A stretch of 49,749 nucleotides of DNA from Gammaproteobacteria bacterium (GCA_033720895.1 JAWWBS010000011.1:1-49749); one strand, 5' to 3'; positions 1 through 49,749 are shown, numbered from the stretch's first letter. The notes: generated by a model not told the origin, from the letters alone. Numbers and translations are program-made.

Positions 1-1604
1 GCCATGCCGCCATGCGGCGGTGCACCGTGCTTCAGCGCGGTCAGCAGGAAGCCGAATTTCTCTTCCGCCTCGTCCTTCTCGATGCCCAGCAGTTCGAAGA
101 TCTTCGCCTGCATGTCCTGGCGATGGATACGCACCGAACCGCCACCGATTTCGTAGCCGTTCAGCACCATGTCGTAACCCCGCGAGACAATGCTGTCGAG
201 CTCGCCGGTGAGCTCTTCCGGCGTGTCGACCTTCGGCGCGGTGAAGGGATGGTGCATGGAATAGTAGCGGCCATCCTTGTCGTCGTATTCGAACATCGGG
301 AAGTCGACGATCCACAGCGGCGCCCACTCGCCCTCGACCATGTCGCGGTCGTGGCCGATCTTCTGGCGCAGCGCGCCGAGCGCGTCATTGACCACCTTGG
401 CCTTGTCGGCACCGAAGAACACCAGGTCGCCGTCGGCAGCCGCCGTCGCGTCGAGGATGCCCTTGCAGGCCTCGTCCGACAGGAACTTGACGATCGGCGA
501 CTGCAGGCCTTCCTTGCCCTTGGCCACGTCGTTGACCTTGATGTAGGCCAGTCCCTTGGCGCCATAGCGACCGACAAAGCTGGTGTACTCGTCGATTTCC
601 TTGCGGCTGATTTCGTTGCCGCCCGGGATCTTCAGCGCGGCGACGCGGCCGTTCGGATCCTTCGCCGGGCCGGAAAAGACCTTGAAGTCGCAGTCCGCGA
701 CCATGTCGGCCACTTCCACGAGTTCCAGCGGGATGCGGGTATCCGGCTTGTCCGAACCGAAGCGCTGCATGGCCTCGGCATACGGCATGCGCGGGAAGGC
801 GGCCGGCAGGTCGACGTCCAGGGTCTCGCGGAAGGCAGTACGCACCATCTCTTCCATCAGGCCCATGATGCCTTCCTCGTCCATGAAGGAGGTCTCGACA
901 TCGAGCTGGGTGAATTCCGGCTGGCGGTCGGCGCGCAGGTCCTCGTCACGGAAGCACTTGACGATCTGGTAGTAACGATCGAAGCCCGACATCATCAGGA
1001 GCTGCTTGAAGATCTGCGGCGACTGCGGCAGCGCGAAGAACTTGCCCGGATGGGTGCGCGACGGCACCAGGTAGTCACGCGCGCCTTCCGGCGTGGCCTT
1101 GGTCAGCATCGGGGTTTCGATGTCGATGAAGCCGGCCGTGTCCATGTAACGGCGAATGCTGGAGGTCAGGTCGTGGCGCAGGCGCAGGCGGCGCTGCATC
1201 TCGGGACGACGCAGGTCGATGTAGCGGTACTTGAGGCGGTGCTCTTCACTGACCTCGTCCGCCTCGTCCAGCTGGAACGGCGGCGTCTCGGCCGTGTTCA
1301 GGATGTCCATCTGGCGGGCATAGACTTCCACCTGGCCCGACTTCAGCTTGGGATTCTCGGTGCCCTCGGGGCGACGACGAACCTTGCCGGTGATCTTGAG
1401 GACGTACTCGGAGCGCACGCGCTCGCCTTTTTCGAACACGTCCTTCTCGTCCGGATCCATCACCACCTGCAGCAGACCGTCCCGGTCGCGCAGGTCGACG
1501 AAAATCACGCCACCGTGGTCACGCCGGCGATGCACCCAGCCGCATACCGTAACCTCTTGATCCAGAAGGGATTCATCTACCTGTCCGCAATAATGACTGC
1601 GCAT
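1..1604 (-). CDS. aspS: Aspartyl-tRNA synthetase (C-terminal end outside window)
   Basis: Class II aminoacyl-tRNA synthetase that charges tRNA-Asp (or Asp/Asn, if non-discriminating) in the cytoplasm. The frame opens with [13 protein letters not shown], the usual AspS N-terminus, followed by the OB-fold anticodon-binding region ([16 protein letters not shown]), the class II core ([15 protein letters not shown], then [11 protein letters not shown] and RCFRDED-type motif 2 as [18 protein letters not shown]) and the bacterial GAD insertion domain. It is cut inside the motif 3 approach (GAPPHGGMA), so 534 complete codons are visible and roughly the last 50 residues are missing. The ATG at 1604-1602 is the natural start. 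A structured leader lies just upstream. Identity is very secure; tRNA specificity cannot be read from this sequence alone. Confidence 0.97.
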
Positions 1605-1623
1605 TTGCACTTCCAACTCAGCG

Positions 1624-1667
1624 GGGCCCGAGGGGCCCGAAACGAAAAAATGCCGGCGCATACCGGC
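1624..1667 (-). terminator. Terminator-like hairpin plus second hairpin in the aspS leader
   Basis: Read on the minus strand, GCCGG (1667-1663), a six-base loop, CCGGC (1656-1652) and then A plus six T (1650-1645) form a small intrinsic-terminator shape. Nothing upstream on this strand needs terminating, because the neighbouring gene is divergent. A second hairpin, GGGCCC-CTC-GGGCCC, follows at 1638-1624, only about 20 bases before the aspS start codon. The arrangement could be an attenuator for aspS; the 5-bp stem is weak, so this is tentative. Confidence 0.4.
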
Positions 1668-1680
1668 CAGAAGAGGCGGG

Positions 1681-1709
1681 ATATTAAGTTTTTCAGGCAG
1701 TTACCGCAA
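1681..1709 (-). promoter_or_regulatory. Predicted sigma-70 promoter of aspS
   Basis: On the minus strand TTGCGG (1709-1704) and TAATAT (1686-1681) are separated by exactly 17 bases. The predicted transcript would start near 1674 and have a leader of about 69 bases. The -35 match is modest, so confidence is moderate. Confidence 0.4.
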
Positions 1710-1912
1710 CCGAAAGGACCGCTTGACGGGCCCGTCCGAGGCCGCTGGCGAGTGTGGAAAGTCCGTGAATTGACAGGTTTTTCGGCTTCTCAGGGGGGCG
1801 GCAATACTGGTAGGCTTGCGACCTTCCGAAATGCGCTGATCCTGTCCCGGCGGTTGCCTTCCGCCCGAGGACGATTTGGCATCGCTCAAACTGATGTGGA
1901 GTTCCCAACCCG

Positions 1913-3085
1913 ATGAGAATCCTGGGTTTCCTTATGCTGGCATGCAGCTTCCTCGGCCTTGCTGCCTGTGGCGGCGACGACAGTGATCGACCCATTGCGC
2001 GCATCAGCGTGGAATGCATCGATTACCTTTGCACCTTCGACGCGTCGGAATCGGTCGCCCGAGTTGGTACCGGTCTTGAATATGCCTGGAGCTTCGGTGA
2101 CGGCAATGGCGCGTTCGGGCAGGTTGTCCAGCACGCCTACGTCGAACCGGCAGACTACGAAGTCGAGCTGCGCGTCGCTGACGACTTTGGCCAGCTCGAC
2201 CAGGAGTTCGAGACGGTGACGATCGAGAACACCGATACCGTCGAGTATTTCCTGGCCGTGCAGCGTTCAGTCACCAACATGCTGTTCCTGTTCGATACCG
2301 CGACCACCTTCGTGGAGTCGGCCGACATCCTGCAGGACGAAGTCGAAGCCGCTGGCGTGCCGCCAAGCAACGGCTACGACCTGTCCTGCCCCGTGTCCGG
2401 CAGCGCCATCGTGGACAGCTGGGACGATGCCAATGCCAACCTGGTCATCGATAACGGCGAAGCGGTAAACCTGCGTCCGGCCGATTGCGAAACGGAGACG
2501 GACCGACTGCTCGATTCCGACGCCGATATCGGCCTTGAAGACGACTACGATGGCACCGACTTTGCCTTGCGCTCGCCTGCGGATATCGGCCTCGGGGTAA
2601 CGACAGAGCAGCTGGAGCGCTGGAGCTACCGTGGCGACATGGTGTTTGGCGCGAGTCGCTCGTCGGGCGACATTGTCGGCCTGAACATCAGCAGCCCGGC
2701 GGCGTCGATCATCAACATCGCCGAGGAAGGCGGGCCGAACCTGATCGTGGACACCAGCTTCAACCTGTACGCCGTCGTGCCGGGGCCGGACAACATGACC
2801 GGCAGCATGGACTATCGCTACGGCAAGGGCGCCAGCAATTTCCAGACCAACGTGGTCATCGATGCCCCGCTGGTCATCGACAACACCGGTGACACGCCGG
2901 CGATCTCCGACGGGTCCTTTACGGTCACGTTCGGTACCGCGATTGTCGCTGTCAGCGTCGATGCCGATCCCGAATACCTGATGCTGGAAATCGACGAGGA
3001 CGGCAACGGCAGCATCGACGACACCATCAGATTCCCGCAGTCCCAGGTCATCGTGACCTTCGACGACCTGGCGGTGATCCAATGA
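1913..3085 (+). CDS. PKD-domain lipoprotein, function unknown (first of a tandem pair)
   Basis: A secreted lipoprotein of 390 residues that I do not recognise by name. A short signal peptide ends in the lipobox LAAC with the lipidated cysteine at residue 19; +2 is glycine, so outer-membrane sorting is expected. Residues about 30-105 form a PKD-type beta-sandwich domain with the hallmark WSFGDG. The rest is acidic and Asp/Gly/Asn-rich, with segments such as DANANLVIDNGE and DEDGNGSIDD that resemble calcium-binding loops. The next gene overlaps it by 4 bases and encodes a divergent paralogue, so the two were probably duplicated and are co-transcribed. The ATG at 1913 is placed by the signal peptide; the ribosome-binding site is weak. 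A role in surface adhesion or polymer binding is only a guess from the PKD fold. Confidence 0.85.
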   Translation: MRILGFLMLACSFLGLAACGGDDSDRPIARISVECIDYLCTFDASESVARVGTGLEYAWSFGDGNGAFGQVVQHAYVEPADYEVELRVADDFGQLDQEFETVTIENTDTVEYFLAVQRSVTNMLFLFDTATTFVESADILQDEVEAAGVPPSNGYDLSCPVSGSAIVDSWDDANANLVIDNGEAVNLRPADCETETDRLLDSDADIGLEDDYDGTDFALRSPADIGLGVTTEQLERWSYRGDMVFGASRSSGDIVGLNISSPAASIINIAEEGGPNLIVDTSFNLYAVVPGPDNMTGSMDYRYGKGASNFQTNVVIDAPLVIDNTGDTPAISDGSFTVTFGTAIVAVSVDADPEYLMLEIDEDGNGSIDDTIRFPQSQVIVTFDDLAVIQ

Positions 3086-4257
3086 CTACCGAGTTGACCA
3101 ACATGAAAGTATCCCGACTGTCATGCCTGCTTGCAGTTGCCCTGCTGGGCGCCTGCGGCGGCAGCATCGATGATGCAACGCCACCGACCGGCTCGATCAG
3201 CTACACCTGTGATGAATTCGTCTGCACGTTCACGGCCGATGGCGACAACGGCGACGTGGACGGCAACCTCGGCTTTCGCTGGGACTTTCCCGGTGGCGTG
3301 GTTGAATCCGGCCGGAAGGTTCGTCACGTGTTTTCCACCGGCGGCGAACAGGTCGTGCAACTGACCACCGTCGATCGCCGCCAGAACACCTCGACTGTCG
3401 AGACCACGGTCACCCTGGAGAACGTGCCGGAAATGGCCGCTTATGTCGCCTTGCTGCGCAGCGGTTTCGCCACCCTCCAGTTCATGTCCACAAGCCTTGC
3501 CCAGTTGCAGCCGCAACTGGCCGCGCTGGACACGGCAACGGAAGCACAGCTGGGCGGCGCATCTTTGCCCGCCACCCTCCAGTGCGATGTCGCTGGTACG
3601 GCAACGCTGACCGCCTGGGAAGATCCCGAGGACGACCAGCTGCTCGGTCCGGATGACGAGCGCCGCTACGAATTCGATGGCTGCAGTTTCGACTCCACCC
3701 TCAATCCCCTGGATGCACCGACCGGGCTGGGCATTGGCGGTGATACACGCAGTGACGACTTTGCCCTTGGCAACAGCTTCGACAACGAGGGCGTGGATAC
3801 CGGCGTCGCGTCGAATTTCCGCCTCGTGACCCAGGGCAGCTACTCGATGAGCGCGAGCCAGGAAGACTTCCTGCTCGAGGGAGATTTCGTCCAGGCGCTG
3901 CGCTTCAATGCAGTGGACAACCCGGTCAGCGAATATTCGCTGGAATCCCCCGACCTGCGCATCCGTTTCGACAACACGGAATTCTTCGGCAAGGCCCGAC
4001 TGACATCGAGCACGCTCAACTCCGACTGGACGTTGCGACTCGATCCCGCGGTCACCTTCGCCGAAACCAATGGTGAAATGCGGATGACGTCCGGGCAGAT
4101 CGATTTCGTCGTTGCTGGCGGCTCGACGATTCGTGTCACGGCGGCTGCCGATCCGGCCTACCTCCAGATCACGGTCTACCAGCTGAACGAAACGACGCCG
4201 GCCCTCTCCGGCACCATCGAACAGCGCTTCGTTCTCGAAGCCTTCGACGAATTCTGA
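3082..4257 (+). CDS. PKD-domain lipoprotein, function unknown (second of a tandem pair)
   Basis: Paralogue of the preceding gene. The ATG at 3082 overlaps the upstream stop (ATGA). An in-frame ATG at 3103 gives a better signal peptide (MKVSRLSCLLAVALLGAC), so the true start is probably 3103 (384 residues). The lipobox is LGAC. A PKD-like domain follows (FRWDFPGG, then HVFSTGGEQVVQL), preceded by a CDEFVCTF segment that mirrors CIDYLCTF in the first protein. Both proteins also share a C-terminal motif (ADPEYLMLEI and ADPAYLQITV). The middle parts diverge strongly and only this copy lacks the calcium-loop-like DEDGNGS. No enzymatic motif is visible. Function is unknown. Confidence 0.83.
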   Translation: MTTELTNMKVSRLSCLLAVALLGACGGSIDDATPPTGSISYTCDEFVCTFTADGDNGDVDGNLGFRWDFPGGVVESGRKVRHVFSTGGEQVVQLTTVDRRQNTSTVETTVTLENVPEMAAYVALLRSGFATLQFMSTSLAQLQPQLAALDTATEAQLGGASLPATLQCDVAGTATLTAWEDPEDDQLLGPDDERRYEFDGCSFDSTLNPLDAPTGLGIGGDTRSDDFALGNSFDNEGVDTGVASNFRLVTQGSYSMSASQEDFLLEGDFVQALRFNAVDNPVSEYSLESPDLRIRFDNTEFFGKARLTSSTLNSDWTLRLDPAVTFAETNGEMRMTSGQIDFVVAGGSTIRVTAAADPAYLQITVYQLNETTPALSGTIEQRFVLEAFDEF

Positions 4258-4260
4258 GGC

Positions 4261-4281
4261 GTGCCCGGCATCGCCGGGCAC
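4261..4281 (+). terminator. Perfect hairpin between lipoprotein and SDR genes
   Basis: GTGCCCGGC (4261-4269), loop ATC, GCCGGGCAC (4273-4281) is a 9-bp perfect stem beginning 3 bases after the lipoprotein stop and ending 8 bases before the SDR start codon. No T-run follows, so it is not a standard intrinsic terminator; it may partly terminate, stabilise the upstream mRNA 3' end, or affect initiation of the next gene. Confidence 0.4.
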
Positions 4282-4289
4282 CATGCAGA

Positions 4290-5117
4290 GTGACGCGCTG
4301 GATTGTCATAACGGGCTGCTCATCGGGAATCGGCCGTGCGGCCGCAGTTGCCCTGGCAGCGCGTGGCTACGAGGTCATCGCCACTGCACGCCGTGAAGCC
4401 GACCTCGAGGCGCTGCGCGCCGCGGGGCTGCATCCGGTTCACCTGGACCTGGCTGACGAGCACAGCGTCGCTGCAGCCTGCGCCGCGATAGCACACCTGA
4501 CCGGCGGCGTACTGGATGCCGTGGTGAACAACGCGGCCTTTGCACTCCCCGGAGCCGTCGAAGATCTTTCCCGCGCCGCCATGCGGACGCAATTCGAAGC
4601 GAATGTCTTTGGCACCATTGACCTGACCAACCGGCTGCTGCCCCTGCTCGAACGGAGCGACAAGGGGCGAATCGTGATGATCAGTTCGATTCTCGGCCTG
4701 GTCGCGATGCGCTGGCGCGGTGCCTACAATGCATCGAAATTCGCCCTTGAAGGCTTCGTGCAGTCCATGCGCCTGGAGTTGCGGGATCGCAACATCAAGG
4801 TCATCACCATCAATCCCGGCCCCATCGAATCCCGCTTTCGCCTCAATGCACAGCAGCAGGCCGACCGGCATGTCGACATGCAGAACAGTCGCCATGCCGA
4901 ACGCTATGCCGGGCTGCGCAAGGAACGCGAACAGGAAGACGGCAAGATCGGCTTCTCGCAACCGCCACAAGCGGTCGTCGCAAGAATCGTGACCGCCATT
5001 GAATCGAAGCACCCGGCGCTGCGTTACCTCGTCACCGGTCCGGCCCACTGGCTGACCTGGCTGAAACGCCTGCTCCCGGAACGTTGGCTGGACGCACTGC
5101 TGGCCCGCATCAGCTGA
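4290..5117 (+). CDS. Short-chain dehydrogenase/reductase (SDR) family oxidoreductase
   Basis: A 275-residue classical SDR that uses NAD(H) or NADP(H); the substrate cannot be told. The cofactor-binding TGxxxGIG motif is at residues 8-15 (TGCSSGIG), NNAA follows in the central sheet, a serine pair occurs in MISS, and the catalytic YxxxK is Y146/K150 (YNASK). PG of NPGPIESRF closes the active site. The basic residues after beta-2 (ATARREAD) suggest NADP(H) preference. The start is a GTG at 4290; an ATG at 4283 is in another frame. It follows the lipoprotein pair on the same strand but is separated by a strong hairpin. A membrane-associated C-terminus (HWLTWLKRLLPERW) is typical of SDRs acting on lipids or steroids. 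Confidence 0.9.
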   Translation: MTRWIVITGCSSGIGRAAAVALAARGYEVIATARREADLEALRAAGLHPVHLDLADEHSVAAACAAIAHLTGGVLDAVVNNAAFALPGAVEDLSRAAMRTQFEANVFGTIDLTNRLLPLLERSDKGRIVMISSILGLVAMRWRGAYNASKFALEGFVQSMRLELRDRNIKVITINPGPIESRFRLNAQQQADRHVDMQNSRHAERYAGLRKEREQEDGKIGFSQPPQAVVARIVTAIESKHPALRYLVTGPAHWLTWLKRLLPERWLDALLARIS

Positions 5118-5135
5118 CTTCCCGACCAGGACCAC

Positions 5136-5158
5136 GCCCGCCCGGAGAACGGACGGGC
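5136..5158. terminator. Imperfect hairpin between convergent SDR and clpB genes
   Basis: GCCCG-C-CCG, loop GAGAA, CGG-A-CGGGC lies in the 62-base gap between two convergent genes. There is one internal mismatch and no T-run on either strand. It sits where a bidirectional terminator is expected. Confidence 0.35.
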
Positions 5159-5179
5159 AACCAGGTCAGCTGATCGCGT

Positions 5180-7768
5180 TCAGGACGTCCTGAACGTCAG
5201 CGCATCCGCGTCGACATCCACCCTGATCGTGTCACCCGGCAACAAGGCACCCTTGAGGATTTCCTGCGCCAGCGCGTTCTCGACCTGCTGCTGGATGGCT
5301 CGCTTCAAGGGGCGTGCACCGTAGACCGGATCGAAGCCGGCATCGCCGAGGCGGTCCAGTGCCGCCTCTGAAAACTCCAGCGCCATGTCCCGATCTGCCA
5401 GCCGGCGCCGGAGGTAGTCCACCTGGATGTCGACAATCGAACGGATCTGTTCCCGACCCAGCGGATGGAACACCACCGACTCGTCGACGCGGTTGATGAA
5501 CTCCGGCCGGAAGTGCTGGCCGACCACTTCCATTACCGCCGACTTCATTGCGGAATAATTGTCTTCGCCTGCCCCTTCCGAGAACAGGTCCTGGATTCTT
5601 TCCGAGCCCAGGTTGGAGGTCATCACGATGATGGTATTGCGGAAATCCACCGTACGGCCGTGACCGTCGGTCAGGCGCCCGTCGTCCAGTACCTGCAACA
5701 GCACGTTGAACACGTCGGGATGCGCCTTCTCGACTTCATCCATCAGGATTACCGAGTACGGCTTCCTGCGCACGCGCTCGGTCAGGTAACCGCCTTCTTC
5801 GTAACCGACGTAACCCGGTGGTGCGCCGATCAGCCGCGCCACGGAATGCTTTTCCATGAACTCCGACATGTCGATTCGCACCATCGCCTCTTCGGTGTCG
5901 AACAGGAAGTGCGCCAGCGCCTTGGTCAACTCGGTCTTGCCGACACCGGTCGGACCGAGGAACAGGAAGGAACCCATCGGTCGGTTCGGATCGGCCAGCC
6001 CGGCACGCGAACGGCGGATGGCATTCGACACGGCCGTGACCGCCTCGTCCTGGCCAACCACCCGACGGCGAATCTCCTCTTCCATCCGCAGCAGCTTGTC
6101 TTTCTCGCCTTCCAGCATCTTGGACACCGGGATGCCGGTCCAGCGCGACACGACTTCGGCGATCTCCTCGTCAGTCACGTTGTTGCGCAGCAGGGTCGTT
6201 TCCTGCTGCTCGGCTTCCGATGCGGTCGCAAGCTGCTTCTCCAGTTCCGGCAGGCGGCCGTACTGCAGTTCCGACATGCGGTTGAGGTCACCGGCACGCC
6301 GTGCCGTTTCCATCTCCTGCTTGGCCCGCTCGATTTCTTCCTTGATGTGCGTGGCGCCCTGCATGGCCGCCTTTTCGGATTTCCAGATCTCTTCCAGGTC
6401 GGAGAACTTGCGATCCAGTTCGTCGATCTCCTGCTCGAGATCGGAAAGCCTCTTCTGCGAAGCCGCGTCCTTTTCCTTTTTCAGCGCTTCACGCTCGATC
6501 TTCAGCTGGATGAGACGGCGTTCGAGGCGATCCATTTCTTCCGGCTTGGAATCGATTTCCATGCGAATGCGCGAGGCGGCTTCGTCGACCAGGTCGATGG
6601 CCTTGTCCGGCAACTGCCGGTCCGAAATGTAGCGATGCGACAGCGTCGCGGCAGCCACGATTGCCGGGTCGGTGATCTCGACACCATGGTGCACTTCGTA
6701 GCGTTCCTTCAGGCCGCGCAGGATGGCGATGGTGTCTTCCACGCTGGGCTCGTCGACCAGCACCTTCTGGAAGCGACGTTCCAGCGCCGCGTCCTTTTCG
6801 ATGTTCTGGCGATACTCGTCCAGCGTGGTCGCACCGATGCAATGCAGTTCGCCACGTGCGAGCGCCGGCTTCAGCATGTTGCCCGCATCCATCGCGCCCT
6901 CGGCCTTGCCTGCGCCAACCATGGTGTGAATCTCGTCGATAAAGAGAATGATGCGACCTTCCTGCTTGGCCAGGTCGTTCAGCACCGCCTTGAGGCGCTC
7001 TTCGAAATCACCACGGTACTTGGCACCGGCCAGCAGCGCGCCGAGGTCCAGCGACAGCACGCGCTTGTCTTTCAGGCCTTCCGGCACTTCGCCGTTGATG
7101 ATGCGCTGGGCCAGGCCCTCGACGATCGCAGTCTTGCCCACACCGGGTTCGCCGATCAGCACCGGATTGTTCTTGGTGCGACGCTGCAGTACCTGCACGG
7201 CCCGCCGGATTTCCTCGTCGCGACCGATCACCGGATCGAGCTTGCCCTGCTCGGCGCGCTCGGTCAGGTCGATGGTGTATTTCTCCAGCGCCTGGCGCTG
7301 TTCCTCGGCATTCGGATCGTTCACCGTTTCGCCACCGCGGACTTCATCGATGGCGCTTTCGATGGCACCACGGACGGCACCCGCTTCCTTCATCGCCTTC
7401 CCGGCCGGGCCCTTGTCATCGACCGCTGCCAGCACGTACAGCTCGGATGAAATGAACTGGTCCTTGCGCTGCTGTGCCAGCTTGTCGGTCTGGTTGAGCA
7501 GCTTGCCGAGATCGTTCGAGAGGTGGACTTCGCCAGCGCTGCCCTGGACCTGCGGCAGGCGATCGAGCGCCTCCTGCAACTGCAAGCGAAGCACATTGAG
7601 ATTGACGCCCGCCTTCTGCAGCAGCGGCCGCACCGTGCCGCCTTCCTGGTTCAGCAGGGCCAGCAGCAGGTGCGAAGGCTCGATGTACTGGTGATCACGA
7701 CCGACCGCCAGCGACTGGGCATCGGCCAGTGCCAGCTGGAACTTGGAGGTCAGCTTGTCCATTCGCAT
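5180..7768 (-). CDS. clpB: ClpB disaggregase chaperone
   Basis: Hexameric AAA+ ATPase that, with DnaK/DnaJ/GrpE, pulls polypeptides out of heat-induced aggregates in the cytoplasm. At 862 residues it is full length. In order: N-terminal substrate domain (1-150), first AAA+ module with Walker A GEPGVGKT and Walker [11 protein letters not shown], the long coiled-coil middle domain (about 400-525, rich in E/K/R), second AAA+ module with Walker A GPTGVGKT and Walker [14 protein letters not shown], and the C-terminal oligomerisation domain. The ClpP-binding tripeptide of ClpA/ClpX is not apparent, as expected. Start at 7768 is supported by GGGAGA six bases upstream. A consensus sigma-32 promoter lies about 115 bases upstream. 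The pgeF-clpB neighbourhood is conserved in gammaproteobacteria, here interrupted by a ZIP transporter. Confidence 0.98.
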
Positions 7769-7891
7769 GTGATTTCTCCCATGGCATCCGCCGCAGGTCC
7801 GCAGCGGTCATGCCTTGATTGTCGGCGCGAGGCAGCGCTGGACGCATTGACCTGCGTCAGCCGTGCGCGCCGTTGAATTTCAATGCTTGAG

Positions 7892-7919
7892 AGATGGGGG
7901 CGCGCTGCGGATTTTCAAG
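7892..7919 (-). promoter_or_regulatory. Consensus sigma-32 (RpoH) heat-shock promoter of clpB
   Basis: On the minus strand CTTGAAA (7919-7913), 13 bases, then CCCCATCT (7899-7892) match the E. coli sigma-32 consensus (CTTGAAA, 11-16 bases, CCCCATNT) at every specified base. It points at clpB, giving a leader of roughly 115 bases. It lies between the ZIP stop (7953) and clpB, so clpB can be induced separately from the upstream genes. Confidence 0.85.
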
Positions 7920-7928
7920 TTATCCACA
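7920..7928 (+). promoter_or_regulatory. Consensus DnaA-box sequence abutting the clpB promoter
   Basis: TTATCCACA is a perfect DnaA box, directly adjacent to the -35 element of the clpB heat-shock promoter. One such 9-mer is expected by chance roughly once per 100-150 kb on two strands, and it stands alone, so it may not be functional. Confidence 0.3.
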
Positions 7929-7952
7929 GGCCGGGACACAGTGGCACGGGGG

Positions 7953-8738
7953 CTAGTGAAGCAGGGAATGGCCCAGCATGATCATGCCAAGCCCGGCAAA
8001 GATCATGATCACCTGCTGTGCCCCGCCTTTCAGGTCGGTTCGCTTGTGCAGGCCAGGAATGAGATCGGCCACCGCCACGTAGACGAAGCTGCCCGCCGCG
8101 ATGGCCAGGACATAGGGCCGCACTGCATCCGCAGTTTCCAGTGCGAAATAGGCCGCAATGCCGCCCAGCACCGAGGTCAGCGAGGCGAGAATGTTGAACA
8201 GGAACGCCTTGCCGCGGCTCATGCCCGATTGCAGCAATACCGCCACATCGCCCACTTCCTGCGGGATTTCGTGGGCCGCCACGGCCAGCGCCGTCACCAC
8301 GCCGAGGTGGAAATCGGTCAGGAAAGCCGTTGCGATCAGCACGCCATCGACCAGGTTGTGCAAGCCGTCTCCGATGAGGATCAAGGCGCCGGCGCTGCGC
8401 TCGGGGTGATGGTGTGCCGAATCCGGTGCATGGGTAACGCACTCGTCATGGTGGCAGTGCCGCCAGATGACGAGCTTTTCGAGAATGAAAAAGATCAGGA
8501 TGCCCACGACAAAGGTCAGCCCGATGCGGTGCATCTCCGTATTGCCCGCCAGCTCCATGGCATGCGGCAACAGTGCCAGGAAGGCAGCGCCCAGCAAGGC
8601 GCCCACGGCAAAACTGATCAGGTGTGGCAGCAAGCGGCGATGCCAGGCATCGGACAGCAACAGGAACAGCGACGCAATCACGGCACCCAGCACGCCGCCA
8701 AGCGCGGTAAAGAGAATGATGGCGAGCAGGAGGGTCAT
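7953..8738 (-). CDS. ZIP-family divalent metal transporter
   Basis: Inner-membrane transporter of the ZIP family, which moves Zn(II), and often Fe(II) or Mn(II), into the cytoplasm. The protein is 261 residues with about eight hydrophobic segments. The two metal-site helices carry HNLVDG (residues 127-132) and HEIPQE (156-161), the family signature. A cytoplasmic histidine-rich loop at about 93-111 (HCHHDE, then HHH) probably gathers metal. It is closest in style to the GufA/ZupT branch, but I do not assign a symbol. It lies between pgeF and clpB, which are adjacent in many gammaproteobacteria, so it appears to be a lineage-specific insertion. Seventy bases separate it from pgeF; no clear Zur or Fur operator is visible. 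Confidence 0.92.
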   Translation of the reverse strand: MTLLLAIILFTALGGVLGAVIASLFLLLSDAWHRRLLPHLISFAVGALLGAAFLALLPHAMELAGNTEMHRIGLTFVVGILIFFILEKLVIWRHCHHDECVTHAPDSAHHHPERSAGALILIGDGLHNLVDGVLIATAFLTDFHLGVVTALAVAAHEIPQEVGDVAVLLQSGMSRGKAFLFNILASLTSVLGGIAAYFALETADAVRPYVLAIAAGSFVYVAVADLIPGLHKRTDLKGGAQQVIMIFAGLGMIMLGHSLLH

Positions 8739-8808
8739 GTGATCAGGTTCCGGGAATGGCTGTCAGCGCGGCATTCTCGCACAGCGCCGCGCGTCGTTCG
8801 ATAGCAGC

Positions 8809-9591
8809 TCATTCGACAGCCAGCCAGGCCAGCGTGGCCATGCGACCCGTGCCACCGGCCTTGCCGACACCGCCCTGCCCGTCGCGCCGGTGCGAAAAGA
8901 AGGCATCGGTTTCCGTGAAGGTGTCGCGCCCGCCGCCGCGCACCGACCCGACGCCCAGCCCCGCCAGCTCCAAGCGTGCCAGATCATAGAGGTCGGCCAG
9001 GTACTTGTCGTGACCGTGGGTCTTGAAGGCAGCCTCCGCACCCGGCAATTGCGCGGCAAAGGTTTCCAGCAGCTCGGTACCGACCTCGAAGGAATCCGGC
9101 CCGATGGCAGGCCCCAGCCACGCCAGCAGCTGGTCGTGGCCAAGGCCATCCGCAGTCATCGCCTCTACCGTCGCCCTCAGCACGCCGTTGGCCAGCCCGC
9201 GCCAGCCGGCATGTGCAATGCCGATCCGGGTCCCTGCCCGGTTGCAAAACACCACGGGCAGGCAATCCGCCGTCAGGATGGCCAGTACCTGGCCGGGCTC
9301 GTCCGTCCAGGCGGCATCCGCCTCGGGCGGCGTATCAGGGGCCGCCCCCGTGACACGCAGGACATCGGTGCCATGCACCTGCGCCAGCCAGCGAGGTTCG
9401 GCCGGCAGCCCCAGCCGCCCCTTCAGCAGGCGCCGGTTGCCCGCCACGGCGTCGGGATCGTCACCGACATGGTCGCCCAGGTTGAAGCCGGCGTAGTTGC
9501 CCTGGCTGACACCGCCCACCCGCAGGCTGGTCGCTGCCCGGACATTGTCCGGCGCCTCCCAGTTCGGCAGCAGGAATTCAGGTGCGCTCAT
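8809..9591 (-). CDS. pgeF: Purine nucleoside phosphorylase/polyphenol oxidase family protein (YfiH, multicopper-like)
   Basis: Member of the YfiH/LACC1 family, cytoplasmic enzymes reported to act on purine nucleosides and, as PgeF, to edit peptidoglycan precursor composition. The protein has 260 residues. The conserved metal-site segments are present in order: VHGTDV, LTADCLPVVF and IAHAGWRGL, followed by LGPAIGPDSFEVG and the C-terminal FFSHRRDG. I chose the ATG at 9591 because AAGGA sits seven bases upstream and the protein then starts at the family's usual place (MSAPEFLLPNW); a longer frame exists to 9642. It overlaps the end of rluD by 14 bases, so the two are translationally coupled. 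The rluD-pgeF order is conserved in E. coli. Confidence 0.93.
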   Translation of the reverse strand: MSAPEFLLPNWEAPDNVRAATSLRVGGVSQGNYAGFNLGDHVGDDPDAVAGNRRLLKGRLGLPAEPRWLAQVHGTDVLRVTGAAPDTPPEADAAWTDEPGQVLAILTADCLPVVFCNRAGTRIGIAHAGWRGLANGVLRATVEAMTADGLGHDQLLAWLGPAIGPDSFEVGTELLETFAAQLPGAEAAFKTHGHDKYLADLYDLARLELAGLGVGSVRGGGRDTFTETDAFFSHRRDGQGGVGKAGGTGRMATLAWLAVE

Positions 9592-10549
9592 CGTGTTCCT
9601 TGAGATCGGCTGCCAGCACCTGCAGCAGGCGCTGGAAATCATCCGGCAAGGGCGCTTCGAACTGCAGGGCCTCGCCGGTCACCGGGTGCGCCAGCCCCAG
9701 CCGCCGGGCATGCAGGGCCTGGCGCTTGAATCCCTGCAAGACGTTGCGGGTTTCTTCGCTGGCCCCCTTGGGCAGCACCAGGCGGCGGCCATAGACCGGG
9801 TCGCCAACCAGCGGATAACGAATGTGCGCCATGTGCACGCGAATCTGGTGGGTACGGCCGGTTTCCAGCTTGACCGCGACGTGGGTATGGGCGCGGTAGC
9901 GCTGCATGACACGAAAATGCGTCACGGCCTCGCGACCGCCGGTGGGCCTGATGGCCTGGCGCTTGCGATCGACCGGGTGTCGACCAATGGCCGCATCAAC
10001 CGTGCCGCCAGCCGTCATCACGCCGACACAGACCGCCTCGTACTCGCGGCTGATGTCGCGCTCGGCCAGCGCGGCCACCAGCGCGGTATGCGCCGCCAGC
10101 GTTTTGGCGATCACCAGCAGGCCGGAGGTTTCCTTGTCCAGCCGATGCACGATGCCGGCCCGCGGCACGTTGGCCAGCTCCGGCGCATGGTGCAGCAGCG
10201 CGTTCTGAAGGGTGTTGTCCGGATTGCCGGCGCCCGGATGGACAACCATCCCGGCCGCCTTGTTGATGATCAACAGCGCGTCGTCCTCGAAGACGATATC
10301 CAGCGGAATGGCCTCCGGCTTCAGCGGCACCTCGTTCTCGGCCTCCGCCTCCAGCACCCACTGCTCGCCGCCACGCACGGCATCGCGGGGCTTGGGAATG
10401 CGGCCATCCAGCGTCAGCCGGCCGGCGTCGATCCATTGCTTGATGCGGGAGCGGGAATAGTCCGGCAACAGGCGGGCCAGCGCCTGGTCCAGCCGCTGGC
10501 CGGCCATCTCCACAGGAATTTCACCGTCATGCTGGTAAGTCTGCGCCAC
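9578..10549 (-). CDS. rluD: 23S rRNA pseudouridine synthase D
   Basis: Makes pseudouridines at 1911, 1915 and 1917 of 23S rRNA helix 69 in E. coli. The protein is 323 residues from a GTG start at 10549; a strong GGGAGGGG lies just upstream, which is why I reject the longer frame reaching 10621. An S4 RNA-binding domain occupies about 17-65. The catalytic aspartate is D138 in HRLDKETSGL. The conserved KLETGRTHQIRVH motif and the LVGDPVYG segment of the RluA family follow. It is divergent from bamD with a 96-base shared promoter region, the same arrangement as in E. coli, which favours RluD over RluA or RluC. Confidence 0.95.
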   Translation of the reverse strand: MAQTYQHDGEIPVEMAGQRLDQALARLLPDYSRSRIKQWIDAGRLTLDGRIPKPRDAVRGGEQWVLEAEAENEVPLKPEAIPLDIVFEDDALLIINKAAGMVVHPGAGNPDNTLQNALLHHAPELANVPRAGIVHRLDKETSGLLVIAKTLAAHTALVAALAERDISREYEAVCVGVMTAGGTVDAAIGRHPVDRKRQAIRPTGGREAVTHFRVMQRYRAHTHVAVKLETGRTHQIRVHMAHIRYPLVGDPVYGRRLVLPKGASEETRNVLQGFKRQALHARRLGLAHPVTGEALQFEAPLPDDFQRLLQVLAADLKEHDERT

Positions 10550-10645
10550 TGCCCCTCCCGGAGATCGGCCTTGATCTGCTATGCTTCGCCCTCGCCCGAC
10601 GGGTCCCGAAGGCCCGTGCATTCTAACAGTTTATGGATTCCCTAC

Positions 10646-11455
10646 ATGTTCACCCGCTTGCACGCTCGTTCGATCGAAACAGCTCTTCCCGGCTCGCTTG
10701 GCCGCCTGGCCCTGCTCCTGGCACTCGCCATGGCGCTTGGCGCCTGCGCGAGCAAACCGGATGACTACATCGAGCCCGCTGACGTGCTGTATGCCAAGGC
10801 CAACGAGGCCCTGGTGAACAACAATTTCCCGCTGGCCGCCGACCGACTCAACACCATCATGGCGCGCTACCCGTTCACGCCCTATGCCGTGCAGGCCCAC
10901 CTGGACTCGCTGTATGCCATGCACCAGCTTGACCAGGCAGACATGGTGGGCGAGGAAGCCGAGCGCTTCATTCGCGAGAACCCGCGCCATCCGGCCATCG
11001 ACTACGCCTATTACATGAAGGGCGTGGCCTACTACCGGGATCCGCCGAACGTGCTGGAACGCGTTTTCGATGTCGACGCGGCCACGCGTGATGTCGACTA
11101 CGCTCGCAAGAGCTTTGCCAATTTCCGTGACCTGATCCTGCGCTACCCGGACAGCAAGTACTCGGTGGATGCGCGCCAGCGCATGCTGGAACTGAAATAC
11201 CGCCTGGCACGGCACGAGATTCACGTCGCCGATTACTACATTCGCCGCGGCGCCTGGATGTCGGCCATCCGTCGTGCCAATCGCGTGCTGGAAGATTTCC
11301 AGGGCACGCCGGCGGAAGTCGACGCGCTGATGATCCTGGTGAAAGGCTACACGGAGCTGGGCATCGATGACCTGGTAGCCCAGCCGCGTGCCGTCCTGGC
11401 GGCCAACCCGGACCGGCAACCTGCCGTCCTGCCCCCGGACTTTCTCGACGACTGA
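10646..11455 (+). CDS. bamD: Outer membrane assembly lipoprotein BamD
   Basis: Essential periplasm-facing lipoprotein of the BAM complex, which inserts beta-barrel proteins into the outer membrane. The protein is 269 residues from ATG 10646. A signal peptide ends in the lipobox LGAC (Cys34). Five TPR-like repeats follow; recognisable family segments are ANEALVNNNFPLAADRL, YAYYMKGVAYY and YPDSKYSVDARQRM. The usual length is about 245, so this form has a slightly long n-region; a shorter start is not available in frame before the hydrophobic core. It is divergent from rluD. It converges on nadE with only 27 bases between the stops. Confidence 0.95.
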   Translation: MFTRLHARSIETALPGSLGRLALLLALAMALGACASKPDDYIEPADVLYAKANEALVNNNFPLAADRLNTIMARYPFTPYAVQAHLDSLYAMHQLDQADMVGEEAERFIRENPRHPAIDYAYYMKGVAYYRDPPNVLERVFDVDAATRDVDYARKSFANFRDLILRYPDSKYSVDARQRMLELKYRLARHEIHVADYYIRRGAWMSAIRRANRVLEDFQGTPAEVDALMILVKGYTELGIDDLVAQPRAVLAANPDRQPAVLPPDFLDD

Positions 11456-11482
11456 CCGTCGAGCGGCAACCTGCCACCGGAT

Positions 11483-13126
11483 CTACTTCTGGTGGCGGTA
11501 GCCCGACGTGATGGGATAGCGCCGTTCGCGGCCGAAGGCGCGACGGGAAATCTTCACCCCCGGTGGTGCCTGGCGACGCTTGTATTCATTTCGCTGCACC
11601 AGTCCGACCACGCGTTCGACCGTCTGCCGATCGAAACCCCGCGCAACAACCTCGGCCACGCTGAGATCGTCCTCGACGTAAGCCTCGAGAATGGCATCCA
11701 GGGTGTCGTAATCCGGTAGCGAATCCGAATCCTTCTGGTCCGGCCTGAGTTCGGCCGATGGCGGTCGCGTAATGACCACCTCCGGAATCGCCGGCGACAG
11801 CCCGTTGCGGTACTTCGCCAGGCGGTACACCAGTGTCTTCGGCACGTCCTTCAGCGCCGCAAAGCCGCCTGCCATGTCGCCATACAGCGTCGCGTAGCCC
11901 ACGGCCATCTCGGACTTGTTGCCCGTGGTCAGCACGATGTCGCCGGACTTGTTGGACAAGGCCATCAGGATCACACCGCGCGACCGCGCCTGGATGTTTT
12001 CCTCGGTCGTGTCCGGCGGCAGGCCTTCGAATACCGACGCCAGGATGTCCTCGAACGCGACCACCGGTTTCTCGATGGCGATGGAATGGTAGGTCACGCC
12101 CAGCATCTCGGCCTGGCGCGCGGCCTCGGTCGTGCTGATGTCCGAGGTGTACTGCGACGGCATCATCACTGCGGTGACCTTGTCGGCACCCAGCGCATCG
12201 ACGGCGATCGCCAGGGTCAGGCCCGAGTCGATACCGCCGGAAAGCCCCAGCAATGCCCCCGGGAAGCCGTTCTTGTTGACGTAGTCGCGCACACCCATGA
12301 CCAGCGCCTTGTAGACGCTTTCTTCCTGGCTGCCCTCGACATGCACCTCGCCCGGTTCGACATCCACCACGCCGTTCTCGCGCCTGAGACGAACCGGCGT
12401 CAGCACTTCATCGAAGGCAGCGCTGCGCACCGCGGCGCGCCCATGCCGGCTGACGGCCAGCGAACCGCCATCGAACACCAGCTCGTCCTGGCCACCGACC
12501 AGGTTCACGTAGACGATCGGCAGGCCGCATTCCTCGACCCGCAGTTTGAGGACCTCGGCCTCGCGGTGCATCTGCCTGCCCATCTGGAAGGGCGACGCCG
12601 AGACATTCAGCAGCACGTCGGCACCGGCATCGGCCGTCTGCCGGGCCACGCCCGGGTGCCAGAGGTCTTCGCAAACGGTGAGCCCCAACTGGAAGCCCTG
12701 GTACTCGACCACGCAGGGCACGTCGCCTTCGACGAAATAACGCTTTTCGTCGAACACGCCGTAATTCGGCAGCAACTGCTTGCGATACACGCCGAGCACA
12801 TGGCCGCGAGTCAGCAACTGCGCGGTATTGAAGATCCGCCCGCTGTCGAACACGTATTCCGGCAGGCCGAGCAGCACGGCCACACCCTCGGGCAACTCTG
12901 CCAGCAGGCGCTCGAAGCCGGCATGCAGTTGCCCGCGCAGGCCACCGTGATGCAGCAGGTCTTCCGGCGGATAACCCGTCAGCATCAATTCGGGGAAGAT
13001 CACCAGCTCGGCGCCCTGCTCGCGGACCGCCTGGGCCGTCAGCGCCAGCACCTTGTCGACGTTGCCCGGCACGTCTCCCACTGTCGGGTTGGCCTGGGCC
13101 ATGCTGATGTTCAAGGTGTTGCTCAT
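11483..13126 (-). CDS. nadE: Glutamine-dependent NAD+ synthetase
   Basis: Catalyses the last step of NAD+ synthesis: ATP-dependent amidation of nicotinate adenine dinucleotide using ammonia from glutamine. The 547 residues contain an N-terminal nitrilase-type glutaminase domain with the Glu-Lys-Cys triad visible (FPELMLTGYPPED, YRKQLLPNYGVFDE, TVCEDLWHP), and a C-terminal ATP-pyrophosphatase synthetase domain with the P-loop GLSGGIDSG and the later TTGNKSEMAVGY motif. The start at 13126 has GGGAG five bases upstream. It is isolated from sucD upstream by tandem terminators. The glutaminase domain means it does not rely on free ammonia. Confidence 0.97.
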   Translation of the reverse strand: MSNTLNISMAQANPTVGDVPGNVDKVLALTAQAVREQGAELVIFPELMLTGYPPEDLLHHGGLRGQLHAGFERLLAELPEGVAVLLGLPEYVFDSGRIFNTAQLLTRGHVLGVYRKQLLPNYGVFDEKRYFVEGDVPCVVEYQGFQLGLTVCEDLWHPGVARQTADAGADVLLNVSASPFQMGRQMHREAEVLKLRVEECGLPIVYVNLVGGQDELVFDGGSLAVSRHGRAAVRSAAFDEVLTPVRLRRENGVVDVEPGEVHVEGSQEESVYKALVMGVRDYVNKNGFPGALLGLSGGIDSGLTLAIAVDALGADKVTAVMMPSQYTSDISTTEAARQAEMLGVTYHSIAIEKPVVAFEDILASVFEGLPPDTTEENIQARSRGVILMALSNKSGDIVLTTGNKSEMAVGYATLYGDMAGGFAALKDVPKTLVYRLAKYRNGLSPAIPEVVITRPPSAELRPDQKDSDSLPDYDTLDAILEAYVEDDLSVAEVVARGFDRQTVERVVGLVQRNEYKRRQAPPGVKISRRAFGRERRYPITSGYRHQK

Positions 13127-13160
13127 GTTGCTCCCTGGGAAGAAAAATTACCCTGCATAC

Positions 13161-13181
13161 AAAATCCCCGCCGAAGCGGGC
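13161..13181 (-). terminator. Second (degenerate) copy of tandem terminator after sucD
   Basis: On the minus strand CCCGC-TTCG-GCGGG then GATTTT. It is one half of a roughly 30-base tandem duplication: TGCATAC followed by an A-run and CCCCGC appears at 13154 and again at 13184. This copy has the shorter stem. It would act as a backup terminator before nadE. Confidence 0.6.
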
Positions 13182-13190
13182 CTTGCATAC

Positions 13191-13217
13191 AAAAATCCCC
13201 GCTGAAGCGGGGATTTT
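13191..13217 (-). terminator. Rho-independent terminator of the sucCD operon
   Basis: An 11-bp perfect stem, AAAATCCCCGC-TTCA-GCGGGGATTTT, with a T-run on the minus strand, lies 24 bases beyond the sucD stop. The flanking A and T tracts make it usable on both strands, but only the minus strand has a gene to terminate. Confidence 0.9.
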
Positions 13218-13240
13218 CCAACAACTTCACTGCAAAAGCA

Positions 13241-14116
13241 TCAGCCGGCGAGCTTGGCGTGAATCGCTTCGCCCAGTTCGGCCGGGGAACGCACGGTGGT
13301 CACACCGGCAGCTTCCAGCGCCTTGAACTTCTCGTCGGCCGTGCCCTTGCCACCGGAGATGATCGCACCGGCATGGCCCATGCGCTTGCCCGGAGGCGCA
13401 GTCACGCCCGCGATGTAGGCCACCACCGGCTTCGAGACGTTCGACTTGATGAACTCGGCAGCCGCTTCCTCGTCGGTACCGCCGATTTCGCCGACCATGA
13501 TGATGCCTTCGGTCTGCGGATCCTTCTCGAACAGTTCGATGACTTCGATGAAGTTCATGCCGCGGACCGGGTCGCCACCGATGCCGACACAGGTCGACTG
13601 GCCAAGGCCATTGCCGGTGGTCTGGTGCACGGCTTCGTAGGTCAGGGTGCCCGAACGCGACACGATGCCGACCTTGCCCGGCTTGTGGATGTGGCCCGGC
13701 ATGATGCCGATCTTGCACTCGCCCGGCGTGATCACGCCCGGGCAGTTCGGGCCGACCAGGTTGGCTTCCGGGTAATCCTTCAGCGCCTGCTTGACCTTGA
13801 TCATGTCGACGACCGGGATGCCCTCGGTGATGCAGATGATGGTCTTGATGCCGGCATCGGCGGCTTCGAGAATCGCGTCGGCCGCAAACGGCGGCGGCAC
13901 GAAGATCATCGAGGCATCGGCGCCGGTTTCGGAAACCGCATCGCCAACCGTGTTGAATACCGGGCGGTCGAGGTGCTTGTCGCCACCCTTGTTGGGGGTA
14001 ACGCCACCCACGAGCTGCGTGCCGTAGGCAATCGCCTGTTCGGAATGGAAGGTGCCCTGCTGGCCGGTGAAGCCCTGGGTGATCACCTTGGTGTTTTTAT
14101 CAATAAGAATACTCAT
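13241..14116 (-). CDS. sucD: Succinyl-CoA synthetase alpha subunit
   Basis: Alpha subunit of the TCA-cycle enzyme that converts succinyl-CoA to succinate with substrate-level formation of ATP or GTP. At 291 residues it is full length. The CoA-binding Rossmann domain opens the protein ([14 protein letters not shown]), followed by GGVTPNKGG and [20 protein letters not shown]. The active-site histidine that is phosphorylated lies in [14 protein letters not shown] near residue 247. It is 31 bases downstream of sucC and ends in tandem terminators. The sucCD pair stands apart from the rest of the TCA operon, as in Xanthomonas relatives, where it borders pilus genes. Confidence 0.98.
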
Positions 14117-14147
14117 TGCTAATGCTTCCTGAATTCGGTGAGTGGGC

Positions 14148-15311
14148 TTACTTGGCGACCGCGGCGATGATCTTCTTCGCTGCGTCCGTCAGGTCGTCGG
14201 CCGGCTGGACGGCGACATCGGAATTCGCCAGCAGCTCCTTGCCCTTGTCGACGTTGGTGCCTTCGAGACGCGCCACGACCGGCACGGTGACACCGACTTC
14301 CTTCACCGCCGCGAGGATGCCCTCGGCGATCAGGTCACAGCGGACGATGCCGCCGAAAATGTTGACCAGGATGCCTTCCACGTCTTCGTTCGACAGGATC
14401 AGCTTGAAGGCCTCGGTCACGCGCTCCTTGGTTGCACCACCGCCAACGTCCAGGAAGTTGGCCGGCTCGCCACCGTGCAGCTTGATCAGGTCCATGGTGG
14501 CCATGGCCAGGCCCGCACCGTTCACCATGCAGGCGATGTTGCCGTCGAGCTGGACGTAGTTCAGCTCGTGCTCGTGGGCGATGTTTTCCTTTTCGTCTTC
14601 CTGGGTCGGATCGCGCATCTCGGCCAGGTCCTTGTGACGGAACATGGCGGAATCGTCGAGGTTCACCTTGGCGTCCAGCACCACGACACGGTTGTCGGTG
14701 GTGATGATCAGCGGGTTGATCTCGACCAGCGAGGCGTCCTTTTCAACGAACATGTTGTAAAGACCCTGCACGATCTTGCCGAAATCCTTCTGCTGTTCCT
14801 TGGTGATGCCGAGGCCGAAGGCCAGTTCGCGCATCTGGAACGGCATCAGGCCGGTCACCGGGTTCACGTGGACCTTGAAGATCTTTTCCGGGGTCTTCTC
14901 GGCGACTTCCTCGATGTCCATGCCACCCTCGGTGGAGGCCATGAAGGTGATGCGGCTGGTGTCGCGATCGACGACCACCGACAGGTACAGCTCGCGCGAG
15001 ATGTCGGAGCCGGCTTCGATCAGCAGCTGGCTGACGGGCAGGCCTTCCGGTCCGGTCTGGTGGGTGACCAGGGTCATGCCGATCATCTTGTCGGCCGCCT
15101 CACGGACCTCATCAAGAGTCTTGCAGAGCGTGACACCGCCGGCCTTGCCGCGGCCGCCTGCGTGAACCTGGGCCTTGACGACCCAGAGGTTGCCGCCCAG
15201 TTCCTCGGCAGCTGACGCTGCGGCGGCGGCGGAATCGACCACCTTTCCGCGTGGAACAGGCATGCCATAATTCGCAAAAAGCGCTTTCGACTGATATTCG
15301 TGAAGATTCAT
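14148..15311 (-). CDS. sucC: Succinyl-CoA synthetase beta subunit
   Basis: Beta subunit carrying the ATP-grasp nucleotide site and succinate site of succinyl-CoA synthetase. The 387 residues start with [16 protein letters not shown], the standard opening, and contain [17 protein letters not shown] (ATP-grasp), EINPLIIT, and the [18 protein letters not shown] and [10 protein letters not shown] segments of the CoA-ligase domain. It is followed by sucD. The start codon faces the pilS gene; a sigma-70-like promoter can be proposed about 40 bases upstream. Confidence 0.98.
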
Positions 15312-15349
15312 GGTTATCCGCGTGTTGGAGGGTCAAAAATGAAGCGCGT

Positions 15350-15378
15350 ATTTTGGCTGAAATGGCGCCAATTCGCAA
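15350..15378 (-). promoter_or_regulatory. Predicted sigma-70 promoter of sucCD
   Basis: On the minus strand TTGCGA (15378-15373), 17 bases, CAAAAT (15355-15350); each box matches the consensus at four of six positions. A short inverted repeat, TGCCAC-A-GTGGCA (15383-15395), lies just upstream of the -35 box and could be an operator. Confidence 0.4.
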
Positions 15379-15460
15379 AAACTGCCACAGTGGCAAGGAT
15401 TTCCGGGCAAATGCAGCGCACAAAGGCCGCCGCAGGCCCGGCAGAAAAGGGAGCTTGCGC

Positions 15461-17137
15461 TTGAACCAGCCCGCCATATCCCGCTCCGACAGCAGGCCGG
15501 CCACACCGGGCAGGCCCAGCAGCGAGGACCGCCTGGCCATGCTGGCCGAGCTGTTCCAGGTCTCCGGTCGGGACCTGAACTGGCGAATCCTGCGGCTGCT
15601 GAACCTCTACCGGGTCCTGGCGGCCGGCGTCATGCTGCTGCTGTTCCTCGACACCACGGTCGCCACTTTCGGGGCGCTGCACCCCGACCTGTTCGTGTTC
15701 GGCGCCTTTTTCTGGCTGGGATTCGGCCTGCTGCTGTCCTTCCTGCTCAGGGGCCGCTGGCCGGGCATCACACTCTTGACCTACTTCTCGCTGCTCACGG
15801 ACATCGGCATCGTCACCTTGCTGACCCACGCATCCGGCGGCCAGGGCTCCGGCCTGGCCGTGCTGTTGTTCGTCACCACGGTGGCGGGTGCCGCACTGCT
15901 CAAGGAGCGGGTCGCGCTTGCGTACGCTGCCATCGCCTCGCTCTCGCTGCTGGTGGAGCAGACCCTCGGGCATCTCGAGGGCACCAGCCAGTCCACGCTC
16001 TACGCCAATGCCGGCATTACCGGCATCATCCTGTTCACGACCGCCGTGGTCGGCTCGCGCGTGGCACAACGCTTCCGCGAATCGGAAGCCCTTGCGGAAC
16101 GTCGCGGCATCGATCTCGAGAACCTGTCGCAGGTCAACGAGGCGGTGGTCGAGAACATGCAGACCGGCATCCTGGTCATCGATGGTCGCGATCGCATCCG
16201 CCAGATGAACCCCTCGGCCGGACGGTTGCTCGATACCAGCTCGCGCGGTGGACGAAGCCTGGACAGCGTCTCGCCACTGCTGGCCGGCCTGGTCCGTCAC
16301 TGGCGTGATGGCGAGGCCATCGTCAAATCCAGCGTCAAGCTCGGCGACCGGACCCTGTTGCTGCGTGTCGAACTGCTGGGCAACGATTCGGGCAACGGGG
16401 CCGCAATCATTTTCCTGGAAGACGCGGCAATCGCCTCCGAGCAGATACAGCAAACCAAGCTGGCCGCACTTGGCCGCCTGACTGCCTCCATGGCCCATGA
16501 AATTCGCAATCCGATCGGCGCCATTTCGCATGCCAACCAGTTGCTGGCCGAGGCCGATCTCGACGCAACGGATCGTCGCTTCGTCGACATCATCCGCCAG
16601 CAAAGCGACCGCGTGAACGACATCATCGAGAATATCCTGCAGCTGGGGCGTCGCCAGGCCTTGCAGTCCGAGCAACTGGACATCGAGACCTGGCTGCGCG
16701 ATTTCATCATGGAATACTGCGACAGCTATGGCCTGGAACTCGATGCCATCGAATTCATCGCACCCGCCGATGCCATGAATGTCCGCATCGACCCGGGCCA
16801 CTTGCGACAGGTCCTGGTCAACCTGCTGGACAATGCCCGCCTGCATGGCGAGCCGGCTGCCGACGGTCGCCATGCCAGCCTGAGGCTGACCCGCACACCC
16901 CAGGGTGAAATCTGTTTCCTGGATGTGGTGGATTTCGGTCCGGGTGTACCGGATGACATTGCCAGCCAGATTTTCGAACCCTTCTATACGAGCGCGCGCA
17001 AGGGTACCGGTCTCGGCCTGTTCATTGCCCGCGAGCTGTGCGAGTGCAATCATGCGCAACTGACCTACGGGCGGGACGAACAGGGGAACAGCTGTTTCCG
17101 TATCACCTTCTCCGACCGCGATTTCAACCTGACCTGA
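15461..17137 (+). CDS. pilS: PilS-type sensor histidine kinase
   Basis: Inner-membrane histidine kinase that phosphorylates PilR; in Pseudomonas it senses pilin in the membrane and controls pilin transcription. Six hydrophobic segments span about residues 45-215, as in PilS. A PAS domain follows (NEAVVENMQTGILVIDG), then the HisKA box with the phosphorylated histidine in ASMAHEIRNP (about H346), and an ATPase domain with N box NLLDNARLHG, DFGPGVPD and GTGLGLF. I chose the TTG at 15461 because AAGGGAG sits about eight bases upstream (558 residues). An ATG at 15539 would give 532 residues, close to the 530 of P. aeruginosa PilS, so the start is uncertain. pilR follows after 28 bases. Confidence 0.92.
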   Translation: MNQPAISRSDSRPATPGRPSSEDRLAMLAELFQVSGRDLNWRILRLLNLYRVLAAGVMLLLFLDTTVATFGALHPDLFVFGAFFWLGFGLLLSFLLRGRWPGITLLTYFSLLTDIGIVTLLTHASGGQGSGLAVLLFVTTVAGAALLKERVALAYAAIASLSLLVEQTLGHLEGTSQSTLYANAGITGIILFTTAVVGSRVAQRFRESEALAERRGIDLENLSQVNEAVVENMQTGILVIDGRDRIRQMNPSAGRLLDTSSRGGRSLDSVSPLLAGLVRHWRDGEAIVKSSVKLGDRTLLLRVELLGNDSGNGAAIIFLEDAAIASEQIQQTKLAALGRLTASMAHEIRNPIGAISHANQLLAEADLDATDRRFVDIIRQQSDRVNDIIENILQLGRRQALQSEQLDIETWLRDFIMEYCDSYGLELDAIEFIAPADAMNVRIDPGHLRQVLVNLLDNARLHGEPAADGRHASLRLTRTPQGEICFLDVVDFGPGVPDDIASQIFEPFYTSARKGTGLGLFIARELCECNHAQLTYGRDEQGNSCFRITFSDRDFNLT

Positions 17138-17165
17138 GCAGGCAAGGGCACCCTGGCTGACGGAC

Positions 17166-18542
17166 ATGATGGACCTGAGCAACAAAATCGCACTGATTGT
17201 CGATGACGAGCCGGACATCCTCGAGTTGCTGGCCATCACGCTGGAACGCATGGGCCTGGCCGTCGATCGCGCGGACAGCCTCGCGGCCGCTCGCGATTGC
17301 GTTGGCATTCGCAAACCCGACCTCTGTCTTACCGACATGCGCCTGCCGGATGGTGACGGCCTCGAGCTGGTGGAGTGGCTGCAGAATCAGCACCCCGGTT
17401 TGCCCGTCGCGGTCATCACCGCGCACGGCAACGTCGAGGCTGCCGTGCAGGCGCTCAAGCTCGGTGCCTTCGATTTCGTGTCCAAGCCGGTCGACCTGGG
17501 CCAGCTGCGCGGAATGGTGCAGACGGCGTTGCGGCTCGAACCCACCGTCACGCCGCTGGAAACGGCAAGCGAGCAGCAATCCACCCTGCAAGGCAATTCA
17601 GCCGCCATCGAGGACGTGCGACGCCTGATTGCCAAGGTGGCCCGCAGCCAGGCACCCGTGCACATCAGCGGCGAGTCAGGCACTGGCAAGGAACTGACTG
17701 CGCGACTGATCCACGCCAGCAGCGCGCGCCGCGACGGACCTTTCGTGGCCGTCAACTGTGGTGCCATCCCGTCCGAATTGATGGAATCGGAGTTCTTCGG
17801 TCACAAGAAGGGCAGCTTCACCGGCGCCCATGCCGACAAGGAAGGCCTTTTCCAGGCCGCCGAGGGTGGCACGCTGTTCCTCGATGAAGTCGCCGAACTG
17901 CCACTGCACATGCAAGTGAAGCTGCTGCGGGTCATCCAGGAAAAAGCCATTCGACCTGTCGGCAAGACGCACGAAGAGGACATCGATGTCCGCATACTCT
18001 CCGCCACGCATCGTGACCTGGCGGAGCGGGTGGCTGCCGGCGCGTTTCGCGAGGACCTGTTCTACCGCATCAATGTCATCGAGTTGCACGTTCCGGCACT
18101 GCGCGAACGTCCCGGTGACATTCCCGTGCTGGTAAGCTCCCTGCTCCGCAAGCTGGCAAACACCACCGGCCTGCCCGAACCTGAAGTCGAGCCGGCAGCG
18201 CTGGACAAGCTGGCGGGCTACTCGTTTCCGGGCAATGTCCGCGAACTGGAGAACATACTGGAGCGCGCCATGACGCTGTCCAGCGGCCAGCGCATCCATG
18301 CCGATGACATCAAGCTTGGCCAGAAGGTCGCCCGGCAGGCCGATCCACAGAGCACGCCGCCGCCCAATGGCCATGGCGCGGATGTCGCCTCCCTGCCCCG
18401 CAACCTGGGTGACGAAGAACGTCAGGCTATCGAAGCCGCCTTGCAGGCCACCCGCTACAACAAGACCAAGGCGGCCGAAAAGCTCGGGCTCACCCTGAGG
18501 CAGCTGCGTTACCGCATCCAGAAGCTCGGGATCGAGGACTGA
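17166..18542 (+). CDS. pilR: PilR-type sigma-54-dependent response regulator
   Basis: NtrC-family activator that remodels sigma-54 RNA polymerase at pilin promoters. The 458 residues contain a receiver domain with the acidic pocket VDDEPD and phospho-acceptor D57 (LTDMRLPDGDG), an AAA+ domain with Walker A GESGTGKE (about 168), the sigma-54-contact loop GSFTGA (about 216; the common form is GAFTGA) and Walker B GGTLFLDEVAEL, and a C-terminal Fis-type helix-turn-helix (TKAAEKLGLTLRQLRYRI). Its probable targets, two sigma-54 promoters, lie within 1 kb downstream. Gene order pilS-pilR-pilin supports the name. Confidence 0.95.
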   Translation: MMDLSNKIALIVDDEPDILELLAITLERMGLAVDRADSLAAARDCVGIRKPDLCLTDMRLPDGDGLELVEWLQNQHPGLPVAVITAHGNVEAAVQALKLGAFDFVSKPVDLGQLRGMVQTALRLEPTVTPLETASEQQSTLQGNSAAIEDVRRLIAKVARSQAPVHISGESGTGKELTARLIHASSARRDGPFVAVNCGAIPSELMESEFFGHKKGSFTGAHADKEGLFQAAEGGTLFLDEVAELPLHMQVKLLRVIQEKAIRPVGKTHEEDIDVRILSATHRDLAERVAAGAFREDLFYRINVIELHVPALRERPGDIPVLVSSLLRKLANTTGLPEPEVEPAALDKLAGYSFPGNVRELENILERAMTLSSGQRIHADDIKLGQKVARQADPQSTPPPNGHGADVASLPRNLGDEERQAIEAALQATRYNKTKAAEKLGLTLRQLRYRIQKLGIED

Positions 18543-18733
18543 ACCGAGGGAATCGGCGGGAAACAGCGACCGTCATGAGCTGCCAATTGCGCCAGTATTT
18601 GTCAGCTCTGGGGCATCAACCCCACCTATCCTGATAAGCACTCCGCTCCAACGTTCCACACCTGGCTCGGATTTTCAGAGGCTTGCGCCCGATGAATGAG
18701 CCCTTTTCCCCACAATAGATTTTTTCCAAAGCC

Positions 18734-18749
18734 TGGCACATGACGTGCA
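18734..18749 (+). promoter_or_regulatory. Sigma-54 promoter of the first pilin gene
   Basis: TGGCAC-N5-GTGCA keeps the invariant GG (18735-18736) and GC (18747-18748) at the correct 12-base offset; only the first T of TTGCA is changed. Predicted +1 is about 18760. The remaining upstream gap (18543-18733) holds one TTTGTCA at 18598 and a small GGGG/CCCC hairpin at 18609-18624 but no cluster of PilR-type boxes. Confidence 0.8.
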
Positions 18750-18759
18750 TGAGTCATGG

Positions 18760-18780
18760 CGGGAGCAATGACCGCTCCCG
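18760..18780 (+). promoter_or_regulatory. 5' stem-loop at predicted +1 of first pilin mRNA
   Basis: CGGGAGC (18760-18766), loop of seven, GCTCCCG (18774-18780). The stem begins 12 bases after the C of the sigma-54 -12 element, which is the expected start of the transcript. The leader is 49 bases with AAGGAGTG before the ATG at 18809. The second pilin leader has the same layout with different bases. Confidence 0.55.
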
Positions 18781-18808
18781 TTGACCAGAACTCACAAGGA
18801 GTGACTCA

Positions 18809-19300
18809 ATGGATATGGAAATCACGCATCGCCGCCACCTCAAGCAGGGCGGTTTCACCCTGATCGAACTGATGATCGTCGTCGCCATCGTCGGCATTCT
18901 CGCCGCGGTCGCCATTCCCTCTTACCAGGACTATATCGACCGGGCCCGCATGACCGAAGTCATGTCGGGAATCGACATGGCGAAGACCACCATTGCCGAG
19001 GATTTCATGACCAATGCGGCCATGCCGGACGCCCCCGCCGCGGGGAACCTGCTGGAAGGCCTGCGAACCACCTTGGCGGCCAACTCCGGCCTGATTACGT
19101 CCGTGGCATTCACGCGCGACGATGACCAGAACGTGACCGGCGTCATCACCTTGAACGACGCGGAATTCACCGGCATCACTGGCAGCGGTGATACTGACTG
19201 GGCCTTCCAGGTCCAGGGGAGCGAAAACGGTGTCGTCCTGGACTGCAACGCAGCCGGCACGACCGTCCCGGCCAGGCTGCGACCGGCCAACTGCCGATAA
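18809..19300 (+). CDS. Type IV pilin, first paralogue
   Basis: Type IVa major-pilin-like protein of 163 residues, exported, cleaved and N-methylated by PilD, then polymerised into pili. The prepilin leader ends at G15 before F16 in [18 protein letters not shown], with the conserved Glu at mature position 5. The C-terminal region has two cysteines (LDCNAAG and ANCR) that would form the disulfide-bonded D-loop. It is longer than the second pilin and has an unusual 15-residue leader. It has its own sigma-54 promoter. Whether it is a second major subunit or a specialised minor pilin cannot be told; I leave the symbol empty because two candidates for pilA exist. Confidence 0.9.
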
Positions 19301-19387
19301 CCACCGCAGCAGACGCATGCAGTCAGCCCGGCGTCAGCCGGGCTGGCTGCACTTGAAACCCTGATGACACATGGATTGCCCCGTCGG

Positions 19388-19420
19388 TTGTCAAAACCTG
19401 ACAATTGTCAGCCATTGTCC
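19388..19420 (+). promoter_or_regulatory. Predicted PilR-binding region of the second pilin gene
   Basis: Four TGTC/GACA elements occur in 33 bases: TTGTCA (19388-19393), a perfect 14-base palindrome CTGACAATTGTCAG (19398-19411), and TTGTCC (19415-19420). They lie 81-113 bases upstream of the predicted transcript start. P. aeruginosa PilR is known to bind tandem (C/G)TGTC elements at about -120 to -80 of pilA, so both sequence and distance agree. Confidence 0.65.
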
Positions 19421-19474
19421 CAGCGCAATCCCCGACGTGGCCAAGGGAATCCCCGATAAATGGGCTTTCTTGCT

Positions 19475-19490
19475 TGGCATGGATATTGCA
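19475..19490 (+). promoter_or_regulatory. Sigma-54 promoter of the second pilin gene
   Basis: TGGCAT-N5-TTGCA with GG (19476-19477) and GC (19488-19489) 12 bases apart. The -12 element is perfect and the -24 element has one change. Predicted +1 is about 19501. With the upstream box cluster it forms a complete PilR-dependent control region in the 248-base gap between the two pilin genes. Confidence 0.88.
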
Positions 19491-19500
19491 TCATTATGGG

Positions 19501-19519
19501 CAGGTGAACTCATCACCTG
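19501..19519 (+). promoter_or_regulatory. 5' stem-loop at predicted +1 of second pilin mRNA
   Basis: CAGGTGA (19501-19507), loop ACTCA, TCACCTG (19513-19519): a 7-bp perfect stem that begins 12 bases after the C of the -12 element. The leader is 48 bases with GGGGAGA before the ATG at 19549. Geometry matches the first pilin leader; sequence does not. Confidence 0.6.
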
Positions 19520-19548
19520 ACCACAATCCATTTATGGGGAGATTTACC

Positions 19549-19986
19549 ATGCAGAAGATGCAGAAGGGCTTCACGCTTATCGAATTGATGATCGTTGTCG
19601 CGATCATCGGCATCCTGGCCGCCGTGGCTATCCCGGCTTACCAGGACTACATCACCCGCGCCAAGCTGTCCGAAGTGATGGGCATCGCAGCCAAGGACAA
19701 GACCACGATTTCCGAGTACTACGTGTCGATCGGCGCCATGCCGCTGACTCCGGATGCCGCTGGTATTTCCGAAGATGCTGGCCAGTCGCAGTACCTGAAG
19801 ACGGTTGCATTCAACAACACCGGCACCAACTCCGCCACCATGACCTACACCCTGGACGCGCCGCTGTCGGCCGCCCTGGAAGATCGCACCATCATCTTCA
19901 CGGGTACGGGTAATGCTTCCGGTGTGACCTGGACTTGCAACACCGGTACGCTGGAACCGAAGTACCGTCCGGCCAACTGCCGCTAA
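19549..19986 (+). CDS. pilA: Type IV major pilin, second paralogue
   Basis: Type IVa pilin of 145 residues. The seven-residue leader MQKMQKG precedes F8 in [16 protein letters not shown], with Glu at mature position 5, matching canonical PilA prepilins. The C-terminal disulfide loop is bounded by cysteines in WTCNTG and ANCR. I took the ATG at 19549, which has GGGGAGA upstream; a longer open frame starting at 19405 would bury the leader peptide and overlaps the promoter. It has the better sigma-54 promoter, PilR boxes and a strong terminator, so it is the likely main subunit. Both pilins end in RPANCR, so glycosylation at a terminal serine (as by Pseudomonas TfpO) is excluded for both. Confidence 0.95.
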
Positions 19987-20021
19987 TCTTCGGATAAGCT
20001 GCAGTTAAACGACTGTACCCG

Positions 20022-20053
20022 GAGCCCCATGGTTTACCATGGGGCTCTTTTTT
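20022..20053 (+). terminator. Rho-independent terminator after the second pilin gene
   Basis: GAGCCCCATGG-TTTA-CCATGGGGCTC followed by six T: an 11-bp perfect stem and clean U-tract. The next gene starts only 35 bases further on and no promoter is evident in that gap, so the downstream operon may be fed by leakage through this terminator. Confidence 0.95.
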
Positions 20054-20088
20054 CGCCTTGAAAATCCTGCTGTCCAGGGAAACGGAAG

Positions 20089-22056
20089 ATGCGAACAGCT
20101 CTCGAATTCTCCAATCGCACCTTGCTGATGATGTTGCTGCTGCTGGCAGCCGCCATCGGCATCCTGGTCCCGGGAATCACCGGCCCCTGGATATTCGACG
20201 ACTTCCCGAACATTGCCGCCAATCCCGCCCTATCTCCTGAAAGCTGGGGTTGGCAGGAATTCCTGAAGGCCAGTTTCTCGGGCAATGCCTCGCAACTGGG
20301 CCGTCCCGTGGCGATGGCCAGCTTTGCTCTGAATACCTGGCTGACGGGCCTCGATCCCTGGTGGTTCAAGCTGGTGAACATCCTGCTTCATGCCCTCAAT
20401 GCCGCCCTGCTGTTCCTGCTGGTAAAACGCCTGGCCAGCCTGCCCGCCAGCGGACTTTCCGCGGATCGTGCCTGGAAACTGGCAGCCTTCACAGCTCTCG
20501 CCTGGGCTGTGCACCCGCTTGCGGTGAATACCAGCCTGCATGTCGTACAGCGCATGAACCTGCTGGCCACGGGTTTCACGCTGGCCGCTCTGCTGCTCCT
20601 GCTGCCGGCACGCCAGCAGCTGTTTGAGCGCACCCCGTGGGCCCTGCGGCGAATCGCACTGGGCGCCCTGTTGCTGCTCGCCGGTATCTTTTCCAAGGAA
20701 TCGGCGGCCTTGGCGGTTTTCTACCTGATGTTGATCGAGGGACTGCTGTTTCGCGGCCAGGACGCAAGCGGGCGCTATCGCCCCGTCATCGGCAGGCTGG
20801 CCATCGCCACGCTGGCGATGATCACTGTCGCAGCCATTGCCGCCTGGCCTGCACTGACGGCCAATTACGCCTACCGGGATTTCACCCTGGTCGAACGACT
20901 GCTGAGCGAACCACGCATACTCTGGCATTACATCGAAATGACCCTGGCGCCCAGCTTTTACAGCCTCGGCCTGTTCCTGGATGACATACCGGTGTCGCAA
21001 GGCTTGCTGACTCCTGCCGCCACCTTGCTGTCCATCTTCGGGCTTGTGGCCCTGGCGTTGCTCGCCTTCCTGGCGCGGCGCCGGCTGCCATTGTTCAGCC
21101 TGGGCCTTGGCCTGTTCCTCAGCGGCCACCTGCTCGAATCGACTTTCCTGCCACTGGAACTGGCCTTCGAACACCGCCAGTACCTGCCGGCGGCCGGCCT
21201 GTTGCTGGCCCTGATGAGCCTGTTGACGCATCCTCGACTGGAACGCATTCCGGTGCTGCCGAAAATCCTGCCGCTGGCCATCATTGCGGCCTTCGCCGGC
21301 CTCGCAGTGCTGCGCTCGCTGCAGTGGTCGGATGGCTTCGTGCACGCCCAGCTGGAAGTGCAACACCACCCCCAATCGGAACGTGCCAACATCAAGCTGG
21401 CTGAAGCCTTTGCACAACTTGCCCAGCAGGCCCGCAGCAAAGGAATGACCGACTGGACCGAGTTCTACATCCAGGCTGCCATGTCGCATTACCGGGAGGC
21501 GGCGCTGGCCGCACCGCGTTCGCCAGCGGCGCATATGGGCAAGCTCCTGCTGGCTGCCGACTTCCGGCAACCACTGGACGAGCAGGTGCTGGACGCTGCC
21601 GCCGAGCGGATCCGTTCGACCGCCGTCCGGGCCGACTGGCCAAGTTACCTGCAACAGCTCTACGACTGCCTCGGGGCACCTGGCTGCCAGTTCGACCCCG
21701 ACGCTTTCGAGGTCTTGCTACGGCTGACTCTCGAGAACCCCGAACTGAATCCGCGGCTGGCAGTAAAGCTTTATTACCTGGCCGCGCAGTATTTTGCCGT
21801 GGTCAGGCGAAACGGCAGCGCCGCGCTGGAACTGATGCAGGCAGCGGTCGATGTCGCGCCGGGCACATTCCAGGTCCACATGCTGCAGGCGGAATTGCTG
21901 ATTGGTGCTGGCCGCCTCGACCAGGCAGGAGCTGCACTGGCCAGGGCCAGGGAAATCGATTGGCTGGGCATCCACGCCCGCGATGTGCAACGATTGGCAT
22001 CGAAGCTTCAAGACGCTCGACAGTCTGGCGACATCCAGGAGGAGCAGCAGCCATGA
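20089..22056 (+). CDS. GT-C-type membrane glycosyltransferase with C-terminal TPR region (putative)
   Basis: A 655-residue polytopic membrane protein of the TMTC/PMT-like kind. About ten hydrophobic segments fill residues 1-410. Right after the first one comes WIFDDFPNI (D37/D38), the position and form of the catalytic acidic pair in the first external loop of GT-C enzymes that use polyprenyl-phosphate sugars. The motif GRPVAMASFALN and a His in LLHALNAALLF also fit this family. The C-terminal 240 residues are helical and TPR-like, expected on the periplasmic side. It directly follows the pilin terminator and overlaps the polyprenyl-phosphate sugar synthase gene by 4 bases. I infer that it transfers sugar to an exported protein, perhaps pilin; it is not PglL/TfpO, whose Wzy_C pattern I do not see. 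Confidence 0.75.
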   Translation: MRTALEFSNRTLLMMLLLLAAAIGILVPGITGPWIFDDFPNIAANPALSPESWGWQEFLKASFSGNASQLGRPVAMASFALNTWLTGLDPWWFKLVNILLHALNAALLFLLVKRLASLPASGLSADRAWKLAAFTALAWAVHPLAVNTSLHVVQRMNLLATGFTLAALLLLLPARQQLFERTPWALRRIALGALLLLAGIFSKESAALAVFYLMLIEGLLFRGQDASGRYRPVIGRLAIATLAMITVAAIAAWPALTANYAYRDFTLVERLLSEPRILWHYIEMTLAPSFYSLGLFLDDIPVSQGLLTPAATLLSIFGLVALALLAFLARRRLPLFSLGLGLFLSGHLLESTFLPLELAFEHRQYLPAAGLLLALMSLLTHPRLERIPVLPKILPLAIIAAFAGLAVLRSLQWSDGFVHAQLEVQHHPQSERANIKLAEAFAQLAQQARSKGMTDWTEFYIQAAMSHYREAALAAPRSPAAHMGKLLLAADFRQPLDEQVLDAAAERIRSTAVRADWPSYLQQLYDCLGAPGCQFDPDAFEVLLRLTLENPELNPRLAVKLYYLAAQYFAVVRRNGSAALELMQAAVDVAPGTFQVHMLQAELLIGAGRLDQAGAALARAREIDWLGIHARDVQRLASKLQDARQSGDIQEEQQP

Positions 22057-22940
22057 GCAGGGGCGAAGCACCAGGCAGCCGACTGAGTATCGTGATTCCG
22101 GCAAAGAACGAGGCGAACACCCTCGCCCGCATGCTTCCGGAGATCAGGAGGCTGCATCCCGAGGCGGAGATCGTCGTGACGGATGACGGCTCCAGTGATG
22201 GTACGGCCGAGGTGGTCGAAGCCAATGGCGGCATTGCCGTAAGACATCCGTTTTCCATGGGAAACGGTGCCGCCATCAAATCCGGCGTGAAACGCGCCAC
22301 GGGCGACATCGTCGTGTTCATGGATGCCGATGGCCAGCATTCACCGGATGATATCGGCAAGCTGGCCGATCACTTGCAGCAAGAGAATTTCCGCATGGTG
22401 GTCGGGGCTCGCAGCCGCAAAGGCCAGTCCAGCGCGTTCCGCGGCCTGGCAAATGCCATCTACAACCGCCTTGCCAGCCTGATTGTGGGCCACCGGATTC
22501 ACGACCTGACCTCCGGCTTCAGGGCCACTTACCGGAAGGATTTCCTGCGCTTCCTGGTCTTGCTGCCCAACGGGTTTTCCTACCCGACCACCAGCACGAT
22601 GGCCTATTTTCGCTCGGCCTTGCCGGTCGGCTACCTGGACATCGACGTCCGCAAGAACCAGGGACGCAGTCACATCAATCCACTGAAGGACGGGCTGCGA
22701 TTCCTGTTGATCATCATCAAGGTGGCAACCCTTTACTCGCCCTTGAAGGTCTTCGTGCCACTCAGTGCGGCTTTCTTTGCGACCGGCGCCTGCCATTACG
22801 CCTACACCTTCCTTACCCAGGGTCGCTTTACCAACATGTCTGCCCTGCTGTTCTCGACGTCGGTACTGGTGTTCCTTATCGGGCTGCTGTCGGAACAGAT
22901 CACCACGCTGATCTACAGCACCACCTCGCAAGATGACTGA
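22053..22940 (+). CDS. Family 2 glycosyltransferase, polyprenyl-phosphate sugar synthase-like
   Basis: A 295-residue GT2 enzyme of the DPM1/GtrB type, which moves a hexose from a nucleotide sugar to undecaprenyl phosphate on the cytoplasmic side of the inner membrane. The GT-A fold shows VIPAKNEA at the N-terminus, DDGSSDGT, and the metal-binding DADGQHSPDD, followed by LTSGFRA. Two C-terminal membrane segments (near residues 225-250 and 260-285) anchor it. The ATG at 22053 overlaps the previous stop (ATGA) with AGGAGGAG upstream. Its product is just the type of donor that the neighbouring GT-C protein would consume. Sugar identity cannot be read. Confidence 0.88.
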   Translation: MSRGEAPGSRLSIVIPAKNEANTLARMLPEIRRLHPEAEIVVTDDGSSDGTAEVVEANGGIAVRHPFSMGNGAAIKSGVKRATGDIVVFMDADGQHSPDDIGKLADHLQQENFRMVVGARSRKGQSSAFRGLANAIYNRLASLIVGHRIHDLTSGFRATYRKDFLRFLVLLPNGFSYPTTSTMAYFRSALPVGYLDIDVRKNQGRSHINPLKDGLRFLLIIIKVATLYSPLKVFVPLSAAFFATGACHYAYTFLTQGRFTNMSALLFSTSVLVFLIGLLSEQITTLIYSTTSQDD

Positions 22941-24126
22941 CAGCATCGCTAGGCCGAGGGTGCTCGTTCTGGCTTCGACGTTTCCCCGCCACGAGCATGA
23001 CACGCTGCCTGATTTCGTCAGCCAGCTCTGCAACGCCCTGGCCGGCGATTTCAGGATCACGGTGCTCGCACCCCATGCACCCGGCAGCCGCAGGGTCGGT
23101 CGCATCGGACGTTGCAGCGTGGTGCGGTTCCGTTATGCCTGGCCGACCAGCCTGCAAGGCCTCGCCTATGGAAATGGCATCCTGGCCAACCTGCGGCAAC
23201 GCCCATGGTCATGGCTGTTGCTGCCGGGCTTCCTGCTGGCCGGCATGCTCGCCACGCGCCGCCTGGCCCGCCGCGTGGACGCAAAGCTGGTGCATGCCCA
23301 CTGGCTGCTGCCGGCTGGTCTGACGGCCGCACTGGCCAGGCCGGGCCGTCCCTTGCTGCTGACCTGCCATGGATCCGATGTGCTCGCTGGCCGGTCCGGC
23401 CTGCTGTCACGATTGCGGCGATTCACGCTGGCGCGTTGCACGCGCGTAACCGCTGTCAGCTCATCACTGGGAGATGCTGTCCGGCGCCTGTCGCCAGGCA
23501 GCAAGCCGCTGGTCATACCGCTGGGCATCGACACGCAGCAATTCACGCCCCCGGCGATCGACACCGAGCGGCAGGGAATCCTGTTTGCCGGCCGACTCGC
23601 CGATGCGAAAGGCGTCGGACTGCTGCCTGGGATGCTCGAGCAACTGCATCCGGATCACCCGACGGCCGTGCTGCACATTGCCGGCGAGGGTGCACAGCGC
23701 GCGCAGCTCGAGAAAGCGTTTCGCCGGCATGGCCTGCAGCAGCACGTGGCATTCCATGGCTGGCTGCCACCCGACAGGCTCGCGAGCATCATGCGTGACT
23801 GCCGGATACTGGTTTTCCCAAGCCGCGACTTCGAGGGTTTCGGTCTCGTGCTGGCGGAAGGCATGGCGGCTGGCTGCGCTGTCGTCGCCAGCGACCTGCC
23901 GACCAGCCGTGAACTGATCGACGATGGCGAAAACGGCCTGCTGGTTGCACCCGGTGACGTCGATGCCCTGTCGACGGCAGTTGCCAGACTGCTGGCTGAC
24001 CCGCAACTGGCGGCAAGACTGGGCATCGAAGCACGACAGCGAATCGAGAGCGGATATTCGCGGGCCAGCGCCGTGCAGTCATTTGCCGGCCTTTACCGGA
24101 AGCTGCTGGCTGGAGACTGCTCGTGA
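22933..24126 (+). CDS. Family 4 glycosyltransferase
   Basis: A 397-residue GT-B-fold, retaining glycosyltransferase of family GT4. The N-terminal half shows the acceptor-side pattern (FPRHEHDTLPDFV, then VHAHWLLPAG and LTCHGSDVL), and the C-terminal half has PLGIDTQQF, FAGRLADAKGV and the EX7E motif at E301/E309 (FEGFGLVLAEGMA). It overlaps the previous gene by 8 bases and the following gene by 4, so it belongs to the same operon. It probably adds a further sugar to a lipid-linked glycan in the cytoplasm before export. Donor and acceptor are unknown. Confidence 0.9.
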   Translation: MTDSIARPRVLVLASTFPRHEHDTLPDFVSQLCNALAGDFRITVLAPHAPGSRRVGRIGRCSVVRFRYAWPTSLQGLAYGNGILANLRQRPWSWLLLPGFLLAGMLATRRLARRVDAKLVHAHWLLPAGLTAALARPGRPLLLTCHGSDVLAGRSGLLSRLRRFTLARCTRVTAVSSSLGDAVRRLSPGSKPLVIPLGIDTQQFTPPAIDTERQGILFAGRLADAKGVGLLPGMLEQLHPDHPTAVLHIAGEGAQRAQLEKAFRRHGLQQHVAFHGWLPPDRLASIMRDCRILVFPSRDFEGFGLVLAEGMAAGCAVVASDLPTSRELIDDGENGLLVAPGDVDALSTAVARLLADPQLAARLGIEARQRIESGYSRASAVQSFAGLYRKLLAGDCS

Positions 24127-24980
24127 GCCTCTATCCCATTACCGCCAAGCTGACCATCATTACCGGGGCGGGTCGTTGCGGTACCAAGTTCTTCGGCCAG
24201 CAGCTGGGCCGGTTCGTGTCGAACTGCCACGCCGAGCACGAGCCGGAAACACTTTACCTTGGCGACCTCGACGACCTGCATCGCCAGCTTGCACGCTTCG
24301 GGCCGAACCACTTCCTGATGGGCAAGCTGCTCGGGACGCGTGGACTGCGCAACCACGCCATCAACTATTACCGCGGCCGGATCACTCGTAGTGAAACCAT
24401 CGACCGAATCCGGCACGACCGGCGCAACGTGTTCAAGGTGGATGCCGAGCTGCTGGTCGAGGCCAATTACGCCTGGTGGTCCCTGACTGGCCTGCTGGAC
24501 GCGCTGGCCGGAAATTATCGCGTCATTACCATTGCCCGGGACCCGGTGGACTGGATTCTCAGTGTCCGGCGCCGGCGCGAGCTGCTGGATCGCTGGAACT
24601 GGCTGGCGCGGCTGCGCTTGAACCGCCTTTCCGACCTGCACTGGGACGAGGATCCGATCGTCCGCCTTGCTCATGCCTGGAATATCGTGCACGGCGAATT
24701 GCTGCAGGCAGCCAGCAACGATGCGCGGCATCGAATTTTCCGCATGGAGGACGTGTTCGACCCAAGCGGCGATGCCTACCGCGAGTTGCTGGCATTCGCG
24801 GTGCATGATGAAACTGCAAGCGTGGACTGGCCGGCAGCAATGGCGGCCCGTACCGAGGTCATCAACCCGAGCAAGCCGGGCGATACCGCGCTGGAACAAA
24901 GCCAGCTGGACCAGGTAGCCGACATCTGTGGCGAAACCGCGCAACGACTTGGATACCCTGCGAGGAGGACAGCCTCGTGA
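24123..24980 (+). CDS. Sulfotransferase-like P-loop protein
   Basis: A 285-residue soluble protein that resembles PAPS-dependent sulfotransferases. The N-terminal beta-strand and loop TIITGAGRCGTKFF (residues 11-24) match the PAPS 5'-phosphosulfate-binding loop, and ITIARDPVDWILSVRRRR resembles the 3'-phosphate-binding region of sulfotransferases (RDPxxxxxS). A late MEDVFDP segment is also typical. The start is a GTG overlapping the previous stop (GTGA). In this operon it could sulfate a glycan. The match is to the superfamily only, so a different P-loop transferase or kinase activity is possible. Confidence 0.72.
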   Translation: MSLYPITAKLTIITGAGRCGTKFFGQQLGRFVSNCHAEHEPETLYLGDLDDLHRQLARFGPNHFLMGKLLGTRGLRNHAINYYRGRITRSETIDRIRHDRRNVFKVDAELLVEANYAWWSLTGLLDALAGNYRVITIARDPVDWILSVRRRRELLDRWNWLARLRLNRLSDLHWDEDPIVRLAHAWNIVHGELLQAASNDARHRIFRMEDVFDPSGDAYRELLAFAVHDETASVDWPAAMAARTEVINPSKPGDTALEQSQLDQVADICGETAQRLGYPARRTAS

Positions 24981-25912
24981 CACTCGGCCGCCTGCGCAAA
25001 CTGTTGCTGGTGATCACGTTGCTGGCCGTGTTCTTCCTGAGCCTGCGCAGCCTGAAGGTCGACCAGCTGGCGTACGCCGTTCAATCGCTCGGGCCGCTGC
25101 TCCTGGCCGGCCTGGCCTTGCTGCTGTTCGCCACCCGATTGTTCCAGGCCTTGCTGCTGCGACTGTCCTTGCGCAAGTCGGGCTCGCCGCCGTTGTCGCT
25201 TGGACAGTGCCTGGACCTGGTAGCCAGCAAGGGCCTGTTCCTGCAAGTTGCCGGCGGCGGCGCCGTGGTTGCCCAGGGATGGATCGCCCGGGATCGCCTC
25301 GGGATCCGCGTTGGTGATTTTGCCAATGCGGCTTTCTGGCGAATACACGCCCAACTGGCATCCTTGCTGATGCTGGCCCCATTGCCGTTCCTTGCATGGC
25401 ATGGCGGGTCCTGGCAGGCCATCACCGGATGGCTGTTTGTCGCAGGCCTGATCATGCTGATGCTGGCAACTGCCTGGCTGGTTCGTGACTGGCCACGATG
25501 GCGGCAATTCCTGCTCCGTCGCCTGCCTGCGGTTTCCCCGCAACTCGACGCCTTGCCCGGGCAGATGGTGACACCCGGCGTGGTCGGCTGGCTCGGCTAC
25601 CTGCTGCTGTCGTTCCTGATCGTGGCACTGCGGTTTGCGAGGCTGTGTTTGATTGCAGCGGTGGTGGCGCCCGAGATCCCTGCGCTGTTGCTGGCGAAGG
25701 CATTCGTCCTGGCTGAGGTGACGGTCATCCTGCCATTGACACCCGGCGGGCTTGGAGTGAGGGAGCTGGCGCTGGCTGCTGGCGGGGGCCTGCAAAACGC
25801 CTTTGACACACTGTTACTGATTGCCCTGCTGGACCTGGCACTGGTGCTGTTGTTCAACCTGGCTCACGGCGCCATCGCGCAGGCGCGCCTGTTTGGATCA
25901 ACAAGGGATTGA
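24977..25912 (+). CDS. Flippase-like membrane protein (UPF0104/LPG-synthase TM domain family)
   Basis: A 311-residue integral inner-membrane protein with about eight hydrophobic segments. The motif PLTPGGLGVREL near residues 254-265 is the signature of the UPF0104 / flippase-like domain family, found in AglD-like proteins and the membrane part of lysylphosphatidylglycerol synthases. The start is a GTG overlapping the previous stop (GTGA). Last in a five-gene overlapping operon of glycan genes, it may flip or otherwise handle the lipid-linked sugar, but the biochemical role of this family is poorly settled. It converges with the methyltransferase gene, 20 bases away. Confidence 0.82.
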   Translation: MTLGRLRKLLLVITLLAVFFLSLRSLKVDQLAYAVQSLGPLLLAGLALLLFATRLFQALLLRLSLRKSGSPPLSLGQCLDLVASKGLFLQVAGGGAVVAQGWIARDRLGIRVGDFANAAFWRIHAQLASLLMLAPLPFLAWHGGSWQAITGWLFVAGLIMLMLATAWLVRDWPRWRQFLLRRLPAVSPQLDALPGQMVTPGVVGWLGYLLLSFLIVALRFARLCLIAAVVAPEIPALLLAKAFVLAEVTVILPLTPGGLGVRELALAAGGGLQNAFDTLLLIALLDLALVLLFNLAHGAIAQARLFGSTRD

Positions 25913-25932
25913 GCATGCGTCCCGCGTGACGC

Positions 25933-26601
25933 TCACCGGCGGGCATAGATGTAGAAGTCGGCAAAACTGCCACCAAGAAGACCAAGGAACCTGGCCGGAT
26001 AACGGTTGGGCACTGTCTCGACCAGTTTCCAGCCTGGTGCCAGGCGCGCCACGTCATCGACAAAACGACGATGCCGGACATGCCGGTGGGTGAGGAAAGG
26101 CAGGCTGGTCTTGTTGCTGGAATAGATGATTACCAGGCGCTCCGCGAGAGCGAACAACTGCTGCAGGTACAACTGGTAAACCTCGTCTTCGACCAGGTGG
26201 TAAAGCACATCCAGCGACAGCGCGGCATCACTGTGCTTTCCGGCAGCCGAGGGTTCGAACCGGGCCGGATCATAGAGCTCGCAGGAAAAGCCCGTTCGGC
26301 CTGCAAACCGCTCGGCACATCGCTGGATTGCACCCGGCGCCACATCCAGCCCCAGGTAGCGATCTACGTCGAACAGCAAGGCCTGGTTACCATCTCCGCA
26401 GCCAAGTTCGACCAGGGTCTCGATGCCGTGCTTGGCCACCAGTCGATTGATGACTTCGGCCTTGAATTCCGCAAAATGGCCATAAGAACCGGCACCAGAA
26501 TCACCACCCTCCGCATACCGCTGCGACCAGTAGTCTCCTGAGCCCGAAAAATCAATGTTTTTCAGGAAGTTGCGAACGAACTGGGGTAACCTAGTCGGCA
26601 A
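25933..26601 (-). CDS. Class I SAM-dependent methyltransferase
   Basis: A 222-residue cytoplasmic methyltransferase. The SAM-binding motif I is LVELGCGDGNQ (residues 63-73), followed by an acidic strand end (YLGLDVAP) and a motif IV-like LSLDVLYHL. The N-terminal YWSQRYAEGGDSGAGSYG stretch is common in methyltransferases encoded in polysaccharide and glycosylation loci. The start is a TTG at 26601 with a weak ribosome-binding site and no better ATG nearby. It faces the glycan operon tail to tail, and could methylate a sugar made there; substrate is unknown. Confidence 0.82.
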   Translation of the reverse strand: MPTRLPQFVRNFLKNIDFSGSGDYWSQRYAEGGDSGAGSYGHFAEFKAEVINRLVAKHGIETLVELGCGDGNQALLFDVDRYLGLDVAPGAIQRCAERFAGRTGFSCELYDPARFEPSAAGKHSDAALSLDVLYHLVEDEVYQLYLQQLFALAERLVIIYSSNKTSLPFLTHRHVRHRRFVDDVARLAPGWKLVETVPNRYPARFLGLLGGSFADFYIYARR

Positions 26602-26732
26602 GGTGTGACGCCTCGGAAGGATTGGGGCTGGTCGCGATTATTCAGCTTGGACAAAACCGCATCGTCCACCTACTATAACCATAAGAATTATTAAGGAATA
26701 CTCCTAGCTCACTAATTTATAGAGGATTTTCC
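26602..26732. other. AT-rich intergenic region upstream of pilB
   Basis: This 131-base gap is clearly richer in A+T than its surroundings. It contains TTGGAC (26647-26652) 18 bases from TACTAT (26671-26676), a weak sigma-70-like pair, an overlapping TATAAC, and GAGG seven bases before the pilB GTG. It probably contains the pilBCD promoter. No sigma-54 motif is visible, so pilB appears uncoupled from the pilin promoters. Confidence 0.45.
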
Positions 26733-28454
26733 GTGGCGACACCGTCGGTAAAAACCAACTTGGGTGGTCTCGGCCGCAAGCTGGTCATGGAAGGCATTGT
26801 CCAGGAGGACGCTGCCCAGGAAGCCATGCAGCTTGCGAACAAGGAAAAGCGCCCCTTCGTTTCAGTTGTTGTCGAAAAAGGCATGGCCAAGGCCGCCGAC
26901 ATCGCTGCAGCGGCCTCCACGGAATTCGGCGTGCCGATGATGGACCTCGGCGTGGTGGATCTCGACATCGAGACCGTCAAGCTGGTCGACACCAAGCTGA
27001 TCCAGAAGCATCACGCCCTGCCTGTCTACAAGCGCGGCAAGCGCCTGTTCATTGCCATTTCCGATCCGACCAACCTTGCTGCACTGGACGAAATCAAGTT
27101 CCAGACCAGCATGACGGTCGATGCAGTCGTCGTCGAGGAAGACAAGCTGCAGAAGATCATCGAGAAGGCGCTGGAAGCAGCCGACACCTCGATGGCAGAG
27201 CTGTCCGAAGGCGACCTGGAGGATCTCGACAACCTCGACGTCTCCGGGGGTGACGAGGAAACCGATCACGGTGGTGCCGAGGATATCGACGATGCGCCGG
27301 TGGTGCGCTTCGTGAACAAGGTGCTGCTGGACGCCATCAACAAGGGCGCGTCTGACATTCACTTCGAGCCTTACGAAAAGTTCTACCGCGTGCGCTTCCG
27401 CATGGACGGCATGCTGCACGAAATGGCCAGCCCTCCAATCCAGCTCGGCGGCAAGATCTCGGCGCGCCTGAAGGTCATGTCGCGCATGGACATTGCCGAA
27501 CGTCGCGTTCCGCAGGATGGTCGCATCAAGATGAAGCTGTCCAAGACACGCGCCATCGATTTTCGTGTCAACACCTGTCCGACCCTGTTCGGCGAGAAGA
27601 TCGTGCTGCGTATCCTGGATCCGTCCAGTGCCAAGCTGGGTATCGATGCGCTGGGTTACGAGGACTTCCAGAAAGACCTCTACATGGCAAACCTGGCCAA
27701 GCCGTACGGCATGATCCTGGTGACCGGCCCGACCGGTTCGGGTAAGACGGTCTCGCTCTATACCGGCGTGAACATCCTGAACACCCCGGACCGCAACATC
27801 TCCACTGCCGAGGATCCGGCGGAAATCCAGTTGCCCGGTGTGAACCAGGTCAACGTCAACCCCAAGGTGGGTCTGACATTCTCCTCGGCATTGAAGGCAT
27901 TCCTGCGACAGGATCCGGACATCATCCTGGTGGGTGAGATTCGTGACCTGGAAACGGCCGAGATCGCGATCAAGGCCGCGCAGACAGGTCACATGGTGCT
28001 CTCGACCCTGCATACCAACGACGCGCCGAAGACGTTGACTCGAATGGTCGACATGGGTGTTGCACCCTTCTCCATCGCGTCGGCAGTCAACCTGATCATT
28101 GCGCAACGACTGGCACGCCGCCTCTGCCCGCATTGCAAGGAAAAGCAGGACGTCCCCAAGGAAGCCCTGCTGAAGGAAGGCTTTACCGAAGCGGAGATCG
28201 ATGAAGGCATAACGATTCTCGGCCCCAAGGGCTGCGACCAGTGTGTCGAGGGCTACAAGGGCCGAACCGGTATCTACCAGGTCATGCCTGTTTCGGAAGC
28301 CATGGGCAAGATCATCATGGAAGGCGGTAATTCGATGCAGATCGCCAAGCAAGCCGAGGAAGAAGGCATCCCGGATCTTAGGAAGTCGGGCTTGAAGAAA
28401 GTGAAGGATGGCCTGATCGGCCTTGCAGAACTGAATCGCGTGACCACTGACTGA
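26733..28454 (+). CDS. pilB: Type IV pilus extension ATPase PilB
   Basis: Hexameric cytoplasmic ATPase that powers pilus extension. The 573 residues include an N-terminal MshEN/GSPII_E domain, a central RFRMDGMLHEM segment, Walker A GPTGSGKT (about 332), the Asp box and Walker B (ILVGEIRDLETAEIA), the His box (TGHMVLSTLHTNDA) and a zinc-binding tetracysteine (CPHC and CDQC) near the C-terminus that separates PilB from the retraction ATPase PilT. The start is a GTG at 26733. pilC follows after 14 bases. Confidence 0.97.
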   Translation: MATPSVKTNLGGLGRKLVMEGIVQEDAAQEAMQLANKEKRPFVSVVVEKGMAKAADIAAAASTEFGVPMMDLGVVDLDIETVKLVDTKLIQKHHALPVYKRGKRLFIAISDPTNLAALDEIKFQTSMTVDAVVVEEDKLQKIIEKALEAADTSMAELSEGDLEDLDNLDVSGGDEETDHGGAEDIDDAPVVRFVNKVLLDAINKGASDIHFEPYEKFYRVRFRMDGMLHEMASPPIQLGGKISARLKVMSRMDIAERRVPQDGRIKMKLSKTRAIDFRVNTCPTLFGEKIVLRILDPSSAKLGIDALGYEDFQKDLYMANLAKPYGMILVTGPTGSGKTVSLYTGVNILNTPDRNISTAEDPAEIQLPGVNQVNVNPKVGLTFSSALKAFLRQDPDIILVGEIRDLETAEIAIKAAQTGHMVLSTLHTNDAPKTLTRMVDMGVAPFSIASAVNLIIAQRLARRLCPHCKEKQDVPKEALLKEGFTEAEIDEGITILGPKGCDQCVEGYKGRTGIYQVMPVSEAMGKIIMEGGNSMQIAKQAEEEGIPDLRKSGLKKVKDGLIGLAELNRVTTD

Positions 28455-28468
28455 TAACAGGGAAACTC

Positions 28469-29683
28469 ATGGCGGACGTTAAGGAATTCAACTGGACCTG
28501 GGAAGGCACCGACAAACGCGGCAATCGCGTCAGGGGCAAGACCCTTGGACAGAATGAGCAATCGGTCAAGGGCGAACTCCGCAGGATGGGCATCAGCCCC
28601 ATCAAGATCAAGAAGGGCAAGGCCGTTGGCGCGTCCTCCAAGGGCAAACCCATCACTACCGGCGACATCGCCGTTTTTTCGCGACAGATGGCCACGATGA
28701 TGTCTGCTGGTGTGCCGCTGGTGCAGTCCTTCGACATCGTCGGCAAGGGCCACGAAAACCCGAACATGCAGACCTTGATCATGGAGATCAAGGCATCGGT
28801 CGAAGGCGGCGCTTCTCTGGCTGAAGGCCTGGCACAGCATCCTTTGTATTTCGACGACCTGTTCGTGAATCTTGTGGAAGCCGGCGAGCAGGCCGGTGCC
28901 CTGGAAACGCTGCTGGACAAGATCGCGACCTACAAGGAAAAGACCGAGGCAATCAAGAAGAAGATCAAGAAGGCGCTGACCTATCCGATCGCGGTACTTG
29001 TGATTGCTTTCATCGTGACCGCAATCCTGCTGATTTTCGTGATCCCGCAGTTCGAGGAACTGTTCAGTGGCTTCGGTGCAGACCTCCCGGCCTTCACCCA
29101 GATGGTCATCAACTTGTCCGAGTTCGTGCGCGACAAGGGCTTTTTCATCGCCGCCGCCATCGCCGGTTTCTTCAGTACCTTCTTCTACTTCAAGAAGCGT
29201 TCCCGCAAGTTCCGCGAATTCCTCGATCGTACGGCGCTGAAGATTCCCGTGGTGGGCGACATCCTGACCAAGTCGGCAATCGCCCGCTTCGCACGCACCC
29301 TGTCGACCATGTTTGCTGCCGGTGTACCGCTGGTGGAAGCACTGGAAAGCGTCTCGGGTGCCTGTGGCAACATCATTTACGAGGAAGGCGTGCTGCAGAT
29401 GAAGGACCAGGTATCGACCGGTCAGCAGCTCAATATCGCCATGGACCAGACGGACCTCTTCCCGAACATGGTGGTGCAGATGATTGCCATTGGTGAAGAG
29501 TCAGGCGCCATCGATCAGATGGCCGACAAGGTCGCAGATTTCTTCGAGGCCGAGGTGGACGATGCGGTAGACAACATGTCCAGCCTCATGGAGCCGCTGA
29601 TCATGGCCGTGCTGGGCGTCCTGGTAGGCGGCCTGGTCGTCGCCATGTACCTGCCAATCTTCAAGATGGGTTCGGTCGTCTAA
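28469..29683 (+). CDS. pilC: Type IV pilus inner-membrane platform protein PilC
   Basis: Polytopic platform protein through which PilB drives pilin insertion. At 404 residues it has the duplicated T2SSF domain; repeats open with FSRQMATMMSAGVPLVQSF and FARTLSTMFAAGVPLVEAL, and three membrane segments are near 170-195, 220-240 and 375-398. The N-terminal FNWTWEGTDKRGNRVRGK is the usual PilC opening. It lies between pilB and pilD with short spacers, in a single operon. Confidence 0.97.
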   Translation: MADVKEFNWTWEGTDKRGNRVRGKTLGQNEQSVKGELRRMGISPIKIKKGKAVGASSKGKPITTGDIAVFSRQMATMMSAGVPLVQSFDIVGKGHENPNMQTLIMEIKASVEGGASLAEGLAQHPLYFDDLFVNLVEAGEQAGALETLLDKIATYKEKTEAIKKKIKKALTYPIAVLVIAFIVTAILLIFVIPQFEELFSGFGADLPAFTQMVINLSEFVRDKGFFIAAAIAGFFSTFFYFKKRSRKFREFLDRTALKIPVVGDILTKSAIARFARTLSTMFAAGVPLVEALESVSGACGNIIYEEGVLQMKDQVSTGQQLNIAMDQTDLFPNMVVQMIAIGEESGAIDQMADKVADFFEAEVDDAVDNMSSLMEPLIMAVLGVLVGGLVVAMYLPIFKMGSVV

Positions 29684-29699
29684 AAATCCGGAGAGCTTC

Positions 29700-30569
29700 G
29701 TGAACAATCTCTTGCTGTTACTGGAATCCAGTATGGCGGCGTGGGTTTCCGTCGCCATCGTGCTCGGTCTGATGATCGGCAGTTTCCTGAACGTGGTCAT
29801 TCATCGCTTGCCGCTCATGCTGGAACGGGAATGGCGCTCGCAGAGTCGGGAAATGCTCGAGCTGCCGGCAGCGGACGATGGCGAAAAGCTCACCCTGGTC
29901 ACACCACGCTCTCGATGCCCGCATTGTGGTCACCCCATCAGTGCGCTCGAAAACATTCCCTTGCTCAGCTATGCCGTGCTCGGCGGCAAGTGCCGTGGCT
30001 GCAAGGCCGGGATTTCCTTGCGTTACCCGGCCGTAGAATTGCTCACTGGCCTGCTCACCGGCCTGGTTGCCTGGCAGTTCGGATTCACGCTGGCCGCATT
30101 CGGCGGCATGCTGTTCTGCTGGTTGCTGATTTCGATGACATTCATCGACCTGGACCACCAGCTGCTGCCGGACAACCTGACCCTCCCACTGCTCTGGCTC
30201 GGACTGCTGTTCAGCCTGGGGAACGTCTACGTGTCCCCTGCAGTCGCGATCATCGGCGCCGCTTGTGGCTACCTGTCGCTGTGGCTGGTGTTCCAGGGCT
30301 TCAAGCTGGCCACCGGCAAGGAGGGCATGGGTTACGGCGATTTCAAGTTGTTTGCGGCCCTCGGAGCCTGGCTCGGCTGGAGCATGCTGCCATTGGTGAT
30401 CCTGCTGGCCTCGGGTGTCGGCGCCGTGGTCGGCATCAGCATGATCCTTTTCGGAGACCAGAAACGGAGCCAGCCGATTCCGTTCGGCCCCTTCCTGGCA
30501 GCAGCCGGCCTGATCGCATTTCTGGCCGGCGACCCGATTGTAGGCTGGTATCTCGGACTGTACCGCTGA
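29700..30569 (+). CDS. pilD: Prepilin peptidase/N-methyltransferase PilD
   Basis: Inner-membrane aspartic protease that removes the leader of type IV prepilins (and type II secretion pseudopilins) and methylates the new N-terminal Phe. The 289 residues contain the cytoplasmic zinc tetracysteine C73/C76/C98/C101 (CPHC, CRGC), and both catalytic aspartate motifs: FIDLDHQLLPD and GYGDFKLFAALG. About eight membrane segments are visible. The start is a GTG at 29700 with GGAGAG upstream. It would process both pilins encoded 10 kb upstream. Confidence 0.97.
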   Translation: MNNLLLLLESSMAAWVSVAIVLGLMIGSFLNVVIHRLPLMLEREWRSQSREMLELPAADDGEKLTLVTPRSRCPHCGHPISALENIPLLSYAVLGGKCRGCKAGISLRYPAVELLTGLLTGLVAWQFGFTLAAFGGMLFCWLLISMTFIDLDHQLLPDNLTLPLLWLGLLFSLGNVYVSPAVAIIGAACGYLSLWLVFQGFKLATGKEGMGYGDFKLFAALGAWLGWSMLPLVILLASGVGAVVGISMILFGDQKRSQPIPFGPFLAAAGLIAFLAGDPIVGWYLGLYR

Positions 30570-30571
30570 GC

Positions 30572-31189
30572 ATGCTCAGAGTCGGGCTGACAGGTGGTAT
30601 CGCAGCTGGCAAATCCGCGGTTGCCGGCGAACTCATCAAGCGCGGCAACCCGGTCATCGATAGCGATACCATCGCGCGTGACCTTGTCGAGCCTGGCGCC
30701 CCCGGCCTTAACGCCCTGGTCGGCCGACTGGGCCAGGACATCCTGCAGCCCGACGGGCACCTGGATCGCAGCGAACTGCGGCAACGAATCTTCAGCGACG
30801 ATGCGCTGCGTGCCGAAGTCGACGCGCTGCTGCATCCGCTGATCCTCAGGGAAATCGAGCAACAACTGCAGTCGCACCTGAACGCACCGGTGGTCTACAT
30901 CGATATACCCTTGCTGGTCGAAAAGGGTTTCGAAAAGCATGTCGACAAAGTCCTGGTCGTACAGGCTCCGGAGGCGTCGCGGCTGGCGCGACTTGTCGAA
31001 CGCGATGATGTCAGCGAGCAACAGGCTCGTGCAGCCATGCGCAGCCAGGCCACCGACGAGCAGCGTGCCGCCGTCGCAGATCACGTGATCGTGAATGATG
31101 GCAGCCTGCAGGAGCTGGCAGCGGCGGTGAAAACCGTGGACGAAACATTTCACGGCATTGCCCTTGCGAACGGGACTGCGTCAGAATAA
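30572..31189 (+). CDS. coaE: Dephospho-CoA kinase
   Basis: Final enzyme of coenzyme A synthesis; phosphorylates the 3'-hydroxyl of dephospho-CoA with ATP. The 205 residues start at ATG 30572, two bases after the pilD stop. The P-loop is GGIAAGKS, followed by VIDSDTIARDLV (catalytic Asp) and DIPLLVEKGFEKHVDKVLVV, all typical of CoaE. pilD-coaE-zapD-yacG is a conserved order in gammaproteobacteria. Confidence 0.97.
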   Translation: MLRVGLTGGIAAGKSAVAGELIKRGNPVIDSDTIARDLVEPGAPGLNALVGRLGQDILQPDGHLDRSELRQRIFSDDALRAEVDALLHPLILREIEQQLQSHLNAPVVYIDIPLLVEKGFEKHVDKVLVVQAPEASRLARLVERDDVSEQQARAAMRSQATDEQRAAVADHVIVNDGSLQELAAAVKTVDETFHGIALANGTASE

Positions 31190-31193
31190 GCCG

Positions 31194-31967
31194 ATGGCCA
31201 CCGACTGGATAAACTACGAACTCCCCTTGAACGAACGCGTTCGGGCTTTCATGCGCCTCGAGCACCTGTTCGATCGCTTTGCCCGTCACAGCCGCGGCGA
31301 AGATCCCTGGGACAGTCGCGCAGCCATCAACGCGTTGCTCGAGGCGATGGGTATCCTCGGCAGGGGTGACCTGCGCAGCGAGATCCTGAAGGAGATGGAC
31401 AAGCAACGCCAGACCTTGTCGAGGCTCAAGAACCGGCAAGGCATCGACGACGAGCGACTGGAGTCGATCCTGGTCTCCCTGGAAAAGCTGAAACAGCGGC
31501 TGGACGACTCTCCGGCCCAGGTCGACAAGGCGTTGAAGGAAAACGATTTCCTGTCCGCCATCAAGCAACGCAATACCATCCCGGGCGGAACCTGCGGTTT
31601 TGACATCCCTTCCCTGCAGAACTGGCTGTTGTCGCCAGTCGCAAAGCGCCATGCCGATCTCGAAAGCTGGCACGCCGGCCTCGATGCCATGGAACGCTGC
31701 ATTCGACTGGTACTGATGCTCTTGCGAGAAAGCGATTCACCCAGGAACGAAGTGGCCGAGAAAGGTTATTTCCAGAGCACCCTGGATTCCCAAGGCAGCT
31801 ACCAGCTGATCCGCGTGCAGATACCTGCGGATGCCGGACTGTTCCCTGAGATCAGCGGCGGCAAGCATCGATTCACGATTCGCTTTCTGACCCAGCCGGA
31901 TACGGATGTCCGCCCCAAACAGGTCGACCACGACGTCAACTTCCGCTTGCTCTGTTGCCAGTTATGA
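31194..31967 (+). CDS. zapD: Cell division protein ZapD
   Basis: Cytoplasmic FtsZ-associated factor that bundles FtsZ protofilaments and binds the conserved FtsZ C-terminal peptide. The 257 residues begin with [22 protein letters not shown], the family signature (DUF1342), an alpha-helical domain, then a C-terminal beta domain ([18 protein letters not shown]). I start it at ATG 31194 rather than the longer in-frame extension, because this gives the family's standard N-terminus. The gene sits four bases after coaE; its partner ftsZ is 7 kb away on the other strand. Confidence 0.95.
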
Positions 31968-32164
31968 AAAGATCGGACACCCAACAGCCGAGGCAGGTAC
32001 CCTGCCCGCATTGTGGTCAACCGGCCGTCTTCTCACCAGAGAACAAGTGGCGACCGTTCTGTTCAGAGCGCTGTCGGCTGATCGATCTCGGGGAGTGGTT
32101 TGCCGAGGAGCACGCCATTCCCGGCCAGGCTGCGGAGATTCCCGAAGACAGCAACGACAGCTGA
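31964..32164 (+). CDS. yacG: DNA gyrase inhibitor YacG
   Basis: Small zinc-binding protein of 66 residues that in E. coli binds GyrB and inhibits gyrase. The zinc site is C14-x2-C17 (CPHC) and C33-x3-C37 (CSERC), followed by the conserved [17 protein letters not shown]. The ATG at 31964 overlaps the zapD stop (ATGA); a TTG three codons earlier is possible but unneeded. The stop is only three bases from that of the convergent Nudix gene. Confidence 0.94.
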
Positions 32165-32167
32165 TTT

Positions 32168-33124
32168 TCAGGACTTCCAGAATCCCCTGATTCCTGCGAC
32201 ACCCTGCCCGCCGTATTCCCAAGCCACGTCGGCATCGGCCGGCGTCATGCCACCAAGGGCGTAACTGGGCCTACCCGCATTTCGAGCCATCCCGGAAAAA
32301 CCTTTCCAGCCAATGGCCTGCATTTCAGGGTGCGAAAGCGTCGGTTTCACAGGGCTGATCAACAGCAGGTCGGCATCGAGACGAATCGCCTGGTCGAGTT
32401 CGGTGTCATCATGAACGGCAATCGATAGCAGCTTTCCCTCCGCTACCGGGCGGCCCGACGGTCGGGCGGCTTCGGCTGCGGGCAGATGAATGCCTGCGAC
32501 CTCGGGAAACGTGTCGAGCAGTTGCGGTGGACCGTTCAGGATCAAGTGCTCCGGTCGCACCCCGTGCTGGTCGAGCAAGCGGCGAACAAGTCCCTCGTAA
32601 TCACGGGGTGATAGTTGCGGTTGCCGGAGCTGCAAGAGCGGCGATGCCGCCGATGTCGATGCGAGACTGATGGCGAGGGAAGCCAACCAGGAATCTTCGT
32701 CATCACAAGGAGGCGTGATCAGAAGCTCGGTCGGAAGGTTTAGAGCCTGGAGCACGGGCTTGTCCGCTGGCAGGATGTCTTCATCATGCAATCGGGCACG
32801 CGAGACCCATTTCATCGCCTGGCCTTCCATCGCCTGCAAGCCGCCCGACCAGGCAGTCACCAGGAAAAACTGGAGTTCGACATCAAACTCCGGGTAGGAA
32901 TGAGACAGCGAAATAAGTGGCCGGCAGGACGCCGGCGCAATACCGAGCTCCTCACGAAGCTCCCTGTCCAACGCGGCCAGGGGCGGCTCACCGGTCTCGA
33001 TCTTGCCCCCTGGAAACTCCCACTGGCCGGCATGGGCCTTGCCCGCGGGACGCTGGGTTATCAGCACCCGGTCACCGTCGCAGAGGACTGCGGCAGCAAC
33101 TCGGATTCGTGACCGCTCAGGCAT
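32168..33124 (-). CDS. Nudix hydrolase (MutT-like) fused to a thiamine-phosphate-synthase-like domain
   Basis: A 318-residue two-domain protein. Residues 1-135 are a MutT-type Nudix hydrolase, expected to sanitise 8-oxo-dGTP; the Nudix box is complete, from G40 through E46 and R54-E55 to E58/E59-x-G61. Residues about 140-318 form a TIM-barrel like ThiE (LQLRQPQLSPRDYEGLV, GIHLPAAEA, GGMTPADADVAWEYGGQGVAGI). This MutT-ThiE-like fusion is known in pseudomonads and relatives; whether the second domain is active in thiamine synthesis is unclear. It starts six bases after secA, matching the secA-mutT pair of E. coli. Confidence 0.9.
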   Translation of the reverse strand: MPERSRIRVAAAVLCDGDRVLITQRPAGKAHAGQWEFPGGKIETGEPPLAALDRELREELGIAPASCRPLISLSHSYPEFDVELQFFLVTAWSGGLQAMEGQAMKWVSRARLHDEDILPADKPVLQALNLPTELLITPPCDDEDSWLASLAISLASTSAASPLLQLRQPQLSPRDYEGLVRRLLDQHGVRPEHLILNGPPQLLDTFPEVAGIHLPAAEAARPSGRPVAEGKLLSIAVHDDTELDQAIRLDADLLLISPVKPTLSHPEMQAIGWKGFSGMARNAGRPSYALGGMTPADADVAWEYGGQGVAGIRGFWKS

Positions 33125-33130
33125 CGAGCA

Positions 33131-35884
33131 TCAGTTCGGCTTGCCGTGGCAATGCTTGTACTTCTTCCCGGATCCGCAGGGACAGGGCTCGTTGCGGCCG
33201 ACCTTTTCAGTGCTGCGCTTGATGGGCTGCACCGGTGCCACCTGACCACCGCCCTGGCGCTGGCCGGGCAGGCCCTGTCCGGCGGCCTGCTGCTTCGCTT
33301 CCGCCGCTGCTGCGGCCGCCTTGGCGGGATCGGCATGCTGGAACTGCATGCGACTGGTATCCGACTTGCGCTGGGCCTCCATGCGTTCGACTTCCTCTTC
33401 GGTCCGAATGCGCACTCGTGACAGCATGCCAACCGTCTCATGCTTGATGCGTTCAAGCATGGTAAAGAACATTTCGAACGCTTCGCGCTTGTATTCCTGC
33501 TTGGGGTTTTTCTGCGCATAGCCACGCAGGTGGATGCCCTGGCGAAGGTAGTCCATGGCCGCCAGGTGTTCCTTCCACAAGGTATCGACGCGACCCAGCA
33601 TTACCACCTTCTCGAGATGGCGAATGGCTTCGCTTCCCGCCTGCTGCTCCTTGGCATGGTAATCATCGATCACCATTTTCAGAATCTGCTTGCGGAGCTC
33701 CGGCTCGTTCAGCTTGTCATCCTCGTCAAGCGCCTTCTGCACGTCAAAGCTCAGGCCGAGGTCGGCTTCCAGGCTGCGTGTCAGGCCCTCGGCATCCCAC
33801 ATTTCTTCCGGGCTCTGCGGCGGGATGTGCTGGCTGACGATGTCGTTGACCACATCTTCGCGAATGGCCTCGATCGTCTCCGATATGTCATCGGAAGACA
33901 TCAATTCGTCACGTTGCTCGTAGATCGCCCGGCGCTGGTCATTCGCAACGTCGTCGTATTCGAGTAGATTCTTGCGGATATCGAAGTTGTGCGCCTCGAC
34001 ACGACGCTGCGCATCCTCGATCCGCTTGGAAATCCAGCGGTTCTCGATGACCTCGTCATCCTGCATGCCGAGCCGTTCCATCATGCCCTTCATTCGATCA
34101 CCGCCGAAGATGCGCATGAGGTTGTCATCCATCGACAGGTAGAAGCGGGTCGAACCCGGATCACCCTGGCGACCCGAACGGCCTCGCAGCTGGTTGTCGA
34201 CGCGGCGGGATTCATGGCGTTCGGTACCGATGATGTGCAGGCCGCCAGCCTGCATTACCGCGTCATGGCGCTCCTGCCACTCCTCTTTCGCCCTGGCGAG
34301 TCGATTGTCGTCTTCGCGTTCTTCATCGGTCAGTTCGGCTTCGAAATTGCCACCCAGTACGATATCGGTACCACGGCCGGCCATGTTGGTTGCAATGGTG
34401 ACTGCTCCCGGACGACCTGCCTGGGCGACGATTTCCGCCTCGCGCGCGTGCTGCTTGGCATTCAGCACCTCGTGCTTGATGCCCTGCTTGTCCAGCAGTC
34501 CGGACAGAAGTTCCGACACTTCGATGGAGGTAGTACCAACGAGCACGGGCTGGCCACGCTCGCGACAATCCTTGATGTCTTCGGCAATGGCCTTGAACTT
34601 GGACGCAGCGTTCAGGTAGATCTGGTCCGACATGTCGTTGCGCAACATCGGCTTGTTGGTCGGTATCACGACCACTTCCAGGCCGTAAATGCTCTGGAAT
34701 TCGTAGGCTTCCGTGTCTGCCGTGCCGGTCATGCCCGAAAGCTTGGCGTACATGCGGAAGTAGTTCTGGAACGTGATCGACGCCAGGGTCTGGTTTTCGG
34801 CCTGGATCTTGACACCTTCCTTCGCTTCGACGGCCTGGTGGAGGCCATCGGACCAGCGCCTGCCCGGCATCGTCCGGCCGGTGAACTCGTCGACAATGAC
34901 GACCTGGCCATCCTGTACGATGTAATCGACATCCTTCTTGTAGAGGGCGTGAGCTCGCAACGCTGCATCAACATGATGCATCAGCTGGATGTTGGCCGCG
35001 TCATACAGCGACTCTTCCTCGGGCAGGATGCCGGCACTCCGCAACAGTCCCTCGATGCGTTCCTGGCCATCTTCTGTCAGCAAGGCACGCTTGGTCTTTT
35101 CATCGATGGTGTAGTCGCCGGGCGACTCCTCATCCGCGGCCAGGGACAGTTTCGGTACCAGCTTGTTGATCTTCTCGTAGTTGTCGGTCGTGTCATCTAC
35201 CGGTCCGGAGATGATCAGCGGGGTGCGGGCCTCGTCGATCAGGATGGAGTCGACTTCGTCCACGATGGCGAAATGCAGCGGTCGCTGGACCTTCTGGTCC
35301 AGGGTGAACGCCATGTTGTCACGCAGGAAATCGAAGCCGAGTTCGTTGTTCGTGCTGTACGTGATGTCGCAGGCGTAGGCCTCGCGCTTCTCTTCCGGGC
35401 TCTGACCGGACTTGATCACGCCGACGGTCATTCCGAGACCTTCGAATACCGGCCGCATCCAGTTGGCGTCGCGCTCTGCGAGGTACTCGTTGACGGTGAC
35501 GATATGCACGCCCTTGCCCTCGAGCGCATTGAGGTAGGCCGGCAGGGTAGCGACGAGCGTCTTGCCTTCACCGGTCTTCATTTCGGCAATCTTGCCGCTG
35601 TGCAGCGTGATGCCACCGATCAGCTGCACATCGAAGTGCCGCATGCCGAGGTGGCGCTTCGCCGACTCGCGAACTGCTGCAAAGGCTTCAGGCAGAACAG
35701 TGTCCAGCGGCATGCCTTCTGCGAGCTTTTCCCGAAGGCGTTCGGTCGTGGCTTCCAGCTCCTCGGCCGAGCGGGATTCGATCTCCGCTTCGAGAGCATT
35801 GATGGCCTCGACCTGGCGGAACATGCTCTTGATGAGTCGCTGGTTTCTGCTTCCGAAGATCTTCTTGACGAGACTGCCAATCAT
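33131..35884 (-). CDS. secA: Preprotein translocase ATPase SecA
   Basis: Motor that pushes unfolded preproteins through SecYEG. It is full length at 917 residues. Walker A is MKTGEGKT (102-109), Walker B/DEAD-like [16 protein letters not shown], the preprotein cross-linking domain follows, then the second nucleotide fold ([30 protein letters not shown]) and the helical scaffold. The linker is rich in Ala/Gln, and the C-terminus is the zinc-binding SEC-C motif [12 protein letters not shown], which contacts SecB and ribosomes. The gene lies between an M23 peptidase and the Nudix gene. I see no SecM-like gene upstream. Confidence 0.98.
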
Positions 35885-35926
35885 TTTTCGTTCCGTTATG
35901 TTTGATTTGTCGAATCCTGCAAGCGC

Positions 35927-35950
35927 AAACGCCGCCCATTCATGGCGGCG
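35927..35950 (-). terminator. Possible weak terminator between M23 peptidase and secA genes
   Basis: On the minus strand CGCCGCC (35950-35944), a seven-base loop, GGCGGCG (35936-35930), then TTT. The stem is GC-rich but the T-run is only three bases, so read-through into secA is likely. Confidence 0.4.
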
Positions 35951-36008
35951 CTGCTGGCAAGACTGGATTGCCTGATTTCAGGCCGGACCTGGCTGGCCCG
36001 GCACGACG

Positions 36009-36929
36009 TCAGTCTTCGATGTACGTCAGCGGATTGACGACACGACCGTTCTTCAGCACCTCGAAGTGCACATGCGGTCCGGTCGACCTGCCACTCGAAC
36101 CCATCAACGAAATCGTCTGGCCCTTCTTCACCACCTCGCCCACTTTCACAAGGATTTCCTTGTTGTGAGCGTACCGGGTTACAAGGCCATTACCATGGTT
36201 GATCTCAACCATATTGCCGTAGCCGTAGCGCGGGCCTGCAAAGGTCACGACACCTGCGCCGGTAGCAACCACGTCAGCGCCTTCCTTGCCGGCGAAATCC
36301 AGTCCGTAATGGCGTGCGCGCTTGCCAGTGAACGGATCGGTTCGCACCCCGAAGTAGGACGACAACCAGCCACTCCGGATCGGTCGGCCGCCTGGCGTTA
36401 CCTGATCCTTGAGATTGCGACTCATCAGCAGGTTTTCAAGGACCATCAGCTGCGCTTCCTGGCTCTCGATGCGACGCTGGGTCTCGTCCATGGCCGTCAG
36501 CAGCTGCGGCAGGGATTCGGATTCAACCGCTTCGGTACTTTCGGGACCGCCCTGTGCCGGGTCGCCGATGAAATTGAACTCGCCCTCTTCCAGGCCTGCC
36601 ATGCGCGTGAGCCGATCGCCCAGGGCATCGAGGCGGATAACGTGGGCATTGAGCTGGCCAAGCCGGAAGGAGAATGCATTCAGGTTTTCACGGGTTTCAC
36701 GCCGCATGGCCTCGACAGCTTCCATCTGGCGGGAAATGTCGGCCCGGAAAGCTTCCACTTCCTGCAGGGGACGATCCGCGAGCTGGTGCTCGGCAAGACG
36801 GTAGCCACCGTATACCAGCGAGCCCAGCAGGCCGCCCATGATGACCAGCAGGCCGAGAAGGCCTGTCGGTCGGGACAGGTCCAGCCGACGCGTCTTGCCG
36901 TTCTTGCTTAGCAGGATGATATTCATCAT
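36009..36929 (-). CDS. M23 family metallopeptidase with N-terminal membrane anchor and coiled coil
   Basis: A 306-residue LytM-type protein facing the periplasm. An N-terminal cytoplasmic stretch (MMNIILLSKNGKTRRLDL) precedes one membrane segment (about 24-46), a coiled-coil region (about 55-180) and a C-terminal peptidase_M23 domain. Zinc ligands are present in HYGLDF and HVHFEV, so unlike EnvC or NlpD it could be catalytically active on peptidoglycan cross-links. I start it at 36929 because the longer frame to 36998 adds a non-family extension and overlaps the divergent gene. In Xanthomonas and Pseudomonas an M23 gene sits at this place between secA and lpxC. Confidence 0.9.
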   Translation of the reverse strand: MMNIILLSKNGKTRRLDLSRPTGLLGLLVIMGGLLGSLVYGGYRLAEHQLADRPLQEVEAFRADISRQMEAVEAMRRETRENLNAFSFRLGQLNAHVIRLDALGDRLTRMAGLEEGEFNFIGDPAQGGPESTEAVESESLPQLLTAMDETQRRIESQEAQLMVLENLLMSRNLKDQVTPGGRPIRSGWLSSYFGVRTDPFTGKRARHYGLDFAGKEGADVVATGAGVVTFAGPRYGYGNMVEINHGNGLVTRYAHNKEILVKVGEVVKKGQTISLMGSSGRSTGPHVHFEVLKNGRVVNPLTYIED

Positions 36930-36976
36930 TCTGTTCTCGTTACGTCTCCTTGGCTGAAACGTCCACCAGGTACCTG

Positions 36977-37411
36977 ATGAAACGATTGCAGCATACAATT
37001 CCAGGCGGCTCGACGATCGACCGCATCAAGCAGCAAGGCTCCGTCCTGGACAAGCTCACCGAGCTGGTCCGCCAGACCCTTCCAGCGGCGCTGCGCCAGC
37101 ACGTGACGGGCTGCGCCTTGAATGCCAAGACCCTGGTCGTGTTTGTCGACCAGTCGGAGTGGACCACCCACTTCCGCTTTCTCGAAGCCGAAATCCTCAC
37201 CATGCTGGACAAGCATCCGGAATTCGGTGTCGAACGCATTCAATGCCGTGTCTTCATTGACACCCGGCCTCCGGCACCCTCGGTGCCGGACCGCAAGATC
37301 AGCGCAGCAACGCGCGACTTGCTGAATCAGACCGCGGAATCCATTTCCGACGAAAAGCTGGCGGAGGCGCTTCGGCGCCTCGCCAGCAAGACCGATGATC
37401 AGGCGCCTTGA
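36977..37411 (+). CDS. dciA: DUF721 protein, probable replicative helicase loader DciA
   Basis: A 144-residue member of DUF721. DciA is the ancestral loader of DnaB helicase in bacteria that lack the DnaC/DnaI type. The N-terminal KH-like domain ([22 protein letters not shown], with [17 protein letters not shown]) is clear, and the C-terminal third is charged and probably disordered. I prefer the ATG at 36977, with AGG seven bases upstream, over a TTG at 36950. It is divergent from the M23 gene and overlaps the 3' end of lpxC by 13 bases on the opposite strand. The secA-DUF721-lpxC neighbourhood is conserved in Pseudomonas-like genomes. Confidence 0.85.
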
Positions 37412-38319
37412 ACGGCCTGCACCGGTGACATGTACGAAATCGGTGCCTTTTCTTCTTCTTCGAAGGTCACCATCTCCCAGGCCTCGGCATCAGCCAGCAG
37501 CGTGCGCAGCAACTGGTTGTTCAATGCATGACCTGACTTGAAACCCTTGAACTCGCCGATCAGCGAGTGACCCAGCAGGTACAGGTCGCCGATCGCGTCC
37601 AGCACCTTGTGCTTCACGAATTCGTCTTCGTAGCGCAGACCATCCTCGTTAACGATGCGGTAGTCATCCACGACAATGGCGTTGTCCAGCGAGCCGCCGC
37701 GAGCGAGGTTGCGCTCGCGCAGCATTTCGTAATCACGCATGAAACCGAAGGTGCGGGCCCGCGACACTTCCTTCACGAAAGAGGTCGTCGAGAAGTCCAC
37801 ACTGGCTTCCTGGGTGTGCTTCTTGAACACCGGATGATCGAACTGGATTTCGAAGCCAACCTTGAAGCCCTCGAAAGGCACAAAGGTGGCCCACTTGTCT
37901 TCCTGTTCGACACGCACCGGCTTCTTGATGCGGATGAAGCGCTTGGCAGCGTCCTGTTCGGCAATGCCGGCGGACTGCAGCAGGAACACGAAAGGACCAG
38001 CGGAGCCGTCCATGATCGGCACTTCGGCCGCCGACAGGTCCACGTAGGCGTTGTCGATGCCCAGGCCAGCCATGGCAGAAAGCAGGTGCTCGACCGTCGA
38101 TACTTTCGCACCGTTCTCGGTCAAGGAAGTAGACAACGCGGTGTCACCGACATTCTCTGCCGTTGCACGAATTTCAACCGGTTCATCAAGGTCCACGCGG
38201 CGGAACACGATACCCGTGTCTACCGCAGCCGGGCGCAGCGTCATGTAAACCTTTTCACCCGTGTGCAAGCCCACGCCAGTGGCGCGAATGACATTTTTCA
38301 GCGTACGTTGTCTGACCAT
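37399..38319 (-). CDS. lpxC: UDP-3-O-acyl-N-acetylglucosamine deacetylase LpxC
   Basis: Zinc deacetylase that commits UDP-acyl-GlcNAc to lipid A synthesis. The 306 residues start [21 protein letters not shown]. Zinc ligands are H78 ([10 protein letters not shown]) and the HKVLDAIGD motif around H238/D242, and H265 of GHALNN is the catalytic base. It is the last gene of the dcw cluster, as in E. coli. A structured 255-base leader separates it from ftsZ. The C-terminus is long enough to carry an FtsH degradation tail, but I cannot identify one by sequence. Confidence 0.98.
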
Positions 38320-38351
38320 TTACTCTGTTCTCTCAAGCCATGTTGTTCGCA

Positions 38352-38404
38352 TTCGGAAACCTTCCGAACACGACAAGTAGTTTTGTGGCTCCCACCACAA
38401 AACT
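38352..38404 (-). promoter_or_regulatory. Two perfect hairpins in the lpxC leader
   Basis: On the minus strand, a 10-bp stem AGTTTTGTGG / CCACAAAACT with a six-base loop (38404-38379) is followed after ten bases by a 7-bp stem TTCGGAA / TTCCGAA with a GGT loop (38368-38352). Neither is followed by a T-run, so they are not intrinsic terminators. They lie 33-85 bases before the lpxC start codon. The rest of the 255-base gap up to ftsZ shows no strong promoter that I can name. Confidence 0.5.
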
Positions 38405-38574
38405 TCGCTCTGCTCCGTCAGGCAGGCAACAACGGCCCGCCTTTTGGCACGCAGGGGCGGAACAGTAACACAATCGCAAAAATCAACGCAAGTGCCTGAT
38501 TTCCCCGACAATTCACTGTCACCCCCGACGGCGCCGGCAGCGTTTCACACACCCTCCAGGCCACCCGACCGACC

Positions 38575-39726
38575 TCAGTCAGCCTGGCGACGCAGGAAGG
38601 CCGGAATGTCGAGGTAATCCTCGTCGGTCGCCTCGGGTGCCACGTCCTCCCCGACGGCCCGCTTGCGAATCACCGTGGGACGCTCGAGATCCGCATAATT
38701 GGGCTCTGCCGTGCTGACTGCAGGCTTGGAAACCACTTCCATCTTGGGCGGCTGTTCGGCCCGCATGGTGACGCCACCAAGACCCGTGGCCACTACCGTA
38801 ACCCGCATTTCACCCTGCATTTCGGGGTCAATTACGGTTCCGATTACCACCGTGGCGTCGTCAGAAGCGAATTCCTTCACGGTATTACCCACTTCCTCGA
38901 ATTCACCAATCGCCATGTCCATGCCCGCGGTGACGTTCACCAGGATGCCCTTGGCACCGGAGATGTTGATGTCATCCAGCAAGGGGCTGGCGACGGCCAT
39001 CTCGGCCGCTTCACGGGCCCGGTCGGAACCTGCCGCCACGCCGGTGCCCATCATCGCCATGCCCATCTCGGACATCACGGTGCGGACATCGGCAAAGTCG
39101 ACGTTGATCAGGCCCGGGCGGGTAATCAGCTCGGCGATGCCCTGGACGGCCCCGGAGAGCACGTCGTTGGCGGACTTGAACGCATCCAGCAGCGTGCAGG
39201 TACCCCCCAGTACATCCTTGAGCTTCTCGTTCGGGATGGTGATCAGGGAATCGACGTAGCGTCCCAGCTCGTCAAGGCCCTGCTGGGCAGCCGTCATCCG
39301 CTTCGAGCCTTCGAAGTCGAATGGCTTCGTCACGACGGCCACGGTCAGGATACCGAGCTCCTTGGCGACCTGCGCCACCACCGGAGCGGCACCGGTGCCG
39401 GTTCCTCCACCCATGCCAGCCGTGATGAAGAGCATGTCGCTGCCCTCGATCACTTCCTGGATGCGATCCCGGTCTTCCATCGCCGCCTGGCGTCCGAGTT
39501 CCGGATTGGCTCCGGCACCCAGGCCCTTGGTGATGTTGCAACCGATCTGCAAGGCCGTCTTGGCCCGCGTGCTTTTCAGGGCTTGTGCATCCGTGTTCGC
39601 GCAAACGAAATCCACGCCCTCGATGCCCTGGTCAACCATGTGCTGCACGGCATTTCCGCCGCCGCCCCCGACACCAATCACCTTGATGATGGCGTTCTGA
39701 CTGTAACCATCCATAAGTTCAAACAT
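38575..39726 (-). CDS. ftsZ: Cell division tubulin homologue FtsZ
   Basis: GTPase that forms the Z ring. The 383 residues start at ATG 39726 (MFELMDGYSQNAIIKVIG), with AGAGGAGG seven bases upstream; a longer frame to 39756 is rejected for that reason. The tubulin signature GGGTGTGAAP lies near residue 104, the T7-loop NVDFADVRTVM is present, and the C-terminal tail ends with the conserved peptide DYLDIPAFLRRQAD that binds FtsA, ZipA and ZapD. A 17-base inverted repeat sits just before the ribosome-binding site. Confidence 0.98.
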   Translation of the reverse strand: MFELMDGYSQNAIIKVIGVGGGGGNAVQHMVDQGIEGVDFVCANTDAQALKSTRAKTALQIGCNITKGLGAGANPELGRQAAMEDRDRIQEVIEGSDMLFITAGMGGGTGTGAAPVVAQVAKELGILTVAVVTKPFDFEGSKRMTAAQQGLDELGRYVDSLITIPNEKLKDVLGGTCTLLDAFKSANDVLSGAVQGIAELITRPGLINVDFADVRTVMSEMGMAMMGTGVAAGSDRAREAAEMAVASPLLDDINISGAKGILVNVTAGMDMAIGEFEEVGNTVKEFASDDATVVIGTVIDPEMQGEMRVTVVATGLGGVTMRAEQPPKMEVVSKPAVSTAEPNYADLERPTVIRKRAVGEDVAPEATDEDYLDIPAFLRRQAD

Positions 39727-39740
39727 TGCTGCGCCTCCTC

Positions 39741-39757
39741 TTTGACCGACGGTCAAA
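39741..39757 (-). promoter_or_regulatory. Perfect inverted repeat between ftsA and ftsZ
   Basis: TTTGACCG-A-CGGTCAAA read on the plus strand (its complement, with a T at the centre, on the coding strand) is perfectly symmetric over 17 bases. It lies directly before the AGAGGAGG of ftsZ in a 45-base gap. It could be a protein-binding operator or an RNA hairpin that influences ftsZ translation. Confidence 0.4.
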
Positions 39758-39771
39758 ATTCAAAATCGAAT

Positions 39772-41004
39772 TCAAAAGTTGCCCTGGAACCACTGCTTCA
39801 TTCGCTCCCAGAGCGAACTGACACTGGTTCCGATGTTTTCTCCGCCACCGTGTTCCAGGCTGTGCTTGCCGAACAGCAGCAAGCCGACACCGGTGGCATG
39901 GATGGGATTGCGGACCACATCCGACAATCCCGATACGTTCTGTGGGAAGCCGAGTCGCACCGGCATGTGGAAGACTTCTTCCGCGAGCTCGATCGCGCCT
40001 TCCATTTTCGAGCTGCCGCCTGTCAGGACGATGCCCGCGGCGATCAGGTCTTCGAAGCCGGAGCGGCGCAGTTCCGCCTGCACCAGCGAGAACAGTTCCT
40101 CGTAGCGCGGCTCCACGACCTCGGCCAGGGTCTGTCGGGCCAGGCGGCGCGGCGGACGTTCACCCACGCTCGGCACTTCGATGGTCTCTTCCGGGTTTGC
40201 CAGCTGTGGCAGCGCGCAGGCGTACTTCACCTTGATCTCTTCGGCGTAGTGCGTCGGCGTGCGCAGGGCCACGGCAATGTCATTGGTGACCTGGTCACCG
40301 GCAATCGGAATGACTGCCGTGTGGCGGATCGAACCGTCGGTGAACACCGCAATATCCGTCGTGCCACCACCGATATCGACCAGGCAGACACCCAGGTCCT
40401 TTTCATCGTCGGTCAGCACGGCATAGCTTGAAGCCAGCTGTTCGAGAATCACGTCGTCGACTTCCAGGCCACAGCGTTTCACGCATTTGATGATGTTCTG
40501 TGCAGCGCTCATCGCACCGGTGACCATGTGTACCTTGGCTTCGAGTCGCACGCCGGACATGCCGATCGGCTCCTTGATGCCGTCCTGCTCATCGATGATG
40601 AATTCCTGCGGCAGGATGTGGAGGATCTTCTGGTCGGCCGGAATGGCGACTGCCCTGGCAGCATCGATGACCCGCTCGACGTCTCCCGCCGTCACTTCGC
40701 GATCGCGAATCGCGACGATGCCGTGCGAATTGAGGCTCTTGACGTGACTGCCCGCAATTCCTGCGTAGACCGAGTTGATCTGGCAGCCGGCCATGAGCTC
40801 TGCTTCTTCGACGGCACGCTGAATCGACTGCACGGTCGACTCGATGTTCACCACCACGCCCCTCTTCAGGCCGCGCGACGGGTGCGTGCCGATGCCGATG
40901 ATCTCGATCGCATCGTCAGGCTTGATCTCGCCAACCAGCGCGACCACTTTCGACGTGCCGATATCGAGACCGACAATCAGCTGCTTATCCGTTTTCCTGG
41001 ACAT
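39772..41004 (-). CDS. ftsA: Cell division actin homologue FtsA
   Basis: Actin-like ATPase that tethers FtsZ to the membrane and recruits later divisome proteins. The 410 residues start at ATG 41004 ([26 protein letters not shown]), which fits the family length; a longer frame to 41067 lies inside ftsQ. The phosphate-binding GLDIGTSK and VDIGGGTTD motifs and the adenosine motif VLTGGSSKMEG are present, and the C-terminal amphipathic helix SLWERMKQWFQGNF is the membrane-targeting sequence. It overlaps the ftsQ 3' end by 20 bases. Confidence 0.98.
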   Translation of the reverse strand: MSRKTDKQLIVGLDIGTSKVVALVGEIKPDDAIEIIGIGTHPSRGLKRGVVVNIESTVQSIQRAVEEAELMAGCQINSVYAGIAGSHVKSLNSHGIVAIRDREVTAGDVERVIDAARAVAIPADQKILHILPQEFIIDEQDGIKEPIGMSGVRLEAKVHMVTGAMSAAQNIIKCVKRCGLEVDDVILEQLASSYAVLTDDEKDLGVCLVDIGGGTTDIAVFTDGSIRHTAVIPIAGDQVTNDIAVALRTPTHYAEEIKVKYACALPQLANPEETIEVPSVGERPPRRLARQTLAEVVEPRYEELFSLVQAELRRSGFEDLIAAGIVLTGGSSKMEGAIELAEEVFHMPVRLGFPQNVSGLSDVVRNPIHATGVGLLLFGKHSLEHGGGENIGTSVSSLWERMKQWFQGNF

Positions 41005-41788
41005 TACCCGTTTCCCCCGATACGTCATTCGCATCGTCAGCTGCCGGCGCTTTCCAGCCGACAGCAAATCCGTTGGTGTATCGCATGTCGATGTATTCGA
41101 TTTCGTTCAGGCGCTCAGCCAGCGTCGGCCACGCGATCTCGACGAAGCGCTGCAAACGCACCTCGTGGTCGCGGCGGCCAAGGCGCACTTCAATACCGTT
41201 TCCGAGCCAGAATCGTTCAGCCCGCCGATCGGTCACGTAAAGCCGACGCAGGTCCATGGATTTGAGGCCAAGGAACTCGCGCAACTCCGCGAGGCGCGCC
41301 AGCACATCACCCTGCCGACCGGCCGGTCCACCGACGTCTGGCAGGACGCCCGAGTAACCGACTGCACCGTCAACGAAGACCTCGCCATCGGCATTCAACA
41401 AGGAAGTGCCAAACCAGCTGGCGACGGCCTGCTCCTCGATGACTTGCACGTGCAGCACCCCGGGCCAGCCTCGACGCAGCGATGCATCCCTGACCCAGGG
41501 CAGGTCGACAACCGCTGCCTTGGCCGCTTCGATGTCGAAATCGAGGAAGCCCTTTTCGATGTGCGGTGCGAGCGCGCGCTGGACCTCGTCGACCGACACG
41601 TTGTTCAGTTCGCCCTGGACTTCGAGGTAGCGGAACTCCTCGTAACCCGCGGCGACAATCTGCTGGAACAGCACGTGACCTGCGACACCGAGAACCAGGA
41701 CAACCGCCAGCCAGCTGGCGGGGCGCTGCCAGTTCAGCGGTCGCTTTTCGACCTTGCGATTGGACTTCCTGCGCTTCAGGAACTTCAT
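40985..41788 (-). CDS. ftsQ: Cell division protein FtsQ
   Basis: Bitopic inner-membrane protein of the FtsQLB complex that regulates septal peptidoglycan synthesis. The 267 residues have a short basic cytoplasmic tail, one membrane segment (about 24-46), a POTRA domain ([20 protein letters not shown]) and the FtsQ domain containing [10 protein letters not shown] and the late [17 protein letters not shown] motif. It overlaps ddlB by 4 bases and ftsA by 20 bases. Confidence 0.95.
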
Positions 41789-42729
41789 GCCACGCCCTCC
41801 ACGTCATCACTTGGCAAGGTCTGCGCAAGGATTTCCCAGCACAATGCGGCAAAGTCCAGCCCACTGGCGGCAGCCGCCATGGGGACCAGGCTGTGATCGG
41901 TCATTCCCGGCACGGTATTCACTTCCAGTACCTGCGGGTCGCCATTGGCATCGAGCATGAAATCGACGCGTCCCCAACCTCGGGCACCCACCAGCCGGAA
42001 CGCCTCGAGGCAGATGTCGGCAAAGGCTTTTTCCTCGCGGCTCGTGAGTCCACAGGGAATGTGGTACTGCGTGTCGTCAGTCAGGTACTTGGCTTCGTAG
42101 TCATAGAAATCACGTGGCGTTTCCAGCCGGATCATCGGCAGTACACGCTCGCCGAGGATCGCTGCCGTGTATTCGGGCCCCGGCAGGCAGGCCTCCGCAA
42201 TGACACTGTCGTCGCAGGCAGCGGCAGCCTCGTAGGCCGCCTGCAACTCCGTTGCCGATGTGACCTTGCTCATGCCGATACTCGAGCCTTCACGAGCCGG
42301 CTTGAGGAACATCGGGAATCCGATGAGTTCGACCGCCATGTCGAGGTTGTCGGCCGCAAGTTCCGCCCATTCCGGTGTAGGAATTCCGGCCGAGTGCAGG
42401 ATCTGCTTGCTGCGCAGCTTGTCCATTGCGAGCGCCGAGCCGAGAACGCCGGATCCGGTATAGGGAATGTCGAGATACTCGAGCAGGCCCTGTACCGTGC
42501 CGTCTTCACCACCGCGACCGTGCAGCACGATGAACGCCCGGTCGAAATTGCCGGCTTGCAAGGCGTTAACCAGGCCATCCACCGGATCGACACCATGCGC
42601 ATCCACACCTCGCTCCTGCAGGGCCGCAAGGACTGCACGACCGCTCTTCAGGGACACCTCGCGCTCGGCAGAATGCCCGCCAAACAGCACGGCGACCTTG
42701 CCGAAGTCACTGGCTTTCCAGCGGCTCAT
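41785..42729 (-). CDS. ddlB: D-alanine--D-alanine ligase
   Basis: ATP-grasp enzyme that makes D-Ala-D-Ala for the peptidoglycan stem. The 314 residues start [30 protein letters not shown]; catalytic and binding segments include [28 protein letters not shown] and the C-terminal [24 protein letters not shown]. ddlB follows murC directly with a 4-base overlap. murB is not between them, as in P. aeruginosa. Confidence 0.97.
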
Positions 42730-44165
42730 TGCTCACCTCCCTGGCTGGCTGCAAGCTTGTCGGCAAGCTCCGCGGCAACGGAACCGATATCACCAGCACC
42801 GAGCGTCATGACCAGGTCACCGTCTTCCAGCACCCCCGGCAGCGCGCCCGGCAGGTCGGCAACATCCTTGACGAACACGGGCTCATGCTGGCCACGAGCA
42901 CGGATGGAACGAATCAGGTCCCTGGTCTCGGCACCCGGCACCACGGCCTCTCCGGCCGGGTAGACTTCCGTCATGACCAGCTGGTCAACGGTATTCAAGA
43001 CCTCGCTGAACTCGTCGAAGAGGTCGACGGTGCGGCTGTAGCGATGCGGCTGGAACACGGCAACCAGTCGACGATCCGGCCAGCTGCTGCGAGCGGCCTC
43101 GATGGCGGCACTCAGTTCTCGCGGATGGTGAGCATAATCGTCGACCAGTTCGATCGATCGTCCATCCGGCAAGGTCACTTCACCGTAACGGTGGAAGCGT
43201 CGACCCACGCCCTGGAAGATCTTCAGTGCCGCGAGAATGTCGCTGTCGCTGATATCGAGCTCGCGACCGACGGCAATGGCTGCCAGCGCATTCAGGATGT
43301 TGTGCTTGCCGGGCATGTTCAGCTCGACATCGAGCGCGGTGTCGTCATCGCGCTTGCCGCGACCCTTGATCTGGACCTTGAACAGCGAACGTCCCTCCTG
43401 CTGCCGGATGTCATAAGCCCGCACATCGGCATCCGGGTTGTCGATTCCGTAGGTCACGATCGGGCGACTGATGCGCGGCAGCAGCGCCGCAACAACCGGG
43501 TCGTCACTGCAGAGAACCGCCAGGCCATAAAACGGCAGGTGATGCAGGAATTCCACGAAGGTGTCCTGCAGGCGCTGGAAATCATTTTCATAGGTGCCGA
43601 GGTGATCGGCATCGATGTTCGTCACCACCGAAATGACCGGCTGCAGATGCAGGAACGATGCATCCGATTCGTCGGCCTCGGCCACCAGGTAATTGCCGGC
43701 GCCGAGACGTGCGTTGGTAGCCGCACTGTTCAGACGGCCACCGATGACGAACGTCGGATCAAGCCCGCCTTCGGTCAGCACGCTGGCCACCAGCGAGGTT
43801 GTCGTGGTCTTGCCATGCGTGCCGGCAATCGCAACGCCTTCACGGAAGCGCATCAGCTCGGCGAGCATTTCGGCACGTGGCACGATCGGGATGCGGCGTT
43901 CGCGAGCTTCACTGACTTCCGGATTGTCGGCAGGGATTGCTGTCGACACGACCACCACGTCGGCATCAAGCACCTGCTCCGACGCATGACCGATCCAGAC
44001 CTTGGCACCCAGCGATTCGAGATGACGAGTCACGGCATTGGGGCGGGCGTCGCTGCCCTGCACCTTGTAGCCGAGATTCAGCAGCACTTCGGCAATTCCG
44101 CCAACACCGGCGCCGCCGATGCCGACCAGGTGAATGCAATTGATCCGGCGCATCCGGTCCGTCAT
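42726..44165 (-). CDS. murC: UDP-N-acetylmuramate--L-alanine ligase
   Basis: Adds L-Ala to UDP-MurNAc, the first stem-peptide step, in the cytoplasm. The 479 residues contain the Rossmann-like [14 protein letters not shown], the ATP site [31 protein letters not shown] and the C-terminal [10 protein letters not shown]. It overlaps murG and ddlB by 4 bases each. Confidence 0.97.
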
Positions 44166-45268
44166 GCCGCCTCCCTCGCCGTGTCATGCAGCGCGGCACA
44201 CACAGCGGCCAGTTCGCGGTCGGCACGCGGCTGGGCCATGCCGCGGGCCGCCACGGCCATCGCGAGCAAGTCCTGCCGAGAGCCCAGGTGGCTGCGCAGG
44301 CTGCCAGCCAGCGAGTTCGCATCGAGCGAGTCTTCGCGGATGATCTCGGCAGCATCGACAGCGGCGAGGTAGTTCGCGTTCGCCGTCTGGTGGTCGTCAA
44401 CCGCATGCGGATACGGCACCAGCACTGCACCGAGGCCGACGGTGGCGAGTTCGAACACGGTCATCGCACCGGCGCGACAGATCGCGAGATCCGCCCATGC
44501 ATAGGCAGCTGCCATGTCATCAATGAACGGTTCGACGCTGGCATCGATACCTGCGTCGGCGTAGCGCGCTTCGACCATCGGCGCATTGTCGCGACCGCAC
44601 TGGTGACGCACCGTGACATCGACATCAAGCAGCGACAATGCCGCGGGCAGCATCTCGTTCAGGACGCGAGCGCCCTGGCTGCCACCTACGACCAGCAGGC
44701 GCAACGAGCCGCTACGCCCGGCGAAACGCTCTTCCGGCGGAGCGATATCCTGCAGGTCCTTGCGCACCGGGTTGCCGATGCTCCGCACGTTGCGACCGCT
44801 CAGCGCACCCGGGAAAGCCACCAGGACCTGGTCCGCGAACTTGCTCAATACGCGATTGGTCAGTCCTGCGACGGCGTTCTGCTCGTGTATCACCAGTGGT
44901 CGGCCAAGCAGCTTCGCCACCAGGCCGCCCGGTCCGGCGGCAAAGCCACCCATGCCCAGGACCACATCCGGATTGATGCGACGAATCACCCTGCCCGCCT
45001 GCCAGCAGGCCCGCAACAACTTGAAGGGTGCCAGCAACAGCGAGGCCACGCCCTTGCCACGCAAGGCCGAGACATCCAGCCACTCGATATCAATGCCGGC
45101 GGCCGGGACCAGTCGCGCTTCGATGCCACGCCGTGTACCGAGCCAGGTCACTTGCCAGCCCTCGGCGCGCAGGACATCCGCCACGCTCAAGGCCGGGAAG
45201 ACATGCCCCCCGGTGCCGCCAGCCATGACCAGGATGGAGCCTGCCTGCAGCTGCGTCACGGCGTTCAT
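44162..45268 (-). CDS. murG: Lipid II synthase MurG
   Basis: Peripheral GT28 glycosyltransferase that adds GlcNAc to lipid I, giving lipid II, on the inner face of the membrane. The 368 residues show the first G-loop [30 protein letters not shown], the [12 protein letters not shown] motif, [11 protein letters not shown] and [24 protein letters not shown]. The gene overlaps ftsW and murC by 4 bases each. Confidence 0.98.
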
Positions 45269-46455
45269 ACCGTCACCCCCTGCTTCTTGCGCGCCCAGAC
45301 ATCATTGGCCTTGTCGGCTTCATGACCGATTCGCAACAACAGCCCGACAGCAGCGGACGTCACCAGCAGGCTGGAGCCACCTGAAGAGATCAGTGGCAGC
45401 GTCAGGCCCTTGGTGGGCAGTACGCCCATGTTCACGCCAAGGTTGATCATCGCCTGCATGCCGATCCAGATCGCAATGCCGTAGGCAAGGTAAGCGCCGA
45501 AGCGCTGTTCGGCAGCCAGCGCAGCCCTGGCAATCGCAAAGCTGCGGAAGAAGAAGACGGCATACAGCGCCACCACGAGCAACACGCCGACCAGGCCAAG
45601 CTCTTCGGCGATGACGGCAAAGACGAAATCGGTATGCGCTTCAGGCAGGTAGAAGAGCTTCTGCACACCTGCCCCGAGCCCGACACCGAACCATTCTCCC
45701 CGGCCGATGGCGATCAGTGACTGTGTCAGCTGGAAGCCACTGTTGAACGGGTCGGCCCAGGGATCCATGAAGGTTGTCAGGCGCTTGAGGCGATAGGGCG
45801 AGGTCACGGCCAGCGTCGCCATGCCGGCAGCAGCGATGCCGACCAGCAGCAGGAAGTCGCGCAGCCGGGCACCGCCAATGAACAACATGCCCATGATGGT
45901 GGCCAGCAACACGGTCGCAGCACCGAAGTCCGGCTCGCCCAGCAGCAGCATGACCGCCAGCGCCGTCAGGCCCAGCGGCTTGGCGAAACCTGCAAAGCTC
46001 GTCTGCACTTCGTACTGGCGACGAGCCAGGTAGTCAGCCATGAAAATGAACATGAACAGGCGGGCCGGTTCGGAGGCCTGGATCAGGCGAATCGGGCCGA
46101 TCTTCAGCCAGCGAACGCTGCCGTTAACCTCGTGACCGAAGCCGGGAACCAGCACCAGCGTCAGCATGGCGAACGCGCCGAGCAGCAGCAGGGGCGCAAG
46201 GCGGCGCCAGAAAGCGAGCGGCACCACCGCCATGAACAAGGCGAACAGGCTGCCGGCAGCGGCATAGGTAAGCTGCTTGCTGGCAAAATAGAACATCTCG
46301 CCGGTCTCGCGCTCGGCGAGCGCCACCGATGCCGAGGCGACAAACACGATGCCCAGCGCCAGCAGCATCAGCGCGGACAGCAGCAAGGGAACGTCCACGG
46401 GCAACGGCCGGCCCTCGAAGCCCGACTGCCTGAAGTGTGCAGTCCGTGCCGTCAT
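45265..46455 (-). CDS. ftsW: Septal SEDS glycosyltransferase FtsW
   Basis: Polytopic SEDS-family protein that polymerises lipid II at the septum with FtsI. The 396 residues contain ten hydrophobic segments; the N-terminus is about 25 residues of soluble sequence. Characteristic segments are GSVRWLKIGPIRLIQASEPARLF split over loop 4, the ATVLLATIMGMLF helix, and GVLPTKGLTLPLISSGGSS in the late loop. It overlaps murD and murG by 4 bases. Confidence 0.97.
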   Translation of the reverse strand: MTARTAHFRQSGFEGRPLPVDVPLLLSALMLLALGIVFVASASVALAERETGEMFYFASKQLTYAAAGSLFALFMAVVPLAFWRRLAPLLLLGAFAMLTLVLVPGFGHEVNGSVRWLKIGPIRLIQASEPARLFMFIFMADYLARRQYEVQTSFAGFAKPLGLTALAVMLLLGEPDFGAATVLLATIMGMLFIGGARLRDFLLLVGIAAAGMATLAVTSPYRLKRLTTFMDPWADPFNSGFQLTQSLIAIGRGEWFGVGLGAGVQKLFYLPEAHTDFVFAVIAEELGLVGVLLVVALYAVFFFRSFAIARAALAAEQRFGAYLAYGIAIWIGMQAMINLGVNMGVLPTKGLTLPLISSGGSSLLVTSAAVGLLLRIGHEADKANDVWARKKQGVTV

Positions 46456-47810
46456 GCCAGCGCCTCCACGGCGTTCACGAATGCCTTGCCGCGATCCGCG
46501 TAACCGGAAAACATGTCGAAGCTCGCGCAGGCGGGCGACAGGAGAACCATGTCCCCGGACTCGGCAACCCTGCTGGCAAGCATGACAGCCTCGTGCATGC
46601 TGCCCGCCCGCTGCCAGTCGATTTCGGCGCCGTCGTGATCCAGAGCTGCGGCGATACGATCGGCATCCTGGCCGATCAACACGACGTGCCGCACCTTGCC
46701 CGGCAAGGCCTCGACCAGCGCGTCGAAGTCACCACCCTTGCCATCACCACCGGCAATCAGCACGACGGGCCGCGTCGAACCCGTGATGGCGGCAATCGCG
46801 GCGCCGACGTTCGTGGCTTTCGAATCGTTGATGTACTGAACACCGTTGTGCTCGGCAACCCAGGCCATGCGATGCGGCAGCCCGCGGAAGGTACGCAGGG
46901 CTTCCAGCATTGCCATCTTTGGCAGGCCGCAGGAGAAACCCAACGCGAGGCATGCCAGCGCGTTGGCCCAGTTGTGCCGGCCGGCCAGCAACATCTCGTC
47001 TACCGGAAGCAGCGACTCGCTGCCACGCGCCAGCCAGTAGCGACCATCCTTCTCGCGAAGGCCGAAATCGATTTCACGCTCCGGCGCATCGAGACCGAAC
47101 GACACGGCATTGTCCCGGGCCTCGCCCATCCGCACGGTTTCGGCATCGTCACGATTGAAGACGCAGACCTGCGCACCATCGAACAGGCGGGCCTTGGCAG
47201 CAGCGTAGTGCTCCAGGGAACCGTGCCAGTCGATGTGATCCGGGCTGATGTTCAGCACGGACGCCGCCCGGCACTCGAGCGAACGAGTCGATTCGAGCTG
47301 GAAGCTCGAAAGTTCCAGCACGTAGAAATCTGGCACTGCCTCGTCCAGCAATTCGAGCGCGGGACGTCCGACATTGCCGCCCAGGCCAGCCCTCATGCCG
47401 GCGGACTGCACCATCAGTGCAAACAACGTTGCCACGGTGCTCTTGCCGTTGGAGCCAGTGACACCAACGATCGGTGCCTGCGCCTCCCGGGCGAAGAGTT
47501 CGATATCGCCGATCAGGTCGACGCCGGCATCGCGCACGCGAAGAATGAAGGGATCGTTCAGCGGAATGCCCGGCGACACCAGCACGAGATCGGCACTGGC
47601 CAGCGCCACGTCCGAAAAGCCGCCAACGAAAATCGCAGCATCGGGAATGTCACGCTGCAGGTCGGCCAGCCCCGGCGGCGCTGCACGGCTGTCGGTCACC
47701 GCCACGGCATAACCCTTGCCATGGAGGTAACGCGCACAGGACAGGCCGGTCATGCCGAGACCGATGATCATGGCCTTTCCAGCGCCTTGTTGTGTTGATG
47801 CTTCAGGCAT
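46452..47810 (-). CDS. murD: UDP-N-acetylmuramoyl-L-alanine--D-glutamate ligase
   Basis: Adds D-Glu to UDP-MurNAc-L-Ala. The 452 residues show the N-terminal UDP-binding fold (IIGLGMTGLSCARYL), ATP-binding GVTGSNGKSTVATLFALM, NISPDHIDWHGSLE and the C-terminal SPACASFDMF motif that is very typical of MurD. The gene follows mraY after 13 bases and overlaps ftsW by 4. Confidence 0.98.
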   Translation of the reverse strand: MPEASTQQGAGKAMIIGLGMTGLSCARYLHGKGYAVAVTDSRAAPPGLADLQRDIPDAAIFVGGFSDVALASADLVLVSPGIPLNDPFILRVRDAGVDLIGDIELFAREAQAPIVGVTGSNGKSTVATLFALMVQSAGMRAGLGGNVGRPALELLDEAVPDFYVLELSSFQLESTRSLECRAASVLNISPDHIDWHGSLEHYAAAKARLFDGAQVCVFNRDDAETVRMGEARDNAVSFGLDAPEREIDFGLREKDGRYWLARGSESLLPVDEMLLAGRHNWANALACLALGFSCGLPKMAMLEALRTFRGLPHRMAWVAEHNGVQYINDSKATNVGAAIAAITGSTRPVVLIAGGDGKGGDFDALVEALPGKVRHVVLIGQDADRIAAALDHDGAEIDWQRAGSMHEAVMLASRVAESGDMVLLSPACASFDMFSGYADRGKAFVNAVEALA

Positions 47811-47823
47811 GCAACCGACGTCC

Positions 47824-48906
47824 TCAGCGAATCTTCAGGGTTGAAAGACCGATCAGCACGAGAATCACCGTGATGATCCAGAAACGGACAATGACCTTGG
47901 GCTCCGGCCAGCCCTTCAATTCGTAGTGGTGGTGCAGCGGCGCCATGCGGAAGATCCGCTTGCCGGTCAGGCGGAACGACGCCACCTGCAACATCACCGA
48001 CAAGGTTTCCACCACGAAGATGCCACCCATGATGAACAGCACCAGCTCCTGCCGGACGATGACCGCAACAGTTCCCAGCGCCGCACCCAGTGCCAGCGCA
48101 CCGATATCGCCCATGAATACCTGGGCCGGGTAAGTGTTGAACCAGAGGAAGGCCAGTCCGGCGCCGCAGAGTGCACCGCAGAACACGACCACCTCACCAG
48201 CGCCTTCCACATAGGGAATCGTCAGGTAGTTGGCAAAATTGACATTGCCACTGGCATAGGCGAACACGCCGAGCGCACCACCAACGAGCACGGTCGGCAT
48301 GATGGCCAGGCCGTCGAGTCCGTCTGTCAGATTGACCGCATTGCTGGTGCCAACGATGACCAGGTAGGTCAGCACGACAAAGAACGGCCCCAGCGGAATG
48401 GCGACATTCTTGAAGAAGGGAACAATCAATGCCGTCTCGATGGGGGTCGCTGCGTAATGGTAGAGCGCCAGCGCAGCCGCAAGTCCGACCACCGATTGCG
48501 ACAGGTACTTCCAGCGAGCCGGCAGGCCGACGGGATCGTTCAACACCAGCTTGCGGTAGTCGTCGACAAAGCCGACCACACCGAAGCCGATCGTCGTCAG
48601 CAGCACGATCAGCACGAAGCGATTCTGCAGGTCGCCCCACAACAGCGTGCTGACCACGATGCCGAACAGGATCAGCAGTCCGCCCATGGTCGGCGTACCT
48701 GCCTTGGTGAGGTGCGAGGTCGGGCCATCATCGCGAACGGTCTGGCCGATCTGGCGGAACGTGAGATGACGGATCATCCAGGGACCAATGATGAAACCGG
48801 CCAGCAGCGCAGTCAGCGCGCCGAGAATGGCGCGCAGCGTCAGGTACTGGAATACATTGAAGCCGGAATAGAACTGGCTCAGGTAGTCAGCTAGATACAT
48901 CAACAT
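47824..48906 (-). CDS. mraY: Phospho-N-acetylmuramoyl-pentapeptide transferase MraY
   Basis: Integral inner-membrane enzyme that attaches phospho-MurNAc-pentapeptide to undecaprenyl phosphate, giving lipid I. The 360 residues have about ten membrane segments, the catalytic Asp pair in [19 protein letters not shown], and the late [12 protein letters not shown] and [15 protein letters not shown] motifs. The start at 48906 shares one base with the murF stop and is preceded by GGGAGGAA. Confidence 0.98.
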
Positions 48907-49749
48907 CAGGCAGTTCCTCCCAGGCGGAGCGCCGCGACGACTCGCTCCATGCGAGCAGCACGCGACCCTTTGACCAGCACCGTGATGCCGGTCTTGATAT
49001 CTGCAGTCAGCGCCTCGATCAGCGCCTCGACCGAATCGAAGTGACGGGCATCTGCGCCGAACCCTTTCGCGGCGTGCTTGCTGAGCTCGCCCACCGCGTA
49101 GAAGCGCGTCACGCCCTGCTCTGCCGCAAAGCGCCCGACATCTTCATGCAACTGCTGTTCTTCCGGACCCAGCTCGCCCATGTCACCCATAACCAGCCAG
49201 CCCGGACGACCACGACCCGCTAGCCATTCGGCGGCGGCGCGCATCGATAGGGGATTGGCGTTGTAGGTGTCGTCCACCAGCTCGATATCGTCAGCCAGCT
49301 GCTCGACATGCATGCGACCGGATACATTGCGTGCCACGGCGAGCCCGGCCTGTATTTCTGCCAGCGAGCAACCGCAGGACCAGGCCGCAGCAGCGGCAGC
49401 CAGCGCATTCTTGACGTTGTGGCGACCTGCCATGGGCAGCGCTACCTGGACTTCGCCATCCGGCGTGACCATGGAAAACCTCAGCTGGCCATCGGCTTCA
49501 TCGATACCGCCGACGACATGGAAATCATGCGCACCGGCCTGGCCGAAGGTGATCACCCGCCGCGACCCGGCGCGTTCCCGCCATTCGTCCTGCCAGGGCT
49601 GGTCCGCATTGATGATGCAGGTGCCGCCATCCTGCACACCGGCGTACATCTCGCCCTTGCCCCGCACCACGCCTTCGATACCGCCGAAACCCTCGAGATG
49701 GGCTTCGCCGGCGTTGGTGATCAAGCCGATGGACGGCCGCGCCAGTGCA
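48906..49749 (-). CDS. murF: UDP-MurNAc-tripeptide--D-Ala-D-Ala ligase MurF (N-terminus outside window)
   Basis: Adds D-Ala-D-Ala to the tripeptide precursor. Only the last 281 codons are visible; the frame runs off the window edge, starting in [23 protein letters not shown], which is diagnostic of the Mur ligase ATPase domain of Mur[29 protein letters not shown] and VMGDMGELG follow in the C-terminal domain. It feeds UDP-MurNAc-pentapeptide to the next gene, mraY, with which it overlaps by one base. Confidence 0.97.

Follow-up and report, generated by a model that had tools for sequence, protein, structure and literature searches.

Five overlapping genes that lie directly behind the two type IV pilin genes of a gammaproteobacterium (GCA_033720895.1, JAWWBS010000011.1) probably form a pilin-accessory glycosylation cassette, in which a membrane enzyme with a GT-C domain and a C-terminal TPR tail (GTC) would move a lipid-linked glycan onto pilin. 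We put the probability of this reading at about three in four. It draws on the gene order, on conservation of the arrangement pilin-terminator-GTC-GT2, on the active-site residues of GTC, and on a modelled GT-C fold with a predicted periplasmic topology, and it is from these that we infer glycosylation itself. Glycosyltransferases of pilin cassettes are already known, among them one GT-C enzyme, TfpW, the pilin D-arabinofuranosyltransferase of Pseudomonas aeruginosa group IV. The protein described here belongs to a large and apparently undescribed family of GT-C/TPR transferases from pilin cassettes, the arrangement of pilin, terminator and enzyme being repeated in hundreds of further proteobacterial genomes; a literature search, with most subscription journals outside its coverage, found no paper describing this family.

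Within the window (the whole stretch of 49,749 nucleotides that was analysed) the block is located between pilS-pilR and pilB-pilC-pilD, behind the two pilin genes and a strong intrinsic terminator; the upstream flank thus encodes PilS, PilR and two pilins, and the downstream flank PilB, PilC and PilD (Table 1). A sequence-only reading of this DNA had described five genes overlapping end to end after the pilin terminator, with a methyltransferase gene converging on them, and the reading frames confirm this: the five genes (20089-25912) share one strand and overlap by 4, 8, 4 and 4 bases, which suggests translational coupling. When the six proteins were compared with Pfam, the assignments of GT2, GT4, the PF03706 protein and the methyltransferase fold were backed, weak TPR models were the sole matches to GTC, and the sulfotransferase-like protein had no match. 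The two pilins, PilA1 and PilA2, are 46% identical. PilR, whose gene adjoins the pilin genes, has a sigma-54 activation domain, and the sigma-54-type pattern TGGCAYNNNNNKTGCA has three matches in the window compared with 0.28 expected, one of them before each pilin gene, as would fit PilR control.

Table 1. Features of the pilin-GTC locus (positions in the window)
Feature	Coordinates	Strand	Basis
Sigma-54-type -24/-12 site before PilA1	18734..18749	+	pattern TGGCAYNNNNNKTGCA
PilA1, type IV pilin, 163 aa precursor	18809..19300	+	PF07963 and PF00114
Sigma-54-type site before PilA2	19475..19490	+	same pattern match
PilA2, type IV pilin, 145 aa precursor, probable acceptor protein	19549..19986	+	PF00114 6e-19; gene adjoins GTC
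Intrinsic terminator between pilin and GTC, probable attenuator	20021..20053	+	12-pair stem, T run
GTC, GT-C membrane transferase with C-terminal TPR tail, 655 aa	20089..22056	+	AlphaFold, Foldseek, pilin-linked family
GT2, polyprenyl-phosphate sugar synthase with C-terminal membrane segment	22053..22940	+	PF00535 7e-32; PDB matches
GT4, cytoplasmic glycosyltransferase	22933..24126	+	PF00534 6e-39, PF13439
Sulfotransferase-like protein, orphan	24123..24980	+	P-loop, RDP motif, Sulfotransfer_3 profile alignment
LPG_synthase_TM / TIGR00374 flippase-like membrane protein	24977..25912	+	PF03706 9e-12; TIGR00374 below cut-off
Methyltransferase, convergent, cassette membership uncertain	25933..26601	-	Methyltransf_12 just below cut-off, Methyltransf_11 just above cut-off

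An alignment scan for GTC gave at least 570 matching stretches in a one-genome-per-species collection, unlike a single-sequence scan of genome contigs, which found no relative; none was found in phage and plasmid records. Of 369 genomes sampled from the class, 107 (29%) encode a relative; GTC is common and does not represent the uncommon enzyme class that had been supposed. Among the best 80 loci from named genomes (of the matches numbering at least 570), 66 have a same-strand pilin gene no further than 450 bp away. In the pooled, non-redundant set, 121 of 159 assessable GTC genes (13 more at contig edges being left aside) belong to a run of genes on one strand that starts with a pilin gene, although related genomes in these counts are not independent and most rows used to build the profile were pilin-linked. 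None of 45 control loci belonged to such a run (PMT_2, 0/25; Sulfotransfer_3, 0/20), and among loci taken from all score levels of the class survey pilin adjacency was lost mainly at the lowest-scoring GTC matches. A PF00114 pilin is encoded in 54 of 58 GTC-positive genomes and in 74 of 127 genomes without GTC (p = 7.7e-7). The neighbourhood comparison, which had been named beforehand as a test, therefore finds the homologous blocks with pili and not away from them, and supports the earlier proposal of a pilin-linked glycan pathway.

In a tree of 173 GTC sequences pilin linkage is clustered, with the window protein placed among the pilin-linked rows. A clade of 14 rows is not beside pilins, although two of its members adjoin a secretin or T2SSF gene; two members adjoin UDP-glucose dehydrogenase genes. 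The lack of adjacent pilins in this clade and its UDP-glucose dehydrogenase neighbours would be in keeping with LPS, exopolysaccharide or minor surface proteins as the substrate of GTC, and with a position behind pilin that reflects only co-regulation with pili. We consider this improbable, as pilin adjacency holds over many families, even where other pilus genes are not near, and where pilin genes are in tandem, GTC genes often follow in tandem as well. The order pilin-GTC-GT2 is also found without a nearby pilR or pilB (for example at loci L080, L083, L090, L118, L122 and L128), and many of the loci set apart from these two genes are betaproteobacterial.

The terminator that separates PilA2 from GTC has a folding energy of -24.1 kcal/mol (z = -5.6), and 83 of 100 pilin-to-GTC junctions contain a terminator no more than 150 bases from the pilin stop codon, compared with 1.35 expected from shuffles. 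In P. aeruginosa the pilin terminator has been proposed to attenuate accessory genes, tfpO, tfpW and tfpY among them, thereby setting their ratio to pilin (PMC11841053). The pilA-terminator-tfpX/Y/Z cassettes of that species are similar in possessing a pilin, an intrinsic terminator, an accessory gene and PilSR control, whereas the accessory gene here encodes a GT-C/TPR transferase and is followed by a glycan operon. Since TfpY-type accessory genes hold the same place behind the pilin terminator (PMC11841053), GTC might be thought an assembly factor of this kind, whose transferase domain has degenerated and whose TPR scaffold aids insertion of pilin. It is highly unlikely that this is so, as the catalytic-site residues of GTC are invariant and the donor-making GT2 travels with its gene. 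There is a likeness to TfpW in that the gene for a GT-C enzyme is placed directly behind pilin and terminator and in the predicted use of a lipid-linked sugar; at this level of description, GTC differs in its TPR tail and in its neighbouring GT2, GT4, sulfotransferase-like and flippase-like genes.

Pfam and NCBIfam have no model for the catalytic membrane half of GTC; in the window protein and in 15 relatives alike they recognise the TPR tail alone, and a PDB sequence search returned TPR chains only. Although the whole protein gave an AlphaFold model of good quality (655 aa, pLDDT 86), a Foldseek search with this model was swamped by TPR folds, and the membrane half was therefore folded alone, using 43 sequences (pLDDT 91). 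It matched PglB, Pmt4, ArnT, PIG-U, STT3 and AftA, all of them GT-C structures, with probability near 1; the E-values were weak to modest (3e-3 at best), and only GT-C structures came near this probability. A profile alignment with PMT_2 reached a probability of only 37% (E 3.5e-4) but was in the expected register. A GT-C fold for the membrane half is supported by the model and by Foldseek. Eleven membrane helices are predicted, with basic residues gathered in the inner loops, and the resulting topology count assigns a periplasmic position to the acidic pair at 37-38, K203, the loop-4 DD at 298-299, the EHRxY motif at 361-365 and the TPR tail. The FDDF acidic pair (D37 and D38), noted previously, is indeed present, in the first periplasmic loop by this count; 43 sequences show no variation at either aspartate or at R72, Q154, R155, K203, E361 and R363.

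This architecture is reminiscent of TMTC1-4, the animal O-mannosyltransferases, which likewise combine a GT-C domain, a DD pair in the first outer loop, a KE pair in a later loop, eleven membrane helices and a catalytic-side TPR tail. The reference motifs of the TMTC proteins are SHKSYRP (M2), RxD (M3), DW (M5) and ERxxY (M7) (PMC7801869). In GTC the RP of M2 and the R of M3 remain, the DD of EL4 is without W, and EHRxY replaces ERxxY. As the HK of M2, the D of M3 and the DW of M5 are absent, and the spacing of M7 is different, GTC is not a TMTC; in addition, DUF1736 (PF08409) had no Pfam match in 16 GTC members. The earlier description of GTC as TMTC-like is consequently retained for the architecture, namely the GT-C domain and TPR tail, and by inference for the chemistry, but not for the several motifs that are missing.

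TfpO, TfpM, PglS and PglL all carry the O-antigen ligase domain IPR007016 (PMC12645811). These O-OTases resemble the proposed system in that TfpO (PilO), TfpM, PglS and PglL move a lipid-linked glycan to pilin in the periplasm, and the genes for TfpO, TfpM and PglS adjoin their own pilin substrate, much as the GTC gene adjoins pilin. GTC is nevertheless not an enzyme of this type, because neither it nor any of 15 relatives contains a Wzy_C domain (PF04932), which bears out the previous observation that the PglL/TfpO pattern is lacking. Two Wzy_C proteins are also encoded in the same genome and could be active in other glycan pathways.

GT2 is the product of the gene next after GTC in 49 of 63 runs, while the later genes are variable, and the core of the cassette is therefore pilin-GTC-GT2. 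The glycan pathway proposed from the sequence is thus conserved as far as this core, whereas GT4, the methyltransferase and the sulfotransferase-like and flippase-like proteins have been added locally and vary. PDB matches to GT2 include ArnC, dolichol-phosphate mannose synthase and the GtrB-type sll0501, and its hydrophobic C-terminus reads as a membrane segment; judging from this resemblance, the donor for GTC is most likely an undecaprenyl-phosphate sugar. The best NCBIfam match to GT2 is AglJ (TIGR04182), the archaeal dolichyl-phosphate hexose synthase, an identity that we rejected as the score of 111.7 is below the cut-off of 325. Identity to the window proteins is far higher for GT2 (median 56%) than for GTC (32%), GT2 being the better conserved in 82 of 83 loci. 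This suggests that the first sugar on the lipid may be constant while GTC diverges with its acceptor.

Among 98 genes scanned beyond GT2, glycosyltransferases and sugar enzymes predominate, with 30 of GT4 type, 12 of GDP-mannose dehydratase/epimerase type, seven methyltransferases, six of asparagine-synthase type, five DegT aminotransferases and four Wzx-like proteins. GTC could add to pilin only the single sugar supplied by GT2, with chemistry like that of TMTC or PMT enzymes; the GT4, sulfotransferase-like, flippase-like and methyltransferase genes would then serve another surface glycan and have no more than the transcript in common with GTC. This would be in keeping with the polyprenyl-phosphate monosaccharides that GT2-type enzymes yield (the closest PDB chains being ArnC and dolichol-phosphate mannose synthase), with conservation being limited to GTC and GT2, and with the orphan status of the sulfotransferase-like gene. 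However, the coupling suggested by the gene overlaps and the continuation of other pilin-GTC-GT2 runs into glycosyltransferases and sugar enzymes both argue against it, and we regard a single-sugar transfer as rather unlikely.

The sulfotransferase-like protein is without relatives in 184 other genomes, the only one of 185 to encode it being its own. Its near end-to-end alignment with the Sulfotransfer_3 profile (E 1.5e-4, in a single comparison) includes two motifs, a GAGRCGT P-loop and RDPxDWxLS, that align with those of the profile. PAPS sulfotransferases combine a 5' P-loop and a 3' RDPxxxxxS motif in one fold; assignment of this protein to the sulfotransferase family on the basis of these motifs and this one alignment is conjectural.

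A C-terminal Ser acceptor or sequon of the TfpO type can be rejected for the window pilins, which end in NCR, and a C-terminal Ser or Thr is found in 13 of 116 pilins paired with GTC. Ser and Thr are only marginally more abundant in paired pilins (22.5%) than in 11 unpaired ones (20.2%, p = 0.07).

We propose that PilR and sigma-54 would drive pilA, and that the terminator behind pilA2 would pass a fraction of transcripts into the operon, such that the enzyme is scarce relative to pilin. GT2 would load a sugar onto undecaprenyl phosphate on the cytoplasmic side of the membrane. In the genome containing the window, GT4 may then lengthen the lipid-linked sugar, the sulfotransferase-like protein may, as a conjecture, sulfate the glycan, and the LPG_synthase_TM protein may aid its passage across the membrane. 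GTC would bind this donor at the periplasmic DD site and transfer the sugar or short glycan to Ser or Thr of membrane-held PilA in the periplasm, with the TPR tail possibly helping to hold the pilin.

The nearest precedent for sulfated glycans linked to a monophosphate carrier is found in Halobacterium salinarum (PMC11980604). The haloarchaeal Agl pathway, which in this organism assembles a sulfated tetrasaccharide on dolichol phosphate, is similar in its monophosphate polyprenyl carrier, cytoplasmic glycosyltransferases, sulfotransferase and GT-C transferase, although AglB is N-linking and does not share the architecture of GTC. As a more tentative proposal, which we would put at somewhat below even odds, GTC may define a widespread and undescribed class of pilin-specific O-glycosyltransferase whose TPR tail holds the substrate and which is supplied by a conserved undecaprenyl-phosphate sugar synthase and exchangeable tailoring genes; the glycans (here sulfated) would be assembled on a monophosphate carrier, as happens in haloarchaea, and passed whole to pilin.

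In P. aeruginosa, glycosylation of pilin gives protection against phages that bind pili, and there is a demand for O-linking transferases in glycan conjugation. To our knowledge, the pilin enzymes recognised so far are O-OTases of the Wzy_C type and TfpW. If true, a separate GT-C/TPR type would suggest that glycosylation of pilin is far commoner in the Gamma- and Betaproteobacteria than assumed. Carriers of GTC include culturable hosts, namely Lysobacter, Dyella, Luteimonas, Variovorax, Dechloromonas and Undibacterium.

Tandem genes encoding the GT-C membrane transferase with a C-terminal TPR tail (GTC) often come after pilins that are themselves in tandem (loci L031, L032, L033, L104, L144, L150 and L155), as if enzyme and pilin had been duplicated as partners. 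L047 (G052:C1:1406792-1407880) is a dead copy of the cassette, in which GTC has decayed with several stops and the gene for the polyprenyl-phosphate sugar synthase (GT2) is split, while the adjoining pilin genes are intact. The order sucD-sucC-pilS-pilR-pilin-GTC-GTC at L132, typical for other gammaproteobacteria of the set, occurs in a record labelled as a Klebsiella pneumoniae metagenome bin, which is probably mixed or mislabelled.

In a pilin-free side clade, GTC is adjoined by a secretin, a T2SSF gene or a UDP-glucose dehydrogenase gene, and may work for other pili or surface glycans.

GTC loci of the side clade without a pilin
Locus	Coordinates
L179	5064-8996
L182	5883-8913
L187	4682-7712
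L188	5272-8309

Within the window, minus-strand sucD-sucC adjoins pilS-pilR (13241-18542), an arrangement kept in many related loci, including those of Xanthomonadales. A second, divergent PilS/PilR-like pair adjoins GTC in two genomes of the window's order (L034:6083-10818 and L036:8907-13639), the latter GTC also adjoining pilin-like genes and a gene for a 1039-residue protein. The window's genome additionally encodes a 687 aa fusion of an O-antigen ligase domain and a GT2 domain (L158:925-2988, G000 contig C36), and a second Wzy_C (O-antigen ligase domain) protein is encoded beside leuS (L159).
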